From positions 1,364,001 through 1,428,000 of the forward strand of contig NZ_CP113913.1 of assembly GCF_029395355.1 (NCBI RefSeq): DNA of 64,000 nt. Reading direction: 5' to 3'. Under the pieces are notes generated by a model. That model ran no database searches and was not told where the DNA came from. It saw only the letters and a program-made list of their open reading frames with translations. Of this stretch, positions 1-64,000 are shown in pieces. The stretch comes from Bifidobacterium sp. ESL0800 (lineage in GTDB: Bacteria; Actinomycetota; Actinomycetes; Actinomycetales; Bifidobacteriaceae). The translations under genes and the position numbers were made by a program. The first letter of the stretch is position 1; each line of letters starts with the position of its first letter.

Positions 1-621
1 GACCTTGGTAGGCTTGGGGAAATCGATGGCGGAACCGTCGAAGACGAGCTTGTCGGCACCTTGGTCGACGGCGGCCTTGGCTTCGTTCATCAACTGCTCG
101 ACGCCTGCGCGTCCGGCTCCCGAAACCGCCTGATAAGAGCTGACAATCAGCCGCTTCAGGCCGAAGTGGGTATCGAGTGCCTTCAGCACCGGAATGCAGG
201 CCATGGTGGTGCAGTTCGGGTTCGCGACAATGCGACGGGGAATGTCGTCAAGATCGTCGGGATTGGCCTCGGCCACCACCAGCGGCACGTCGTCGTGCAT
301 ACGCCATTGCGAGGAATTGTCGATGACATAGGCGCCGGCCTCGGCGAATTTCGGCGCCCAGACCTTCGAAGTGCCACCGCCGGCGGAGAAGATCGCGATA
401 TCGATGCCCTTGAGATCGGCGTTGGCCACGTCCTCGACCACGATGCTGCGGTCGCGCCATTTGAGCACGGTGCCCGCCGAGTGTGAGGAAGCCAGGAAAC
501 GCAGATTATCAATGGGGAAATTCCGCTCGTCAAGCACGCGACGCATGACCATGCCGACCTGTCCGGTGGCCCCCAGCACCGCTACGTTGACCTTGCGCTG
601 TTCTCCGTTAGATTCAGTCAT
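1..621 (-). CDS. asd: aspartate-semialdehyde dehydrogenase, 3' part beyond the window
   Basis: Cytoplasmic enzyme that reduces aspartyl-4-phosphate to aspartate semialdehyde, the second step of the aspartate pathway to lysine, threonine and methionine. The visible 207 residues start MTESNGEQRKVNVAVLGATG, with a GATGQVG nucleotide-binding loop, and contain NPNCTT with the catalytic cysteine of the family. The ATG at 621 follows a strong AAAGGGGAGGAAA ribosome site. The reading frame stays open to base 1, so the C-terminal dimerisation part is missing here only because the window ends. It lies downstream of both aspartokinase genes on the same strand, which fits one pathway cluster, although 368 nt separate it from the ACT gene. 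Confidence 0.95.
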   Translation of the reverse strand, partial: MTESNGEQRKVNVAVLGATGQVGMVMRRVLDERNFPIDNLRFLASSHSAGTVLKWRDRSIVVEDVANADLKGIDIAIFSAGGGTSKVWAPKFAEAGAYVIDNSSQWRMHDDVPLVVAEANPDDLDDIPRRIVANPNCTTMACIPVLKALDTHFGLKRLIVSSYQAVSGAGRAGVEQLMNEAKAAVDQGADKLVFDGSAIDFPKPTKV

Positions 622-989
622 CTGTTTCCTCCCCTTTGGCGGCCGTTCACTCGTGGCTTCCGCAGCCGCAACCTCATGAGACATCCATCGCTCCAAAGTG
701 AAACACTGCGGGGCGCTACGTGCCACATCATAGCGCAAGGTACTGCGCGGGGACGGCTGCACGCGGCTTTATGAGACATGACAGAAGCGGATACCCGATT
801 ACGCAAATGGACGGTGATTGATCACCGACACCGCCGATCATCGAACCACTCGTATCCAACCCCGTTATCGGCCATATCCACGTTATGCCCGGGCGCATCG
901 CATCTGGCTGGTTGGCCAATACGATGCGCCCATATCTTTTCAAGTCAATGACTTCACCGAACGATATGACAGCCAGCGATGCACGGCGT
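622..989. other. intergenic, no gene seen
   Basis: The 368 nt between asd and the ACT-domain gene hold no reading frame with a plausible start and composition on either strand. I see the asd ribosome site at its left end, no clear terminator, and no strong -35/-10 pair. It may contain the asd promoter. Confidence 0.5.
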
Positions 990-1619
990 TCAGCGGCCGG
1001 TGCCGCCGTAGACCACCGCTTCCACCTGATCGGCGTCGAGGCCGTACGCTGTGTGCAACGCGCGCACCGCGTCGTCGAGCTGGTCGAGCGGGACGAGGGC
1101 GGCGATGCGGATCTCGGAGGTCGAGATCATCATCACGTTGATATGCTTGGCGCTCAGGGATTCGAAGAACTTGGCGGCGAGACCGGAATGGGTTTTCATG
1201 CCCACGCCCACCACCGCGACCTTGCCGACCTCGGAATCGACGAAATAGGAACCGTAACCGAGCTCGGCCTTTTTGCCGTCGAGCGCTTTCTCCACCGTTT
1301 TCACCGTGGCATCGGGCACAGTGAAGGAGATGTCGGCCTTGCCCGTCGAAGCTCCTGCCTGCACGATCATGTCGACGTTGATGCCGCTTTTGGCCAGTTC
1401 GGTAAACACGCGTGCGGCCATGCCGGGCTCGTCGGGAACACCGCGCACCGTCACGAGGGATTCGGTGCGGTCGTGCGCAACGCCGGAAATCACCGGGGTC
1501 TCGGGGCCGAGATCCGGGAAGATGTCGCCCATCGATTTATTGTCGGTTTCGCCGGTTTCGCCGGTTTTGCCTTGATCGCTCAAATTCACGCCCTCGTCTT
1601 TCGTATTGTCACTGCTCAT
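990..1619 (-). CDS. aspartokinase regulatory (ACT-domain) subunit
   Basis: 209 residues that match only the C-terminal regulatory half of aspartokinase. After a polar N-terminal linker of about 40 residues comes VISGVAHDRTESLVTVRGVP, the usual beginning of the tandem ACT domains, then a second ACT half with KVAVVGVGMKTHSG and ISTSEIRIAALV. ACT domains bind lysine or threonine and give feedback inhibition. The catalytic domain is encoded by the separate gene just upstream (1707-2471), 87 nt away, in another frame. This gene has its own AAAGGAAAC ribosome site before ATG 1619, so it is probably made as a separate beta subunit rather than being a broken tail. Actinobacterial lysC often makes a beta subunit from an internal start; here the two parts are fully separate genes. 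Confidence 0.88.
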   Translation of the reverse strand: MSSDNTKDEGVNLSDQGKTGETGETDNKSMGDIFPDLGPETPVISGVAHDRTESLVTVRGVPDEPGMAARVFTELAKSGINVDMIVQAGASTGKADISFTVPDATVKTVEKALDGKKAELGYGSYFVDSEVGKVAVVGVGMKTHSGLAAKFFESLSAKHINVMMISTSEIRIAALVPLDQLDDAVRALHTAYGLDADQVEAVVYGGTGR

Positions 1620-1706
1620 TGTGTTTCCTTTGCTCTCTTGCCGTTGAAGTTCATATCCATATATTTTCTTGATGAATCCGTGCTAACCGGCCCATTCTCG
1701 GATTGT

Positions 1707-2471
1707 TTAATCCAGATTCGGCAATTTGCGCGCATCGACACCCTCCGGCACCACCAACGTACCCATCCGGTGCGAGAACGAGCTGCGCACATGCAACGGC
1801 ATATTGAAACGCTGGGCGTATTCGACGCAACGCAAGGCGAGGACCTTCGAACCGCAGGAGGCCATTTCGAGGATGGCATCGTAGCCGATGGAGGGGATGC
1901 GCCGCGCGCTGGGAACGATACGCGGGTCCGCGGTGAAGATGCCGTCCACGTCGGTGTAGATCTCGCAGATATCGGCACCCATTGCCACTGCGAGCGCCAC
2001 CGCCGAGGTATCGGAACCGCCACGGCCCAACGTGGTGTAATCGCCATCGGCGTTGATGCCTTGGAATCCGGCGACAATGGCGATCTTGCCATCGTCGACG
2101 ACATGGGCCACGCGCTCGGGTTTCACGGATTTGATATGTGCCGCTCCGAAACGGGCGTCGGTCATGAAGCCAGCCTGCGAACCGGTGAAGGAGTAGGCGC
2201 GCTCGCCGTCGGCGTGGATAGCCATCGCCAGAAGGCTCATCGAGATGCGCTCGCCAGCGGTCATCAGCATGTCCATCTCGCGGGCGGGAGGATTGGAATC
2301 GATGCTCATCGCCTGGTCAATCAGGTCGTCGGTGGTGTCCCCCATCGCCGAAACGACGACGGCGACGTTGTTGCCCTTACGTTTTGTCTCCACGATTCTT
2401 TTGGCGACGCGCTTGATGGACTCGGCGTCGGCCACGGAGGACCCGCCGTATTTCTGCACGATCAGCGCCAC
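1707..2471 (-). CDS. aspartokinase catalytic subunit (no ACT domains)
   Basis: Phosphorylates L-aspartate, the first step of the aspartate pathway. The protein reads from [18 protein letters not shown] (the KxGGxS substrate motif) to [15 protein letters not shown], exactly the amino-acid kinase domain, and stops where normal aspartokinases (about 420 residues) enter the ACT domains. [13 protein letters not shown] and [12 protein letters not shown] are clear family motifs. I choose the GTG at 2471 (254 residues) because AAGGGGAG lies just upstream and homologues begin at this point; an ATG further upstream would add residues without homology. The regulatory half is the next gene, 990-1619. A frameshift is unlikely, since both parts have ribosome sites and lie cleanly on either side of the linker. 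Confidence 0.92.
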
Positions 2472-2742
2472 AATTCTCCCCTTGTTCTCTCCGGCAGATG
2501 CATCTGAAAAATGCATGCCGCCACATCTCGACATCGACCAACAAAAGGCATGACACAAGAAAAGTGCGACGTAACCCGTTCTTATGGCCGACTTTTGACA
2601 GTAATGATTGAATTATAGGCCAGTCTCCCGCCCGACTGGGCCGCTTATCACCATACGGGCATACGATGCGAGCGCTCAGGCTTTTCTCAATGCCAAGGCA
2701 AGCCCGATGAACAGTTTCCTTCAATGCTTTCGAAGGCAGCGC

Positions 2743-3345
2743 TCAGGCTTCCTGGCGGCCCTCCAAGGCACGGCCCAGCGTGATTTCATCCGCGTATTCC
2801 AAGTCACTACCAACTGGCAAACCGCTGGCAAGACGCGTGACCTTGAGACCGAGCGGAGAAAGCAAGCGGCTGAGATAAGTCACCGTGGCTTCCCCTTCGA
2901 TATTGGGGTCCAGCGCCAGAATGATCTCTTTGACCTCGTCGGTTTTAAGCCTGTCAAGCAGCTTGGGAATGGCCAGGTCGCCTGGGCCGACGTTGGCCAT
3001 CGGGTTGATGGCGCCGCCCAGCACATGATAGACGCCGTGGAACTCGCGGGTGCGCTCGATGCTCATCACGTCTTTCGGCTCCTCGACCACGCAGATGATG
3101 GAATGGTCGCGGCGCGGATCCGAGCAGACCGGGCACGGGCTCGTCTCGCACACATTGCCGCAAATCTCGCAGAAGCGCACCTTCTCCTTGACCTCACGGA
3201 TGGCGTCGGCGAGGTCCTGAGCCTCCTCGTCACTGGCCGAAAGCAGATAGAAAGCTATGCGCTGGGCACCCTTGGGACCGATGCCCGGCAGGCGCGCGAA
3301 ACCATCGATAAGACGCTGTATCGCGCCGTCATAAGCCAATGCCAT
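2743..3345 (-). CDS. recR: recombination protein RecR
   Basis: Acts with RecF and RecO in loading RecA at single-strand gaps. The 200 residues have the full family layout: an N-terminal helix-hairpin-helix ([18 protein letters not shown]), a four-cysteine zinc finger ([16 protein letters not shown], about residues 58-73), and a Toprim domain ([31 protein letters not shown]). Length is normal. It starts 7 nt after the dnaX stop codon, the common dnaX-recR operon arrangement, so the two are almost surely co-transcribed. The 3' end is odd: the motif AGCGCTCAGGCTT spanning the stop codon (2738-2750) recurs at 2671-2683 downstream. Confidence 0.97.
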
Positions 3346-3352
3346 CTACTTG

Positions 3353-6300
3353 CTACCTCTCCTCTTCGGGATGCTTTTCCGCCGGTTTGATGTTCTTGGG
3401 ATTCTTCGGATCGTCCGCCTTGAAGGTCTCGACCTTCTTGACATCGAACAGCTTGGAAAGCTCATCCAGCCCCACGGCCGTGACATCACCCAACGACTGG
3501 TCGCTCATCGAATAGTCATCGTCCTCGGCCGCTACCCGTGGACGCTGATCGGCGTCTTCGGCCGAGTCATCGGCATATTGGAACCGTGCGGCCACGTCTC
3601 CCCTGTCATCGGGATTAGCGGCGGGGCTGCCGTTCGGGGCAGCGGACCGTGATCGAGAATTATTCGATTCCGCAGCTATCGGCTTCCTCCCAGCATCTAT
3701 ACCGTCCGGTGAGGCATAGGAGCCGTTGGCGGATGAATCCGGCGGCCTCGTCTGCCAATTGTCGGGACCGGAAGCGGATGTCGCGTTGCGCGCCGCACCT
3801 GTGTCTCCCGACTGCCGGCCTGCAGAATCACCGTCGGTTCCGGCTGCGCCGGAGCTGGAACCGGCTGCAGCCTGATCGGACGAAGGCGTGGCCCATGGGT
3901 CGATGCCGTCGCTCAGATCAGGCACCGCGACATGCTTCTTGTGATGCTCGACAGCCTGATTCGCCGATCCTTCGACGGGCGCAGGCCGGCCTGTAGCGTT
4001 GCCATCGAACTGTTGCGAGGCGTTGCCGCCGGAAGTCGCCGCCGCTTGTCGTCCTCCGGTTGAATTCGTTGCTGTACCGTTGCCAGAGCCCGGCGCCGGC
4101 AGCGGATTCATCCACGGATCGTAATCGTCGTCCATCGGATTTTGCGATCCTGGGCTCATGGCCATCGGGTTCGCAAGGTTCTGCGCATCATGTTCCCGGT
4201 TCGTTGCGGGTACACCTGCTCCTGCGGCATCACCTTGCGATGAACCGTTTCCGGGTTTCGTGTCAGTACTATCGGCTCGACTTACGGTCTCGCCGTCCCT
4301 GCCGTTCCCGCCTACCGGATAAGCGGCTCGATGGGAGGAATCATCGGATTCGCCGGCGGCATCGGCTTGCGCCTTCTTCTGCTCCTTGGGAGCCGAGGCG
4401 CTATGCCCGCTCTGCCCGGCGGCCATACCCAGCCCTCCGGTCGCAGAGACCTTGGCAAGCGCGATATCACGCTTGACCTTGGCAAGTTCTTCGGGCTTCA
4501 TACGCTTGGTGGAAACGACTTTTTCACCGTTCGCGGCCACCCCGGTCGGAGCGATCATCGTGTGAGGCCCAAAGACGGAGCGCACCCCGGCGAGCACCAC
4601 GTTGGCGGCCTTCTGACCGTTGTGTTCGGCATCGGAGGCAAGCGCCAAAGCGAAGGCATGCTGGCTCAAGGGGCAATCAAAGGTCATCGACAGGCGAGAC
4701 TTGCCGGCATCGTTTCTCGCCAACGAAACCGTGGGCACCTTGTCGTGCGCGACATACCCACGCACATCCTCCGGCAATGACTTGAGCACGATATCCCATC
4801 GTTGCTCGACGGTGGCATTCGGATCGACGTTCACCTGTACCGTCGCGGCCTTCTGATCGCCTTGCTGTCGTTCAGGGTTGGAACCGGCTGCGTTGGTTGC
4901 TGCATTGGGATCAGAAGAATGCCGATCTGGTTGCATTCCACCGTTCGCATTACCTTGCCATCCGTGAGGTTCACCGATACCGGCCGACGCAGATACAGAT
5001 GCGGTGCCTGTGCCCGCAACCGGCGAATCGGGATTATTGCCAACCTGCTGAGTCCGTGAAGCGTTATGCTGCTCCGGAGCTTGGGAAGCGGCTGCCGGGC
5101 CGGCACCTGCCTGACGATTGTTTTGCCGCTGGTTCGCAGCGTTTCTGCTCGAACCGATGAAGCCACCACGGCTCTGCGGCGCATTGTTGCCTTGCCGGGA
5201 CTCGTTGTTGGCGGCAGCAGGCCGTGATGAGCCCGTACTCGCGGCACCGGTTCCGGCTTGGACCGCACTCGGCGCAAAACCGTTCTCGCGGCCGGCCAGC
5301 AGTTTCGCGGCCAAGAGTTCCAGACGCATACGAGGGGAAATCGCACCGGTCATATTGCCCAAGGTGTCGTTGATGGTCTCGGCCATCGCCGTAAGGGTCG
5401 AAAGCCCCAACGCTTTGGACTGGCGGTGCAAATCGCTCATGTCCTCGACCGCAGAGTCGTCGCTCAGCACGTTTTCGGCTTTCTCACCACCGAGGGTGAG
5501 CACGAGCAAATCACGGACACGCGAGAGCAGATCCTCTACGAACCGTCTGGGTTCGAAGCCGCCTACCACGACCTTTTCAACCACGCCGTAAAGTCTCTCG
5601 CCGTCCTTGTCGATAACGGCGTCAATCGCCTCGCCGATAAGTTCGTCGGGGGTAAACCCAAGCAGAGCCACCGCGGAATCGTATGACACCTCGTTGTCTA
5701 CGGCTCCGGCCATCAGCTGATCGAGCACGGAAAGCGTGTCTCGCACCGAACCGCCGCCGGCCCGCATGGTGAGCTTCAGCACACCTGGTTCCAGATCGAT
5801 CTTCTCCTTGTCGCACACCTCCTCCAGATACGGCCCCATGACCTCCGGAGGCACCAGACGGAACGGGTAATGATGGGTACGCGAACGAATCGTCGAGATT
5901 ACCTTGTCCGGCTCCGTGGTGGCGAAAATGAACATGACGTGTTCCGGCGGCTCCTCCACGATCTTCAACAGGGCGTTGAACCCCTGCTGGGTGACCATGT
6001 GGGCCTCGTCGAGGATGAAGATCTTGTATCGATCGCGAGCCGGGGCGAAAGCGGCGCGTTCACGCAGCTCACGCGCGTCCTCAACGCCGTTGTGGCTGGC
6101 GGCATCGATCTCGACCACGTCGATCGAACCGGGGCCGCCGGTAGCCAGGTCCTTGCAGCTTTCGCATTCGCCGCATGGATGCGAGGTCGGGCCCTTGGCA
6201 CAATTGATGCACCGGGCCAGGATTCGCGCGGAACTGGTCTTGCCGCAGCCGCGCGGCCCGCTGAAGAGATAGGCATGGGTGAGCTTGCCTTCATCCAATG

Positions 6301-6388
6301 CCCGGGAAAGCGGGACGGTGACCTGATCCTGCCCTATGATGCCGTCAAATGTGTCTGGCCGATACCGTCGATACAATGCAAGTGCCAT
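3353..6388 (-). CDS. dnaX: DNA polymerase III subunit gamma/tau
   Basis: Clamp-loader ATPase of the replicative polymerase. Residues 1 to about 365 form the AAA+ module: Walker A GPRGCGKTSS near 45, a zinc-binding cluster CINCAKGPTSHPCGECESC, Walker B FILDEAHMV, and sensor region TTEPDKVISTIRSR. From about residue 380 to 930 most of the chain is low-complexity and rich in Gly, Ala, Asn, Ser and Gln. One folded-looking island near residues 530-616 (TVEQRWDIVLKSLPEDVRGY) may correspond to the polymerase-contact part of tau. The total of 1011 residues is long for the family. I found no obvious programmed-frameshift signal for a short gamma form. It heads the dnaX-recR operon. Confidence 0.97.
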   Translation of the reverse strand: MALALYRRYRPDTFDGIIGQDQVTVPLSRALDEGKLTHAYLFSGPRGCGKTSSARILARCINCAKGPTSHPCGECESCKDLATGGPGSIDVVEIDAASHNGVEDARELRERAAFAPARDRYKIFILDEAHMVTQQGFNALLKIVEEPPEHVMFIFATTEPDKVISTIRSRTHHYPFRLVPPEVMGPYLEEVCDKEKIDLEPGVLKLTMRAGGGSVRDTLSVLDQLMAGAVDNEVSYDSAVALLGFTPDELIGEAIDAVIDKDGERLYGVVEKVVVGGFEPRRFVEDLLSRVRDLLVLTLGGEKAENVLSDDSAVEDMSDLHRQSKALGLSTLTAMAETINDTLGNMTGAISPRMRLELLAAKLLAGRENGFAPSAVQAGTGAASTGSSRPAAANNESRQGNNAPQSRGGFIGSSRNAANQRQNNRQAGAGPAAASQAPEQHNASRTQQVGNNPDSPVAGTGTASVSASAGIGEPHGWQGNANGGMQPDRHSSDPNAATNAAGSNPERQQGDQKAATVQVNVDPNATVEQRWDIVLKSLPEDVRGYVAHDKVPTVSLARNDAGKSRLSMTFDCPLSQHAFALALASDAEHNGQKAANVVLAGVRSVFGPHTMIAPTGVAANGEKVVSTKRMKPEELAKVKRDIALAKVSATGGLGMAAGQSGHSASAPKEQKKAQADAAGESDDSSHRAAYPVGGNGRDGETVSRADSTDTKPGNGSSQGDAAGAGVPATNREHDAQNLANPMAMSPGSQNPMDDDYDPWMNPLPAPGSGNGTATNSTGGRQAAATSGGNASQQFDGNATGRPAPVEGSANQAVEHHKKHVAVPDLSDGIDPWATPSSDQAAAGSSSGAAGTDGDSAGRQSGDTGAARNATSASGPDNWQTRPPDSSANGSYASPDGIDAGRKPIAAESNNSRSRSAAPNGSPAANPDDRGDVAARFQYADDSAEDADQRPRVAAEDDDYSMSDQSLGDVTAVGLDELSKLFDVKKVETFKADDPKNPKNIKPAEKHPEEER

Positions 6389-6593
6389 AGTTCTAACCTA
6401 CCTTCACCCGACTATTTTTCACCATGCCTCAGCGGCGAAATCACTCGTTTCCCCATCACATCGCTTCAGCGCTGCGCCCACCTGACAGAATCGGCTTCAC
6501 GGCTTTCACGCCCTGACGTTCAGGCATTGACACCATGGCACCGGCACATGAAATGGTGACCCGGCTGTGAACGAATGCGATTGCGCGGTGTTC

Positions 6594-7238
6594 TTACGAA
6601 CATTCTACCGGCCCGGCACGAGCCATACGGGAGACCAACGGGGCGAACGGAACTGCCGTTTTCACCCCGACCTTGACGGTGACATCTTCCTCATTCACCT
6701 TGCATGTAATGAGGGAGGACTTGTTCAACGTCGAGGCCAGTCTGGCTTTGAGGCACGGGTCGAAATCACCATCCCGTGCGGACGCCGCTCCGGCGATGGC
6801 GGCCTGGTCGGCGGCGGACCGGGCCTGAGAGACACAGACCAGCAGGTTGCCGCCCAAGGCGATCGCCGACAGAAGAATCGCCGTGACGGCAATCAGCATG
6901 ACCCCGTTGATGGTTCCGGAGCCTTCATCACGTACATGAAGAATCCGAGATCGAGGGTGTTCAACAGAATCAGATGAACCGGCAGAAGCATATGAACCGG
7001 CAGAAGCAGCCAAACAATCCGAATCAACCGAATCAGTCGAACCCGCCGAAATACCCGAACCCGCCGGACTAACCGCACTCACCAAACCAGTGGAGATAGT
7101 TGAATTCGTCGAGCCGGCAGAACCGACACACCACGATCGCGTTGATGCTTGGCGGCGACGCTCCTGGTCTTGTATCGAAACAATTGAATCGATGCATTTG
7201 GCCCTTTCTCGGTCGAGACGACTTTTCTGCCGGCCCAT
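6594..7238 (-). CDS. TadF/Rv3654c-like pseudopilin, last gene of the tad locus
   Basis: 214 residues. The C-terminal part holds DEGSGTINGVML followed by a hydrophobic stretch (LIAVTAILLSAIALGGNLLV) and QARSAADQAAIAGA, the pattern of actinobacterial TadE/F-like proteins found next to Tad pilus genes. The DEG sequence matches the presumed prepilin-peptidase site of the two neighbouring genes. The N-terminal ~90 residues are unusual, a Ser/Ala/Gly/Thr-rich stretch made by short repeats in the DNA around 6950-7100. The start is set by the TAATG overlap with the upstream pseudopilin gene (stop 7240-7238, ATG 7238-7236), indicating translational coupling; a longer open frame upstream is ignored. 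It probably acts as a minor pilin or assembly factor at the cell membrane. Confidence 0.8.
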   Translation of the reverse strand: MGRQKSRLDRERAKCIDSIVSIQDQERRRQASTRSWCVGSAGSTNSTISTGLVSAVSPAGSGISAGSTDSVDSDCLAASAGSYASAGSSDSVEHPRSRILHVRDEGSGTINGVMLIAVTAILLSAIALGGNLLVCVSQARSAADQAAIAGAASARDGDFDPCLKARLASTLNKSSLITCKVNEEDVTVKVGVKTAVPFAPLVSRMARAGPVECS

Positions 7239-7768
7239 TATTGCATCACTCCAGTCGCCTTGCCGACCACGGCCATCGGCAAAACGTGCATGGGATCGGG
7301 CACGACGCGGCAACTCACCGTCACGTTGACCTGCTTGAACCCTCGCGATATGGAGACACTGGCATCACCGCCGGCGGCATCTCGCGCAGCCAAACGGGCT
7401 TCGGAGTCGCTGTTGGATACCACTGCCACCCGAGCGGCTGCAGAAGCGGCGTCCTGACAGTTCATCTCCACCGTGACCGCCCGGGCCAGCATCATCAACA
7501 GCACCGCCATCGCCATCACCGCCGGAAGCACCACGGCAAATTCAGCGGTGACGGCACCCTCGTCGTTCCCCCGTTCCGGCCAATGAGCGCAACGGCCGGA
7601 ACGACGATGCCGGTTGCCTGCCACGCGAGCGCGCAACTTCTGCGACAGGCGACGTGCGTAAGCCAATGGAGAGCGACCGGCTGCACCAGTTGTACTGGCC
7701 GCCATTGGCGTGCGGCACCTATCCTGCCGATCAATCAATCCTTGCGATTGCATCTTCTGAAGTGTCAT
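7238..7768 (-). CDS. TadE-like minor pseudopilin
   Basis: 176 residues. After a basic N-terminal region comes NDEGAVTAEFAVVLPAVMA, the TadE prepilin motif: cleavage is expected after Gly, with Glu at mature position 5, followed by the hydrophobic assembly helix. A globular C-terminal part follows (ARAVTVEMNCQDAASAAARVA). I choose ATG 7768 because AGGAGG stands 9 nt upstream; the open frame extends much further but would overlap the Flp pilin gene. It ends in a TAATG overlap with the next gene. In other Tad systems TadE and TadF are minor pilins required for fibre assembly; the same role is inferred here. Confidence 0.85.
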   Translation of the reverse strand: MTLQKMQSQGLIDRQDRCRTPMAASTTGAAGRSPLAYARRLSQKLRARVAGNRHRRSGRCAHWPERGNDEGAVTAEFAVVLPAVMAMAVLLMMLARAVTVEMNCQDAASAAARVAVVSNSDSEARLAARDAAGGDASVSISRGFKQVNVTVSCRVVPDPMHVLPMAVVGKATGVMQ

Positions 7769-7839
7769 CGTGCTCTGCCTCCTGCCCGCAACCCGCATCG
7801 TCCGTTTCCGTCGTTTCCTTACCGATGATCCGAGAAAAC

Positions 7840-8127
7840 TCAGACCACCTTGAGCGCCTTCTTGACCAACGCCATCAGCAGCGTCTTTACGGCACCGGAT
7901 TTGAGCAAAGCCACCAGCACCGCCGCAAACCCCGTGGCGGCGACAAGAACCACCGCATATTCCGCCGTCGCCGCGCCCTCGTCGGGTTGCGCCATCGCAG
8001 TGCGGAAACGGGCATCGAGCAGACACAGCTGCCCCTTGACCTGCCTTGAACGCTCGGACAAGCGGGAAGCAAAACCCGTGACGGCACCGGTTCCGGTTTG
8101 ATCCATCGTCATCAATTCCTTAGCCAT
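7840..8127 (-). CDS. Flp-type pilin (DUF4244-like)
   Basis: 95-residue small pilin candidate and probable main subunit of the Tad pilus. It has a hydrophilic leader of about 50 residues, then DEGAATAEYAVVLVAATGF, a class III prepilin site (cleavage after Gly, Glu at +5, Tyr at +6) running into a single hydrophobic helix, and a short amphipathic basic tail (KTLLMALVKKALKVV). The start ATG 8127 has AAAGGAG 6 nt upstream. A separate transcript is likely, because 218 nt with an element shared with the tadZ upstream region separate it from tadC. No prepilin peptidase gene is in the window, so processing must depend on one elsewhere. Confidence 0.85.
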   Translation of the reverse strand: MAKELMTMDQTGTGAVTGFASRLSERSRQVKGQLCLLDARFRTAMAQPDEGAATAEYAVVLVAATGFAAVLVALLKSGAVKTLLMALVKKALKVV

Positions 8128-8230
8128 GATTACTCCTTTGATTTCTTCGAAATTTGGCATCGCAGCCGCTGCGGTTGCGACACTCCTAGTCTGACAGAAG
8201 TTCCTCGTTTACCGAGGGGATTTCGGGCAC

Positions 8231-8274
8231 TGTGGTCGGATGCTCGGGGTTATGCACATTCCGGGCGTGTCGCG
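8231..8274 (-). promoter_or_regulatory. 44-bp element shared with tadZ upstream region (copy A)
   Basis: 37 of 44 bases are identical to 12395-12438, without gaps. Its plus-strand text starts TGTGGTCGGATGCTC and ends GGCGTGTCGCG, with GGTTATGCACATT in the middle. It lies 104 nt upstream of the pilin start codon. A nearby GTGGATG on the minus strand (from CATCCAC just right of the element) also recurs beside copy B. The same distance class and orientation relative to two tad transcription units suggest a shared promoter or operator. Confidence 0.55.
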
Positions 8275-8345
8275 CTTTTCATCCACAAAAAATGTGCATC
8301 GAATGTGGAATCGAAGAAAAGTTGTCAACATCAACCGATATCGGC

Positions 8346-8993
8346 TCAGCGCCCGATGAAGGAACCTATGGCGGGAACGATGCCGATGAGCATGAATGAC
8401 GGCAGAAAACAAAGACCCGTGGGCAAAAGAAGCCTGACCGAAAGTCTCTGGGCGGATTGCTCGATGGAGGCACGAGCCCTGGCATCCAGCTGCTCGACGG
8501 CGCTTTCCAACGGACCGACGGGAGAAACGCCACGAGTCCACGTGCTTTTCAGGGCATCGTCAATGACGGTTAACGCTTCTAGGGCGGCAGCGACCTCATC
8601 CGAAGCCGAATCATCGTCGCCATTCTGCCGTTTCCGGGCATTCTTGGCCGTCGAACCTGATTCTTGCCCGTTACCTTCTCCGCTCTTTTGACAGGCCAGA
8701 GAAGCCGCGAACCATGCGTCCTCCCAGCTGAACCCGAGCATCAAGGAACGCGAGGCCCGGCAAAGTCCGTCTCCCAGCGTTCCGCCTACAATCGAGCCGA
8801 TGACCTCGAGGGCATGGGGAATCGACGAACCTTCGCGCATGGCCACCGCCATCATCTCCAAAATAACCCCTAGTGACGGACGGGCCGCAAAACCTGCGCT
8901 CAAAGCCTTCAATTGCCGTGAAAGCATCCGCGCAGGCGGGTTCCATAAAATCCATGCGACAGCCGCCAAACACCCTGAAACAAGTGCATTCAT
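8346..8993 (-). CDS. TadC-like type II secretion F-domain membrane protein
   Basis: 215 residues, inner-membrane platform protein of the Tad pilus. The N-terminus is a membrane segment (MNALVSGCLAAVAWILW). The middle has RPSLGVILEMMAVAMREGSSIPHALEVIG, the helical T2SSF pattern, and the end is a second hydrophobic region (LLLPTGLCFLPSFMLIGIVPAIGSF) typical of TadC. A charged insertion of about 30 residues (rich in Gly, Asn, Lys, Asp) interrupts the domain near the middle. I choose ATG 8993, with AAAGG about 10 nt upstream; the open frame begins 22 codons earlier without a ribosome site. It partners TadB, encoded just upstream. Confidence 0.85.
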   Translation of the reverse strand: MNALVSGCLAAVAWILWNPPARMLSRQLKALSAGFAARPSLGVILEMMAVAMREGSSIPHALEVIGSIVGGTLGDGLCRASRSLMLGFSWEDAWFAASLACQKSGEGNGQESGSTAKNARKRQNGDDDSASDEVAAALEALTVIDDALKSTWTRGVSPVGPLESAVEQLDARARASIEQSAQRLSVRLLLPTGLCFLPSFMLIGIVPAIGSFIGR

Positions 8994-9176
8994 TGCCACC
9001 GACCTTTGCTTTTGCGATATGTTTCGGATCGTGGTTTCATGACTCTCGCGGCTTTGCATTCAATCCGCTATCCAACACGGCTTCCGCGTCAACCCCCACG
9101 TCAAATGCGGCCTTTACCACGACCCTCTGTCCAATTTCTCACTGCGGTTACGCAAAACAGCAAGCCTCGACCTCTT

Positions 9177-9866
9177 CTATCCTGCCGATTTGCGTTCTCC
9201 GCTCCGCCCTCTTTGCGCCGCATCCACACCATCCATCAACGCTTTCATCCACAGCATTCCCAACGCATACGTTCCCACTCCCAGCAGCAGACAAACCTGC
9301 CCCGCACTGTTGCCGAAAAGAAACGCAATCGGCTCCGCTCCCATCAGCTGCGCCAAAACGAGTGTGGCCAAAGGCAATAGGGAGAGGAGCTTTACGGTGG
9401 AACGCGGCACGGTGAAGGCATTGTCTTTCAGATTCTTCATCATCCGGTTGCGTTTATAGGACGAAGCCACCGCATCCAGACAATGCGAGGCCTCGCATCC
9501 AAGTGTTTGGCTGAGCCTGCAGGCCAGGTCCAGCTCAACCGCCGCCTGATCCGCCTGTTCCGGCGTTTCCTTTGGCCCTAATCGCGAATGCAGGATGTCT
9601 TGCAACTGCGCCAGATCGGGCATCGACGCGGTCTCGCACAACGGTTCGCCCTGCATCTGCTCGGCAAAAGCCTCCTCAAGCGAACCACCAGCTTTGACCG
9701 ACGCCCTCAGAGCGTCGACACACGAAAGAATACCGGCCTTGTGCATCGGTGTCGTCGCCGCGGAAGCCGAACCCAGAGCCCGATGTTTGCCGGCAACATT
9801 GGGCCATCCAAAGCAAAGAACCGCAACCGTCAGCAGCAACCCGGCCATCAAAGCACTGCAATCCAT
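9177..9866 (-). CDS. TadB-like type II secretion F-domain membrane protein
   Basis: 229 residues, the second platform protein of the Tad machine. It begins with a membrane helix (MAGLLLTVAVLCFGW), then a cytoplasmic helical bundle with SCVDALRASVKAGGSLEEAFAE and ELDLACRLSQTLGCEASHCLDAV, and ends with two hydrophobic helices (LLSLLPLATLVLAQLMG and VCLLLGVGTYALGMLWM). This is the T2SSF layout of actinobacterial TadB. It starts 4 nt after the tadA stop, so it is co-translated with the ATPase gene. The 183 nt between it and tadC contain only a short open frame with a GTG start, which I do not call. Confidence 0.87.
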   Translation of the reverse strand: MDCSALMAGLLLTVAVLCFGWPNVAGKHRALGSASAATTPMHKAGILSCVDALRASVKAGGSLEEAFAEQMQGEPLCETASMPDLAQLQDILHSRLGPKETPEQADQAAVELDLACRLSQTLGCEASHCLDAVASSYKRNRMMKNLKDNAFTVPRSTVKLLSLLPLATLVLAQLMGAEPIAFLFGNSAGQVCLLLGVGTYALGMLWMKALMDGVDAAQRGRSGERKSAG

Positions 9867-9870
9867 ATAA

Positions 9871-10863
9871 TCACCCCGTCCAATGCCTCAAGAAGGCGTC
9901 CCATCCGGGCCCGGGAACCGGCATTCCCGCTCCGTCCCAAGTCGCTATCGCCTCGCCGACAAAACGCTCGGAATCCTTGGAAAGCCGACCAATCTGCGCA
10001 ATCCGCCGTTTGCCGTTGCTGCGCTCAAGATGCAGGACGACGTCAAACGCCCCGGCGGCAAGCATCGACAGAGCCGGCGCGCTAAGTCCGGCCAAAAGCC
10101 CCAAGGACACCAATCGAGAGGGCACACGGTCGACGCTGTCGGCGTGCAGGGTGACCATGCCGCCATGATGCCCCGAGTTGAATGCCCGCAGCAGGTCGGC
10201 GATCTCCTCGCCTCGGCATTCTCCTAGAATGATGCGGTCCGGGCGCATACGCAACGTGGCCTTCACCAATTCCGGCAGACCTATCGCCCCCGCACCTTCC
10301 ACATTGGCCTCGCGAACGACCAGTGAGACATGATTGCCACGACCGAGCGTGCCCAGTTCCCGCACCTCCTCGACACTGACCACGCGCTCGGCAGGATCGG
10401 CTTGGGCGAGCAATGCCTTGAGCAGTGTGGTCTTGCCGGCTCCAGTACCGCCGGTAATCAGTATCGTCGCACGTTTGCAAACCAGGCCGCACAGCAGCGG
10501 GAACCATGAAGACGGAAACAGGCCACGCGCCCCAAGCCCGCTCAGCCTCGGAACCGTTCGGCTCGGGAAACGTATGGAAATGCTCGCGCCCATAGGCACA
10601 ATCGGCGCAATGACCGCATGGATACGAATACCTTCGACACTGGAGGCGTCGGCGATCGGGCAGGCGTCATCGAGCCGCTTGCCCAGTTGCGCGCACAGCT
10701 GGGTCGCGTATTCGCGGACGACCTGTGGCGAACGAAACGGCACTGCCGGGCGGTATTCGCTCATTCCACTACCCCGATCGACCCACACCCGGCCCTCGCA
10801 GGTCACGGCGATATCGGTCAGCGCAGGCTCATGGGCCAGCTCCTCCAGAGGTCCGAACATCAT
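9871..10863 (-). CDS. tadA: Tad pilus assembly ATPase TadA/CpaF
   Basis: 330 residues, hexameric secretion ATPase that powers Flp pilus assembly at the cytoplasmic face. Walker A is GGTGAGKTTLLKALL near residue 141; the Asp box appears as VEEVRELGTLG, Walker B as RPDRIILGECRGEEIADLL, and the His box as GHHGGMVTLHADS. The N-terminal domain is short compared with CpaF of Gram-negative bacteria but normal for the actinobacterial branch. The ATG overlaps the tadZ stop codon (ATGA), so the two are translationally coupled. Confidence 0.96.
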   Translation of the reverse strand: MMFGPLEELAHEPALTDIAVTCEGRVWVDRGSGMSEYRPAVPFRSPQVVREYATQLCAQLGKRLDDACPIADASSVEGIRIHAVIAPIVPMGASISIRFPSRTVPRLSGLGARGLFPSSWFPLLCGLVCKRATILITGGTGAGKTTLLKALLAQADPAERVVSVEEVRELGTLGRGNHVSLVVREANVEGAGAIGLPELVKATLRMRPDRIILGECRGEEIADLLRAFNSGHHGGMVTLHADSVDRVPSRLVSLGLLAGLSAPALSMLAAGAFDVVLHLERSNGKRRIAQIGRLSKDSERFVGEAIATWDGAGMPVPGPGWDAFLRHWTG

Positions 10864-12344
10864 CGCTGCTCATCTCCTTCAACGGCGTCGCTAAGGGCAT
10901 TGGCCAACTGCGTCATCACCGAACGGTCGGACTTCGAGATTTTGAGCCCAAGCCCTTCCAGCGCATCGCTGATTCTCGCGCTGTTGAGGCACATCGGTCC
11001 AAGGACCCGATGCCCCAAATACTCGCTGGCCTCGTTGACACTCACCACGCCCCGTCGCCGTGACGTTCCTCTCGGCTCGATGCCTACAATCGCCGCGAGA
11101 CGCACAGGTGCGGGGTTTTCGAGGTTTCGGATACCGCCCTCTTCCTTCGCGATATCCGCGCCATTCGAACGAGAGGATAGACGATCAGAGAGATCGCAGG
11201 AGCCATCGGTCCCATCAGCACAGCTGGCGCCACCTCGACCGGACGAGCTTATACGCCCCGAAGAGACCCGCTGCATCAAGGCCCTGCAACGGGCAAGGCC
11301 GAGCACGGAAAGTTCGGTCACCAGAACGACGAGTGCGTGCCGCAACTGTGGAACCATATCGATAACCCTGCCACGCGAGCCGTCGACCAGCACTATGTCC
11401 ACGCTGCGTTCCAAAGCCGCCATCGCAGCCTCGGCCTCCCACCATTCGGGCACCTCACTGTTCCATGAATCGAATGCCAGGACGGGAATGCCTTCCCAAT
11501 GCGGAAGCCGTTTGCACAGCACTTCGCCGTCGAGTTTGCCCAACGGCGCGTTCAGGGTGCCGAACCGCAGTCCCTTGTCGTTTTCAAGTCCTAGAAGGAC
11601 ATCGAGCCCACCGGAAGCAAAGTCCGCATCTACCAATGCGGTGCGTCTGCCCCGATTTTTGAGCTGCAAGGCGGTCAGCGAACAGAGCCCGCTCAGCCCC
11701 ACTCCCCCACTCGCCGAGAGGAAAACCGCCGAGCGCCTGCCGACCGCGCGGGCAGCAACGCTTTTGATTTCCGACAAGTCCTGAGATGAAGTCCGGCCGT
11801 CTTGCTCCTTGCGTTCCTCTTGTATCTCTTGCATCGCAAAGGCCTCGCTTGCCTGCTCTGCGCGCAACGCCGGAGGTCTCGTAAGCGTCGTTACCACCAC
11901 GGGAGCGGTCTGAGAGCGACGAACCTTTCTTTCCTGCGCCATGGCAGGACGGGGCATCGGCGCGGCCGAGGGCGAAGCGAAGGGGGTTGCCTTCCACGCA
12001 ACGGATGGCCACGTTCCGGCCGGCAGACTTCCGAAAGCCTGCACAAAACCTCGCGTCCGTGGTATAGCAGACGCATTCAACGGCAGATCAGGCGCATTCA
12101 AGGATTGCGGGGAACTCGGCAATGCGAGCACGGGCAACGGGCGAGGCGAGCGACACGGCCGGGGTTTCGCACACGACGGCGACCTTGCCGGAGGCGGAAT
12201 CGAGGAAATCACGGAAGCCGGCTTTTGCGCCCGCAACCTCCTGACGGGTCTTCCTCTCACCTCGGCAGGCAGCAATATCCTTTTGTGCCGCGCAAAGGGC
12301 ATATCCGTACGTGCTGGCCGAGGAATCGATAGTGCATTGTTCAT
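10860..12344 (-). CDS. TadZ/CpaE-like protein with degenerate P-loop
   Basis: First gene of the tad locus. About 200 residues of Pro/Arg/Ala-rich, apparently disordered sequence precede a MinD/ParA-like domain. The domain shows RRSAVFLSASGGVGLSGL where the deviant Walker A would be (both lysines are missing), TALVDADFASGGLDVLLGLE, VDIVLVDGSRGRV and ALVVLVTELSVLGLAR. This matches the CpaE-like proteins seen beside actinobacterial secretion ATPases; TadZ localises the pilus apparatus. ATP hydrolysis is doubtful without the P-loop lysine. The start is uncertain: I give ATG 12344, while in-frame TTG codons at 12356 and 12380 are possible and an AGGAAG lies between them. Confidence 0.78.
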   Translation of the reverse strand: MNNALSIPRPARTDMPFARHKRILLPAEVRGRPVRRLRAQKPASVISSIPPPARSPSCAKPRPCRSPRPLPVLALPSSPQSLNAPDLPLNASAIPRTRGFVQAFGSLPAGTWPSVAWKATPFASPSAAPMPRPAMAQERKVRRSQTAPVVVTTLTRPPALRAEQASEAFAMQEIQEERKEQDGRTSSQDLSEIKSVAARAVGRRSAVFLSASGGVGLSGLCSLTALQLKNRGRRTALVDADFASGGLDVLLGLENDKGLRFGTLNAPLGKLDGEVLCKRLPHWEGIPVLAFDSWNSEVPEWWEAEAAMAALERSVDIVLVDGSRGRVIDMVPQLRHALVVLVTELSVLGLARCRALMQRVSSGRISSSGRGGASCADGTDGSCDLSDRLSSRSNGADIAKEEGGIRNLENPAPVRLAAIVGIEPRGTSRRRGVVSVNEASEYLGHRVLGPMCLNSARISDALEGLGLKISKSDRSVMTQLANALSDAVEGDEQR

Positions 12345-12394
12345 ATATCCATTCAATCCACTTCCTACCCGGGAACGCAAGCTGAAACGGGTAG

Positions 12395-12438
12395 TGTGGT
12401 CGAATGATAGGGGTTATCCACATTTGAGGCGTGTCGCG
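12395..12438 (-). promoter_or_regulatory. 44-bp element shared with pilin upstream region (copy B)
   Basis: Matches 8231-8274 at 37 of 44 positions. It lies about 50 nt upstream of the tadZ start. It contains TTATCCACA (12414-12422), a perfect DnaA-box sequence; copy A has TTATGCACA at the same place. On the right are the further short words GATGCACATT and CATCCACAAC, also seen in another arrangement beside copy A. Confidence 0.55.
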
Positions 12439-12495
12439 GGAAAAATTGCCGAACGATGCACATTCATCCACAACAAACATATCCATAACAAACAA

Positions 12496-12533
12496 ACTGG
12501 CCTGCAACCCAATCAAGCAGGTTGCAGGCCAGT
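12496..12533 (-). terminator. terminator of pnp
   Basis: Perfect 14-bp stem, ACTGGCCTGCAACC with GGTTGCAGGCCAGT, around a 10-nt loop. On the minus strand it is followed by TTTGTTTG. It lies about 90 nt downstream of the pnp stop codon and separates pnp from the tad locus. Confidence 0.85.
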
Positions 12534-12623
12534 TATCGTCTATCGGGCGATTGGCCGGTTAACGGATTGAATCAATCAAACACGTCATCAGCCAACCGAT
12601 CAATCGATCAGACAATCAGTCGA

Positions 12624-15362
12624 TCAGTCATCGAACGGATCGAAGTCACGGCGGACACGGCGGCGCGGACGCTCGCTGCGCTCTTCGCGGTCCTCGCGAT
12701 ATTCGTCATAATGATCGTCGGTGGCATAGCGCGGGTTGCGATCGTTGCGACGGCCACCACCGCGGTGTCCTTCGTGGCGATCGGAACGACGGTAATCATC
12801 GCGATCTTCACGACGGCGACGCGGACGATCCTCAAAATCAGCATCGTCACGATCCTCACGGTCCTCACGACTACGGCGAGAACGACGGTCGTCGCGATCA
12901 TCGCGATCGGAACGACGACGATCCTCACGGTCCTCACGACGGCGACGCGGACGATCCTCAAAATCAGCATCGTCACGATCCTCGCGGTCGTCACGGCTGC
13001 GGCGAGAACGACGGTCATCACGATCATCGCGATCGGAACGACGACGATCATCTCGATCGTGGTCATGGTCACGGTGGCCGCGATAGCCACGCCCGCCACG
13101 CTCGTCACGGTCATGGTCACGATGGCCACGACCACCGCCGCGTGGGCCGGATTCCTGATCCTCGAAGCCGGGAATGGCCAGCGAGATCTTGCCGCGGTCG
13201 TCGACGCCCTGGACGGTCACCTCAACGGTGTCGCCTTCCTTCAGCACGTCTTCGACGGCGTCGATACGCTCGCCGTTGGTGAGGTTGCGGATCTGCGAGA
13301 TATGCAGCAGGCCGTCGGTGCCGGGGGTCAGATTGACGAACGCGCCGAAGCTCGTGGTCTTGACGACCTTGCCGTTGAAGTTCTCGCCGACAGCGGGGAC
13401 GTGCGGATGCGCGATGGCGTCGATGGTCTCCTTGGCCTTCTCGGCTCCGTCGCCGCCTTCGGAAGCGATGTAGACGGTACCGTCGTCCTCAACAGAAACG
13501 TCGGCGCCGGTCTCTTCCTGAATCTGGTTGATCATCTTGCCCTTGGGCCCGATGATCTCGCCGATCTTGTCGACCGGAACGGTGGTGGTGAGGATGCGCG
13601 GAGCGTACGGGCTCATCTCGGCCGGAGCGTCGATGCACTCGTTGATGACCTCGAGGATCGTGGTGCGGGCTTCCTTCGCCTGCTGCAGAGCGGCGGCCAG
13701 AACGTCGGCGGGGATGCCGTCGAGCTTGGTGTCGAGCTGGAGCGCGGTGATGAACTCGGAGGTGCCGGCGACCTTGAAGTCCATGTCGCCGAACGCGTCT
13801 TCGGCGCCCAGGATGTCGGTCAGGGTCTTGTAGATGTGCTTGCCGTCGACGTCACCGGAGATGAGGCCCATCGCGATGCCCGCGACCGGAGCCTTCAGCG
13901 GAACGCCCGCGTCGAGCAGCGAGAGCGTGGAGGCGCAGACGGAGCCCATGGAGGTCGAACCGTTGGAACCGATGGCCTCGGAGACCTGGCGGATGGCGTA
14001 CGGGAAGTCTTCCTTGCTGGGAAGCACCGGCACGAGCGCCTTCTCGGCCAGGGCCCCGTGGCCGACCTCGCGACGCTTCGGGGAGCCGACACGGCCGGTC
14101 TCACCGGTCGAATACGGCGGCATCTCGTAATTGTGCATGTAACGCTTGGTGGACGGTCCGGAGATGGCGTCGAGCGTCTGCTCCATCTTCAACATATTGA
14201 GCGTGGTGACGCCGAGAATCTGGGTCTCGCCACGCTGGAAGAGCGCGGAACCGTGCACGCGCGGCACGATGCCGACTTCGGCGGAAAGCGTGCGGATGTC
14301 GCGCAGGCCGCGGCCATCGATACGGAAGTCCTCGGTCAGGACGCGACGGCGCACGATCTGGCGCTGCAGTTCCTTGAAGGCGTTGCCGAGTTCCTTTTCC
14401 TTTTCGGCGTCGTCCATGTCGGTGAATTCGTCGGCGAGACGCGCGCGGACGTCTTCCTTGATCTCGTGGATGCGCTCCTGACGCGGCAGCTTGGCCGCGA
14501 TGGAGAGGGCGTCGTTGAGGTCGGCGTGGGCAATTTCGTCGATGCGCTTGTAGAGCTCGTCCGTATATTCCGGGAAGAGTTGGAATTCCTTGTCGTTGCC
14601 CTTGCCGGCCTTTTCCTTGAGCTCGTTCTGAGCCTCGCAGATGACCTTGATGAACGGCTTGGCGGCTTCCAGCCCACCGGCCACGACTTCCTCATCCGGC
14701 TTGATCTGGCCCTCGTCGTAGATGAGGTTCCAGGCGTTCTTGCCGGCGCCGGCCTCGATCATGGCGATGGCGACATCGCCGTTTTCGACGACACGGCCGG
14801 CCACGACGAGCTCGAAGACCGCGCGGTCACGCTCGCTCCAACGCGGGAAGGCGACCCACTGGCCGTCGACCAACGCCAGGCGCACACCGGAGACCGGGCC
14901 TTCGAAAGGCAGGCCGGAGATCATGGTGGAAGCCGAAGCCGCGTTCAACGCGATCATGTCGTAGGCATCGTCCGGGTTGCAGGCAAGCACGGTCTCGACG
15001 ACCTGCACCTCGTTGCGCAGCGTGTGCGGGAAGAGCGGGCGCAGCGGGCGATCGATGATACGGCAGGCCAGTATGGCGTCGTTCGAAGGACGGCCTTCAC
15101 GACGGAAGAACGAGCCCGGGATCTTGCCGGCGGCGTACATCTTCTCTTCCACATCGACGGTCAGCGGGAAGAAATCGTAGTTCTCCTTCGGGCTGCTTCC
15201 GGCGGTGGTGGTCGAAAGGACCATCGAATCGTCATCGAGGTAGGCGGCTACGGCGCCGTCCGCCTGCTGGGCCAAACGGCCCGTTTCGAAGCGCAAGGTG
15301 CGCTTGCCAAATGTTCCATTGTCAATAACGGCCTCTACGGCCTTGATTTCGGGACCCTCCAA
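12624..15362 (-). CDS. pnp: polyribonucleotide nucleotidyltransferase (PNPase) with Arg/Asp-rich tail
   Basis: Phosphorolytic 3'-5' exoribonuclease. The 912 residues contain two RNase PH domains ([27 protein letters not shown]-type core with [19 protein letters not shown]), a KH domain near residues 595-655 ([19 protein letters not shown]), and an S1 domain near 655-720 ([18 protein letters not shown]). From about residue 738 to the end is a tail made almost only of Arg, Asp, Glu, Ser, Gly and His, with a duplicated 42-residue block. The start is a TTG at 15362, preceded by AAAGGAGG at ideal spacing; the protein begins [12 protein letters not shown] after it. Lying downstream of rpsO is the classical order, but a terminator separates them here. 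Confidence 0.96.
12811..13062 (-). repeat. two tandem 126-bp copies inside the pnp tail
   Basis: Copies at 12811-12936 and 12937-13062 differ at only a few positions. Each encodes a 42-residue Arg/Asp/Glu-rich block containing [13 protein letters not shown]. 126 bp is in frame, so gain or loss of a copy would keep the protein intact. Confidence 0.85.
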
Positions 15363-15642
15363 GGGTTCCTCCTTTGTTTAATTTCTTATCTATCCAACAT
15401 ACTGCAAAATGCTTTGTCAACGTCCGACCTTGGTTGCTGTATGGCTTATCTGGCCTCACCAACGTTGGTGGACGGCACGTTGACTTTCACTTCTCAGTCC
15501 GGGTCAGCGCCGCCGGCACTCACGCCGGAACGCATATCCAGATATTTCAATTATCGACCCTCACCTTAGGGCCGTCGGTTTCAACACCAGCGAACATTTC
15601 TAGACGTTTACCAACGTCCATGTCCAATCAAATCAAACCTCT
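15363..15642. other. pnp leader region with palindromes, no gene
   Basis: 280 nt upstream of pnp. It holds the pnp ribosome site at its left end, a perfect 14-bp palindrome CACCAACGTTGGTG (15457-15470), and an inverted repeat GACGTT-4 nt-AACGTC (15603-15618). These may be protein or RNA-fold sites in the pnp leader. No coding frame looks real. Confidence 0.5.
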
Positions 15643-15669
15643 GAAAAAGCCCGAGCGCGGAGCCCGGGC
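15643..15669 (-). terminator. terminator of rpsO
   Basis: On the minus strand, GCCCG and CGGGC arms enclose an 11-nt G+C-rich loop, followed by TTTTT. It begins 10 nt downstream of the rpsO stop codon. Confidence 0.75.
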
Positions 15670-15678
15670 ATACAACAG

Positions 15679-15948
15679 CTATCGACGAAGACCAAGACGC
15701 TCGACCAAGGAGCGGTAACGGTTGATGTCGACCTTCTTCAGATAGTTGAGAAGACGACGACGATCGCCGACCATCAGCAGCAGGCCACGACGAGAGTGGT
15801 TGTCGTGCTGGTGGCTCTTCAGGTGCTCGGTCAGATCGGAGATACGCTTGCTCAGCAGCGCAACCTGAACCTCGGGAGATCCCGTGTCGCCTTCGTGCGT
15901 CGCATACTTGGTTACGATCTCGTGCTTTTCTTCAGCCGTAAGTGCCAC
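15679..15948 (-). CDS. rpsO: 30S ribosomal protein S15
   Basis: 89 residues, the exact family length, starting [20 protein letters not shown] and with the conserved [25 protein letters not shown] and [12 protein letters not shown]. It binds 16S rRNA helix 22 and helps form the 30S platform. The start is the GTG at 15948 with AAGGAGG 5 nt upstream; the longer open frame upstream is not part of the gene. Confidence 0.98.
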
Positions 15949-16130
15949 GGCATCCTCCTTATAGTTGCTGCGCGGTGCCGCCGGCATTATGCCGAAGCGC
16001 TCTCTATCCGCGGGCGAATACACGCCAAGTTTCAAGTATAGGAACAGGTACGGATGAATAGACATTCATGTTTCCATCAACGGTCATCGCCCCGATATCT
16101 GACTATCCGTCGAGCTGTCGCGAACCGGAA

Positions 16131-16309
16131 CGATGCGATGAAAATCAGCGCGAATCAGCCTCCGAATCATGAGAATGCTCACACCACCGATTGAACCTGC
16201 GAGGAAAATCAGCAAAAACACCGATAAATCCTGATTTTCATCGCATCTTCATTTGGGCTTGCGAGGAAAATCAAGAATCTGGGACGAAAATGCTGATTTT
16301 CATCGCATG
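16131..16309. repeat. period-62 hairpin array, family 1 (TGCGATGAAAATCAG type)
   Basis: Left arms at 16134 (TGCGATGAAAATCAG), 16198 (TGCGAGGAAAATCAG) and 16260 (TGCGAGGAAAATCA); right arms CTGATTTTCATCGCA at 16231-16245 and 16293-16307. Spacing between like arms is 64 and 62 nt for left arms and 62 nt for right arms. The first 17 bases (16132-16148) are identical to 56024-56040. It lies downstream of the membrane-protein gene at 16327 and upstream of rpsO. No open frame or transposase is linked to it. Confidence 0.8.
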
Positions 16310-16326
16310 ATCGAAATCGATATGCG

Positions 16327-17088
16327 TCAGACGGCGGCGAGCAGACCGCTGAAGAGAACGATCAAGAGGGCGATGCCTTCGATGACGAAGTACATCAGGA
16401 ACGAGGCCCAGCTACGGGTCAGCACGTTCAACGGCGAATCCTTCCTGATGCAGACAAGCAGGCCGACGAAAACGATCGCGTAGACACCCGCCGCGATCAA
16501 CGCCGCGATGATGCCGAGGTTCGCCGCGTTCGGCAGCATGGATGAGGAACCGTACATGACGTAGGTGGAATACCAGAACTGGAATTTCAGAAGCGAGACC
16601 CCCGCGATCAGCTGTTCGAAAGCCAGCAGAAGCAGGAACAGGATACGCCACAGCCAGGCATGTGCCTCGACGAAAGAAAGCGCGAAAGTGGCGAGGGCGA
16701 AGACGGTCACCGCCCACGAGACCAGCGCAACACCCTGCGGCGCAAACGGGCTCAAGAGCTTGACGATCTGTGTGGTGTGACGCACGGCGAGCACACGCCC
16801 GAACCAGTAGGGGCCGATAATCGCGACCAGCAGAATGACCAGGTAGACCACCCAGCGTATGGGGCGGAACTGGCTGCGCTTGATGTCGGCCAGGGAAAGG
16901 TCGGTCTGTGGGATGGAAGCCTCGGGGTGCTTGGAAACGCTGATCTTCTCGACCTTGCCTTCCACGATCTCGACGGCCTCGTTGCGCTTTCGCGTTTTCT
17001 CGGCCTTTTGGGCGACGCTGGAAACCGGCGTCTTCTGCGCAGTATCTTGTGAGGACTTGCGGTCTGCATCTGTCGAATCATTCGTCAT
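16327..17088 (-). CDS. polytopic membrane protein of unknown function
   Basis: I do not recognise the family. The 253 residues begin with about 75 polar, mostly charged residues (with KVEKISVSKHPEASIPQTDLS), then about six membrane segments: VVYLVILLVAIIGPYWFG, VSWAVTVFALATFALSFV, WRILFLLLLAFEQLIAGVSL, LGIIAALIAAGVYAIVFVGL and, at the end, FLMYFVIEGIALLIVLFSGL. I prefer ATG 17088 to the one at 17094, because GAGG stands 7 nt before the second and only 1 nt before the first. It is flanked by tRNA-Gly and rpsO; nothing nearby suggests a substrate. Confidence 0.75.
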   Translation of the reverse strand: MTNDSTDADRKSSQDTAQKTPVSSVAQKAEKTRKRNEAVEIVEGKVEKISVSKHPEASIPQTDLSLADIKRSQFRPIRWVVYLVILLVAIIGPYWFGRVLAVRHTTQIVKLLSPFAPQGVALVSWAVTVFALATFALSFVEAHAWLWRILFLLLLAFEQLIAGVSLLKFQFWYSTYVMYGSSSMLPNAANLGIIAALIAAGVYAIVFVGLLVCIRKDSPLNVLTRSWASFLMYFVIEGIALLIVLFSGLLAAV

Positions 17089-17244
17089 GGCCATGCCTCA
17101 TTGATCTGATGAACCTTCTGTGCATTGCCCCATCAAGGTTTCCGGCGTTACCAGCGTCAATCACATCGTTCGTGACACCGAAAACGACGGCGAGGCGATA
17201 TCTTATACAACGCTATAAGTTCGCAAATTCATTTACCGCCGCAA

Positions 17245-17318
17245 TGGAGCGGATGACGGGAATCGAACCCGCGTAATCAGTTTGGAAGACTGAGGCTCTA
17301 CCATTGAGCTACATCCGC
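17245..17318 (-). tRNA. tRNA-Gly (anticodon TCC), CCA encoded
   Basis: The minus strand reads GCGGATGTAGCTCAATGGT at the 5' end and folds into a full cloverleaf: acceptor GCGGATG/CATCCGC, D-arm GCTC..GAGC, anticodon stem TCAGT/ACTGA with loop CTTCCAA (anticodon TCC), T-arm CGGG-TTCGATT-CCCG, discriminator T, and CCA. A TATACT -10 candidate lies upstream (minus strand 17370-17365). Confidence 0.97.
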
Positions 17319-17364
17319 GTGCCGTTCGTTGCGACCACAAAGCCGCGCAAAACAACGACTTTCA

Positions 17365-17370
17365 GTATAC
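17365..17370 (-). promoter_or_regulatory. -10 box candidate for tRNA-Gly
   Basis: TATACT on the minus strand, about 47 nt upstream of the mature tRNA 5' end. The -35 region is not close to consensus. Confidence 0.4.
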
Positions 17371-17566
17371 ACGAAGCATGGAATTGGCGACACGTTCATT
17401 CATAGACTCGTGTGATCGATGAAGTGACAATATTCTTCAACCCATCCAGATAGCACCAAACGATGAATTCAACGCCAATTGACATTCCGTGCTGTGCCAA
17501 TGCCGGAACCTGATTTTGAAAATGCCGAAATTAAGCCATTCTCCTTTTTCAATAAACGGAAGAAAA

Positions 17567-17608
17567 AGCACGGAAGCGCTGATGACGATGTATCAACGCT
17601 TCCGTGCT
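17567..17608 (-). terminator. terminator of the GH3 beta-glucosidase gene
   Basis: 12-bp perfect stem AGCACGGAAGCG / CGCTTCCGTGCT, with a further TGAT/ATCA pairing in the loop; on the minus strand it is followed by TTTTTCTTCC. It lies 56 nt past the stop codon at 17664. Confidence 0.88.
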
Positions 17609-17663
17609 GCACATTCATTCATGCTATCCAGCAATCATCGATTGCCCGGTAGGGTGAATTTTG

Positions 17664-19919
17664 TTACTTGGAGACCTTCTCATATTCGGCCTTGAGCTCC
17701 TTGGCGAGGGCCTCGGCCACGTCGGCACCGAGCAGCATCGACATGCCGCCGACCGGGCAGCTGTCGAGGAACATCACGATCAGCTGGCTGTCGGGAATGA
17801 TGTTGTGGCCGAACTGCTGGTCGAGTTTGGCCACGACCTTGTCGACCACAGGACCGCCGATCGGATCGTCCTTCCATTCCTTGAACGTGGACCATTGCGT
17901 GAGCTGGGCGGTCTTGCCGTCGTCGTCGAGATCGACGAAGACGGTGTCGGCGATGTCACGCGAGGACGTGGCGACCTCGATGCCGTAGGTGCCCTCCTCG
18001 ACCTTCCAGTCGGCGAAGCGCTCGGACCAGTAGGCGAACGCGCGCGAATCCAAGTCAATGGAGACCTCAGCGGACTCGCCAGGCTCAAGATAGACCTTCC
18101 TGAAGCCCTTGAGTTCGTGGACGGGTCGCGCGACGGCCTCGGCAGGCGGGGCGACATAGAACTGCACGACCTCGGCACCTGCAACGGAACCGGTGTTCTT
18201 CACGGTCGCGGTGACGCGAGCGGACTGCGGGCCGGTCTTCTCCGCCTTGGCGTCGGAGACCTCGAACGCGGTATAGCTCAGACCGTAGCCGAACGGGTAC
18301 ACGACCGGCTTGTGGAAGGTGTCGTAGTAACGATAGCCGACAAAGACGCCCTCGCCGTAATCGACGTGGCCTTCCTCGCCCGGCCAGTTCATCATGGTCG
18401 GATCGTCGTCCAAATCGTTGATGATGGTCTGCGCGAGCTTGCCGGACGGATTCGCGTCGCCGAAGACGATATCGGCGGTGGCTGCACCGCCGGCCTGGCC
18501 GAGCAGCCACGCCTCAAGGATGGACTTGGCGTCGTCGGCCCACGGCATGGAGACCGAGGAACCGTTGGAGAGGATGACCACAACGTTCTTGTTCGCCGCG
18601 GCGACGGCCTTTAAGAGCTCGACCTGCTTGGCCGGAATATCGAGCGAGGTGCGGTCGAAGCCTTCGGATTCATAAGAGGCGGGCAGGCCGAGGAAGAGCA
18701 GCACGGTGTCGGCGCCCTTGGCGGTGTCGACCGCCTCGCCGGTGAGCGCCGGGTCCTGCGCGTCGTCATCGAGCGTGAAGCCGGGTGCGAAGGCCGCGTC
18801 GACGCCGCGATCCTTCAGGGCATCGAGGAAACTGGTGAGCTTGTTCGGGTTAATCAGCGACGAACCGGCGCCCTGATAGCGCGGGGTACGGGCGAACTCA
18901 CCGATGACGGCGAGCTTGGTGCCGGGGGCAACCGGCAGCAGATCGTCCTCGTTCTTCAGCAGAACCATGGCCTCGCGGGCGGCGCGACGGGCGACATCAT
19001 CATGTGCGTCGACATCGTAGCGATAGCCAGCCTGACCCTTCTCCATCGCCGGACGGGTCTTCGAGACCAGATCAATCATGCCTTGCGCCATCTTCTCCAA
19101 CTGCTCGGGCTTGATCTCACCGTCGCGGACGGCGTGCACGATCTTCTCGTCGGTGTTGGTCGGCGGCATCTCGAGGTTCAGGCCGGCGTTCAGGGCCGCG
19201 GCACGGTCGTGGACGGCGCCCCAGTCGGACATGACGATGCCCTTGAAGCCCCACTCCCCGCGCAGCAGGTCGGTCAGCAGCCACTTGTTCTGCGAGGAAT
19301 AGACATCGTTGATCTTGTTGTAGGAGCACATGATCGTCCACGGCTGGGCGGTTTTGACGATGTGTTCGAAACCGGGCAGGTAGATCTCGCGCAGGGTGCG
19401 CTGCGACATATTGGCGCTCACACGCATGCGGTCGGTTTCCTGGTTGTTGGCCGCGAAGTGCTTGAGCGAAGTGCCGATGCCCTTGGACTGGATGCCTTCG
19501 ACCTCGCCCACGGCCTCGTGGCCGGCCAGGTACGGGTCCTCGCTCCAGAACTCGAAGCAGCGTCCGCCCAGAGGGTTGCGCTTGATGTTGATGCCGGGGC
19601 CGAGGATGACGGCGACCTGCTCCTGGACGCACTCCTCGCCCATGGCCTCGCCGGTCTCGCGCACCAGATCTGGGTTCCAGCTTGACGACATGCCTGCGGC
19701 CGGCGGGAAGCAGGTGGCGGGCACGGCCTTGTCGACGTCCATGCCTTCTAGGTTCTGAGCCTTGCGCAGTCCGTGCGGGCCGTCGGTGATCGTGTAGTTC
19801 GGCAGGCCCTTTTCGGGCACCGAGCCGATGCTCCACGGGTTGGTGCCGCTGGTCAGCGCCGCCTGTTCTTCTACGCTGAGATCCTTCGCGTTGGTCACTG
19901 GTGTTGTTTGATTGGTCAT
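17664..19919 (-). CDS. glycoside hydrolase family 3 beta-glucosidase
   Basis: 751 residues, no signal peptide, so intracellular. The (beta/alpha)8 domain has GPGINIKRNPLGGRCFEFWSE-type loops, the catalytic-site motif KHFAANNQE, and the nucleophile Asp in VMSDWGA near residue 230. A second alpha/beta domain (VLLKNEDDLLPV, GFDRTSLDIP) and a C-terminal fibronectin-III-like domain (VTATVKNTGSVAGAEVVQFYV) follow, the layout of full-length GH3 enzymes. It would release glucose from beta-glucosides taken up by the cell; exact linkage preference cannot be read from sequence. It stands alone, with its own terminator and a palindrome at 20034-20049 near its promoter. No transporter or regulator gene is adjacent. 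Confidence 0.93.
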   Translation of the reverse strand: MTNQTTPVTNAKDLSVEEQAALTSGTNPWSIGSVPEKGLPNYTITDGPHGLRKAQNLEGMDVDKAVPATCFPPAAGMSSSWNPDLVRETGEAMGEECVQEQVAVILGPGINIKRNPLGGRCFEFWSEDPYLAGHEAVGEVEGIQSKGIGTSLKHFAANNQETDRMRVSANMSQRTLREIYLPGFEHIVKTAQPWTIMCSYNKINDVYSSQNKWLLTDLLRGEWGFKGIVMSDWGAVHDRAAALNAGLNLEMPPTNTDEKIVHAVRDGEIKPEQLEKMAQGMIDLVSKTRPAMEKGQAGYRYDVDAHDDVARRAAREAMVLLKNEDDLLPVAPGTKLAVIGEFARTPRYQGAGSSLINPNKLTSFLDALKDRGVDAAFAPGFTLDDDAQDPALTGEAVDTAKGADTVLLFLGLPASYESEGFDRTSLDIPAKQVELLKAVAAANKNVVVILSNGSSVSMPWADDAKSILEAWLLGQAGGAATADIVFGDANPSGKLAQTIINDLDDDPTMMNWPGEEGHVDYGEGVFVGYRYYDTFHKPVVYPFGYGLSYTAFEVSDAKAEKTGPQSARVTATVKNTGSVAGAEVVQFYVAPPAEAVARPVHELKGFRKVYLEPGESAEVSIDLDSRAFAYWSERFADWKVEEGTYGIEVATSSRDIADTVFVDLDDDGKTAQLTQWSTFKEWKDDPIGGPVVDKVVAKLDQQFGHNIIPDSQLIVMFLDSCPVGGMSMLLGADVAEALAKELKAEYEKVSK

Positions 19920-20033
19920 TATGCAACCTTTCCCTATGTCTGGCCGGTCTCATCGCTGAAGCCCGCGCTACACCTATATTCATTCGGTTTTCGCCAATCC
20001 GGCCATTCCTGAATTCCAGGATAACCACTTAGT

Positions 20034-20049
20034 TACCGACCGGTAGGTA
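20034..20049 (-). promoter_or_regulatory. operator-like palindrome upstream of the GH3 gene
   Basis: TACCGACCGGTAGGTA, palindromic except for one base pair, centred on CCGG and lying about 115 nt upstream of the start codon. The ACCGACCGGT core resembles sites bound by TetR-family repressors; this is similarity only. No regulator gene lies beside it. Confidence 0.55.
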
Positions 20050-20295
20050 GCTATATTTTAACACAATCTATCGCCGTCGATACCATACAAAACATCGAAA
20101 AATGAACATCGCAAAAATGCCGCCCTCGACAGGAATTCTGCCCTGCCGGGGCGGCAACGTCACGGCTATCTCGGCAATTATCCCGACGACTGGCTTGACG
20201 ACCAGCTCTCGCAGGAAACCACTGTTGAATAACCTCAGAACCCTATCAATCACCGGTCGCCGAAACGAGACGGCCTTCGCCTTGAGCTCGGCAAT

Positions 20296-20781
20296 TTACG
20301 CCCGGACATCGCTTACCAGCAGCACAACGGCCGACGCCACCGGCCCATCGTGGCTGAGGGACACATGCCAACGTAACGAATCCCTCGCCCCCAGCGACTC
20401 CTGCAACGTTGCGTCACACGCGGGAGCCAAGACGACATGCGGCCGCGAGCGCGAATCGTCGAGAATCTCAAGCAAGCCCCACGGAAAATCATCAAGCGTG
20501 TACGGGTTCGGCCGATCACCCAGCGCCTCGCACCACGCCTTGAGCACGGCTTCCTTGCCGGCCCATTTAGCGGCCAGATGCGTCGCCTCGTCGTCGTGCT
20601 TGGCTTTGGCGCGTGCGGCCGCCTGCCGCAGCTCGCGCGCGGAAAACAACAGCTTGCCCCGCGAACCCGGCTCCCCCAACTGCTCGGCAAACGCCGCGAC
20701 GTCGACGACATCGTGCCCTAACCCGAGCACGGCAGAACCGTACGGTTTTGCTCCATCGTCGGTTTTCTTTACCTCAATCAC
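20296..20781 (-). CDS. acpS: holo-[acyl-carrier-protein] synthase
   Basis: Transfers 4'-phosphopantetheine from CoA to a serine of the ACP domain. The 161 residues contain LGLGHDVVDVAAF (Mg-binding Asp), LLFSARELRQA and LAAKWAGKEAVLKA (catalytic Glu and Lys), followed by PHVVLAPA and WHVSLSHDGPVASAVVL. Its likely target is the ACP domain of the type I FAS at 29379-38801. I give the GTG at 20781; a GTG at 20730, giving a protein starting at LGLGHDVVD, would fit homologues better, and neither has a good ribosome site. It is separated from the fas cluster by the surface-protein island. Confidence 0.9.
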   Translation of the reverse strand: MIEVKKTDDGAKPYGSAVLGLGHDVVDVAAFAEQLGEPGSRGKLLFSARELRQAAARAKAKHDDEATHLAAKWAGKEAVLKAWCEALGDRPNPYTLDDFPWGLLEILDDSRSRPHVVLAPACDATLQESLGARDSLRWHVSLSHDGPVASAVVLLVSDVRA

Positions 20782-20848
20782 GCTTTTATGCTACCCGCCC
20801 GATATGAGATTGGCGGGCGCCCGGCTTACCTTACTAAAAACGAACGGC

Positions 20849-20890
20849 AAAGAGCGGCAGACGATATCATCGATACCATCCGCCGCTCTT
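20849..20890 (-). terminator. probable terminator of the large surface-protein gene
   Basis: AAGAGCGGC and GCCGCTCTT pair over 9 bp with a long loop containing ATATCATCGAT. It lies about 60 nt past the stop codon at 20953. The T tract is weak. Confidence 0.5.
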
Positions 20891-20952
20891 CAATCAACCC
20901 TTGAATCGGTTCCAGGATCAGGAAGGCAAACGGTCCTTCACCTTTTCACCAA

Positions 20953-23900
20953 TCAGAGCTCAATCCCCTCTCCGGTCGCACCGTTGAAGTGCTGAGCGCT
21001 CTCTTGGCCGTTGCGCTTGTTCTTCTCGTAGATGTAGGTCGATCCAGCGACCACCACTACCAAGAGCAGCAGCAGGAGCCACCACCAATTGAAGCCCTTG
21101 CTCTGGGTGGTTTCAACGGACTTGGTTGTCGGCGAGGCGAAGGAGCACCTCGGCAGGCCTTCATAGTCCGAATCGGTCCACGCGGCAGGCGTGCCGTAAG
21201 CAGTCTCGTCGGCCTCGAGCCACGCGACCTTCTTGGCATGCTTCTTCTTGGAGTTCAGCCTCTTGGCCACATCATCGGGCATGCACTTCGGACGTGCCTT
21301 CTGCTTCGGCGTGGCCTTCACCGTGGTGTCCTGCTGGCCACCAGGCGCAGGCGTCGGAACCGGAGCCACGGCGTTCGGAGCCACACCAACAGCGACGCGG
21401 TACGGGATGTAGCGGTAGACGACGGACGGACGCGGAGCCAGCGGAGCAGGTGCTGCAGCGCCACCGTTGTTGCCGTTGCCGTTGTTGTTGCCGCCGTTAC
21501 CATTGTTACCGGCATTGCCATGGTTGTTGTTGGCATTGTGGTTATTGTTGTTGCCGTTGTTGTCACCATTGCCGCTGCCATCACCATTGCCCGGATTCGG
21601 GTTAGGGTTAGGATTCGGCGTTGGAATCGGCGTCGGGCTCGGGCTCGGATTGGGCTTCGAACCATCCGACGTGCCCTTCTTCTCCCACTGCGCGTAGAAG
21701 GTGAACATTCCAGGAGTCAGGTTGCAGACGTCATCCTTTTGATAGCTTGCGCCCTTGCCGTCGGCCTGAACATTCCAGCCGACAAACTTGTAGCCAGAAA
21801 CCGTGAACGATGAGCCCTTGATCTTGTAATTGAACGCGGTCGGATCGGTGACGCCGTCCTTGCCCTTTTCGAGCGTGTAAGACTCGTTGGCCATCTCACC
21901 CTCGGCGCTCGTTCCTGCAGGCGCGTTCGCCGCGTACTTGATGACGTAACGGGCCTTCGTCGGACGCGTGACCTCACTCGGTGAAGTATGGTCGCTCCAC
22001 TGGGCATACAGCGTGGTCACACCAGGCGCCAGCGATATCGGATCGTTCGCCTTGTAGGCGGTACCGGTGCCGTCGGACTTGGTGTTCCAACCGACGAACC
22101 TGTAGCCGGAGACTGTGTAGGCATTGGCCTTCACAGAATGCTGATAGTGCATGTAATCGAGACCATCGGTCACGTCCACGTTGAGATTCTCGTCAGGCAT
22201 CGAGCCGCTGGGCACCACACCGGCAGGGGCGTTCGCGTCGTAACGAACCACGTAGCGCACATGGCTCACCGGTTTGATAGGCGTGGTCGGCACAGAGGAC
22301 TTCTTCTGCCATTGTGCATAAAGATGGAATGTCGTACCAGGAACGGTGAAACCGACAAGCCCATCGCCGGGTTTGAATTCGTCACCAGAACCATCCGGCA
22401 TCGAATTCCAACCGACAAACGTGTAGTTGTTGACGGTGTAGCCGGATTCAGGAATCTCTGCCTGAAGCTTCGTAGCATCAGGACCGACAACACGAACATC
22501 CTCCGTCGTGCCTTCAGCGGTGGTTCCATCAGGCGCGTTCGACAAGAAGACCACTTTACCGAACACCTGCCAGACATACGTGCCGGCAAAACCGTCTTCC
22601 TGAGTATGAGTGGCAAAGCTTCCGCTATCATCAGTGGCTTCGCTGGTCCAAGAGCCATCATCCTTCGTCCAACGGCCGGTATAGCCGCTGGCCTCAGTCG
22701 CACCGGCCTCACGGGGTGTGGCATCGAAGAACGAGGCCTGCAAATGCGCGTCCGGCCCCAACTTCAAGGTGGAGAGATAGTACGGCAAAGAGCCCATGCC
22801 GTCAGTAACATTACGAGTGTCAAAGTTCGACAAATCCAAGGAAGTGATGCCATAGGCACCGTTGAACATAAACCGCATATTCGTCAAAGCCGAAGTCTTC
22901 CAGCCTTCTATACCCTGTACCTTGGTCACACCTGCGTACCAGAACATGTAACTCATATCGGTGACCTTGGAGGTATCCCAACCTGTCAAATCAAGCGAGG
23001 TCAGACCGGAAACTCCATCGAACATATGATCCATCCACTTGACCTGGCCAGTTTTCCAATTTGATAGGCCGTCGATATGCGTCAGACTGGAAGCTCCCTC
23101 AAACATCTGTTGCATGTTGATGACCGAAGCAGTGTTCCAACCAGACAAATCACCGACATCGGTCAGGCTGGAGTCAAGCGCAAACATTTCCTGTATAGCC
23201 TTGGCCGAAGCAGTGTTCCAAGCCGAAAGATCGAGCGATTCTAGGTTTTTATCGTTCTCGAACATTTCACCAAAAGACTCGACCTTGCTAACATCCCAAT
23301 CCTTGATTCCCGGCAGTGCAGTCACCGGCATTCCAGAGAACATAGCCCACAAACTTGTTGCGTTGCCCATATCCCATTGGGACAGATTCCCGAGATCAGA
23401 TATTCCAGTATTCTCAAACATCCAACTGAAATCGTTAGAATTACCGACCTTCCAGCGTGACAAATTACCGACAGTAGTCAGTTTCATGTTATCGTCAAAC
23501 AACTGCGAAAAGCTTTTGACATTATGCACATCCCAGTTCGACAGGTCGCCGACGCTCTCCAATGAGGATGCAGTATTCGAATCAACATTTCTGGTCCAAA
23601 ACATACCACTCATATCGTTGATGGCCGAGGTATCCCAGTCATCGAGCCCCGTAATGGTAGTTAATGCCGGATCTTCTTGGAACATACGATACGCATCTAT
23701 TTGTTTGCTGGTCTTCCACTTGCTGTCGGCGTTGTTGCCAGGCAGTCCCATGCCTGGCGCAGTGCGCGACGTCCCCCATCCGGTCAAATCAAGATCCTTC
23801 AATTGCGGATCGTTCACAAAGTACATCCGTAGCGTTCCGGGTTCCGAAGTCGCAAGCAGGGAGAAATCCACATTCCCTATATTGTCAATATGCTGGAGGG

Positions 23901-24582
23901 CAGGCATGAACGCATAACCTATGTAGCTATAGTGCTGACTTGAAGTCTGCGCCAATTGCGTATGCGGAGCATCATCGAACACGATACGAGTCAGAGAATT
24001 CTTGTAATTGAGAAGATCCGAATGTCCATAGCACTCGTGCTTCATACAGCTATAAGGGTCAAAATAGCTATCCAGATCATAAATGCCGGCACCGTAATGA
24101 AGAACGATTTCCTCGCCCTCATGTTTCAACTTCCAGTGAACCTGATGATCGCCGTTGGAATCGCCGCCGAAGTCGCCCTCATCGATAACCGAGGGGTCGC
24201 TCTGCGCCTGCGGCTGCTGGGCCGGCTGGGCGTTTTGCGCGGCAGGCGCCTGTTTGGGCTGCGCGGCCGGAGCGGCCGAAATCTTCAGGGACTGATCGCT
24301 CTTGTCTACGGTCTTCTGCTGCGTTGCGGAATCGCCTACCCCCGCCTTTGACAAGGTCTTGTCCGCCTCTTGCACCGGGCTGGCCGGCTGCTTCAGATCG
24401 GCATTCGCCTCGGCGGGTTTGCTCGCATCGCTGCCGGCATCCCCGTTCTGGGCCTCCTGAACACTCGATTGCCCGTCGGCAGTGCTCGGGCTGACTTGAT
24501 CGGCCGACGCCGCAGCACCCGTTCCGAGAGCCATTGCCGAGGCGACAAGCAGACCGATCAACGCTTTATTCCACGATCTCAT
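20953..24582 (-). CDS. large cell-surface protein: DUF285/BspA-type repeats and InlB-type B repeats
   Basis: 1209 residues. Signal peptide MRSWNKALIGLLVASAMALGTGAAASA, then a Ser/Ala/Gln-rich stem. A long region of about 25-residue DUF285 repeats follows, with units like LSNWDVHNVKSFSQLF and LTGWDTSKVTDMSYMF. Next are four InlB-type (Flg_new) repeats ending in YTVSGYRFVGWNTKSDG and TTLYAQW, and an Asn/Gly/Pro-rich spacer (PNPNPNPNPG, NNGNNNNHNANNN). Last comes a membrane-proximal module with WLEADETAYGTPAAWTDSDY, GLPRC, a membrane helix WWWLLLLLLVVVVAGSTYIY, and a short tail. There is no LPXTG, so it is anchored by the helix. ATG 24582 has GGGAGGAAC just upstream. It probably acts in adhesion; the ligand is unknown. 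Confidence 0.9.
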   Translation of the reverse strand: MRSWNKALIGLLVASAMALGTGAAASADQVSPSTADGQSSVQEAQNGDAGSDASKPAEANADLKQPASPVQEADKTLSKAGVGDSATQQKTVDKSDQSLKISAAPAAQPKQAPAAQNAQPAQQPQAQSDPSVIDEGDFGGDSNGDHQVHWKLKHEGEEIVLHYGAGIYDLDSYFDPYSCMKHECYGHSDLLNYKNSLTRIVFDDAPHTQLAQTSSQHYSYIGYAFMPALQHIDNIGNVDFSLLATSEPGTLRMYFVNDPQLKDLDLTGWGTSRTAPGMGLPGNNADSKWKTSKQIDAYRMFQEDPALTTITGLDDWDTSAINDMSGMFWTRNVDSNTASSLESVGDLSNWDVHNVKSFSQLFDDNMKLTTVGNLSRWKVGNSNDFSWMFENTGISDLGNLSQWDMGNATSLWAMFSGMPVTALPGIKDWDVSKVESFGEMFENDKNLESLDLSAWNTASAKAIQEMFALDSSLTDVGDLSGWNTASVINMQQMFEGASSLTHIDGLSNWKTGQVKWMDHMFDGVSGLTSLDLTGWDTSKVTDMSYMFWYAGVTKVQGIEGWKTSALTNMRFMFNGAYGITSLDLSNFDTRNVTDGMGSLPYYLSTLKLGPDAHLQASFFDATPREAGATEASGYTGRWTKDDGSWTSEATDDSGSFATHTQEDGFAGTYVWQVFGKVVFLSNAPDGTTAEGTTEDVRVVGPDATKLQAEIPESGYTVNNYTFVGWNSMPDGSGDEFKPGDGLVGFTVPGTTFHLYAQWQKKSSVPTTPIKPVSHVRYVVRYDANAPAGVVPSGSMPDENLNVDVTDGLDYMHYQHSVKANAYTVSGYRFVGWNTKSDGTGTAYKANDPISLAPGVTTLYAQWSDHTSPSEVTRPTKARYVIKYAANAPAGTSAEGEMANESYTLEKGKDGVTDPTAFNYKIKGSSFTVSGYKFVGWNVQADGKGASYQKDDVCNLTPGMFTFYAQWEKKGTSDGSKPNPSPSPTPIPTPNPNPNPNPGNGDGSGNGDNNGNNNNHNANNNHGNAGNNGNGGNNNGNGNNGGAAAPAPLAPRPSVVYRYIPYRVAVGVAPNAVAPVPTPAPGGQQDTTVKATPKQKARPKCMPDDVAKRLNSKKKHAKKVAWLEADETAYGTPAAWTDSDYEGLPRCSFASPTTKSVETTQSKGFNWWWLLLLLLVVVVAGSTYIYEKNKRNGQESAQHFNGATGEGIEL

Positions 24583-25168
24583 TGTTCCTCCCTTTCCTTT
24601 TACCGCTCTATGCATTTCGGTTCGGAGTATGCTCTTCACTGCCACGCCCACGAATCGCCATTAAACTGTTATTACATTAAAAAACGTTACACGTATCACA
24701 TTTTGCTCGATAGGTTTTAGTACAAGTGGTCAGAAATGGCAGGTAAAAGGCTCAAAAACGGCCGTGAAAATGATGATTATTCTCTTAAAAGGGCTTTTTC
24801 CGCCTTTATTCGCTGCCAGGAAAATGCCGGAAAACGAACGTTTCGCCTATCACCAGCCGCGTTTTAGGTGTCAAAGCATTCGACTTGTCCGAAAAAGACA
24901 CCGTGCGAGGAGCCACTTTCATCAATTGTTCCGATTACGCGAACCTTGCAGACCTGATTCAAGCCGATTCCAGAGGAAAGGGAATACGTCGGCTAAAGAC
25001 CACAGGACGGCGCTATGCGGCTGTCTTGTGAAAGGCTATCGCAGCCTGATTGCGAGAACACATCAAATATCAAATGGAAAACAACTGAACACCATCAGCA
25101 ACAGTGGCCATGCCACCGACCGCGACGCGACAACGGATACACCCGCTGCCCCGACCTATCCGAGGGAC
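24583..25168. other. 586-nt intergenic region between surface-protein genes
   Basis: The left 130 nt are A+T-rich and should hold the promoter and leader of the surface-protein gene starting at 24582. The rest holds an open plus-strand frame treated separately as a possible gene remnant (24824-25031). No repeat array or IS end was seen. Confidence 0.5.
24824..25031 (+). pseudogene. possible remnant of a small plus-strand gene
   Basis: ATG 24824 with AGGAAA upstream opens MPENERFAYHQPR. Shifting frame near 24860 then gives a natural-looking sequence to a TGA at 25029-25031 (VKAFDLSEKDTVRGATFINC, SDYANLADLIQADSRG, KGIRRLKTTGRRYAAVL). That second frame is open from 24789 but has no ATG of its own; TTG 24885 or GTG 24903 could start it. 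I recognise no family. It could be a decayed gene or a chance frame. Confidence 0.25.
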
Positions 25169-25588
25169 TTACCTGACGATGAACCGACCATCATAGTGTT
25201 GCGCGTACATGTTGTGCCGGGCCTTGCTGGACTCGTAATTGTAGGCCACGATCAGAACCACGAAAGTGAGTGCCGCGAACGCCGCCAACACCGACCAGTC
25301 GAAATGCAGAGGAACACTCGCGGAAATAGCGGAACGCGGCTGGGTCGCGACGCACTGCTGGACATCAGCGTTCGAGGCATCACCGCAAGCCGCATTGTCT
25401 CCCTCGATAGGAGTGACGGGAACCTTACCAGGCTCGGGGGTGGGAGTGACGGGCTTATTCGGCACGGTGGCGGAAATCTGATCGAACTGAGCAACGTTGG
25501 AATCCGTTTGCGCGTTGACCGCGACCGGAGCAGCAACCATAGCAATAGCGACAAAGCAACCAATCACGATTTTTTTCAACGACTTCAT
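25169..25588 (-). CDS. small secreted membrane-anchored protein
   Basis: 139 residues. Signal peptide MKSLKKIVIGCFVAIAMVAAPVAVNA, a short Pro/Thr-rich part (PVTPTPEPGKVPVTP), a pair of cysteines (NAACGDASNADVQQC), then FDW and a membrane helix (SVLAAFAALTFVVLIVAYNY) with a basic tail. Signal peptide, helix and tail resemble the ends of the two large surface proteins on either side, as if the repeat region had been removed. ATG 25588 has AAAGGGAGG upstream. It may be an accessory partner or a degenerate paralogue; the frame is intact. Confidence 0.75.
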   Translation of the reverse strand: MKSLKKIVIGCFVAIAMVAAPVAVNAQTDSNVAQFDQISATVPNKPVTPTPEPGKVPVTPIEGDNAACGDASNADVQQCVATQPRSAISASVPLHFDWSVLAAFAALTFVVLIVAYNYESSKARHNMYAQHYDGRFIVR

Positions 25589-25796
25589 GATTCCTCCCTT
25601 TTGCTTAGCTCGCTCTCACCATCCATCAGCCTCGAACCATCAAGGGCCGATGGACCTTTATTGGTCATACTGTGTAACATATCACAATATCGAGGACCAA
25701 CACCCAGGCTTTCGACAAGAAACAAGTATGACGGCCTGACCGGTTGCAAACGGGGCATGAACGAAGCAGCGGGAACCGAATCAGGCCTTATGACGC

Positions 25797-28700
25797 TCAC
25801 CTCGAAATCGTAACGGAATCCAGATCACGGTGGCGGGCGAGGATGTAGCCGTTGTTCCTGGAGGCAAGCAGCAGCAGGAACAGTGGAACGAGGAAGACCA
25901 ACAACCACCAGAAGTTGAACTGCACGCCGACGGCCGCGGTCGGGGCCGACGCTTCGATCGCGCACTTCGGCAGGCCGTTGTAGTCGGAGAGGCTCCATGC
26001 CGCGTTTTGGGCGTACGGGGCATCCGTGGACTCGAGCCAATTGGCGGGCTGGGTACCGCGCTTGCCCGATTGCATCCTGTTATAGACATTTGCAGGAACG
26101 CAGGTGGGACGCCGGCGCTGCTGCGGAGCCGCTGGCGCCGTGGCGTTGTTGTCGGAGCCGGCAGGGACAGGAGTTCTTCCGGCGTTGCCGGCGACGCGGG
26201 CCATCGGTGCGGGCACAGGCAAAACGGCGGCGGGGGCGGGCAAGGTAGCGGCCTGCGGCACAATACCATTATTCTGAGTGGAATTGTCGGCGCTGTCGTC
26301 GTCGTTACTGCCGTTATCGGCAGTGCCGCCATCGTGGCCGCCATCGTCTTTACCGGGTGTCGGCGTCGGGCTCGGAGACGGAGCAGGACTGGGTTCCGGG
26401 CTCGGCGTCGGCATGGGCTCGGGAGTCGGCGACGGACTCGGGTTCGGGCTCGGAGCAGGGGCAGGAGTCGGGCTCGGCGTAGGCGTAGGCGACGGAGCCG
26501 GCACCGGGGCGGAATCCTTCTGCCACTCGGCATAGTACGTCGTGATACCGGGAGCCACCTTGACGATGCTCCCCGCCGGATAGGTCCCGCCGCTTAAGTC
26601 CTCTTCGGTATTCCATCCGACGAACGTATACCCTTCAACCGCATAACCGTTCTGAGCGATCGTCCGATTGTAATGCAAGAAATTGCCTGCGGAAGCAAGC
26701 TCGATGCTGAATTCGTCGTCGGGCACGGACCCGGTGGCCGTCAATCCGGCAGGCGGACGGGACTCATAACGCAAAGTGTAGTGCAGCAAAGCCGGTCCGA
26801 CGGGCACGGTGGGATGGACCGGCTCAACCGGCTCAACAGGCTTAACCGGCGCAACCGGGGCAGGCTTCTTCTCCCACCGCGCAGCGAGACGGACGCTCTG
26901 GCCACGCTTGAAGCCGGTGATGACATCGCCCTGCGCATACTGCTTCTGCTTGCCGTCCTTGCCGGTATTCCACCCGACGAACGTGTAATCCTTGGCACTG
27001 AACATCACAGGCGGAACCGTGATCTTGATCTTCTCGGCATAGGCACCAACCTTGCGTATCGTCATTGGCTTGCCGGTGATCTTCGCTCCTTTCGGAGCGT
27101 TCTTCCTGAATCTCACCTCGGCGAATTCCTGCCAGCGGTAGGTGCCGCCGCCAAACTCGTCGGAACGCGTCAGCGTCGCGAGCGACTGATCGTCATCGCC
27201 GGCATCGCTGGTCCATGTGTTGTCGCCTTTCGTCCAGCGACCCGTGTATCCGGACTTCTCGGTGGCACCGCCGCCCAGAGGATCCGAATAGCTGAAGCAG
27301 GAGACGTCCAGCTTGGTGTCCGGCCCCAGTTTGAGCTCGCTCAGATGCGGCGAAAACGCCCACGACCAATACCTGACATTTCGGGTGTCCCAGCCGGAAA
27401 GGTCGAGCGAGGTAAGGTTGTCGGCACCATAGAAAGCCTCCTCGATATTGATGACGTTGGAGACGTTCAGGTCTTTCAGCCCCTTGACTTCCTTCAGCGC
27501 GTGATTGTTGCGGAATATTGCGTGTATGGCACCTCGCGCGGAATCGGTATGCCAGCCGGTCAGGTCGAGCGAGGTGAGCGACGCATCGTCCTTGAAGAAG
27601 GCATCGAAGCTCGTGTTTTTGCTGACGTCCCACTTGCCGATGCCCGGCAGCTCGGTCAGATTCCTCATTCCTTCGAAGAACCCCGGCATACTGCGCATGC
27701 TGCCCATGCCCCAATTCGAGACGTTGCCGAAAGAGACGATGCCCGTGTAAGCGAACATGAATTCCGCCCTCGTGTCTTCGCGAAGATTCCAATGGGAAAG
27801 ATCGCCGATATCGGTAAGGTTGCTGTCGCCGTAGAACATGTATTCGGACTCGGTGACATTGCCCAGATCCCAGCGCGACAGATCGCCGATGTCCCTCAAC
27901 GGGGAATGCTCATAGTCGGTGAAGCCCGGCGTACGGAACATCGCGCTGGTATCCACCACGGCCGACATATCCCAATTGTCCAGACCGACGATGGTGGTCA
28001 GACTGGGGTCGTAATGGAACATATCGTTCATCTTGATAGACACACCGGTCTTCCATTTGCTGGAAGCGCTGACACCGGGAAGGCCGGCGCCCGGGGCGGT
28101 ACGGCCGCTCCCCCAACCGGTCAGGTCGACGCTCGGCAGGCTGTCATCGCCGTCGAAGAACCCAGACAGATCGAGTTTGCCGGTCTGCCCCTGAAGACGG
28201 CTGAAATCAAGATCACCGACATTATCGATGCGCGTGACGTTCGGGAAGCCGGAGCAGGCACCGTTACCGCTCGTCGCCACCACATGCGTGTTGGGGGCAT
28301 CGTCGAAAACGATGCGCACGATCTTCTCGTACAGTGGTTTGGCATCCGGGTTGACCTGGAGTACCAGCATCGGCGAACCGCTGTTGGCATCGCCGAGCAC
28401 ACCCGGGCCGATATGCAGCACGTCCTGATTCGGGGCGATTTCCTGGACATACCAGTGCACCTCCGGGCTGCCCTTCTCGCGGTTGCGCCAATCGGCCTGG
28501 AACTTGATCGAGGGGTCCGGGTTGGCCTGCGCCTGGGGCTGTTGCGCGGCAAGTGGTGCGGCAACAGGCTGAGACGCCTTGGCATCCGCCTCGGAGTGTG
28601 TGTCTGAAGATGTTGACTTGCCTGAAGCAGTTGACTGCTGCGGCGAAACAACGCCTTTCTGAGAAGACGAGACGGAAGAGGAAGCAGAAGAGTCCGTCTG

Positions 28701-28817
28701 GCTTGCAACATCCTGCGGCTCGACGGTTTCATCGGCCGACGCCGCCGTGGCGAACGATCCGGCAATCATCGCGGCAGCGGCGAGCATGCCGATTATCGCT
28801 TTGTTCAAAGACTTCAT
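25797..28817 (-). CDS. large cell-surface protein, paralogue of the 20953-24582 product
   Basis: 1006 residues. Signal peptide [28 protein letters not shown]; stem; DUF285/BspA-type repeats ([49 protein letters not shown]); two InlB-type repeats ([27 protein letters not shown]); a Pro-Ser/Thr-Pro spacer; and the same C-terminal module as its neighbour ([24 protein letters not shown], then [20 protein letters not shown]). The gene begins at ATG 28817 with GGAAGAG 6 nt before; eleven further codons upstream lack a ribosome site. Shared order of domains with the other protein points to gene duplication followed by divergence of the repeat region. Confidence 0.9.
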
Positions 28818-29291
28818 CGCTTCTCTTCCTTTCCCACGGTTCTTCACCATCCGCCGTTTGCATGGATGACGGATTCAGCCGTTCAACGCACCACCCATAT
28901 TCCATAAGTACTAATTATTAGTATAACAATGCATTACTAGAAACGTTTGAAATAAATGGACCCATTTGTCAATCTGCGTTCGCCTCGCCGTCAGACAAAA
29001 TGAAAAATATCGTCTCGTCGACAGACACCATCAATGTGGTATTTGTCACACAACCTTTGTGAGAGTAGGTGTATCACAGATAATGCACACCCAAGAAACA
29101 CCCAAGAAAAATGGTATATTTCAGTAACTTCCGATTAAAGAAAAACGTTCTCTGCAGTAAAAAATCTCAATAAAATATTCTGAGAGCATAATACAACCGT
29201 TGCGAGAATACATAATCCCATGTCAGCCACAAATCATAACAATTCCAATAGATTCGCGTTATCGGATCACAAGAGCCGACCAAAAGCAAGA
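28818..29291. other. A+T-rich intergenic region, no gene
   Basis: Lies between the surface-protein gene and the fas terminator. It is much richer in A+T than its surroundings, with TATACT on the minus strand (28925-28920) as a -10 candidate for the surface-protein gene, and a short direct repeat of CACCCAAGAAA near 29090. Only frames of about 20 codons occur. Confidence 0.5.
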
Positions 29292-29325
29292 AGTCCGTCA
29301 CCGGCACAGAAACCGGAGACGGACT
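29292..29325 (-). terminator. terminator of fas
   Basis: AGTCCGTC/GACGGACT stem continued by CCGG/CCGG after a single mismatch, loop of 7 nt; it lies about 55 nt past the fas stop codon. The following tract is only moderately T-rich. Confidence 0.7.
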
Positions 29326-29378
29326 GTCTTATGTCAACCGTTCAACGAAGAAATGAAATTTCTTTGTCTCTCTATCGA

Positions 29379-32300
29379 TTACTCGAAGTAGCCGTCGGCG
29401 CCGAGACGGGCGTCGGGGTTCAAGAGCATCGCCTTCTCGACCTCGTGGGAATCGTAGGCCTTGCTGTCTTCGTGGAAGCGGCGGTTGTCGATCTCCTCGT
29501 AGAGCGGGGCCTCACCCATCATGCCGAGCAGACGGCGACGTTCGCCACGGGCCAGACGCTCGTTGGCGCGCTTGCGCCACGCCTCGAGCGCATCCTGGCC
29601 GTACTCGTTGGCGACGGCCGCCTCGAAAGCGCCGGGGTGCACGAGGGCGACGAAGCCGGAGACGTGTCCGAAACCGAGCGAGGTGACCAGGCCGGCCTTG
29701 ATGGAGCCGATGTTGAGCGGCTTGCGCAGCCAGACCATGTGGTCGTCCTTGCGCATCTTCGGGTCGACGCAGTCCAGAGCCGCGTTGGCCGGAATGACGC
29801 CGGAGCGGAAGAGCTGGGTGAGCCCGTCGATCTGGAAGATCGCGGCGCCGCCCATCGCGTGACCCGTCAGGCTCTTCTGGGAGATGACGAACAACGGGTT
29901 GCCGTCATTGCGGCCGATGGCGTGCTGGATGGAGTTGTGCAGCTCGGATTCGTTGGAATCGTTGGCGTTGGTGGAGGTGTCGTGCTTGGAGACCACCGCG
30001 ATGTCGTCGGCAGCGACGCCGAGACGTGCCAGCTGGCGGACCAGCTGGGAGTCCTTGCCACCCTGAGCCGCGGCGAGGGCACCAAGGCCCGGAGCCGGGA
30101 TCGAGGTGTGCGCGCCGTCGGCGAAGCTGTGGACGTAGCCGACCACGGCCGCCACCGGCAGGCCCAACTTCCACGCGATATCACCACGGGTGACGAGCAT
30201 CGTGCCGCCGCCCTCGCTCTCGACGAAGCCGTCGCGGCGACGGTCGTTGGAACGGGAGAAGAAGCGGTCGGAGATGCCCTTGCCATACATCACGTTCGCA
30301 TCCGCCGTGGCGCCCATGTTGCCGAAGCCGATCACGGAGTCCACGCCGATGTCGTCGATCGCGCCGGTGACCACGAAGTCCGCCTTGTGCAGGGCGATCT
30401 TGTCGACGCCCTCCTCCAGCGAGACCGCAGCGGTGGCGCAGGCCGAGACCGGCTGGATCATGTTGCCGTAACCGCCGATGTAGGACTGCATGACGTGCGC
30501 GGCGACGACGTTCGGCAGGGCCTCCTGCAGGATGTCGGTCGGGATCTCGTGGCCGAGGAAGCGGTCGAGATAGAGCTTGCGCATGCTGGCCATGCCGCCG
30601 AAACCGGTGCCCTGCGTGCTGGCGACCATCGAAGGATGAATCGTCTGCAGGACCTCCGAGGGCGTGAAGCCGGCGGAGAGGTAGGCGTCGACGGTGGTGA
30701 CGATGTTCCACAGGGCGATCTGGTCGACCTCGCCGACCATGGAGGCCGGGATGCCCCAGCGCACCGGGTCGAAGCCCTTCGGGAACTGGCCACCGACCGT
30801 GCGGCTCATCGCGAAGCGCTTGGGCACACGGATCAGGGAGCCGGGCTTGCGGGTCACCGACCATTCGCCGGACTCCTCGTCGCGGGCGATGGAGGTGTGC
30901 TCGGCGTCCATGATGACATACTGCTGGGCGGCTTCCTCATCGGGCACGGAGAAGGTGACCTCGTGGTCGAGGTAAATCTCCACCTCGCCGCTGGCCGTGT
31001 CGTCCTTGTAGTCGCCGCCCATGCCGTTGTCGAAGGGACGCAGGCCGGAACGGGCCACGACCTCGTCGTGGTAGCGCTCGGCGATGTCCGCCTCGGGCAC
31101 GAGGTTGCCGTCGGTGTCGTACCAGCCGGCCTTCGGGCTGTCCTGCCAAGTGACCAGGCCCATGTTCCAAGCCAGCTCGAGCACCGCTCCGGCGGAGAGA
31201 TCGACGCTGCCATCGGAGTGGATGCCCAGCTCGGCCTCAAAGCGGGTACGGCCGGAACCCCACGGACCCAGCTCGCCGATGGAGACGATGACGATCTGGT
31301 CTTCCGGCTTGACGGTGACATTGCGCCAGTCCGCCAGATCGACCTCGGCCTGACGCGGCGGGTCCGGGGTGGGCAGCGCCTTGATGAGCGTCGCCTTGCC
31401 GTCCTTATGATCAGCGTTGCCGGTATCGGTGTCGTCATCGGCGCTTGCCGCCGCGGAGTTGGCCTGATCGGCTTCCGCCTCGGCGCGCAACGCCTTGATG
31501 TCGATGGGCTCGCTGCCCAATCCACCGGTCAAATCGGCGGCAAGCGGGGCTTCGACGGCCTTTTGACGCGCATCGCCGTCCGCCAGGTCGAGCAATTGCT
31601 GCGCGATTTCAGCGGTGGAATACGTGCGGATGCCGTGACGCTCGACCACGTCGACCAGCGGGTCGTTGCCGCCCATCAGGCCGGTGCCTCGCACCCAGCC
31701 GATCAGCGGGTGGGCGAAGGTGACGCGGCCGGACCAGTCCTTCTCGGCGCGGGCACGGGTGACGATGGCGTCGAACGAGGACTTGACCTCGCCGTACGCG
31801 CCGTCGCCGCCGAAGACGCCGCGGTTCGGGGAGCCGGGCAGCACGACGTGGAGCTTGTGCTGCACATCGGTGTCGCCGCCGATGGCCGCGAAGCCGGTGA
31901 TTGCGCGCTCGACGCCCCAGAGCATCAGGCGCGCCTGAGATTCGAAGAGCTGGCCGGAATCAGCCATGGTGCCGTGTACCGGGGGCGCCGCGAACGGGAA
32001 GAAGAGGCTCGGCTCGTAGGCCGGCTTCAGGATCGTGGTGGTGGCGCCGGTGGTCTTCTTGGAGACACCGCCGACCCAACGCACCAACGCATCGACGTCA
32101 CGATAGCTCGAGAGGTTGGCCGGAACCAGCCAGAGCTTCGCGTCGCCCACCGCGTGCTCGCGGTAGACCTGCTCGGCCCAGGCCTTCACCGACTGCCTGA
32201 AGCTGTGGGACGTGGCGATAACCGTCGCGCCGCCCGCCAGCAGGCCTTCGACGACCTGGCCGGCGATGGAGTTGGCGGCCACGCCGGTGACCACGGCGAC

Positions 32301-35300
32301 GTCGCCGGCGAAGCGGGACGCCTTCGGGTCGTTCTTGGCATCGCTGCGCGCCTCGACCGCGATGCGGTTGAAGGTGGAGGCGAGAATGCTGTTGCCATCG
32401 GTTTCGGCCTTGGAAGCGAACCAGGTGGCCTGATCGGCGACCTCAGGGCCTGCGCCGATGAAGCTCAGCGCGGAGACTTTCTGATCGTGGTTGTAATAGA
32501 GACGGGCGAGGTCCTCACGCGCGGTGGCCCAGCGGTCATCGAGCAACAGGGCCTTGCGCTCGTCGAAGCGCGGGGCGACCTGCTCGGGCCAGTCGCTGCC
32601 GAGCTCGGCTTCGACGGCATCGAGAACGGCGGCGTCATCATTCTCGTCGGCATCGGCGGCGGGGGCCTTGATGTCGAGCTCATCGAGCACGAAGCGCGCG
32701 GTCTTGGCGAGCACGCCGTCGGCACCGGTGACCTTTTGCGCGAACGCGTCAAGGGCAGCGGAATCGACCACGGAGCCGCCGGCACCACCGGCGCTCGGCA
32801 ACGCGACGGTCACATTGTGATCGGCCGCCACCTTCTGCACGGCGGCGTCGATCAGGGCGTTGGCCGCAGTGGCATTGGACGCTTGCTCAGTGCTGAGGCT
32901 GGCCAGATCGCCGCCACGTGACGAGGAGCCCTCACGGGTCTCGAGCACCAATGTGGCGAGTACCGCATAGGCCCAACCCTGGCCAAGCTGCCAGGTGTCG
33001 GTGACGCGCTTCTCGACCTGCGCCAGCTTCACGCCGGCGGCGCCGAAGAGGCTCTTGATGCGGTCTCGCACGATGTCGGAGAGCACCGGCCCGAAGGGCT
33101 TGTAGTGCGGGGCGACCTTGTTGACCAAGGCGAAGAGATCGGTGATCGATGCCTCGGCGGCGCCGTCCACACTCGCCACGCCCAGCTCGGAGCTGATGTC
33201 CATTAAGAGCTGGTTGCGGCGCGAGGAGACACCGTTGGTCAGGGTGTCGGTGGTGTCGGTTTCGCCGATCTGGTCAGGACGCACCTTGGCCGCGTAGGCC
33301 AGAAGCATGCCGATGCCGTCGGAAGCGGTGAAAGGCAGGTCGGCGGGACGTTCGCCGGAACCAGCGGCCGGAGCCGGAGCAGCGGCAACTGGTGCGGATG
33401 CAACAGCAGCGGAAGCGACGGTAGCCGGAGACGACTCAGGTGCTGGCTGGGCTGCGGCGGGAGCAGCAGTTTCAGCAGACAAATCAGCATCGTCATTATC
33501 TTCTTCAGGGACAAGGCTGTCAGAATCCGTCATATACACGCGCTGCTCGTCGCGGCCGAGGTTGTAGACCGAGACCTCGGCGCCCGAGAAGTCGGGCAGG
33601 CGCAGGGTCTTGGTAGCCAGGTTGGCCAGCGTCGGCTGGTTGCCCAGCCCGACTTCGACGTAGTTCTCCACGCCGAGACCGCCTTGGGCCGGGTCGCCGA
33701 ACATGATGGCCTGCGTCTCGATCCAACGCACCGGGGAGGCGAACTGCCAAGCCAGCAGCTCGGTGAAGAGCAGACGGCCGAGCTTCTGTTCGTCGGCGGC
33801 GTAGGAGTCCCACACCTCCGGGTTGTCAAGCGCTTCCTGGATGCGGGTGGACGGTACGACCTCGACGATCTTCCGCGCGAATTCCTTCGTCATCTCGAAG
33901 GGCGCTGCCACCAGGTTCGGGATATAGCGGCCAACCAGGCGGTCGTAGTCGATATGCGCCGGAAGCAGGGTGTCGAGCTTGTTGCGGAAGTCGGGCACGC
34001 CCTTGCGCAGCAGCATGGAGTGGAACGGCACGTCGATGCCGGGCACATACATAAGCGCAGGTTTGCCGCCGTATTCCTTGACACGACGCGCGGAATCGGC
34101 CTTCAGCGCCTCGAGGCCCTTCAAGGTTCCGGCGATGACGTACTGCTGGCCCGAGAGATTGTAGTTGACGATCTGCAGGAACTCGCCGCTCGCCTCACTG
34201 ACGGACTTCACATAGTCGTCCACACCGTCGTCGCCCACGCCGAACTGGTTCGGGCGCAGCGCGGCCATACGGTAGTTGGAACGGCCCTGCTCGTCGCGTT
34301 CGATGAGGCTGTTCATCGCCGACCCGCGCTGGAAGACCAGCTCGAGCACCGTCTCGAAGGGGATGATGCCGGCGAAGGAGCTCAGCGCGTTGTACTCGCC
34401 CAGCGAGTGGCCGGCGAAGTAGGCGGGCCAGATGTCGCTGCCGGCCTCGCGCAGGCGGGAGGTCTGGGCGTAGGCGACGGTGGCGAGCGCCACCTGCGTG
34501 AACTGCGTGAGATTCAGCAGGCCGTCGGGGTGATGGTAGGTCACGCCGTTGGCCGTGAGCGTCTTCGGGTTGTCGCGCACGATGGCCAGTATCGAGAAGC
34601 CGAGCTTTTCGCGGGTGAGCTTGTCGGCCCGCTCCCAGGTCTCACGCGCGGCGGCGGACTTGGCACGTTCATCGAGGACCATGCCCTGCTGCTGGATGCC
34701 CTGGCCCGGGTAGACGTAGGCGGAACGGCGGGCGCGGACGGCGGCGGTGCCGCGCGAGACGATGTTGCCGTCGATGCGGCAGGTGACCTCCAGTGTCATG
34801 CCGCCGTGACGCAGCTTGCCGATACGCTCGACCGAGATCTCGACCTTGTCGCCGAGCTGCACCATGCCGTACATGTTGTAGGTCCAGCCGGCGATCTCGT
34901 AGTGCGCGCCCTTGTCGTCGCGGGCCTGCACGACGTGCTGGGCGGCGGCGGAGAGCCACATGCCATGCACCAGCGGGGCCTTCAAACCGGAAACCGCGGC
35001 GCCGCGGCGCGAGGTGTGGATCGGGTTGAAGTCGCCGGAGGTGCGCGCGAATGCGGTCATCTCGCTCGGCGCGGTCAACGTGACGCGACGCAGCATGCGA
35101 CGCGGGGTGGAAGCGACCTGATCCAGGCCCTTCTCTTCGGCCTCGTCGAACGGCGTGCCTGCGCCGGTGTGAGCCTTGCGATAGGTGAGATAGTCGCCGT
35201 AATCAGGCACATCGACCGGCAGATCGTCGGAATAGGAACGGCCACGCACGGCGAAACGTTCGACCTCGTGGGCCAAAACAGTGCCGTTGATGGCGGTATG

Positions 35301-38300
35301 GGTGACGTGGATGGTGACGATGCGGCCGGATGCGGACTCGGCGTAGGCGTCGGCCCAGCTGGTCAGGTCGATCTTCTCGCCGACATGACCCAGCAGCTCA
35401 TCTTCGGGGACCTCGAGTTCCATCTGATGGTCGAGGTGGACCGCGTTTAAGAGGCCTTCGATGACCGGGTAGCCGTGGACGTAGACCGAGCCGAGCGCGG
35501 TGTAGATCGCGGGCCAGGCCGGGCCGACCAGAGCGTCCGGGGCGATGCGCGAGGCGTTCAGGGAACCGGGCATGTTGCCGGCGGTGGCGGCCTCGTGGTC
35601 GTAGCCGAGGTTGGCGGAGAAGGTGTAGCTGGAGTGCGCCCGCCCATAGGGGAAGGCCTTCTTGTCGCTCATCTCCTCGATTTCGGGCATCGCCGTGAGC
35701 TTGTCGCCGGTGATGGCGGTGTTGCCGATGCCGGCGGTGTCGGCAAGCATCGCGTAGACGTGCTTCGGGAGGCGCTCGCGGTCGACGACCGGGAAGAGAC
35801 CGGATTCGGTGGGACGTACGTTGAGCGGGATGACGATGTCGCGCACGGCGTGCTTGCTCAGTCCGCCGTCGGGATCATCGTCCCAGAAGGTGTCGAGGTG
35901 GATATCGAGGTCGAACATCTGGGTGCCGTCCTCGTCGCCCACCGGACGAATTTCGTAATACTTGTCGCCGTTCGGCGTGCCGAAGGCGGGATTCGTCATC
36001 AGATGGCCGACCCAGGAGATATTCGGCGACTTGCGGATGAAGTCTTCGGCGTCGATGACCGCATCGAGCTCCGCGAACGCCTGTTGCGGCTGGGTTCCCC
36101 CGTTGATCTCGCGGGTTCGCTCGAGCGCGGCGGCCTCGAAACGGCCGAGGATGGAGCCGATCGGCTCGTCGACGGTGGTGATGCCGGCCACGGAAATCGG
36201 GCCGGGGATGGCACGTACGGAATCGGCGGAATAGCGCGGATCCTCGGACTGCCAAAGCTGGTCCTGGCCCCACCAACGCAGCAGGTCGTTGTCGATCTGC
36301 GGCACGAAGGGCATCGGCTTGTGGTACTCGTGGATCAGGGTCGGGAACCAGGCCACGTCACTCGGGGTCACGGTGACCTCGGCGGCGCGCGGATAGGCTT
36401 GCTGCAAACGCTCGATGGCGGCTTGCGGGTCGTTCTCGACATCGGCGCGGGAGGTGAACAGCGAGGCGAACTCACCGCTCTCCTGATCGCAGACGCGGGC
36501 CTCGGCGCGCTGCAGCAGGTGCAGGAAGCGGTCGGCGTAGGTCGGGTCGGCCCAGGGGTAGGAAAGTTCGGCGAAGCGTTGCGCCCACTGGACGTAGGTC
36601 ATCTTGTCGAGATCGCCGAAGTAGGGACGCGAGGTCTTGGAAAGAGCCTCGATGATCTCATCACGACGGCTTTCGAGCTCTTCGGGATGCTTCATCACGC
36701 GAACCAGCAGGCGGCCGCAGCGGGCGGAGGCGTTCTCCAGCTCGTAGATGTCGGCGTGCAGGTGGCTCAGGCCGCTGGCGACGCCGCCTTTCGCGACCTG
36801 TCCGGCGGCCACCCAGTTCTCGCCGAGAGGTGCGAACGGGTCGGAGTCGTCGGGTTTCGGCGAGATTCCCGGGGTCTCCACAAGCATGCGCTTGACGTCG
36901 GGGTTGGTGTGGGCCTCCTTGGCCGTCATCGCGGCGGTGCCGATCAACACACCATCGACGGGCATGTCGGGCTTGCCGTAGGCACGCGACCATTGCCCGG
37001 AAATGTAATCGGCCGCGCGGTCGGGGGTGCCGATGCCGCCGCCGGCGACCAACACGAGGTTGGAGCAGGCGCGCACGTCGGCGTAGGTGTCCATCAGCAG
37101 CACATCGAGGGATTCCCAGGAATGGTGGCCGCCGGCGGCCCCGCCTTCGACCTCCATGATGACGCAGACCGGGGCGACGGCCTTGGCAATGCGCACGACC
37201 TGACGAATCTGGTCGACGGTGCCGGGCTTGAAGGCGACGTAGGGGAAGCCCTGCTCGTTGAGATTGGCGACAAGCTGTTTGGCTTCGTCGAGCTCGGGAA
37301 TGCCGGCGGAAATCACGACGCCGTCGATCGGGGTCCCGGAAGCGCGCTTCTTGGCGACGATGCCGGCGGGGCCGAACTGCATGTTCCACAGGTAGCGGTC
37401 CATGAACATCGCGTTGAACTCGATGGTGCGACCCTCTTCGAGCTGGCGATCGAGCGCGGCGACGTTACGGTCGAAAACGGCCGGGGTCACCTGACCGCCA
37501 CCGGCCATTTCCGTCCAGTAACCGGCGTTCGCGGCGGCCGCGACGATGTCCGCGTTGACGGTGGTCGGGGTCATGCCTGCCAGCAGCACCGGCGGCTTGC
37601 CGGTCAGGTCGCTGAACTTGGTGCGGATCTTGTCGCCCGCGGGAGTGGAGATGACGCGCGGGGCGAACTTGCGCCAATCCTGCGTGCGGTTCGGTTCCTC
37701 TTCCATCGTGGAAAGCGCGGCGCGGGCCTCTTCGCTGTCGGCCTCGACCACGCCGACGCCGGTGCCTTGCACCAGAGCGCCCACGAGCTTGCCGACGGTG
37801 TTGCCCGGGCCCATGTCCACGATCCACAGCTTGGTCGGATCGTTGCTCTTGAGCAACGCGTCGGTGCGTGAGGCCCAATCGACATGGTTGACCAGCACTT
37901 CACTGGCCAGCGTGCGGGCACGATCGGCGTCCAGCCCGCAGGCCTGCGCCCACTTGACGGTGGACTCGACGGCCTCGGCCATCAGCGGGGAATGGAAGGG
38001 AACGGTGACCTCGAGATATTCGCAGATCGGGTCAAAGACCTCGCCGCCGCGCACCTTGTCCGCGCGCAGCTTGGCCTGACGACGGTGCTCCTTGCCGACC
38101 TCGACGACGAACGCCGCCAGATCCTCGGGATGCCCGGAAAGTACATAGTTGTCGGTGGCGTTGGTCACGGCGAAGGCGATGGGGCCGCGGGGCTTGACCA
38201 CCCGGCTGACCAGCACCTCGATCTGACGCTTGTTCGCGCCGCGCACCGAGAGCATCGGGGTGGCCTCGCCGAACTTGGTGGAGACCGGGAGCAGACGGGA

Positions 38301-38801
38301 CTGGCGGGTGCCGGCGGCGCCGATCAGGCGCGCGATGGCGAGAATCTCGTCGATGGCGTCGCGGGCTTCGTCGATGGAACCTGCCGCCTCAATGGCGTCG
38401 ACCATATGCTCGGCGATGATGCCTTGGGAATGGCCGAGGACGGCGACCGGCTTGGCTTTCGCTACGCTATAGCCGAGGCCTTCGGCGTCGATCAGCGCGC
38501 CCAGCTGCGCCAGGGCGATGCCGGGAACGCTGGCGGCCGCGTCGGCGGCGTGGCCGAGACGAGCCGGATTGGCCTTGAAGCCGAAGAGGTCGACCGTGCC
38601 GCCCATCGTGGCGAGCAGATCGGGGGTGACCGCCGAAAGCAGGCGGGCCGAAGCATCGGCGTGCGCCTTGAGCTTCGCTGCGAGCGTCGGGTCGGTGCAC
38701 TCGTCAGCCAGGGAGCTGACCCAGGGCGTGGATTGACCGCCGAAGACGAGCGCATGGGGCTCAGTGCTCAGACGATTCAAGAAGAAGGTGTTTTCAGTCA
38801 T
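29379..38801 (-). CDS. fas: type I fatty acid synthase, single polypeptide
   Basis: 3140 residues carrying every step of fatty acid synthesis from acetyl- and malonyl-CoA. Domains in order: acetyltransferase (AVLGHSQGIIAEH near 120); enoyl reductase (PVLLAGMTPTTVNADIV near 405, EMAGGGQ); dehydratase with a hot-dog fold (GDFNPIHTSRRGA near 1260); malonyl/palmitoyl transferase (FAGHSLGEYNALSSF near 1465); ACP with the phosphopantetheine serine in GVSSRRNQLL near 1859; ketoreductase (VAVVTGVAANSIAGQ near 2170); ketosynthase with Cys in SACATAAVSLEEG near 2789 and His in KSLTGHAMGG. This is the actinobacterial fusion of fungal beta and alpha subunits. An Ala/Pro linker precedes the ACP. ATG 38801 follows AAGGAAG. 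It is the last gene after birA and the two acyl-CoA carboxylase genes. Confidence 0.98.
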   Translation of the reverse strand: MTENTFFLNRLSTEPHALVFGGQSTPWVSSLADECTDPTLAAKLKAHADASARLLSAVTPDLLATMGGTVDLFGFKANPARLGHAADAAASVPGIALAQLGALIDAEGLGYSVAKAKPVAVLGHSQGIIAEHMVDAIEAAGSIDEARDAIDEILAIARLIGAAGTRQSRLLPVSTKFGEATPMLSVRGANKRQIEVLVSRVVKPRGPIAFAVTNATDNYVLSGHPEDLAAFVVEVGKEHRRQAKLRADKVRGGEVFDPICEYLEVTVPFHSPLMAEAVESTVKWAQACGLDADRARTLASEVLVNHVDWASRTDALLKSNDPTKLWIVDMGPGNTVGKLVGALVQGTGVGVVEADSEEARAALSTMEEEPNRTQDWRKFAPRVISTPAGDKIRTKFSDLTGKPPVLLAGMTPTTVNADIVAAAANAGYWTEMAGGGQVTPAVFDRNVAALDRQLEEGRTIEFNAMFMDRYLWNMQFGPAGIVAKKRASGTPIDGVVISAGIPELDEAKQLVANLNEQGFPYVAFKPGTVDQIRQVVRIAKAVAPVCVIMEVEGGAAGGHHSWESLDVLLMDTYADVRACSNLVLVAGGGIGTPDRAADYISGQWSRAYGKPDMPVDGVLIGTAAMTAKEAHTNPDVKRMLVETPGISPKPDDSDPFAPLGENWVAAGQVAKGGVASGLSHLHADIYELENASARCGRLLVRVMKHPEELESRRDEIIEALSKTSRPYFGDLDKMTYVQWAQRFAELSYPWADPTYADRFLHLLQRAEARVCDQESGEFASLFTSRADVENDPQAAIERLQQAYPRAAEVTVTPSDVAWFPTLIHEYHKPMPFVPQIDNDLLRWWGQDQLWQSEDPRYSADSVRAIPGPISVAGITTVDEPIGSILGRFEAAALERTREINGGTQPQQAFAELDAVIDAEDFIRKSPNISWVGHLMTNPAFGTPNGDKYYEIRPVGDEDGTQMFDLDIHLDTFWDDDPDGGLSKHAVRDIVIPLNVRPTESGLFPVVDRERLPKHVYAMLADTAGIGNTAITGDKLTAMPEIEEMSDKKAFPYGRAHSSYTFSANLGYDHEAATAGNMPGSLNASRIAPDALVGPAWPAIYTALGSVYVHGYPVIEGLLNAVHLDHQMELEVPEDELLGHVGEKIDLTSWADAYAESASGRIVTIHVTHTAINGTVLAHEVERFAVRGRSYSDDLPVDVPDYGDYLTYRKAHTGAGTPFDEAEEKGLDQVASTPRRMLRRVTLTAPSEMTAFARTSGDFNPIHTSRRGAAVSGLKAPLVHGMWLSAAAQHVVQARDDKGAHYEIAGWTYNMYGMVQLGDKVEISVERIGKLRHGGMTLEVTCRIDGNIVSRGTAAVRARRSAYVYPGQGIQQQGMVLDERAKSAAARETWERADKLTREKLGFSILAIVRDNPKTLTANGVTYHHPDGLLNLTQFTQVALATVAYAQTSRLREAGSDIWPAYFAGHSLGEYNALSSFAGIIPFETVLELVFQRGSAMNSLIERDEQGRSNYRMAALRPNQFGVGDDGVDDYVKSVSEASGEFLQIVNYNLSGQQYVIAGTLKGLEALKADSARRVKEYGGKPALMYVPGIDVPFHSMLLRKGVPDFRNKLDTLLPAHIDYDRLVGRYIPNLVAAPFEMTKEFARKIVEVVPSTRIQEALDNPEVWDSYAADEQKLGRLLFTELLAWQFASPVRWIETQAIMFGDPAQGGLGVENYVEVGLGNQPTLANLATKTLRLPDFSGAEVSVYNLGRDEQRVYMTDSDSLVPEEDNDDADLSAETAAPAAAQPAPESSPATVASAAVASAPVAAAPAPAAGSGERPADLPFTASDGIGMLLAYAAKVRPDQIGETDTTDTLTNGVSSRRNQLLMDISSELGVASVDGAAEASITDLFALVNKVAPHYKPFGPVLSDIVRDRIKSLFGAAGVKLAQVEKRVTDTWQLGQGWAYAVLATLVLETREGSSSRGGDLASLSTEQASNATAANALIDAAVQKVAADHNVTVALPSAGGAGGSVVDSAALDAFAQKVTGADGVLAKTARFVLDELDIKAPAADADENDDAAVLDAVEAELGSDWPEQVAPRFDERKALLLDDRWATAREDLARLYYNHDQKVSALSFIGAGPEVADQATWFASKAETDGNSILASTFNRIAVEARSDAKNDPKASRFAGDVAVVTGVAANSIAGQVVEGLLAGGATVIATSHSFRQSVKAWAEQVYREHAVGDAKLWLVPANLSSYRDVDALVRWVGGVSKKTTGATTTILKPAYEPSLFFPFAAPPVHGTMADSGQLFESQARLMLWGVERAITGFAAIGGDTDVQHKLHVVLPGSPNRGVFGGDGAYGEVKSSFDAIVTRARAEKDWSGRVTFAHPLIGWVRGTGLMGGNDPLVDVVERHGIRTYSTAEIAQQLLDLADGDARQKAVEAPLAADLTGGLGSEPIDIKALRAEAEADQANSAAASADDDTDTGNADHKDGKATLIKALPTPDPPRQAEVDLADWRNVTVKPEDQIVIVSIGELGPWGSGRTRFEAELGIHSDGSVDLSAGAVLELAWNMGLVTWQDSPKAGWYDTDGNLVPEADIAERYHDEVVARSGLRPFDNGMGGDYKDDTASGEVEIYLDHEVTFSVPDEEAAQQYVIMDAEHTSIARDEESGEWSVTRKPGSLIRVPKRFAMSRTVGGQFPKGFDPVRWGIPASMVGEVDQIALWNIVTTVDAYLSAGFTPSEVLQTIHPSMVASTQGTGFGGMASMRKLYLDRFLGHEIPTDILQEALPNVVAAHVMQSYIGGYGNMIQPVSACATAAVSLEEGVDKIALHKADFVVTGAIDDIGVDSVIGFGNMGATADANVMYGKGISDRFFSRSNDRRRDGFVESEGGGTMLVTRGDIAWKLGLPVAAVVGYVHSFADGAHTSIPAPGLGALAAAQGGKDSQLVRQLARLGVAADDIAVVSKHDTSTNANDSNESELHNSIQHAIGRNDGNPLFVISQKSLTGHAMGGAAIFQIDGLTQLFRSGVIPANAALDCVDPKMRKDDHMVWLRKPLNIGSIKAGLVTSLGFGHVSGFVALVHPGAFEAAVANEYGQDALEAWRKRANERLARGERRRLLGMMGEAPLYEEIDNRRFHEDSKAYDSHEVEKAMLLNPDARLGADGYFE

Positions 38802-38957
38802 TGTCTTCCTTATATTTGGTTGGAATTCTCGTGAATACGGTTATTGCAAAAAATCAAGAGATCGACGGCGGACAATCCAGTACGTGGCCAGTAAGTTCAG
38901 TGACCATCTTATCGGTCGCGCCTTGGATTGCGCTTTGTGCTCAAACGCTGCACGGGC

Positions 38958-40565
38958 CTACATGGGCTGGTTCCCATGGTGTTTGTCGGTGCGGCGCGTA
39001 CGCTTCTTACCACGCAGCAGCCGCAGGGATTCGGCGATGGCGTCGCGCGTCTGCTCAGGGTCGATCATCGCGTCGATCTGGCCGGTTTCCAGCGAAAGGT
39101 TCGCGTTGAGTGTCTCGCTTTCGTACTGGTCAATGTATTGCTGGCGCAGCGCTTCGACGTCCTGGCCACGTTCGGCCGCCTTGTGCAGGTCCTTGCGGTG
39201 GATGATGTTGACCGCGCCCGAAGCGCCGAGCACCGCGATCTGGCTGGAAGGCCAAGCGTAGTTGACGTCCGCGCCGATGGCCTTGGAACCCATGACGATA
39301 TAAGCACCGCCGAAGGCCTTGCGCAGCACGACCGAGACCATCGGCACCTGCGCGTTGGCGTAGGCGTAGATGACCTTGGCGCCGCGGCGGATGATGCCCG
39401 CGTGCTCCTGGTCGCTGCCGGGCTTGTAGCCGGGGGTGTCCACCAACGTGACCACGGGCAGGTTGAACGCGTCGCAAAGGCGTACGAACCGTGCGATTTT
39501 CTCGCTGGAATTGACGTCGAGAATGCCGGCCTGCTCGTTGGGCTGGTTGGCCACGATGCCCACCGGATGGCCTTCGATGCAAGCGAAACCGACCACCGCG
39601 CACTTGGCGTAGAGCTCCTGGACCTGAACGAATTCGCCGTAGTCGACGATGCAGCGGATGACCTCGCAGATGTCGTAAGGCTGGCGGTCGTTGTCGGGAA
39701 CGATGGAGGCGAGGCGTTCGGCGGTGGCGCGATCCGAACGGGTGGCCGCGTAGGCGTAGACCGGCGGCTTGTCCTCGGAACTCGAAGGAAGATAGGCCAG
39801 AACGGTACGCGCGTAATCGATGGCGTCGGCCTCGTCCTCGCCCAAATAATGCGCTACGCCGGAAACGGCATTGTGCACCTTGCCGCCGCCGAGGTCCTCC
39901 ATCGAGATCGTCTCGCCGGTCACGGATTTGACGACGTCAGGACCGGTGACGAACATATTGGAGTTCTGACGGGTCATGATGATCAGGTCGGTCAGGGCCG
40001 GGCAGTAGACCGCTCCGCCCGCGCAGGGTCCGAGAATCAACGAAAGCTGCGGGATATAGCCGCTCGCCTCGCAGGTCTTGCGGAAGATGTGGCCGTACTG
40101 GGTCAGCGCCTCGACGCCTTCCTGGATGCGCGCGCCGCCCGAGTCGATCAACGCGACGACCGGAATTTTGAGGCTCAGCGCCATGTCCATCAGGTGGCAG
40201 ATCTTCTCGCCTTCGGCGTGGCCGAGCGTGCCGCCGCGCACGGAGAAGTCCTGCGCATAGACGGCGACCTTGCGGCCGTAGACGTCGCCGAAACCGGTGA
40301 TGACGGCCGAGCCGGCGAGGCCCTTGTTGATGTTGCCGCCGCAGAATCGGCCGATCTCCTGGAACGTGCCGGTGTCGAAGAGCAGGTCGAGGCGCTCGCG
40401 GGCGGTGAACTTGCCTTTGGCGCTCTGGCGATCGTGGGCGTGGTTTTCGGCGTCACGAGCCAGTTCGGCGGCCCGCGCCACAGAGGCGCGAATCGGCTGC
40501 TGCTCGATCGGCTTGTCGCTCTGGATGGCCTTTTCAACGGCCGTGGTGGTCATGATGTCGGTCAT
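38958..40565 (-). CDS. acyl-CoA carboxylase beta subunit (carboxyltransferase)
   Basis: 535 residues. It transfers the carboxyl group from carboxybiotin to acetyl-CoA (probably) to make malonyl-CoA for the adjacent fas product. The two crotonase-like halves are complete: GKFTARERLDLLFD, IDSGGARIQEGVEAL and GPCAGGAVY in the first, VDTPGYKPGSDQEHAGIIRRGAK and RKAFGGAYIVMGSKAIGAD in the second. It resembles the propionyl-CoA carboxylase beta type used in actinobacteria rather than zinc-finger AccD. ATG 40565 shares one base with the alpha-subunit stop (TGATG), so the two are translationally coupled; GGGAGGGGAG lies upstream. Acetyl- versus propionyl-CoA preference cannot be decided here. Confidence 0.95.
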   Translation of the reverse strand: MTDIMTTTAVEKAIQSDKPIEQQPIRASVARAAELARDAENHAHDRQSAKGKFTARERLDLLFDTGTFQEIGRFCGGNINKGLAGSAVITGFGDVYGRKVAVYAQDFSVRGGTLGHAEGEKICHLMDMALSLKIPVVALIDSGGARIQEGVEALTQYGHIFRKTCEASGYIPQLSLILGPCAGGAVYCPALTDLIIMTRQNSNMFVTGPDVVKSVTGETISMEDLGGGKVHNAVSGVAHYLGEDEADAIDYARTVLAYLPSSSEDKPPVYAYAATRSDRATAERLASIVPDNDRQPYDICEVIRCIVDYGEFVQVQELYAKCAVVGFACIEGHPVGIVANQPNEQAGILDVNSSEKIARFVRLCDAFNLPVVTLVDTPGYKPGSDQEHAGIIRRGAKVIYAYANAQVPMVSVVLRKAFGGAYIVMGSKAIGADVNYAWPSSQIAVLGASGAVNIIHRKDLHKAAERGQDVEALRQQYIDQYESETLNANLSLETGQIDAMIDPEQTRDAIAESLRLLRGKKRTRRTDKHHGNQPM

Positions 40566-42454
40566 CAGCGCTCCCCTCCCTGCTTCGTGTCGTCCTTGGC
40601 GTTGTCGTTCGCACCGGATTTCTCGCGCTGCGCAGCACCGTCCACGTCGATCTTCATCAGCGTGGTGCCGGCGTCCACGGAATCGGACGGACCCACGAAG
40701 ATCTTCTGCACCGTGCCGTTGACGGGCGCGTAGACGTAGTTCTCCATCTTCATGCTCTCGAGCACCGCCAGCAGATCGCCCTTGGCAACGTTCTGCCCTT
40801 CGGCGACGTTGACGCGGGTGACGATGGCCTGCATCGGCGAGTCGATGACGCCGGACTTGCCGTCGTTGGCCTTCGCGCGCTCTTCGACGGCCCCCGACGA
40901 GGAACCGCGCAGCGGCTGGGTGGGCCGACGCGAGCCGCGGGCCCGGGCCGAACCGGTGAGGTTGTCGACGATATCGCGCGGAACGGTGAGCTTCACGCGC
41001 TTGTTGTCGACCTCGATGACGAAGGAATCGGTCTCCTGCTTCTTGGGCTGCTGTTCCTCACCAGCCGAAAGCGAGGCAGGCTGGCCGCTGCCGGCGGTGT
41101 CGGGCTTGCGGTTGAGGTACTTGCGCTCGAGCCACTTGGTATAAACGGAGAAGGGATGATTCTCGGCGGTGAACTCCGGATCGTTGAAAATCGTATCGAA
41201 GAGCGACTTCGGGGTGGGCACGCCTTCCAGATTGAATTCCTTCAACGCACGACGCACGCGGGCGACCGCCGTCTGGCGGTCCTGCGCGGTGACGACGAGC
41301 TTGCCCATCATCGAATCGAATTTCGGGGAGACCACGTCGCCGACCTTCACGCCCGAATCGATGCGGATGCCCGGGCCGCTGGGCCAATCCAGACGAGTCA
41401 GAGTGCCGCCGGACGGGGTGAGGTTCTTGTCCGGGTCCTCGCTGGTGATGCGCAGCTCAAAAGCGTGGCCGTGGCTCTGCGGGGCCTGGGTGAGCTCGCC
41501 GCCGTTGGCGATGTTGATCTGTTCGCGCACCAGGTCGAGGCCGCTGACCTGCTCGGAGACGGTGTGCTCGACCTGCAGCCTCGGGTTGACCTCGAGGAAG
41601 TAGACCTTGTGCTGAGCGGTGACCATGAACTCACAGGTGCCCAGCCCCACGTAGTCGACGGCGCTGAAGAGGCTGCGGGAGTAGCGCTCGAGCTGCTCGG
41701 TCTCGTCGTCGGTCAGGAACGGTGCCGGAGCCTCCTCGATGAGCTTCTGGTTGCGGCGCTGCACGGTGCAGTCGCGCGTGGAGTAGACGGTGAAGTTGCC
41801 ATGGCTGTCGCGGCCGGACTGGGTTTCGACGTGGCGCGCCTTGTCGATGAACAGTTCGACGAAGTATTCGCCCAGGTCACCGCCTTCGAGGGCGTCGTGG
41901 TTCATGTAGAAGCTGCGCAGCTCGTCGTCGTTGTGCACGAGGGTGATGCCTTTGCCGCCACCGCCGTCGGTGCGTTTCATCATCACCGGATAGCCGTTGA
42001 TCTGCGCGAAGGTAAGCAGCTCACGCATGTTGCTGACCGGCTCGGAGAGACCCGGCACCGGAGGCACGTGCGCGCGCTTGGCCACACGCCGTGCGGTGAT
42101 CTTGTCGCCGAGGTCCGTCAGGGCCGTCGGGCTCGGCCCGATCCATGTGGCGCCGGCCTTGATGACCTTGTCGGCGAAGGAGGCGATTTCGGAAAGATAG
42201 CCGTAGCCGGGGTGGACGGCGTCGGCCCCGCTTCGGCGCAGCACGTCGATAATCAAGTCTTCGTCCATATAGGAACGGTAGGAATCCCCATGCAGCAGAT
42301 AGGCTTCGTCGGCCATCTCTACATATTGTGCATCTCTGTCCTGCTCGGCGTAGATCGCTACGGTCGGTATCCCCATTTCGTGAGCCGTACGAATAACCCG
42401 CAACGCGATTTCGCCGCGGTTCGCCACCAACAGTTTATTGACATTTTTGACCAT
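40565..42454 (-). CDS. acyl-CoA carboxylase alpha subunit (biotin carboxylase + BCCP)
   Basis: 629 residues. The biotin carboxylase part occupies about 1-450 (LLVANRGEIALRVIRTA, the Gly-rich ATP-grasp loop DGGGGKGITLVHN, FLEVNPRLQVEHTVSE). A linker and a C-terminal biotinyl domain follow, with the biotin-accepting lysine in LESMKMENYVYAP near 568 of the chain. ATG 42454 has TTGGAACC just upstream and begins the protein at VKNVNKLLVANRG; 28 further open codons upstream lack homology. The gene follows birA, the ligase that should biotinylate this lysine, and is coupled to the beta-subunit gene. Confidence 0.96.
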   Translation of the reverse strand: MVKNVNKLLVANRGEIALRVIRTAHEMGIPTVAIYAEQDRDAQYVEMADEAYLLHGDSYRSYMDEDLIIDVLRRSGADAVHPGYGYLSEIASFADKVIKAGATWIGPSPTALTDLGDKITARRVAKRAHVPPVPGLSEPVSNMRELLTFAQINGYPVMMKRTDGGGGKGITLVHNDDELRSFYMNHDALEGGDLGEYFVELFIDKARHVETQSGRDSHGNFTVYSTRDCTVQRRNQKLIEEAPAPFLTDDETEQLERYSRSLFSAVDYVGLGTCEFMVTAQHKVYFLEVNPRLQVEHTVSEQVSGLDLVREQINIANGGELTQAPQSHGHAFELRITSEDPDKNLTPSGGTLTRLDWPSGPGIRIDSGVKVGDVVSPKFDSMMGKLVVTAQDRQTAVARVRRALKEFNLEGVPTPKSLFDTIFNDPEFTAENHPFSVYTKWLERKYLNRKPDTAGSGQPASLSAGEEQQPKKQETDSFVIEVDNKRVKLTVPRDIVDNLTGSARARGSRRPTQPLRGSSSGAVEERAKANDGKSGVIDSPMQAIVTRVNVAEGQNVAKGDLLAVLESMKMENYVYAPVNGTVQKIFVGPSDSVDAGTTLMKIDVDGAAQREKSGANDNAKDDTKQGGER

Positions 42455-42541
42455 AGGTTCCAACCTATCGTCTATTCCCCACCAGAGGTACCGCACAAAT
42501 CGACAAAATCGCCCGCCCGCTTTTGTAGGTTTGCACAAACC

Positions 42542-43564
42542 TCAGGCCAGCACACCCACGTCGCCGGTTTTGACCACGTGACAGGCGCCGGACCCGTCCT
42601 GTATCGTCAGCGAAGCGTCGGCATTGAGGGAAAGCGCCGTGCCGACGAGCGTTGAACCATCGATGAATCTCGCCTCGACCTGCCGTCCCAGCGTCCAGCA
42701 TCTGCTGCGCGTCTCGCCGAGCAACTTCGGCAATTCGGTTTGCGGATCGGCGACGAAAGTCGCCAAACGTCTTTTCAGGGACACCGCCAGACGCGCGGCG
42801 ACCATGTCACGCATCCTCGCGGAATCGGGCAATGGGCCGTAAAGCAGCTGCAATGAAGTGGAAATCGGGGTCGGCAGATTTTCCCGCGCGATATCGAGAT
42901 TGATGCCGATGCCGAACATCAGGCCGACGGCAGGTTCGCGGGTCTCGTCACCGTTTTCTTCCATACCTCTGGCAATGTTGAAACGCCCCGTCCTCTGCGG
43001 CAACGAGACCATCTCGGAGAGAATGCCGCCGAGTTTGTGCCCCTCATAGAAAATGTCATTGGGCCATTTGAGCTCAAGGTCGCCGGCTCGGTCAAGCGGT
43101 TTCGCACCGCACTCGGCCAACGCCCCATGCAAGGCGTCGAGCGCGGCAAGGCCGGCAATGATCGTAAACCACCCATTGTAATGCGAATTGCTCACCAGGC
43201 GCTCCGGCAGCGCGGTGCAAAACGTCACCAGCAACGAGGCCCCACCGGCCTTGTCGCCCCACTTCCGCCCGAGACGTCCGTGCCCGGCGCTCTGTACATC
43301 GGCGCATATCGCAATCAAACGCGGCCCGCCCTGTGCATCAATAACGCTCAGCCCGCCACTTGCCATCAGCTTCCGGGCCAGGATATTGGTCGAGTCAACA
43401 GCCGCAAGCGTCACCAGTTCATCCACGGCTCCGCGGGTTTCCGCCATCTGCGGCCTACGCGCCCCAGCCTGACGCACGAAATCCGCATATTGCGCCTCGA
43501 TCTGCCCTGCACACCGCGCAATCGAAAAATCGGTCTCATCATTCATACCGGCCACTGTATGCAT
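42542..43564 (-). CDS. birA: biotin--[acetyl-CoA-carboxylase] ligase
   Basis: Attaches biotin to the BCCP lysine of the alpha subunit encoded 87 nt downstream. 340 residues with the biotin-AMP loop motif GHGRLGRKWG, LKWPNDIFYEGHKLGGIL, and a C-terminal SH3-like domain. There is no N-terminal DNA-binding domain of the E. coli BirA type, so it is probably not a repressor. The start is uncertain: ATG 43564 or ATG 43546 (MNDETDFSIA), neither with a good ribosome site. It heads the birA-alpha-beta-fas series and is divergent from the membrane-protein gene at 43644. Confidence 0.93.
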   Translation of the reverse strand: MHTVAGMNDETDFSIARCAGQIEAQYADFVRQAGARRPQMAETRGAVDELVTLAAVDSTNILARKLMASGGLSVIDAQGGPRLIAICADVQSAGHGRLGRKWGDKAGGASLLVTFCTALPERLVSNSHYNGWFTIIAGLAALDALHGALAECGAKPLDRAGDLELKWPNDIFYEGHKLGGILSEMVSLPQRTGRFNIARGMEENGDETREPAVGLMFGIGINLDIARENLPTPISTSLQLLYGPLPDSARMRDMVAARLAVSLKRRLATFVADPQTELPKLLGETRSRCWTLGRQVEARFIDGSTLVGTALSLNADASLTIQDGSGACHVVKTGDVGVLA

Positions 43565-43643
43565 GCCCGGCGTCGAAATCCTTTGTGGTTTGCTACAAAT
43601 CGAGCGGCGGACGGGACCGGCGAGGTTGATATCAGACGATAGA

Positions 43644-46154
43644 ATGCCGGTTATGAATAATTCCGAGCCGACGAATGCAGCAAACCGTCAAAACGACGGT
43701 GAACCGTATTCGCAGGCGTCGGAAGGCGAAAGCCGGCTCGCTGCTTGCTCGTATTCGGCAACCAACGATTCGGGTTCCACAGCGGATACCGACACCTCCA
43801 CGAAGTCCGCGACATCAACGCGTTTCGGCGGGCTTTTCGCTTTCCTGCGCTGGGCGCTGGCGGTGGCGGCAAGCCTGTGGATCGCGGTGTGCACCTCGCT
43901 CGGGCCGTTGTACCGGCAATACGAGCTCAATCCCGCAATCGCCACGATACGAGCCTTCTCGTGGAATAATGCGGCCATCTTCGCGGGAACGTTCGTCATC
44001 TGCGTGGCCGTCATCGTCGAGCTCGTCCGTTTCGGACGCGGGCAATGTCTGATTCCCTATCATTTCGAAATTCGTGCGAAACTCGCCGCGAGACGCGAGC
44101 GCCGTCGAATCCGCAAGCTTGCCAACAGCAAAGCGAGAAATCTAGACACCGGTTCAACAAGCGCGTCATCCGGCCAGTCAAACGGCAGACAGAACGCAAA
44201 ACTAGACAATCGGCTTTGGCTACGCACCAGGATTCGGCAACGCATCGGGCACATCGCTTCAGGCATCCGTCTTGGAACGCACCGCGGCATGATGGCAGCC
44301 ACCGACAAATGGTGGAAAATCGCCCTTATCCTCATCATCGGCTGGCTCTGGGTTCCCATCACTCTCGTCGCGGCGTTCGGCGCGGATATCCGCAGCCAGT
44401 TCCGCGAATTCAGCTGGGCCTGGAACCAATGGACGGGAATGAGGCAGCCCTATATCGGCTTCTTCTCCTTCGTGCCGATGGACATCTACCCCACCGCCCA
44501 CTACCTGTGGCCTGCCAAACCCACCTATCTGACCGATCAGCACAATATCGTGCTCACGCTGATTTACGGCGCCGCCGGAACGGTTTCCCGCTATTTCACC
44601 GGCTCCAACGACTGGGGCATCGTCGTGCTCGCCTCGGGCCAGCTGCTCTTCGCGGCATTCTGTCTGGCCGCCACCGCGAACCGTTTCTTCAACCATCCCT
44701 GGCTCAAGCCCCGTAAACGCCTTGTCGATCTTCTCTCGGCTTCGTCTTGCAAGACAGGCCGGCCGGACTTTCAGGCGGAAAAAGTCGAACGTTCAAGGTT
44801 CGTCGGCCCGCTTCCCCGCTTTTTCATCCTCCTGTTCTTCCTGGTCTGCCCCCTGGTGCTGTTTTCTACGATAAGCCTGACCAAATCGCCGTTGTTCGCC
44901 TTTGCATTCGTCTGGTGGTTCGGCGTGGGTTACGAAGTGCTCTGCACCGCGAAATCGCACCGACCTCGGCCAAGCAAGAAACCGACATCACCGGCAACCT
45001 CTCGAAAACCAGACACCATAGGCGACAGCGAGGCTGCGAATGCTGGCGGCGCCAACGATACAGCCACAGACCGCGACTGCGAACCCTCTTACGACCGAAT
45101 CGTCCTTCACCTGCGCAAACGCACCTTCATCGCGCTTTTTCTTTCGACAGTGGTCATGATGATCTCGGCGAAATACGCGATATATATCATCCTTTTTGAA
45201 CTGGTGATAGCCCTGCTCGCCGACCGTAAACGCTGGAAAACCTATATCATCGGCATGCTGTTGCCGGTCATCGCCTTCCAGGGCGCGGTCGGGCTGGCCA
45301 CGCGCGACGGCGCCATCATCAACGGCGATCCCATCGAAAGCCACGGCGTCCAGCTTCAGCAGATCGCGCGCGTCGCCGTGCTCAACCCGAACGGCATCCC
45401 GCAGGATGCCAGGAACAAGCTGGCCCCGATCTTCAACCTCGACCAGATGGCCGAAGCCTACTACCAGCAGGACGCCGACCCGGTGAAATCGTCGGGAATC
45501 CAGACGAAACGCGTCAGCTATCGCTGGCGAACGGTGACAAAAAAGGATATGAAGAACTTCAACGCCGCATGGCTCGAAATCGTCAAGGCCAACCCGCGCA
45601 TCGCGCTCGACGCACTGCTGGCCAAAAGCTACGGGTATTTCGACATCATGGATCCGCCGTATATCGACATGACCTATTACGTCGTCTACGCCGGCAACGG
45701 GAACTTCACCGACTGGATCGGCAACTGGTGCTCCGACTGGCGTAAAAAAGTCACCAACTGGGCGAAGGACTGGAGCTCGAAGCCCATGCTCGGCTGGCTT
45801 ACCCACGGCAACAGCTACGTCATCTTCACCTTGCTCTTAGGCGCAGCCGAAGTCATCCTGCGCCGTTGGAAAACGCTGGCCACCCACCTTCCGCTGCTGC
45901 TGCTCATGGGGGTCATGGTCACCTCCCCAGCCAATAATTTCGAGCGTCATATGCTTCCGCTGGTCTTCGTTCTGGGCTTTGTGCTCCTGACGTTCTGGCA
46001 GGATTCACGGATACCACGCACACAGGCGCGTGCGAGACAAGTCAATGGCGTCAACAATGCCGACACAGCCGACACAGCCGACACAGCCGGCGTAGCCGAC
46101 AAACCAGACACCGCGGTCAGCTCAATTTGCGGGATCGACAGACTAGAATCGTAA
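43644..46154 (+). CDS. large polytopic membrane protein, DUF6020-like
   Basis: 836 residues. A polar N-terminal part is followed by many membrane segments (WALAVAASLWIAVCTSL, IFAGTFVICVAVIVELV, IALILIIGWLWVPITLV, FFILLFFLVCPLVLF, FIALFLSTVVMMISAKYAIYIILF). A large extracytoplasmic part between later helices includes DPVKSSGIQTKRVSYRW and YIDMTYYVVYAGNGNFTDW. The topology recalls GT-C glycosyltransferases, and I believe it belongs to the family called DUF6020, but I cannot confirm either. The C-terminus has a short ADT repeat (NADTADTADTAG) from a 9-bp repeat at about 46060-46095. ATG 43644 or 43653 starts it. It ends 2 nt before the regulator gene's ATG. Confidence 0.75.
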   Translation: MPVMNNSEPTNAANRQNDGEPYSQASEGESRLAACSYSATNDSGSTADTDTSTKSATSTRFGGLFAFLRWALAVAASLWIAVCTSLGPLYRQYELNPAIATIRAFSWNNAAIFAGTFVICVAVIVELVRFGRGQCLIPYHFEIRAKLAARRERRRIRKLANSKARNLDTGSTSASSGQSNGRQNAKLDNRLWLRTRIRQRIGHIASGIRLGTHRGMMAATDKWWKIALILIIGWLWVPITLVAAFGADIRSQFREFSWAWNQWTGMRQPYIGFFSFVPMDIYPTAHYLWPAKPTYLTDQHNIVLTLIYGAAGTVSRYFTGSNDWGIVVLASGQLLFAAFCLAATANRFFNHPWLKPRKRLVDLLSASSCKTGRPDFQAEKVERSRFVGPLPRFFILLFFLVCPLVLFSTISLTKSPLFAFAFVWWFGVGYEVLCTAKSHRPRPSKKPTSPATSRKPDTIGDSEAANAGGANDTATDRDCEPSYDRIVLHLRKRTFIALFLSTVVMMISAKYAIYIILFELVIALLADRKRWKTYIIGMLLPVIAFQGAVGLATRDGAIINGDPIESHGVQLQQIARVAVLNPNGIPQDARNKLAPIFNLDQMAEAYYQQDADPVKSSGIQTKRVSYRWRTVTKKDMKNFNAAWLEIVKANPRIALDALLAKSYGYFDIMDPPYIDMTYYVVYAGNGNFTDWIGNWCSDWRKKVTNWAKDWSSKPMLGWLTHGNSYVIFTLLLGAAEVILRRWKTLATHLPLLLLMGVMVTSPANNFERHMLPLVFVLGFVLLTFWQDSRIPRTQARARQVNGVNNADTADTADTAGVADKPDTAVSSICGIDRLES

Positions 46155-46156
46155 GT

Positions 46157-47125
46157 ATGAGCATGCACGATAGCGACAACAACGGCACGGAGTCGCGGAA
46201 ACCAGCCGATTTTCTGAGCCTCGCCGCAGGCTCGGCCGACATCGTGCACGGTAAAGAAGTTATGGGCCAGAGACTTTCCAGCGACCAAAACCAGACATCG
46301 CCAATCACCGTCATCGCCGATAGCCATGACAGCGAAAAGGCGGCCGCACAGGCAAAGGCCTTCGAAGCGCTGGGCAACCGCGAAAATCTGGAGACCATAG
46401 CCTTCGAATGCCTGGCCCGCGGAATCCACGACGAACGGGTCGTCTCCCTGCTGCATGTGTTGGGCTGGCCAGAAACGTTCAACTGCTTCACCATCGCAGG
46501 CGTTCCCGCGATCACGTACGAAACGGCGAAATCCATCTTCATCAAAGGCGCCCACGACCTTGGCAGCCGATATTGCCTGGTCGGACGCAGCCACGGATTG
46601 ACCATCGGCCTTGTCGTGGTCCAAGGCGCAGCTACCCCAGAGGTGACGTGCACGGCGGTGATGAAAGCGTTCGACCGCGAAAAGCCGGTATGTCTCGGGC
46701 CTACACGACGCAATGTCGCCGGGGCCGCACGATCATTGGGCGCCGTGCTTTGCGCGTTCCACGTCATGCCTGCGATACATCCGCTGCCCCGGCCGGCCAG
46801 AGCCTCCGATATGCTGCCGGAACGCGCACTCGTCGGGGATACCGACGCCATCGACGAGCTGTACCAGAGCGTCTATCAAAGTCTCAAAAGCGAGAACGAA
46901 AACGACCCGACCCTGCCGACCGTCTCGGCGTTCCTCAACTTCGGCGGATCGCTGGAAGCCACAGGCAAGGCTCTGAACGTCCATCCGAACACCGTTCGCT
47001 ACCGCATCAAACGCGCCGCCGATGCCACTGGATGGGACGCCAACGACCCGCGCGACGCCTACGTGCTGCGTACCGCCATCACCATCGGCGCCATCCGCGA
47101 TGCCGAAAACGCAATCAACATTTAA
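46157..47125 (+). CDS. PucR-type helix-turn-helix regulator, possible lipid-gene regulator
   Basis: 322 residues. The C-terminal 60 residues are the PucR HTH domain (TVSAFLNFGGSLEATGKALN, VHPNTVRYRIKRAADATGW). The N-terminal two thirds are a GGDEF-like/sensor region without clear motifs. Actinobacterial proteins of this architecture include regulators of fatty-acid synthesis genes (MabR of mycobacteria and FasR of Streptomyces). With fas and carboxylase genes only 2.6 kb away on the opposite strand, a similar job is a fair inference. ATG 46157 lies 2 nt after the membrane-protein stop, so the two are likely co-transcribed. Its stop codon overlaps that of the convergent LacI gene. Confidence 0.82.
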   Translation: MSMHDSDNNGTESRKPADFLSLAAGSADIVHGKEVMGQRLSSDQNQTSPITVIADSHDSEKAAAQAKAFEALGNRENLETIAFECLARGIHDERVVSLLHVLGWPETFNCFTIAGVPAITYETAKSIFIKGAHDLGSRYCLVGRSHGLTIGLVVVQGAATPEVTCTAVMKAFDREKPVCLGPTRRNVAGAARSLGAVLCAFHVMPAIHPLPRPARASDMLPERALVGDTDAIDELYQSVYQSLKSENENDPTLPTVSAFLNFGGSLEATGKALNVHPNTVRYRIKRAADATGWDANDPRDAYVLRTAITIGAIRDAENAINI

Positions 47126-48237
47126 TGCCGCGGCACCGGCCCCAGCGAGTGGCGCTGAATCATTTCGGCAGGGATGAGACCGACCCCGTGGGCGTTGGAT
47201 ACGAACGTGGTTTCCCCGCCTTCGCCGAGCAGACGCAAGGTCTCACGCATCGCGGCCGTGCCAAGGCCTTCAAAATCGGAACGAACGGTGGTCAGCGGCG
47301 GCCACATGTCATTGACGCCGGTCATGTCGTCAAAACCGACGACGCTGACATCCTGCGGAATACGCAAGCCGTGCTCGTGCAGGGCGCGGGTCACACCGAT
47401 CGCCTGGGCGTCGTTGGCGGTGACGATGACGGTGGGTTTTTCGGCACCGGCCGAGCCGATGCTTTCCAGCTCGTGGTTCATGCGCGCGTAAGCCTCGGAG
47501 GAATCCCAGGAATTGCAACGAATCTCACGCGATTCGATACGAAACTGGGAGGACGCCTTGCGCCAGCCGAGCAACCGCGTCACCGCATCGCGCCATTGCA
47601 CGGGACCTGCGAAATACAGCGCCGAACGGTGGCCGAAGCGGGCGATGAGGCGCGCCACCTCGTGCATCGCGCCCCATTGATCGATACCGACCAAAGCCGT
47701 GCGGCCGCGGCCTTCGGCGTCCATCAAGCCGCCGGCCCGGCTCATCGAGATGTTGCCGTGGGTTGAGGTGATCAGGACGCGCGGTTCTGAAAGCCTGGTG
47801 CTGCAAGCCGCCGAAAACATGATATCCGTAGGGGTCAGGAAAATGAACGCGTCGACGTTCTGCTCTTCGAAGGTGCGGCACAGATCCTCGAATTCGCTTT
47901 GCGTGCAGCGCGCCTCGTGCACCATGGAGACCATGAGGAAGAGGCCGTGGCGACGCACGATGGTCTCGATGGCGGAAATCGCGGAAATGGGCCCAAGAAA
48001 ACTGAGTCCGCCGGCGATCAGCCCTATGGTGCGGGAACGGCGCGAAGCCAACGTTCGCGCGGAATTGCTGGGGCGGTAGCCGAGCACGTCGATGGCGTGC
48101 TGGACTTTGGTGCGGGTCGCGTCAGAGACCTCGGAGGAATGATTGATGACGCGGGAAACCGTCTGATGGCTGACGCCCGCCATTTTGGCGACCTCGAACA
48201 TCGACGGCCGTTTGCCCGGATTGCGTTGAGCGCTCAT
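47122..48237 (-). CDS. LacI-family transcriptional regulator
   Basis: 371 residues. The N-terminal HTH and hinge are MFEVAKMAGVSHQTVSRVIN and YRPSNSARTLASRRSRTIG. The periplasmic-binding-protein-like sensor domain follows, with VIVTANDAQAIGVTRALHEHG and VSVVGFDDMTGVNDMWPPLTT. It probably binds a sugar or sugar phosphate; the ligand is not readable. ATG 48237 has AGGGAGACAGGA upstream. A LacI-type palindrome at 48286-48303 lies about 50 nt upstream of the start, suggesting autoregulation. No sugar-utilisation gene is adjacent, so the regulon is elsewhere. Confidence 0.93.
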   Translation of the reverse strand: MSAQRNPGKRPSMFEVAKMAGVSHQTVSRVINHSSEVSDATRTKVQHAIDVLGYRPSNSARTLASRRSRTIGLIAGGLSFLGPISAISAIETIVRRHGLFLMVSMVHEARCTQSEFEDLCRTFEEQNVDAFIFLTPTDIMFSAACSTRLSEPRVLITSTHGNISMSRAGGLMDAEGRGRTALVGIDQWGAMHEVARLIARFGHRSALYFAGPVQWRDAVTRLLGWRKASSQFRIESREIRCNSWDSSEAYARMNHELESIGSAGAEKPTVIVTANDAQAIGVTRALHEHGLRIPQDVSVVGFDDMTGVNDMWPPLTTVRSDFEGLGTAAMRETLRLLGEGGETTFVSNAHGVGLIPAEMIQRHSLGPVPRH

Positions 48238-48285
48238 TCCTGTCTCCCTTTGCTTTTCCGGTGCTTGGCCCAGCAAGACACACCT

Positions 48286-48303
48286 TCAGTGAACGCTCAC
48301 AAG
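48286..48303. promoter_or_regulatory. LacI-type operator upstream of the LacI-family gene
   Basis: TCAGTGAACGCTCACAAG. The core GTGA-ACGC-TCAC matches the symmetrical LacI-type consensus TGTGAGCGCTCACA at most positions, including the central CG. It lies 49-66 nt upstream of the start codon. Confidence 0.65.
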
Positions 48304-48388
48304 TCTACTCGGCCTGGGCTATCGGTTTGTTTCTCGAGTCACTTCGCGCACACGGTTCGTCTTCCAGCCATTTGCAGCGTCTTTCGTT

Positions 48389-49147
48389 TCAGAGAAGATG
48401 CCAACTGGTACGGTGCAGCGGGGTCGGGCCATATTCGGCGATGGCAGCGCGATGCGCGGCGGAACCGTAGCCCTTGTTGTGCCGCCATTGGTATGGCTCG
48501 TAATTCGGGTTGCCCTGCGCCAGCGCGACCATAAGCCTGTCACGCGTCACCTTGGCGATGACGGACGCCGTGGAGACGAGCGCACAGCTCTGGTCGGCCT
48601 TCACCTTGGTGGTCACGACCGGCAAAATCGGGACGATCGGGGCGTCGAACGTTCCGGCGGCCTTGGAAATATAATCGTTCGGCCCATCCAGAATCGCTCC
48701 GACGCGAAGCGGGTCGGAGCCGACGTTCAGCTCCCGTTCCACCGCACCCACCGCACGCAGGGCCGCGATACCCAGCGCGTAGGTTATGCCCCACTCGTCG
48801 ATTTCCTTATTGCTGGCCTGCCCGACCGCGCTGGCCGCGCACCACGAACGCAAATCCTCGAACATCGCCTCGCGTTTATGCTCGCTCAGCAGCTTGGAAT
48901 CGGCGACGCCGCCCGGCACGTCAAGCCCGCCTTCCGCCAAATCACGAGCCCATACCGCGGCCGCCCCGACCATCACCGGGCCTGCGAGTGCACCCCGGCC
49001 CACTTCGTCGAACCCGACGATGAGGTCAAAACCGCCGCCAGCCAGTTCACGTTCCAAATCCAAGGTCGGCGGTGCAACGTGGTGGGCCGTGCCGCGACGC
49101 TTGCGTGCGGTGTCACCATTGGCTTCCGAAGCCGCTTCGACGTCCAT
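48389..49147 (-). CDS. rnhB: ribonuclease HII
   Basis: Endonuclease that cleaves RNA in RNA-DNA hybrids and at single ribonucleotides. 252 residues with GFDEVGRGALAGPVMVGAA (two catalytic acidic residues) near 44, VADSKLLSEHKR, ALVSTASVIAKVTRDRLM and YGPTPLHRTSWHLL, all family landmarks. The first 30 residues are polar and poorly conserved. It lies downstream of lepB in the rplS-lepB-rnhB order common in actinobacteria. Confidence 0.96.
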   Translation of the reverse strand: MDVEAASEANGDTARKRRGTAHHVAPPTLDLERELAGGGFDLIVGFDEVGRGALAGPVMVGAAAVWARDLAEGGLDVPGGVADSKLLSEHKREAMFEDLRSWCAASAVGQASNKEIDEWGITYALGIAALRAVGAVERELNVGSDPLRVGAILDGPNDYISKAAGTFDAPIVPILPVVTTKVKADQSCALVSTASVIAKVTRDRLMVALAQGNPNYEPYQWRHNKGYGSAAHRAAIAEYGPTPLHRTSWHLL

Positions 49148-49281
49148 ATATCATGCCTTCCAGCAATCTTCCATTACCCAAAACGAGGATACCCCACCAC
49201 AGACGCGCCTCAAATTGCCATAACGTAATACAATATTACCAACTTGCTTAATTACCCGTCATCATGTCTACGTATTTCAGC

Positions 49282-50040
49282 TTATGATTTCGGCACACCA
49301 GGAACGGCGGCGAACACCTCACGATGCGACTTGACCACCTTGAAATGGCTGAATGGCCAGAAGGTCAGCATCGCCACCCCGCTGATATTGGCCATCGGCA
49401 CCAGCCCGCCGTTGCCATCGTCGGCATGATAACGAGAATCGGCGGAATTGCCGCGGTTGTCTCCCATCACGAAAACGTTGCCGGCACTCACTTTGGTTTT
49501 GAACGCGAAATTGCTGGGTTCGCTGCCGGGCTTGATATAGGCGGCTTCGTCGATCGCCACGCCGTTGACGGTGACCGGGGAACCGCTGCCTTTGCAGGCC
49601 ACCACATCACCGGGCATGCCGACGATCCGCTTGATGAGGTCGTCAGACCCGTGATTGTCGGTGCCTGCGAGCCAGTGAGCCGGGTCTTTGAAAACGATGA
49701 CATCGCCGCGTTTGAGCTTGTTCATCGGCCGCGCGAGACGGTTGGTGACCAGCCGGTCGCCGATCTGGATGGTGTCCTCCATCGAGCCGGACGGAATCTC
49801 ATAGACCCCGATGACGAATACCCGCAGCAGCACCAGGACGAGCACGAACACGGCGAACGGGATCACGAAGCTCAGGAAGCCTTGCAACGACGTGTCGTCA
49901 ACGGACTCGGAATCGGCGTGCTCCGGATTGCTGCGCAGGGCGCGCGGCCGGGGTTCGGGGCTCACCCCGTAATCCGCGACCTCGATGATATGCGAATCGG
50001 CTTCGCGTCGCTCATCGTCACGCATATCATCCCCTGCCAT
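49282..50040 (-). CDS. lepB: signal peptidase I
   Basis: 252 residues. A cytoplasmic N-terminus of about 55 residues, one membrane anchor (FLSFVIPFAVFVLVLVLLRVFVIGVY), then the catalytic domain with the nucleophile Ser in IPSGSMEDTIQ near residue 85 and the general-base Lys in DLIKRIVGMPGD near 137; VFVMGDNRGNSADSR completes the family set. It cleaves signal peptides from exported proteins, such as the large surface proteins here. ATG 50040 has AGGAGG 5 nt upstream; the longer open frame is discarded. Confidence 0.96.
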   Translation of the reverse strand: MAGDDMRDDERREADSHIIEVADYGVSPEPRPRALRSNPEHADSESVDDTSLQGFLSFVIPFAVFVLVLVLLRVFVIGVYEIPSGSMEDTIQIGDRLVTNRLARPMNKLKRGDVIVFKDPAHWLAGTDNHGSDDLIKRIVGMPGDVVACKGSGSPVTVNGVAIDEAAYIKPGSEPSNFAFKTKVSAGNVFVMGDNRGNSADSRYHADDGNGGLVPMANISGVAMLTFWPFSHFKVVKSHREVFAAVPGVPKS

Positions 50041-50285
50041 CCGAGCCTCCTGCCGTATGTATATGCATGTCCACGTTCGCGGCCGCCCGAAACGGCGACC
50101 CAACGATAACCGAAAACCATCATAGTCTGTGGGATGGTACAGCGATGTCATGCATATGTATTACTTTCTCAAGAGTCGCAAAACGCCTGCCTACCCCCTC
50201 TGCCGACTCCCCGATAGCTCTTCTCTACCGGCCTTCAGGGATACCGGTCTTCACGCCGCGTAAACCCGAAATCAGCGCAAAAGCA
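50041..50285. other. lepB upstream region, no gene
   Basis: Between lepB and the rplS terminator. No gene seen; the terminator on its right implies lepB has its own promoter here, but I find no convincing -35/-10 pair. Confidence 0.4.
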
Positions 50286-50322
50286 AAAACGGCGGCCGGA
50301 ACATAGTGTCCGACTGCCGTTT
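50286..50322 (-). terminator. terminator of rplS
   Basis: Stem AAACGGC / GCCGTTT extended by a partly paired G+C-rich section, followed on the minus strand by TTTTTGC. It lies 25 nt past the rplS stop codon. Confidence 0.8.
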
Positions 50323-50347
50323 CGCACAAAAGCCGTTAGGCCTGCAT

Positions 50348-50716
50348 TCACGCCTTGGCGCTGTTGTCCTGACGCTCGGTGATACGAGCGGCCTTGCCAC
50401 GCAGGGCACGCAGGTAATAGAGCTTGGCGCGACGAACGCGACCGTGACGAGTCACCTTGATGGAATCGATCACCGGGGAGTGCAGCGGGAAGCGACGCTC
50501 CACGCCGCAGCCGAAGCTGACCTTGCGGACGATGAACGTCTCACGCAGGCCGGCGCCCTGGCGCGCGATCACAATGCCGGTGAACGCCTGAAGACGGGAG
50601 TTGTTGCCCTCCTGAATCTTGACGTTGACCTCGACGGTGTCGCCGGGACGGAACTCCGGGATAGAATCCGAGGGCTTCATGTGCTTGGCATCAAATGCCT
50701 CAATAGCGTTAACCAT
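50348..50716 (-). CDS. rplS: 50S ribosomal protein L19
   Basis: 122 residues: [56 protein letters not shown] and [18 protein letters not shown] are diagnostic. It sits at the 30S-50S interface. It is monocistronic here by virtue of the terminator at 50286-50322, with lepB next on the same strand. Confidence 0.98.
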
Positions 50717-51037
50717 TGTTTCACCTGTCGCTGCCGCATATCAGCGTACATGTCAGGGGCGGCGCCGCACTTTCGTGCCATGGCGGCAAATGATGCCGAA
50801 CGCGCCCGTTACTTTTCCGCCGGAACCCGACGGAATGTTGCCGATTCGCCGCTGCGGGAGCGTCCGAACCAACGGACGAAGCCACAAGGCTGAACCCAAA
50901 TGAAGAAGCGAACCCATGCGGCAGCCCGCCTCTTGGCATAACAAACTTTTATTTTAGCGAAATACGGCGACACACGCGTTATGTATTCGATGACGTATTT
51001 TTCTCCATCCAAAATCACACAACGACAGCTGTTCGGC
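50717..51037. other. rplS upstream region, no gene
   Basis: Leader and promoter region of rplS. A 107-codon minus-strand frame here runs through the hairpin array and has no coding character. Confidence 0.4.
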
Positions 51038-51206
51038 GACCACTTTCTGGCACAATCCCAAACGAATGCAAGAAAACGGCCGCTGGCAGCCGCTAAATGA
51101 CCGTTTTCCGGCACAGACTGCCTGAAATGCAAGAAATAGGCCGCTTATTACAACCCGTCAGTGTCCACTTTCTGGCACAACGACTCACCGATGCCAGAAA
51201 GTGGAC
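51038..51206. repeat. period-62 hairpin array, family 2, three units
   Basis: Six ~15-nt arms alternate strictly in orientation. Left arms: GACCACTTTCTGGCA (51038), GACCGTTTTCCGGCA (51099), GTCCACTTTCTGGCA (51163). Right arms: TGCAAGAAAACGG (51067), TGCAAGAAATAGG (51128), TGCCAGAAAGTGGAC (51192). Like arms are 61-64 nt apart. In the third unit the arms pair perfectly; in the others they pair imperfectly. Sequence between arms is not conserved. It lies between rplS and the small unit at 51285. Confidence 0.82.
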
Positions 51207-51284
51207 ATTGAGACAAGCCAAGCAACAGAAACACGATTGTCAAATCAATACAGACACGAAGATACCCGATCGAAACGAACCAAT

Positions 51285-51313
51285 TTGACAAGCCACGTCG
51301 AAACCCTTATTTT
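51285..51313 (+). promoter_or_regulatory. promoter of the small transcription unit
   Basis: TTGACA at 51285-51290, a 17-nt spacer, then TATTTT at 51308-51313: a perfect -35, ideal spacing and a 4/6 -10. It is followed within 40 nt by AAGGAGG and a short reading frame. Confidence 0.6.
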
Positions 51314-51367
51314 GGTGGCGGTAATTGTTCCTGCGCCATACGCACCGAGTCGAAGGAGGTGGGGATC

Positions 51368-51463
51368 ATGACAAGCGATCTTCCTAGTAGTATCAACGAT
51401 CTGCATCATTTGTGCGCTCAAGCACAACCCCATCTCGATACGATGACCCGGTGCTGGATGTGA
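51368..51463 (+). CDS. 31-residue small ORF (small protein or leader peptide)
   Basis: Begins MTSDLPSSINDLHHLC and ends DTMTRCWM; it holds two cysteines and two adjacent histidines and has no membrane segment or signal peptide. The ribosome site AAGGAGG at 51353-51359 is the strongest kind, 8 nt before the ATG. A promoter lies upstream and a hairpin with T tract downstream (51531-51556), so the unit looks complete. It could be a leader peptide, a small protein, or the 5' fragment of a larger gene lost by deletion. I recognise no family. Confidence 0.45.
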   Translation: MTSDLPSSINDLHHLCAQAQPHLDTMTRCWM

Positions 51464-51530
51464 AATTGTTCGGTTTGCCTGTAACGCTACGAGCGTAAGA
51501 CAGCGTGAAACGATTCCGCCTTACCTGCCA

Positions 51531-51556
51531 AGGATTCCGTCTTCGAGATCCTTTTC
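51531..51556 (+). terminator. possible terminator after the small ORF
   Basis: AAGGAT and ATCCTT pair over 6 bp with a TC/GA continuation, followed by TTTTC and A+T-rich sequence. Modest stability. Confidence 0.4.
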
Positions 51557-51700
51557 AAATTAATTAAACGTATCCGTCACGCCAAAAATTACGGACATAC
51601 CGGCAAATAACCGCATCAAGGATTCACGATTCGCAACCCGTAGTCTGCGCCTGCCGACTTCAGGATTGAAAGCCGCCATCGCCGGAATCGTACATTTCTG

Positions 51701-51844
51701 ATGCCCGGTTTGCCAGATGTGTCTGGTTTGCCGGTCGTGTCTGGTTTGCCGGTCGTGTCTGGTTTGCCGGTCGCGCCCAGTTTGCCAAGTATGCCCAGCT
51801 TGCCAGATATCCGGTTCGCCAAGAATATCCGGTTTGCCGGCAAT
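51701..51844 (+). repeat. eight 18-nt tandem repeats just upstream of the permease gene
   Basis: Units follow the pattern (A/G)TG(C/T)C(C/T)GGTTTGCC(G/A)G; three central units (51719-51772) are identical GTGTCTGGTTTGCCGGTC. The frame starting at ATG 51701 (71 codons, SGLPVV-type repeats) stays open to a TGA at 51914-51916 that overlaps the permease ATG as ATGA. There is no ribosome site before ATG 51701, so I do not call it a gene. Confidence 0.75.
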
Positions 51845-51912
51845 ATCGGCAACGTCAACCGCGCGTTGCGCAATGCGCCGACGCCACGATACGCCGTTCA
51901 TGAGGAATCATC

Positions 51913-53679
51913 ATGACCAATTTCTCCTTCAATTTCAACCGTGCCGCACCAGGGACATCGAACGCGGGGCGAAACGCCAGCTTTACCAAACGCCTTATCT
52001 CGGACTGTGTGGTGGCCGTCGGCATCCTCGCACTCTTCGGCCTGATCGCATGGATCCTGCCGGCCATCAACTCTCCGGTCGGGCCGAAAGGCATCCCTTC
52101 CACCGTCTCGACCGACCCGCGCAACCTGCCCTATTACGCGCTGCGTTCCGTCTTTCGCATGGCCATCGCTCTGTTCTTCTCGCTGGTGTTCACCTTCGTC
52201 TACGGACTGGCCGCGGCGCGCTCGCGCAGGCTCGGCAAGGTGCTCATCCCCCTGCTCGACATCCTGCAATCCGTGCCGATCTTGGGCTTCCTTTCGGCGA
52301 CCGTGACCATCTGGCTCGCCCTCTTCCCCGGCTCGATGATGGGCGTGGAGGCCGCGTCGATTTTCGCCATCTTCACCTCGCAGGCCTGGAATATGACCTT
52401 CTCGTTCTACCGGTCGCTCAAGAGCGAACCGAAGGAACTCGATGAGGCGGCGCGCAACCTGCAGCTGACCCGCTGGCAACGTTTCTGGGTGCTAGACGTT
52501 CCGAATTCCATGATTCCGTTGCTCTGGAACATGATGATGAGCGTCGGCGGCGGCTGGTTCTTCCTGACCGCCTCGGAAATGATCTCGGTTGGTAACCGCA
52601 CCTACGCGCTGCCCGGCATCGGCAGCTACGTCGAGGCTGCGGCGAGCGAAGAGAACCCCGGCAAAATCGGCTGGGCCATCCTGACCATGGTCATCGTCGT
52701 GCTTTTGATCGATGTTTTGGTCTGGAAACCGCTCACCGCTTGGGCCGAAAAGTTCCGCATCACGCAAAGCGAATCGAGCGAGCCTAAGCGCAGCGCCGTT
52801 TTGACGCTGATCCGCCAGTCGCATATCGACGATTTCCTCGCCCGCATCTTCCGTCCCGTCGGCGAATTGCTCGACTGGGCCACCCGTCCGCTCGGCCGCA
52901 CCGGCTCGAAGTGGGGTGCCAAACCCGGACGCCGTCGCGCTGGTGATGTGGTCTTTGATGTCATTGTCGGTGTTCTGGTCATCGCCGGAGCCGCAGAGCT
53001 GATTGTCGCCATCGCCCGGACCACCGGATTGGGCGAGCTTGGGCGGGCTTTCGGCTTGGGCGGCTTCACCTTCCTGCGCGTGGCGCTGTTGACCGTGGTC
53101 TGCTCGGTGATCTGGGTGCCGCTCGGGGCCATCGTCGGCATGAACCCGAAGATCTCGCGGTTGGTACAGCCTCTGGTACAAGTGCTGGCGAGCTTCCCCG
53201 CCAACTTCATCTTCCCGTTCGTGGTCATGGTTTTCGTCGCACTCGGCGTCGACATCAACTGGGGCTCGATCCTCCTGATGGCACTGGGCACACAGTGGTA
53301 CATCCTCTTCAACGTCATCGCCGGCGCGTCCGCCATCCCCGACGACCTCATCGAAATGACCAAAAACTTCGGCATCACCGGATGGATGAAATGGAAGACG
53401 CTCATCCTGCCGGCGGTTTTCGGCTCGTGGGTCACCGGCGGCATCACCGCCGCCGGCGGCGCGTGGAACGCTTCCATCGTCTCGGAAATCGTCAGTTACG
53501 GACGCCACACGCTCGTCGCCCGCGGCCTCGGTTCCTATATCGCCGAAGCCACCGCGCACGCCGAAAGCATGAAGACACTGATCGGCGTGGCCGTGATGGC
53601 CATTTTCGTCGTCGCCGTCAACCGACTGTTCTGGAACCCCCTGCAACGACTCGCCGACCGTCGTTTCGTCGTCGGATGA
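51913..53679 (+). CDS. ABC transporter permease with two fused permease domains (NitT/TauT-like)
   Basis: 588 residues. Two BPD_transp_1 modules in tandem, each with its own EAA-type loop that contacts the ATPase: DEAARNLQLTRWQRFWVLD near 175 and DDLIEMTKNFGITGWMKW near 476. Helices such as VVAVGILALFGLIAWILP, AIALFFSLVFTFVYGLA and FPANFIFPFVVMVFVALGV give about 11-12 membrane segments. The nitrate/sulfonate/bicarbonate-type permease class is suggested by similarity of the loops. ATG 51913 follows GAGGA. The ATPase gene is 321 nt downstream. No substrate-binding protein gene is in the window, so the substrate is unknown. Confidence 0.9.
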   Translation: MTNFSFNFNRAAPGTSNAGRNASFTKRLISDCVVAVGILALFGLIAWILPAINSPVGPKGIPSTVSTDPRNLPYYALRSVFRMAIALFFSLVFTFVYGLAAARSRRLGKVLIPLLDILQSVPILGFLSATVTIWLALFPGSMMGVEAASIFAIFTSQAWNMTFSFYRSLKSEPKELDEAARNLQLTRWQRFWVLDVPNSMIPLLWNMMMSVGGGWFFLTASEMISVGNRTYALPGIGSYVEAAASEENPGKIGWAILTMVIVVLLIDVLVWKPLTAWAEKFRITQSESSEPKRSAVLTLIRQSHIDDFLARIFRPVGELLDWATRPLGRTGSKWGAKPGRRRAGDVVFDVIVGVLVIAGAAELIVAIARTTGLGELGRAFGLGGFTFLRVALLTVVCSVIWVPLGAIVGMNPKISRLVQPLVQVLASFPANFIFPFVVMVFVALGVDINWGSILLMALGTQWYILFNVIAGASAIPDDLIEMTKNFGITGWMKWKTLILPAVFGSWVTGGITAAGGAWNASIVSEIVSYGRHTLVARGLGSYIAEATAHAESMKTLIGVAVMAIFVVAVNRLFWNPLQRLADRRFVVG

Positions 53680-53720
53680 GTTAAGGAGATTCGATGAGCA
53701 TGATAAGCAGAAACTCGAGT

Positions 53721-53952
53721 GTCCGTTTTCTTGCATTCTCAATCATCGATGCTAGAAAACCGCCACTCACAGCCCCGCAATGGCCGGTTTCTTGCATAAC
53801 CGAACACAAAAGCAAGAAAACAGCCGCTGATGACTCCTCAGTAACCACTTTCTTGCACCGCTGAACGCAAAAGCAAGAAAACGGTCACTGGCTGCTTCTA
53901 ACTGAACGGTTTTCGGCAAATCCGATTGCTAATGCTGAAAACCAATCAATAG
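53721..53952. repeat. period-61 hairpin array, family 2, four units
   Basis: Left arms GTCCGTTTTCTTGCA (53721), GGCCGGTTTCTTGCA (53782), AACCACTTTCTTGCA (53843), GAACGGTTTTCGGCA (53904), spaced exactly 61 nt. Right arms TGCTAGAAAACCGCC (53750), AGCAAGAAAACAGCC (53811), AGCAAGAAAACGGTC (53872) and TGCTGAAAACCAATC (53933), also 61 nt apart. It fills most of the 321 nt between the permease and ATPase genes, so it would lie inside any common transcript. Same family as 51038-51206. Confidence 0.85.
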
Positions 53953-54000
53953 TACCGACCGAATAAATCGTTTGGAAACCACCAAACAAAGGAATCCATC

Positions 54001-55941
54001 ATGAACTTCAACAAGCTTTACAAGACCGTTGCCAGCGGCACGCAAACCGGCACCGGTATCACCACCGAAACCCGCACCCGTGGCCACCACAATCCGAAAT
54101 ATGCCGACCTCGACGCGAACGGCACCCATGCCGTCATCGAGGCCAGCCACGTGGGCCAGCGCTTCACCTCCGAAAAAGGAGGCGAGACCACCGTCCTCGA
54201 CGATATTTCCTTCAACCTGCACGAAGGCGAAATCGTCGCGATCCTCGGACGCAGCGGCGCCGGCAAATCGACATTCCTGCGGATTCTGGCCGGACTCATC
54301 CAGCCAACCAGCGGGCAGGTTTCATACCGAGGCAAGGCACTCAATGGCCCAAACCCTGGAGTTGCACTGGTCTTCCAGACCTTCGCGCTCATGCCGTGGC
54401 TCACCGTTGAAGACAATGTGGAGCTCGGGCTCGAGGCGCGCGGGGTGCCGCGCGAAGAACGCCACAAGCGCGCGCTGGCTGCCATCGATGCGATCGGCCT
54501 TGACGGCTTCGAATCCGCCTATCCGAAGGAGCTTTCCGGCGGGATGAAGCAGCGCATCGGCATCGCCCGCGCACTCGTGCTGCGCCCGGATGCCCTGTTC
54601 ATGGATGAGCCGTTCAGCGCTCTGGACGTGCTCACCGCCGAAAACCTACGTCAGGAAGTGCTGAAGCTTTGGAACAGCAACCGCAGCGGCATCAAATCCA
54701 TCCTCATCGTCACCCACAACATCGAGGAGGCGGTGCAGATGGCCGACCGAGTGGTCGTTCTGGGTTCACACCCCGGTCACCTCATCGCGCAGGTTCCGGT
54801 CAATCTGCCGCGCCCGCGCGACAAGCACTCCCCCGAATTCGAGGCGATGGTCGACAAGCTCTACACCATCCTGACCGGTCAGGAGTCGCAGCGCAGCCGT
54901 GCCAATGCGGTAAACGACAATGCCGAAAACACGGAGGCGGGTACGGCGGTCAAATCTGGTACCACGGAGAAATCCTCGTCAGACGGCTACGGCTACGACA
55001 CCACCGATTCCGGCCATGTCAAAGGTTCACAAGAAGCAAAACGTTCAGACAACCTCACACAAGGCGACGGCACCGCCCAAACCGGAGGTGCGAACGATAC
55101 AGACGTCCAGACCAGCGCACTGGGCCGCCATAGCACCACGACAAAACGCGACGGCGACAACGCTACCAACGGTTATGACACCATCGCGCCGGCACCGGAC
55201 GTAGACGGCTCACACGGACAGGCCAACAAGCACGACCACGCCGGAGGCCTATCGCAGCATGATACCAGCAGCGGCAACGGCAAGAACGGCAATGCCAATG
55301 CCAATGGCACCGACGACAGCGGGAGCATGAGCAGCGACAGCCGCACAGACCGTAACCGACACGACGATTCCAATGATGCCGACAACGCGCAAGCGAAAGC
55401 CAACGCAAAACTGACAGCTCACGAAAATGTCGTCAAGACGAAAAAGAACGGTGCACCGGATGAGCTGCTCCCGAACGCCACTCCCGGCGGCCTTGCAGGC
55501 CTGCTTGACGTCGTCTCGAATTATGAGGGTGGCGTGGATCTGGCAGACCTCGCGGCCGACCTTTCCTTCGAGGTGGATGACCTCTTCCCGCTCATCGACG
55601 CTGGCACGATGCTCGGCCTGCTGACCGTCAGCCGCGGCCATTGCACTGTCACCCGCGACGGTGATCGTTGGTGCCACGCCGACGTACTCGAAGCCAAGAA
55701 GCTCTTCGCCCAGCTGATCATGGACCATGCGCCGCTGGTACGCACCATCGACTGGGCGCTGCGCAACCATCCAGACAAGGGCCTGCGCGGCGAGCTCATC
55801 CTCGACCTTTTGCGCAGCCAGCACACCGACGAGGAAGCGCAACAGCAGTTCGATATCGCGGTGACCTGGGGCCGTTACGGCGAGCTCTTCGACTACGACG
55901 CCGACGACGACCAGCTCACCCTCGACGACGCCAACCGGTGA
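54001..55941 (+). CDS. ABC transporter ATPase with C-terminal AAA-associated domain
   Basis: 646 residues. The ATPase domain spans about 45-290: Walker A GRSGAGKSTFL near 84, signature LSGGMKQRIGIARAL near 178, Walker B ALFMDEPFSALD near 201, switch VTHNIEEA. Residues 295-480 are a low-complexity Asp/Asn/Ser/Gly/Thr-rich linker. Residues 480-646 match the AAA-associated C-terminal domain (LAGLLDVVSNYEGGVDLADL, HCTVTRDGDRWCHADVLEAK), found in NitT/TauT-type ATPases and probably regulatory. ATG 54001 has AAAGGAA 7 nt upstream. It works with the fused permease upstream. Confidence 0.93.
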   Translation: MNFNKLYKTVASGTQTGTGITTETRTRGHHNPKYADLDANGTHAVIEASHVGQRFTSEKGGETTVLDDISFNLHEGEIVAILGRSGAGKSTFLRILAGLIQPTSGQVSYRGKALNGPNPGVALVFQTFALMPWLTVEDNVELGLEARGVPREERHKRALAAIDAIGLDGFESAYPKELSGGMKQRIGIARALVLRPDALFMDEPFSALDVLTAENLRQEVLKLWNSNRSGIKSILIVTHNIEEAVQMADRVVVLGSHPGHLIAQVPVNLPRPRDKHSPEFEAMVDKLYTILTGQESQRSRANAVNDNAENTEAGTAVKSGTTEKSSSDGYGYDTTDSGHVKGSQEAKRSDNLTQGDGTAQTGGANDTDVQTSALGRHSTTTKRDGDNATNGYDTIAPAPDVDGSHGQANKHDHAGGLSQHDTSSGNGKNGNANANGTDDSGSMSSDSRTDRNRHDDSNDADNAQAKANAKLTAHENVVKTKKNGAPDELLPNATPGGLAGLLDVVSNYEGGVDLADLAADLSFEVDDLFPLIDAGTMLGLLTVSRGHCTVTRDGDRWCHADVLEAKKLFAQLIMDHAPLVRTIDWALRNHPDKGLRGELILDLLRSQHTDEEAQQQFDIAVTWGRYGELFDYDADDDQLTLDDANR

Positions 55942-55965
55942 GCCAAGCCGATCCGCCGATTCAGT

Positions 55966-56011
55966 GCGTTGAAAAGCAGATGCTTGCTACGCGCTCTCTG
56001 CTTTTCAACGC
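55966..56011 (+). terminator. terminator of the ABC transporter unit
   Basis: 15-bp perfect stem GCGTTGAAAAGCAGA / TCTGCTTTTCAACGC with a 16-nt loop, 24 nt after the ATPase stop codon. Little T tract follows, so it may also be bidirectional or act by the stem alone. Confidence 0.75.
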
Positions 56012-56023
56012 AACCCAGCCGAC

Positions 56024-56137
56024 GATGCGATGAAAATCAGCATGATCAGCCGATTTCCGTGATTTTGCTCGCATGATCAATTGAAGTTGCGAGCAAAATC
56101 AGCATTCCAAGCCTATTTCCGTGATTTTCATCGCATC
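56024..56137. repeat. period-62 hairpin array, family 1, nested palindromes
   Basis: Left arms TGCGATGAAAATCAG (56026) and TGCGAGCAAAATCAG (56088); right arms GATTTTGCTCGCA (56061-56073) and GTGATTTTCATCGCA (56121-56135). Like arms are 62 nt apart. The outer arms pair with each other (GATGCGATGAAAATCA with TGATTTTCATCGCATC) and the inner arms pair with each other (GATTTTGCTCGCA with TGCGAGCAAAATC), giving a nested fold. It lies between the convergent ABC and DUF2207 genes. Confidence 0.85.
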
Positions 56138-56184
56138 AACAGCACCGCGCACACCGATGAGCCGGCGGCCAGCCACCATCCGCA

Positions 56185-58836
56185 TCATTGCCAACCGCTC
56201 ATGAACGCATTGCCCGGCACACGGAACGCCAGTTGGCGCAAAATCTTATTGTCCACTCCCAACGCAGCGGCATAAATCAGGTACTGGCCCCACAGCGAGA
56301 GGTCCTCGACGCCGCGCGCCGAAAAATCGCTGAAGTCGTTCATGTATTCCACCAATCCTACCAATCGGATCGCGGCAAGCCGGCCGTTTGGGCTCAGCTC
56401 GACATAGCGCATCAGCGTCACCACCATAAACGCCAGGAACACCGCAGGCAGCCCCAGCGCGAGCGCGACCTTCTGATACCCCATATCCCAGATTTGCAGC
56501 AGGATATAGTAGCCGAGACCTACGAAACAGGCGATTGCCACCAACACGCCCACAGCGACACGTGAGAACTGAGTCAGCCTCAGCCCCATATATTCCTCAT
56601 TGGCCGCACTCGTAAAGCCCCATTGAAGCTCCGGGCCTTCGTCCCACACCTGTTGTGCATCGTTGAACCGGTTGATCACATCGGCTTCGGCGGGATCGGT
56701 GTCGTGCGCATGGCGCGGGCCGTCACCCTCCATCCGGTTCCAGCTTTGGGTGGAGTTACGCAGCTGGTTCAAGTCGAAGGTACGTGAGCCCTGCCACGCG
56801 GCGAACGCCTGCAGGTACTCGAGCAACGCCAGTTCGGATTCGCACAGCCGCGGGGACGCGGCAGAAGTCTCGCCACCGTCCCGCGAGCCTTTCGTACCTT
56901 GCGAGTTTTGCGTGCCCTGCGAACCTTGCGAACCTTGCGCATCCTGCGAGTCTTGCGTACTTTGCGTACCCTGCGAGCCTTGCGCACTTTGCGCATCCGG
57001 CGCACCTTGCGTACCCTGCGCACCTTGCAGCCCCAGTGTGCCCTGCCCGTTCTTCGTATGTTGCGCACCTTGCGCCGCCGCCAAAAGCCGTACCGTAACC
57101 GTCCGTCCGTCGGCGGGCTTGGCGATACCGCCGAAGATGACGGCCAGACGCGGATGCCGGCGAATATACCTGCCGAGGGCGGTGCGCCACAGCAGATGGC
57201 TGAGCCATATACCGATACGGCTTGTCGGCGCGATTCGGTGCGGGGACGGGCCATGGCCATCCCCGTCTTCACGGCTTTGCCGGTCTTCATTCTTCCGGCC
57301 CGCTTCGGCACAGGCCTGTATCCGCTCGACGTCCGCGGTCTGCAGGTCGATGCCTTCGTACCACGAAGCCGCGCCTGGATAGAGCGCCACCACTTTCTTG
57401 TCGGCCAACGACAGCAAGGTGGAGAGCATCGCCCGTGTCTCGCGGCTCGAGGCTGCGACCATCGAGGAGCCGGGCGGCTGGACCTCGTCGATGAACCGCG
57501 CGGCGCAGGCCGGACTCATCGACGGGATGTCTGGGCAATAGGGAATGTCACCGCTGACACTGGTCCGTCGGTTGGTGATGACAATCATGATGCCGCCGAA
57601 GACCAGGAACGCCAGTAATATCACCGCAAACGCGAATGCCAGTGAATGCCAATCGGAAGACGAATCCTGGTCGGTCTTTCCGGCATCGGTCTCGGCCTCA
57701 TTATCGTCATCGTTATCAGCCTCGGAATCATCCTTCCGATCCGTGTCCTCGGCACTGCCCTTGTCCCGGAATTTTCCTTTGGTCCCATCCCATACGGCGT
57801 CGTGCGCGACCTGCCCCATGCCGGAAGCATCGAATATGGCGGCGAATTCCGTCGACGAAGCCGCGGAGACGTCGTAAGCGTCAAAATCAAACCGTCTGGC
57901 ACCGTCGCGTTTCACCGATTTCCGGCCGGGAAAGCCCACAAAGCCTTTCGGCGTGCCCTTGGTACCTTTGGGAAGCGTCAGCCGCATATGCATGTGCTTG
58001 GCCGGGCCGGTATCCGTGTTGCCGTACGTGTCGTAGCGGAAGTACGCATGGTTGCCGCAACGGGTGACGACATCCTTCAACGTCATGGAAACGTCGTATT
58101 TGAGGCTTTCGGCCGATTTCACCGGTGGAATCGCCCAAGTCAGGGTGACCATATCCATCTTCCGCGCGTTCTTTGCATCCGTTGCCGTCAACGGGGCAGC
58201 GCCGGAACTCGTGGCGGGGGCATAATCCTTGATATCTTTGCCCACCATGGTATCCGCCGTCCACATACCGGGCTGGAATTTCTTCTTGTCGGATGCGTTG
58301 GACCACTGATACTGCCAATCCTGCGGCACATGGCGGTAGACCTGTCCGGTCGCGGCATCGCGGACACTCACGTCGGTCACCGCGCCCAGTTGGGCCCCAG
58401 GGAACCGATAGAACGTCGGCTCGTCAGTCAGGTCGATCCACGTAAGGAGATCATCCCACTCAAGTGCCCGATTATTGGCCCACTCCTCGGCGAGCTTCAC
58501 ATCGAAATGCTCGTTCAGCCGCACGTCGCCATTGGGCTGCACCGCCATGTCATAATCCACGGAATTATAGGAGATCCTGGGCTTGGCATCGAAGTCGTGC
58601 GACTGGTCGATCACCATTGCGCTGCTGCCGAACGAGCTGTCGGGACGGGTAGCGCAGCCGGGGTTCTTCTCCACCCACGTGGTCTTGTAGGACTCCTCCG
58701 CTTTGGTTTCGGCGTCGGCCACACTGTCGGAATACGGAATGATCATGCACAGCGCGACCACCAGCGTGCAAACCAGGCAGAAGGGAATCTGCCGAATAAT
58801 GCGTCTGAAATTAAGACTATGACCCACAGCTATCAC
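56185..58836 (-). CDS. DUF2207-type membrane protein with Gln-Gly repeat segment
   Basis: 883 residues. N-terminal membrane segment (FCLVCTLVVALCMIIPY), an extracytoplasmic DUF2207 domain (YDMAVQPNGDVRLNEHFDVK, FPGAQLGAVTDVSVRDAATG), a membrane segment near 395 (FAFAVILLAFLVFGGIMIVI), a large cytoplasmic part, and two closely spaced helices near 755-815. A (Q-x-x) repeat, with units such as QGAQGTQ, GSQGTQ and STQDSQ, spans about residues 587-648. Unlike its neighbours it lacks the Gly-rich end and finishes GNAFMSGWQ. The start is uncertain: GTG 58836 overlaps the upstream stop (GTGA); GTG 58827, with AAGGTGAT before it, is also possible. Function unknown. Confidence 0.82.
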   Translation of the reverse strand: MIAVGHSLNFRRIIRQIPFCLVCTLVVALCMIIPYSDSVADAETKAEESYKTTWVEKNPGCATRPDSSFGSSAMVIDQSHDFDAKPRISYNSVDYDMAVQPNGDVRLNEHFDVKLAEEWANNRALEWDDLLTWIDLTDEPTFYRFPGAQLGAVTDVSVRDAATGQVYRHVPQDWQYQWSNASDKKKFQPGMWTADTMVGKDIKDYAPATSSGAAPLTATDAKNARKMDMVTLTWAIPPVKSAESLKYDVSMTLKDVVTRCGNHAYFRYDTYGNTDTGPAKHMHMRLTLPKGTKGTPKGFVGFPGRKSVKRDGARRFDFDAYDVSAASSTEFAAIFDASGMGQVAHDAVWDGTKGKFRDKGSAEDTDRKDDSEADNDDDNEAETDAGKTDQDSSSDWHSLAFAFAVILLAFLVFGGIMIVITNRRTSVSGDIPYCPDIPSMSPACAARFIDEVQPPGSSMVAASSRETRAMLSTLLSLADKKVVALYPGAASWYEGIDLQTADVERIQACAEAGRKNEDRQSREDGDGHGPSPHRIAPTSRIGIWLSHLLWRTALGRYIRRHPRLAVIFGGIAKPADGRTVTVRLLAAAQGAQHTKNGQGTLGLQGAQGTQGAPDAQSAQGSQGTQSTQDSQDAQGSQGSQGTQNSQGTKGSRDGGETSAASPRLCESELALLEYLQAFAAWQGSRTFDLNQLRNSTQSWNRMEGDGPRHAHDTDPAEADVINRFNDAQQVWDEGPELQWGFTSAANEEYMGLRLTQFSRVAVGVLVAIACFVGLGYYILLQIWDMGYQKVALALGLPAVFLAFMVVTLMRYVELSPNGRLAAIRLVGLVEYMNDFSDFSARGVEDLSLWGQYLIYAAALGVDNKILRQLAFRVPGNAFMSGWQ
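56891..57076 (-). repeat. 9-bp-type tandem repeats within the DUF2207 gene
   Basis: Variations of TTGCGMRYC and CTGCGARYC repeat about 20 times on the plus strand, giving Gln-Gly-x and Gln-x-x tripeptides in the protein. All units are multiples of three, so copy-number change would keep the frame. Confidence 0.8.
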
Positions 58837-61337
58837 CTTCCACCGAAACTGCCACCGCCCGAGCCACCTCCGGAACCACCGAAGCTACCACCGCCTCCAC
58901 CACCGAAGCCGCCCCCTCCGCTGAAACTGCTCATACTGGCAAAGCCAGAGCTTAACTGACCGCCAAGGTCGGCAAAATTGCCGAGGTCGAAGTTTGAAGA
59001 CGAATAGCCCTGCACGTCGTGGCTCGCAGAGTAGAGCGGCCAGTAAAGCAGACTGCCTGAAGCGTTGGTATCAAGCCAATTGTCATCGGTCATCTGTGGC
59101 CAGACTTTGGTCATGCCCTTGGCCAGTTTGTCGCTGATGCCAAAGGCAGTGGCGTAGATGAGATATTGATCCCAAAGCGCCAGGTCCTGTGGCTCGCTCT
59201 CCTTGAAATCACCGAAATCAAGGAGATATTTACACAACCCCAGCAACTGGCCGGCAAGCAGATTGCCTTTCTTGCTGAGCATGACTTTCTGCAACAGTGA
59301 TATTTCGACAATCAACACGAACACCACGGGCAGGAAGATCTTGAGCATCCTGGCAATATCGCCGTGCAAATACAGCGCTTCTGCTCCAAACAGTTTGGCC
59401 GCAGTAAGAGGATCGCTCATAAACATCATGTAGAGGTAGCCAAAGCCAAGCACACCGGCCACCAGCAGGATGCCCTCAAATACCGTATACACCGTCGATG
59501 CCTTAGTCAGCTTCATGGCACGGTATTCGGCCTCCACCCTGAGCACGAAGTTCGACTCGCGGCTGGCGCCTTCCGACCAATTCGAGAGCCTGTCGTGGAC
59601 ATCCTTGAAATCGAAGACGTCGGAACCGAGCCGTTCACCCATCGCTTGTAAGAGCTCCATCAGCGCAATCTCCGGCCCGGTGAGCGTGCTCACAATCGGA
59701 TCTTCTAGAATTTGAGCACCTTTGGTGGCTTTTGGAACCTTTGTCAACAACACGATGGTAGTCGTTTTGCGTCCACCAAAACCAGTGGTCTTTGCGACGG
59801 TGTCGACCAAACCGCCCTTTTCCTTGCCGATTCTTTCATACAACGGTTCTTTGGCACTCGGGGCATTGCTGTGCCGGCCGTAAGGCTTGGCGGCCGCGCT
59901 AGACGATTGCCCGTCGAATTCACCGGCTGCGCCACGTTTCATGCAATCGCCGATTTCCTTGTCAGTGACGTGTGCCCAGTCGATTCCGGCGTACCACTGG
60001 GATTCGCCTGGATAGATGCCGATGGCCTTTTTGCTTTGCAACGAGAGCATGGCGGCGGCAAGCTGACGCGAGTCGAGCTTCGAATCACCTTGAGTCCCTT
60101 GCATCTCGTCAAGGAATTGAGCTGCCGCCGTCGCGCTGATTTTCGGAATATCACGATAATACTCGACTGGCCCGTGGTAGCTGCCCTTGCGGTTGGTATA
60201 CGCCACGAACACCGCGCCGATAGCCATGGCGACGAGTTCCAAGATGACGAACGGCAGATAGATATTCCAATGTCGACGGGCGGGCCGTTGAAGGTTGGGG
60301 CTGGAAGACTTTTGCTCGTCACGCTCCTGATCGATCACCTTTTGCTTGTGTTTGCCTGCGATGCGATGCCGCACCTGTCCCATGACCGAAGACGGGAACA
60401 TCGTCACCAAATCGACATGTCTGCCCGGCACAACCTCAAAGGCATGCGCCGAAAGAGTGCCGTCGGGATTCGGATATACCGAACCTCTACCAACGTAATG
60501 CATCCATTCATTGGTGTCGTTTTGCTTGACCCCATCAGGGAAGGCGACGGTGGCATCGAAATTGCGTACCGGTGTTCCGTTGGTATCGCCCATAGGTTCC
60601 CATTTGAGGTAAGCCACGTCGTCGTAGACCTGCACCGCGTCCTTGAACGTCATATCAACATCGAATTTCAGCGAACTTGCGTAATCGGTAGATGGTATAT
60701 TCCAGCCAATTTCGATGGTATCGTCGCCACCTACCTGCACGTTCGTTGCCGCACTAGGCTGAGCACCCGTCGTTGCGGCCGAAGACCCAGCCGCGCCAGA
60801 CGATTGATCATACTGGTCAGCCTTCATTGTGGCCGGAAGGTAAGGCGTGTGCCCGGTGCCGTTCTTGCCGCCCACGTCTTCGGCGTACCACTGATTGGCA
60901 TGGTTCGCATCCCAGTTGGGATCGGTGATGTCGCCGCTGGTGCCGTGCGCATACTCCTGCCCGTTGCTTGTGTTTTTCACGGACACGTCGACGATGTCGC
61001 TTAAAGGACCCTTCGCCTTATCGGTGCGGTTGAGCGTATAACGTTGGTAGAGCTGACGCCACGGCTTGGCCTTACCATCCTTGTCTTCACGTGTCTGAAG
61101 CTCCATATCGATGTGCTCGGTAAGGTGCAAGTCTCCGTTTGGCAGCACCTTCACGTCGTCTTCGAGCGAGTTATAGACCAGGTCGGCATTCATTTTTTTC
61201 AAATCCGACTCGTAAGGATTATAGGGCCGAACGTGCGAACCGCATGCCACCACTCCGAGGCCGATCATCGTCGTCAGTATCAATGCCGCAAGCAATACTT
61301 TGGCAATTCGCTTGAGATTCAGGCTTTTCCCGCTCAT
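58833..61337 (-). CDS. DUF2207-type membrane protein, putative lipoprotein, Gly-rich C-terminus
   Basis: 834 residues. The N-terminus AKVLLAALILTTMIGLGVVACGS has a lipobox-like end with Cys32, so lipid anchoring is possible. The DUF2207 domain follows (LPNGDLHLTEHIDMELQTRE, LSDIVDVSVKNTSNGQEY), then a membrane helix near 356 (YLPFVILELVAMAIGAVFVAY), a cytoplasmic part with KAIGIYPGESQWYAGIDWA and EIALMELLQAMGERLGSDVF, two helices near 629-675, and a Gly/Ser/Phe-rich end (GGGGFGGGGGG, SFGGR). Length and order match the YciQ/DUF2207 family. Stop and next-gene start overlap (GTGA). Confidence 0.85.
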   Translation of the reverse strand: MSGKSLNLKRIAKVLLAALILTTMIGLGVVACGSHVRPYNPYESDLKKMNADLVYNSLEDDVKVLPNGDLHLTEHIDMELQTREDKDGKAKPWRQLYQRYTLNRTDKAKGPLSDIVDVSVKNTSNGQEYAHGTSGDITDPNWDANHANQWYAEDVGGKNGTGHTPYLPATMKADQYDQSSGAAGSSAATTGAQPSAATNVQVGGDDTIEIGWNIPSTDYASSLKFDVDMTFKDAVQVYDDVAYLKWEPMGDTNGTPVRNFDATVAFPDGVKQNDTNEWMHYVGRGSVYPNPDGTLSAHAFEVVPGRHVDLVTMFPSSVMGQVRHRIAGKHKQKVIDQERDEQKSSSPNLQRPARRHWNIYLPFVILELVAMAIGAVFVAYTNRKGSYHGPVEYYRDIPKISATAAAQFLDEMQGTQGDSKLDSRQLAAAMLSLQSKKAIGIYPGESQWYAGIDWAHVTDKEIGDCMKRGAAGEFDGQSSSAAAKPYGRHSNAPSAKEPLYERIGKEKGGLVDTVAKTTGFGGRKTTTIVLLTKVPKATKGAQILEDPIVSTLTGPEIALMELLQAMGERLGSDVFDFKDVHDRLSNWSEGASRESNFVLRVEAEYRAMKLTKASTVYTVFEGILLVAGVLGFGYLYMMFMSDPLTAAKLFGAEALYLHGDIARMLKIFLPVVFVLIVEISLLQKVMLSKKGNLLAGQLLGLCKYLLDFGDFKESEPQDLALWDQYLIYATAFGISDKLAKGMTKVWPQMTDDNWLDTNASGSLLYWPLYSASHDVQGYSSSNFDLGNFADLGGQLSSGFASMSSFSGGGGFGGGGGGSFGGSGGGSGGGSFGGR

Positions 61338-61383
61338 ATGTCTTGGCTCTTTTCTCTCAATTCGATTCCTTCAATATTGCTTC

Positions 61384-63933
61384 CTACCGTCCACCGAAGC
61401 TGCCGCCGCCGGCTCCGCCACCGGAACCTCCGAAGCCGCCACCGCCGCCGAGCGACGCACCCAAGCTGCCGAAACCGGAACTCAGCTGCGCGCCCAGATC
61501 GGCGAAACCGCCGCTGGCGCCAAAGCCCGAAGCGGCGGAGGGCGAGACGCCGGTCCACGCCGAACCGCAATACGTCCAGTAGAGCAGCGAGCCCTGGGCG
61601 TTCTCGTCAAGCCAGGCCGCGTCGGCGAGCGCCGGCTGCACCTCGGCCATCTTGCGCACCAGCTCCCCGCTGATGCCCAGCGCGGTGGCGTAGATCAGGT
61701 ATTGGTCCCAGAGCGCCAAGTTCTGCGGGCCGCGAGAGGAGAAATCGCTGAAATCCTCCATATACTTGCGCAAGCCAAGCACCGGGCCCGCCGCCTTGCG
61801 CCCGTCGGTACTCAACGTTTCATTGGGCATCAGCGACAGGAACAGAATGGCGATGAACGTTGCCGCCGACGCAGCAATGAGCGCCAAGTCGGGCAGCCCC
61901 ACCCGGTAGAGATGCCAAAGGTAAAGGCCCGCAATCAGCGCGGCCACCACGAGCAGCGCGCAGACCTTGAATATCGTCTCGCCTTGCGAATGCGCCAGCG
62001 TGAAGTGCTTGAATTCCTCGTCCGCCTCGGTTCTGAACGCTTGGTAGAGATCACCACCTGCAGTCCACTTACGACTCTTTTTGTGCAGTTGCTTCAGATC
62101 GAAGACGTGCGAATCGATATGATCGGCGAAGGATTTGAGCAGCTTGAGCAGCGCTTGTTCAGAAAAAGTCAGATCCAGCTTGTCGTGACGCTGGGAATCG
62201 GGCAAAATATCGCCGTGAATCTGGTAGGCCAACGGCAAAATCACGATCGTGTTGGTCTTTACTCCGAGCGACGAAGCGTTGCCCCGCACACGCTGCGCGA
62301 CCTGGGAGGAGTCGGCCTGTGCAAGGTCGAGCCCTTCGTACCATTCGGCCTTGCCCGGGTAGATGGCGATGAGTTTCTTGCGCGTCAGGGAAAGCATCGC
62401 GGCCGCCATCTGACGGGAAGCCAGTCGCCGGACGTACTTCGTACCGACGACGCGGCTGCCGAATCTGGATGACGGCGAACCTTCCAGAATGTCCATCAGA
62501 TGGGCGGCGGCCACCGGCGTGATCTGCGGAATGTCGCGGTAATAATCCACCTCACCCCGGTACGATGCTTCAGGCGCGATGCGGATGAACTTGTTCATCA
62601 GATAGCCCAGCGCGGCCAGCGCCACCGCAACGGAGACCACCAGCCAGATGAGATTGGCCGCGCTGACCACCGCCGCCTTCAATCGTTCGGTCTTCTCGTG
62701 GCTGACGACCGCCTGCGCATGATCGCCGGATTGCGTGTGCCGCACCTTACCCATCGACGAAGCCGGCGATATCGACACCAGATCGACGTGCCGGCGGGCC
62801 CCGACGTGACGCGCGTTGAACTCGATGGTGCGGCTGCCGTGGGCCGATATATCGCCGTTGCCTGCAAAATGCAGCCACTGCTGAGGCAGGTTTACCGACG
62901 ATATGTCCGTCTTGCCGGACTGAGATCCATCGGATTTGGCCCGGCCTTTGGGCAGCGTCACCCGTGCGTGCAGATTGTCGACCGGCACGCTGTTGTCGTC
63001 GCCCACCGGCTCCCACTTGAAGTAGGCCACGTCGTCGTAGCGCGTGACCACATCCTTGAAGGTCATGGCGATGTCGAATTTCATGCTGTCTGCGGTATAG
63101 GTCGCCGGGATGTTCCAGCCGATCTCGATGGTATCGCCTGATTCGCCCGTGGCGCAGGTGCCGTCGTCATCGCGCGTATCGGCAGCGGCGTGGACACGCG
63201 GTTTGATTGAGGATTGGACTCGGGATTGGGAACGGGCTTCGATTGGAGCCACGAGTCGGCCTGCACGGGGACGGACCCGCTGTACGTAGCTTGAGGGGTT
63301 GTTTGAATTACCGGAATTATTGCCGCCTTGCCCTGGAACACTGGGATCATTGGAATTCAGCTGGGGGCCAACCACGCCTCCATAGGAACCATCGAACATG
63401 CCGTTGTCAATCGGACGGTCGTCATCCGTTTTCTTGCTAGGCCCGGCGGCCCCGGCGGGCTTGTAGCGCACGGAGGAGCCGCACGAGACGTTGACCGCAT
63501 ACCAGGTCCGGGCGAATTCACTGTCCCACCCGTCGTCAGGCAGGTATTTGAGATCGGAGTCGTCGGCCAGATCGCCGGTCGCATACTCCTCGCCGGTTCT
63601 GGCGTCCTTCACCGATACGTCCGTGATGGCGCTCAATTGCTTGGAATCGAGCTTGTAGCGCTGAAAGAGCTGATGCCACGGGGCTTTGTCGCCATCGCTG
63701 TCACGCCGTTTGCCCAGCTTCACATCCACATGCTCGACCACACGCAGGTCGCCGTTGGGACGCACCGTCATGTCGTAATCGAGTGACCGATAGCTCATGG
63801 TGCCATCGCCGGAAGGCGCCAGTACCAACACCACCAAAGCCGTGACCACCGCCGCGAGAATCACCGACGAGACGATGGCCCGCAGCCTCACCGACCAGTC
63901 TTTGTCCCCCTTCATAACCTCTTCTTCTTCCAT
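61384..63933 (-). CDS. DUF2207-type membrane protein, Gly-rich C-terminus
   Basis: 849 residues, same layout as the neighbouring paralogues. N-terminal helix (IVSSVILAAVVTALVVLVLA), DUF2207 domain (YDMTVRPNGDLRVVEHVDVK, LSAITDVSVKDARTGEEYA) with a Pro/Ser/Asn-rich insertion, helix near 431 (NLIWLVVSVAVALAALGYLM), IAIYPGKAEWYEGLDLAQ, two later helices (VCALLVVAALIAGLYLW, LALIAASAATFIAILFLSL), and GGGGFGGSGGGAGGGSFGGR at the end. ATG 63933 has GGAAACGCAG upstream; ATG 63915 is an alternative. Role unknown. Confidence 0.85.
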   Translation of the reverse strand: MEEEEVMKGDKDWSVRLRAIVSSVILAAVVTALVVLVLAPSGDGTMSYRSLDYDMTVRPNGDLRVVEHVDVKLGKRRDSDGDKAPWHQLFQRYKLDSKQLSAITDVSVKDARTGEEYATGDLADDSDLKYLPDDGWDSEFARTWYAVNVSCGSSVRYKPAGAAGPSKKTDDDRPIDNGMFDGSYGGVVGPQLNSNDPSVPGQGGNNSGNSNNPSSYVQRVRPRAGRLVAPIEARSQSRVQSSIKPRVHAAADTRDDDGTCATGESGDTIEIGWNIPATYTADSMKFDIAMTFKDVVTRYDDVAYFKWEPVGDDNSVPVDNLHARVTLPKGRAKSDGSQSGKTDISSVNLPQQWLHFAGNGDISAHGSRTIEFNARHVGARRHVDLVSISPASSMGKVRHTQSGDHAQAVVSHEKTERLKAAVVSAANLIWLVVSVAVALAALGYLMNKFIRIAPEASYRGEVDYYRDIPQITPVAAAHLMDILEGSPSSRFGSRVVGTKYVRRLASRQMAAAMLSLTRKKLIAIYPGKAEWYEGLDLAQADSSQVAQRVRGNASSLGVKTNTIVILPLAYQIHGDILPDSQRHDKLDLTFSEQALLKLLKSFADHIDSHVFDLKQLHKKSRKWTAGGDLYQAFRTEADEEFKHFTLAHSQGETIFKVCALLVVAALIAGLYLWHLYRVGLPDLALIAASAATFIAILFLSLMPNETLSTDGRKAAGPVLGLRKYMEDFSDFSSRGPQNLALWDQYLIYATALGISGELVRKMAEVQPALADAAWLDENAQGSLLYWTYCGSAWTGVSPSAASGFGASGGFADLGAQLSSGFGSLGASLGGGGGFGGSGGGAGGGSFGGR

Positions 63934-63958
63934 CTGCGTTTCCAGTTATACAGCCAGC

Positions 63959-64000
63959 TCAGCGGCCGCCGAAGCTGCCGCCGCCCGAGCCGCCGCCGGA
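63959..64000 (-). CDS. DUF2207-type paralogue, C-terminal end only
   Basis: The last 13 codons of another gene running in from the right edge: the minus strand encodes SGGGSGGGSFGGR and then TGA (63961-63959), the same ending as the two genes before it. The stop lies 25 nt upstream of the next gene's ATG at 63933, so this is at least the fourth member of the tandem series. Confidence 0.8.
   Translation of the reverse strand, partial: SGGGSGGGSFGGR

What the first reader, a model, noticed from the sequence alone, without database searches (positions are those of the whole stretch)
16131..16309. A second sequence family of hairpin arrays has the same 62-nt period
Arms here (TGCGATGAAAATCAG and its complement) differ from those at 51 and 53.7 kb, yet like arms are again 62-64 nt apart and orientation alternates. 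A 17-base arm is identical to one 40 kb away (56024-56040). Same geometry with different arm sequence suggests the spacing is what is kept, and that the arm word is a replaceable recognition sequence. Both words share TGC, a purine-rich run GAAAA and a similar position of it.
Basis: seen in the sequence. Interest (0 to 1): 0.65.

Follow-up and report, generated by a model that had tools for sequence, protein, structure and literature searches.

The report
Repeat arrays matched to their protein
Bifidobacteria carry scattered DNA arrays whose spacing stays fixed while the repeated word changes, and the word goes with a fast-evolving protein (a predicted DNA-binding part joined to a predicted nuclease part) whose own gene is flanked by the same word.

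Summary
At 16134-16307 three 48-50-nt units, each a 14-nt word facing its reverse complement, are separated by 14 nt (period 62-64). A scan that names no word finds inverted-repeat centres 30-31 nt apart in 13 related Bifidobacterium genomes. At least five arm words share this geometry (one at period 61), and species carry different words at the same locus. Within word families the testable arm positions hardly covary and loop A/T tracts are anti-complementary, so these look like double-stranded protein sites, not RNA hairpins.

The likely partner lies outside the window: a 327-aa, weakly AbiEi-like protein with a nuclease-like C-terminus (G000:101203-102183). All 10 syntenic orthologs have one word on both sides. 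That word follows the protein tree, not the species tree, and predicts the word at three other loci (19 of 27, p 0.0007). Some homologs elsewhere, one in Collinsella, are flanked by other words. This resembles REP-RAYT in organisation, but no RAYT-type gene was found; spacing resembles published AbiEi-family operators. Binding, cutting and mobility are inferred.

The parts
16134..16183 (.). Unit 1 of the array (50 nt): word W1 TGCGATGAAAATCA, inner segment, decayed reverse word
   Evidence: decayed arm by eye
16184..16197 (.). 14-nt spacer
16198..16245 (.). Unit 2 (48 nt): W1 arm 16198-16211, 20-nt inner segment, W1 reverse arm 16232-16245
16246..16259 (.). 14-nt spacer
16260..16307 (.). Unit 3 (48 nt): W1 arm 16260-16273, reverse arm 16294-16307
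55965..56012 (.). Unit with a different word (W3 type, TGCGTTGAAAAGCA), first unit of a mixed array
56026..56073 (.). W1 unit following the W3 unit after 13 nt
56088..56135 (.). W1 unit following after 14 nt
51040..51204 (.). Array of word W2 (TGCNNGAAANNGG), period 61, 14-nt spacers
53723..53943 (.). Array of word W2, period 61 (last part decayed; end placed by eye)
16327..17094 (-). Upstream gene (255-aa ORF, no Pfam family at E 0.001); its stop lies 19 nt from the array, so the array sits at its 3' end
15679..15999 (-). rpsO (ribosomal protein S15) downstream of the array; exact start codon not determined
   Evidence: PF00312 E 2.7e-36

Best explanation
The arrays are strings of double-stranded binding sites for a family of AbiEi-like winged-helix proteins that carry a restriction-endonuclease-like C-terminal domain. 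Each protein recognises its own word. A site is about 22-23 bp: the word plus, in most families, the adjacent A/T tract. Sites alternate in orientation, and the 62-bp period (six turns at 10.3 bp) sets bound monomers on one face of the helix. The gene that encodes the protein is flanked on both sides by arrays of its word, and copies of the array sit at the 3' ends of other genes. When another allele of the protein takes over the locus, arrays elsewhere are replaced as blocks by arrays of its word. Shown by sequence: geometry, word diversity, flanking of the gene, word following protein, block replacement at one locus. Inferred: binding, cutting or nicking by the nuclease-like domain, and spread by break repair or gene conversion.
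For: Geometry without naming words. Gap exactly 20 in 127 of 145 units, 10 in 6, one helical turn less. Testable arm positions hardly covary within word families; A/T tracts anti-complementary. 344 units in 13 clade genomes, at most 1 in each of the other 99; reversed control 0 in the clade and 1 in each of 4 others. 10 of 10 syntenic orthologs have 2 to 7 copies of one word (W1, W3, W4 or W5) within 500 nt on each side, other words 0 or 1. Word is congruent with the protein tree (4 changes, the minimum; 0 of 200 shuffles) and not with the species tree. The resident protein's word is found at other loci in 19 of 27, shuffled 7.0 +/- 3.4, p 0.00065. Shared flank words of 13+ nt in 32 of 50 homolog loci against 3 of 97 control genes. 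Collinsella homolog flanked on both sides. Published operators of AbiEi and Rv2827c: 23-bp inverted repeats with gaps 3, or 4 and 13. Active-site-like residues E204, D240, E254, D256, K260 invariant in 15 of 15 (their role is my reading).
Against: G095 and G096 carry the W1 protein but W4 arrays at all three test loci (0 of 6), and G095's gene has an in-frame stop. G099 and G101 have arrays but no homolog at E 1e-5, and G098 has only distant ones. 13 of 50 homolog genes show no inverted-repeat centre in 500-nt flanks, and outside the clade only 4 of 20 have centres on both sides. The W2 arrays of the window have no identified partner in the own genome. The AbiEi match is weak (23.8 bits, cut-off 25) and the nuclease match weaker (MTES_1575 best E 0.028, 4 of 15 members). 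The fold attempt failed (pLDDT 35.6). No target-site duplication or clean empty site was seen (by eye). Two arm positions show slight covariation (W5 position 5 p 0.027, W3 position 6 p 0.03). Two of 97 control genes also had centres on both sides.
Confidence: 0.66

Rival explanations
1. The protein is only an autoregulated orphan AbiEi-like regulator. The flanking arrays are its operators, and arrays elsewhere are its regulon, kept because they control 3' read-through or neighbouring promoters. No mobility is needed, and words change by ordinary co-evolution.
For: AbiEi and Rv2827c autoregulate through similar inverted repeats. Arrays are intergenic (0 of 51 inside called genes) and lie between transcription units, with 1 of 49 in a divergent region. 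All 13 species have an array or its remnant at orn, and all 12 retrieved have one at rplJ (by eye).
Against: Block replacement: G103 and G106 share 91% of the orn intergenic but 86% of flanking coding DNA, while G000 and G106 share 91% coding and 52% intergenic. Mixed-word arrays. Sister species G000 and G097 differ in word at rplJ.
Confidence: 0.2
2. The arrays are topological elements, strong gyrase or nucleoid-protein sites like E. coli BIME-2, selected for phased A/T tracts; the array-flanked gene is incidental.
For: W content peaks at period 10.3 (partly forced because the search pattern fixes the two outer tracts), placement at 3' ends, and the published gyrase motif is a 130-bp pattern with 10.75-bp GC periodicity.
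Against: Does not explain exact words, word-protein congruence or the flanking of one gene family. The W2 units in the window lack clear A/T tracts in the loop (by eye).
Confidence: 0.06
3. The arrays act as RNA: 3'-end hairpins for termination or mRNA protection, as proposed for some REPs.
For: Arms are complementary; the 64 listed distances to a neighbour's 3' end have a median of about 53 nt.
Against: Testable arm positions hardly covary within families, loop tracts are anti-complementary, tract polarity is not clearly tied to transcription (38 against 23), no terminator-like site at 15900-16500 and no Rfam match at the arrays of the window.
Confidence: 0.05

Closest known systems
REP/BIME elements with REP-associated tyrosine transposases (RAYT; PMC2817692, passages read)
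   Same: Extragenic repeats in alternating orientation; the protein gene flanked by its cognate repeats; protein and repeats co-evolve; hybrid arrays; fast-evolving gene
   Different: No Y1 transposase match in the clade; the protein is AbiEi-like plus nuclease-like; arms act as double-stranded words rather than a selected stem; seen here in Actinobacteria
AbiEi / Rv2827c antitoxin operators (PMC7319586, passages read)
   Same: Winged-helix AbiEi-type N-terminus (weak match here); tandem inverted ~23-bp sites; Rv2827c spacing (gaps 4 and 13) gives period 63 against 62 here
   Different: No toxin partner beside the gene, extra nuclease-like domain, 344 units dispersed over 13 genomes
E. coli gyrase motif and BIME-2 (PMC6379681, passages read)
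   Same: A/T phased with the helix; intergenic placement
   Different: Exact protein-specific words; no gyrase data here
REase_MTES_1575 / Vsr / DUF559-like nucleases (relation to Vsr and DUF559 recalled)
   Same: C-terminal E...D...ExDG..K pattern (read by eye), weak Pfam match
   Different: Fused to an AbiEi-like part and flanked by repeat arrays

Membership tests
REP-RAYT system | Extragenic repeats in alternating orientation | tested here: met
REP-RAYT system | Protein gene flanked by its cognate repeats, which co-vary with it | tested here: met
   (with a non-RAYT protein)
REP-RAYT system | Protein is a Y1 transposase (PF01797) | tested here: not met
   0 of 13 clade genomes, 7 of 112 in the genus
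REP-RAYT system | Palindrome arms selected for pairing (complementary mutations) | tested here: not met
   little covariation within word families (2 weak exceptions); positions 8-14 are fixed by the search pattern and untestable
AbiE type IV toxin-antitoxin | AbiEi-type winged-helix domain | tested here: inconclusive
   AbiEi_4 E 5e-5 but 23.8 bits against cut-off 25; PADLOC AbiEi 6.6e-7; 10 of 15 members match AbiEi_4 at E 0.1 or better
AbiE type IV toxin-antitoxin | Adjacent AbiEii (DUF1814) toxin gene | tested here: not met
   neighbours are an aminotransferase (10 of 10 loci) and an Rce1-like protease (7 of 10 in the stretch held)
AbiEi-family operator | Tandem inverted ~23-bp sites with short alternating gaps | tested here: inconclusive
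   period 62 against 63 for Rv2827c; conserved stretch about 22 bp in W4 and W5, weaker in W1, 16 in W3; Collinsella spacing differs; binding not tested
PD-(D/E)XK nuclease | Fold and active site | tested here: inconclusive
   invariant acidic residues and weak MTES_1575 match; fold attempt failed
Intrinsic terminator | G+C-rich stem followed by a T run | tested here: not met
   window 15900-16500 only
Strong gyrase site | Cleavage by gyrase in vivo | not testable with these tools
   only the 10.3-bp A/T phasing was measured

The most novel reading that the evidence does not exclude
AbiEi-nuclease fusion proteins are array-rewriting drives: each allele cuts or nicks arrays of foreign or related words, and repair from its own flanking arrays converts conserved array sites across the chromosome to its word. 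This would be a homing-like system with many targets, in two classes of Actinobacteria, and not related to RAYT.
Probability: 0.27. Interest if true: 0.93.

Novelty: new variant of a known kind. Interest (0 to 1): 0.83.

Why it matters
It offers a partner protein for an unexplained class of extragenic repeats and a second, apparently unrelated solution to what REP-RAYT does. Four words that go with alleles of one syntenic gene, and more words at its paralogs, make DNA recognition and repeat turnover directly testable. It also suggests a role for widespread 'AbiEi-like' orphan genes (homologs at E 1e-5 in 94 of 112 Bifidobacterium genomes).

Tried and rejected
RAYT/Y1 transposase as partner: no match in the clade. 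Terminators: none at 15900-16500. Rfam: only a tRNA in the window. RNA stem or cruciform: little covariation within word families. Viral origin: no exact word-1 unit in viral contigs and no relative of the protein among 27 pattern hits there; plasmid records gave one hit, in Collinsella. Structure: single-sequence model, pLDDT 35.6, not used. PDB sequence search: one chance-level hit, E 0.58. NCBIfam: no family for the protein. Literature: eight searches, of which I saw capped listings (titles and abstract starts; e.g. 15 of 36, 10 of 70, 10 of 144); none of the listed papers describes this pairing. Most subscription papers are not held, so this does not prove novelty. W2 partner: not found in the own genome; the best lead is a G097 paralog (locus L225) with three W2-like TGCTGGAAAAC in its flanks. 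Target duplication or palindromic extension at array edges was looked at by eye in G000 and gave nothing consistent.

Full report
OBSERVATION. The array lies between a gene ending at 16327 (minus strand) and rpsO. It has three units: 16134-16183, 16198-16245 and 16260-16307, separated by 14-nt spacers. Each unit is a word (W1, TGCGA[TG|GC|GG]AAAATCA), about 20 nt, and the reverse word. The 17-mer shared with 56024 is exact. The window lies in a 2.25-Mb single-contig genome. Two relatives fit named records: G104 contig 2 has the length of a contig of Bifidobacterium sp. ESL0784, and G095 match positions agree with those in the record of Bifidobacterium sp. B-bin1. The genus is therefore Bifidobacterium; the species is not known.

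GEOMETRY. In the own genome, two-armed W1 units number 16, and the reversed-pattern control 0. The 51 and 53.7 kb arrays use W2 (TGCNNGAAANNGG) at period 61; the W2 core, TTTCNNGCA-N14-TGCNNGAAA, is in 12 of 112 genus genomes, 11 of them in the same clade of 13 (G000, G095-G106), while the reversed control hits 9 genomes once each. A scan that names no word found 129 inverted-repeat centres in 13 genomes x 40-64 kb against 10 in block-shuffled sequence; of 34 pairs within 120 nt, 17 are 30-31 nt apart, 3 are 25-25.5 apart and 14 are 55-116 apart, and the shuffled control had none. Core pattern AAAAKCA-N20-TGMTTTT: 344 in the 13 clade genomes (1 to 46 each), one in each of 12 of the other 99; reversed control 0 in the clade, one in each of 4 others. 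With the gap free from 4 to 34 the clade total is 452, reversed control 30, so about three quarters have gap 20. In the loci in hand the gap was 20 in 127 of 145, 10 in 6, 19 in 3, 22 in 2 and 11-13 in 7, several of these last nested in a 20-gap unit; gap 10 is one helical turn less. Mean W content of the 62-nt unit peaks at period 10.3; the pattern itself fixes the two outer tracts, so only the inner tracts add evidence.

NOT AN RNA STEM. In 78 units the tracts at positions 18-20 and 29-31 pair far less than shuffled (0.12 against 0.47 at position 18). All-A or all-T tracts on both sides are A..A (20) or T..T (16), almost never A..T (0) or T..A (2); the other 40 units have a mixed tract on at least one side. 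Across families the arms do covary (position 5: 0.91 against 0.42), as they must if both arms carry one word. Within word families (126 units; W4 52, W1 41, W5 21, W3 10, mixed 2) the testable positions hardly do: W5 position 5 (p 0.027) and W3 position 6 (p 0.03) are the exceptions, and positions 8-14 are fixed by the search pattern. Oriented by the tract, units read roughly GAAAAGCACC-AAAA-nnGGCCCn-AAA-nGGTGCTTTTC (62 of 78 units). Conservation runs from about -1 to 20 in W4 and W5, a stretch of about 22 bp; it is weaker in W1 and ends near 16 in W3. Of 51 arrays none lies inside a called gene; of 49 with both neighbours, 34 are tandem, 14 convergent and 1 divergent; 64 distances to a neighbour's 3' end have a median of about 53 nt, 36 to a 5' end about 134 nt (gene calls by my own script). 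Tract polarity against transcription is 38 to 23, not clearly biased.

SAME LOCI, DIFFERENT WORDS. Upstream of rpsO: W1 in G000 and G097, decayed W1 in G104, W4 (CAGTGAGAAAAGCACC) in G095, G096, G102 and G100, W5 (TGCGACCAAAAGCACG) in G101 and G105, no array in G103, G098, G099 and G106. Between orn and a helicase gene: W1 in G000 and G097, W3 (TGCGTTGAAAAGCAGA) in G103 and G106, W5 in G104 and G105, W4 in G102, G098, G096, G095 and G100, a W1-like and an odd unit in G099, and only decayed remnants in G101. Before rplJ, 12 of 12 species retrieved have arrays (G100 was not retrieved), and sister species G000 (W1) and G097 (W3-like) differ; G098, G102 and G105 have mixed W5 and W4 arrays (words assigned by eye). 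At orn (11 labelled species; G099 and G101 dropped), same-word pairs share 0.62-0.91 of the intergenic and different-word pairs 0.34-0.58, while coding flanks are 0.85-0.92 for all. G103 and G106 share more intergenic (0.911) than coding (0.860); G000 and G106 the reverse (0.52 against 0.91). Arrays at this locus are therefore replaced as blocks between conserved genes.

THE PARTNER. Two W1 arrays, at 101084-101193 and 102368-102477, enclose a 327-aa gene, G000:101203-102183, and a third (103494) lies behind the next gene. Its N-terminus matches AbiEi weakly (AbiEi_4 E 5e-5, 23.8 bits, under the cut-off of 25; PADLOC AbiEi 6.6e-7). Its C-terminus has an invariant E204, D240, E254, D256, K260 set in 15 of 15 aligned homologs and a weak REase_MTES_1575 match in 4 of 15. 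Homologs occur in 94 of 112 genus genomes, close ones (54-100%) in 10 of 13 clade genomes. All 10 have inverted-repeat centres on both sides and the aminotransferase neighbour; the Rce1-like neighbour was seen in 7 of 10 within the stretch held. Within 500 nt on each side the 10 genes have 2 to 7 copies of one word and 0 or 1 of the others: W1 in G000, G097, G095 and G096; W5 in G104 and G105; W3 in G106 and G103; W4 in G102 and G100. The protein tree, with three W6 paralogs added, groups exactly by word: 4 changes, the minimum, 0 of 200 shuffles as low; three of the five groups have only two members. The species tree differs: G106 and G100 are sisters, yet their proteins go with G103 and G102 (G106 and G100 have about half the columns, and two inner branches have support 0.63-0.64). 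In 7 of 9 comparisons with G000 the protein is less conserved than the aminotransferase neighbour.

WORD OF THE RESIDENT PROTEIN ELSEWHERE. At orn, rplJ and rpsO the resident protein's word is present in 8 of 10, 6 of 9 and 5 of 8, together 19 of 27; shuffled 7.0 +/- 3.4, p 0.00065 (labels by eye, decayed and W3-like arrays counted). The misses are G095 and G096 (0 of 6), G097 at rplJ and G104 at rpsO. Unit counts are higher in the 10 genomes with a close ortholog (21 to 46) than in the three without (18, 1, 11; one-sided p 0.007).

BEYOND THE CLADE. Of 50 homolog loci examined (30 returned, 20 clade paralogs chosen from its longer list), 32 share a word of 13 nt or more between the two 450-nt flanks (9 of 10 orthologs, 9 of 20 genus homologs, 14 of 20 clade paralogs), against 3 of 97 control genes (p 3e-16). 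Inverted-repeat centres lie on both sides in 23 of 50 (10 of 10 orthologs, 4 of 20 genus homologs, 9 of 20 clade paralogs) against 2 of 97, on at least one side in 37 of 50 against 33 of 97; 13 have none. Controls come from clade regions that themselves hold arrays and show 6 close spacings of 25.5-31. Adjacent spacings in homolog flanks are 30.5-31.5 (37), 25.5 (6), 36-37 (4) and 62-63 (5). Words differ from locus to locus, e.g. TGCAGAGATAATCACG at G106:671473 (L218) and TGCGGCAAACCGTACTCT at G079 (L205). A Collinsella homolog (30% identity) has arrays of TGTCTCGATCTGTAACA on both sides with centres 40-40.5 nt apart.

MECHANISM. AbiEi of Streptococcus binds two 23-bp inverted repeats 3 bp apart and bends DNA; the Rv2827c promoter holds four 23-bp repeats with gaps of 4 and 13, a period of 63 (PMC7319586, passages read). 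Here a ~22-23-bp site with alternating gaps of about 6 and 10 (or 4 and 12, depending on where the site is set) gives 62. The simplest reading is that the arrays are AbiEi-type operators, strung out and dispersed. The nuclease-like domain, the block replacement and the match between resident protein and distant arrays suggest spread by cutting and copying; that step is inferred. RAYT is unlikely as partner (no PF01797 match in the 13 genomes). REP-RAYT (PMC2817692, passages read) is the closest analogue in organisation, not in protein.

LIMITS. No binding or cutting was measured. Word labels at the three loci were assigned by eye. The AAAAKCA core biases the unit counts; the word-free scans do not share that bias. 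The fold attempt failed.

Noticed in passing
window 51700-51845: Short direct tandem repeats of a GGTTTGCCGGTCGTGTCT-like unit upstream of a transporter-like gene (seen by eye); different from the arrays.
   Followed up: no
window 15679-16059: rpsO with about 100 bases upstream is 96-98% identical over about 380 bases in eight clade species (89% in G100 and G106), although no Rfam family matched there; possibly an S15 leader.
   Followed up: no
G000:113604-113713 (L011): A W1 unit is followed, after 14 nt, by a unit of another word (AGAGATAATCAC), the word that flanks the paralog at G000:778212.
   Followed up: partly
G014:C1:534466, G019, G032, G059, G074: Five Bifidobacterium genomes outside the clade share one nearly identical unit (AAAATCAACGAAAAATARTTAGTTTTCTGATTTT).
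   Followed up: no
L023 (Uhrbacteria), L030 (Flavobacterium): One exact W1-pattern match each in distant phyla; origin unclear.
   Followed up: no
L233 (G103:117511 homolog): The flank holds four exact tandem copies of a 51-nt unit, a recent expansion beside an AbiEi-like gene.
   Followed up: partly
G103 genome: 26 W2 cores, the most of the 112 genomes, but the two homologs found there carry other words; the W2 partner is missing or not recognised.
   Followed up: partly
G106 orn locus: G106 is on a long branch in the species tree but 85-91% identical to G000 at orn, suggesting exchange of chromosomal DNA.
   Followed up: no
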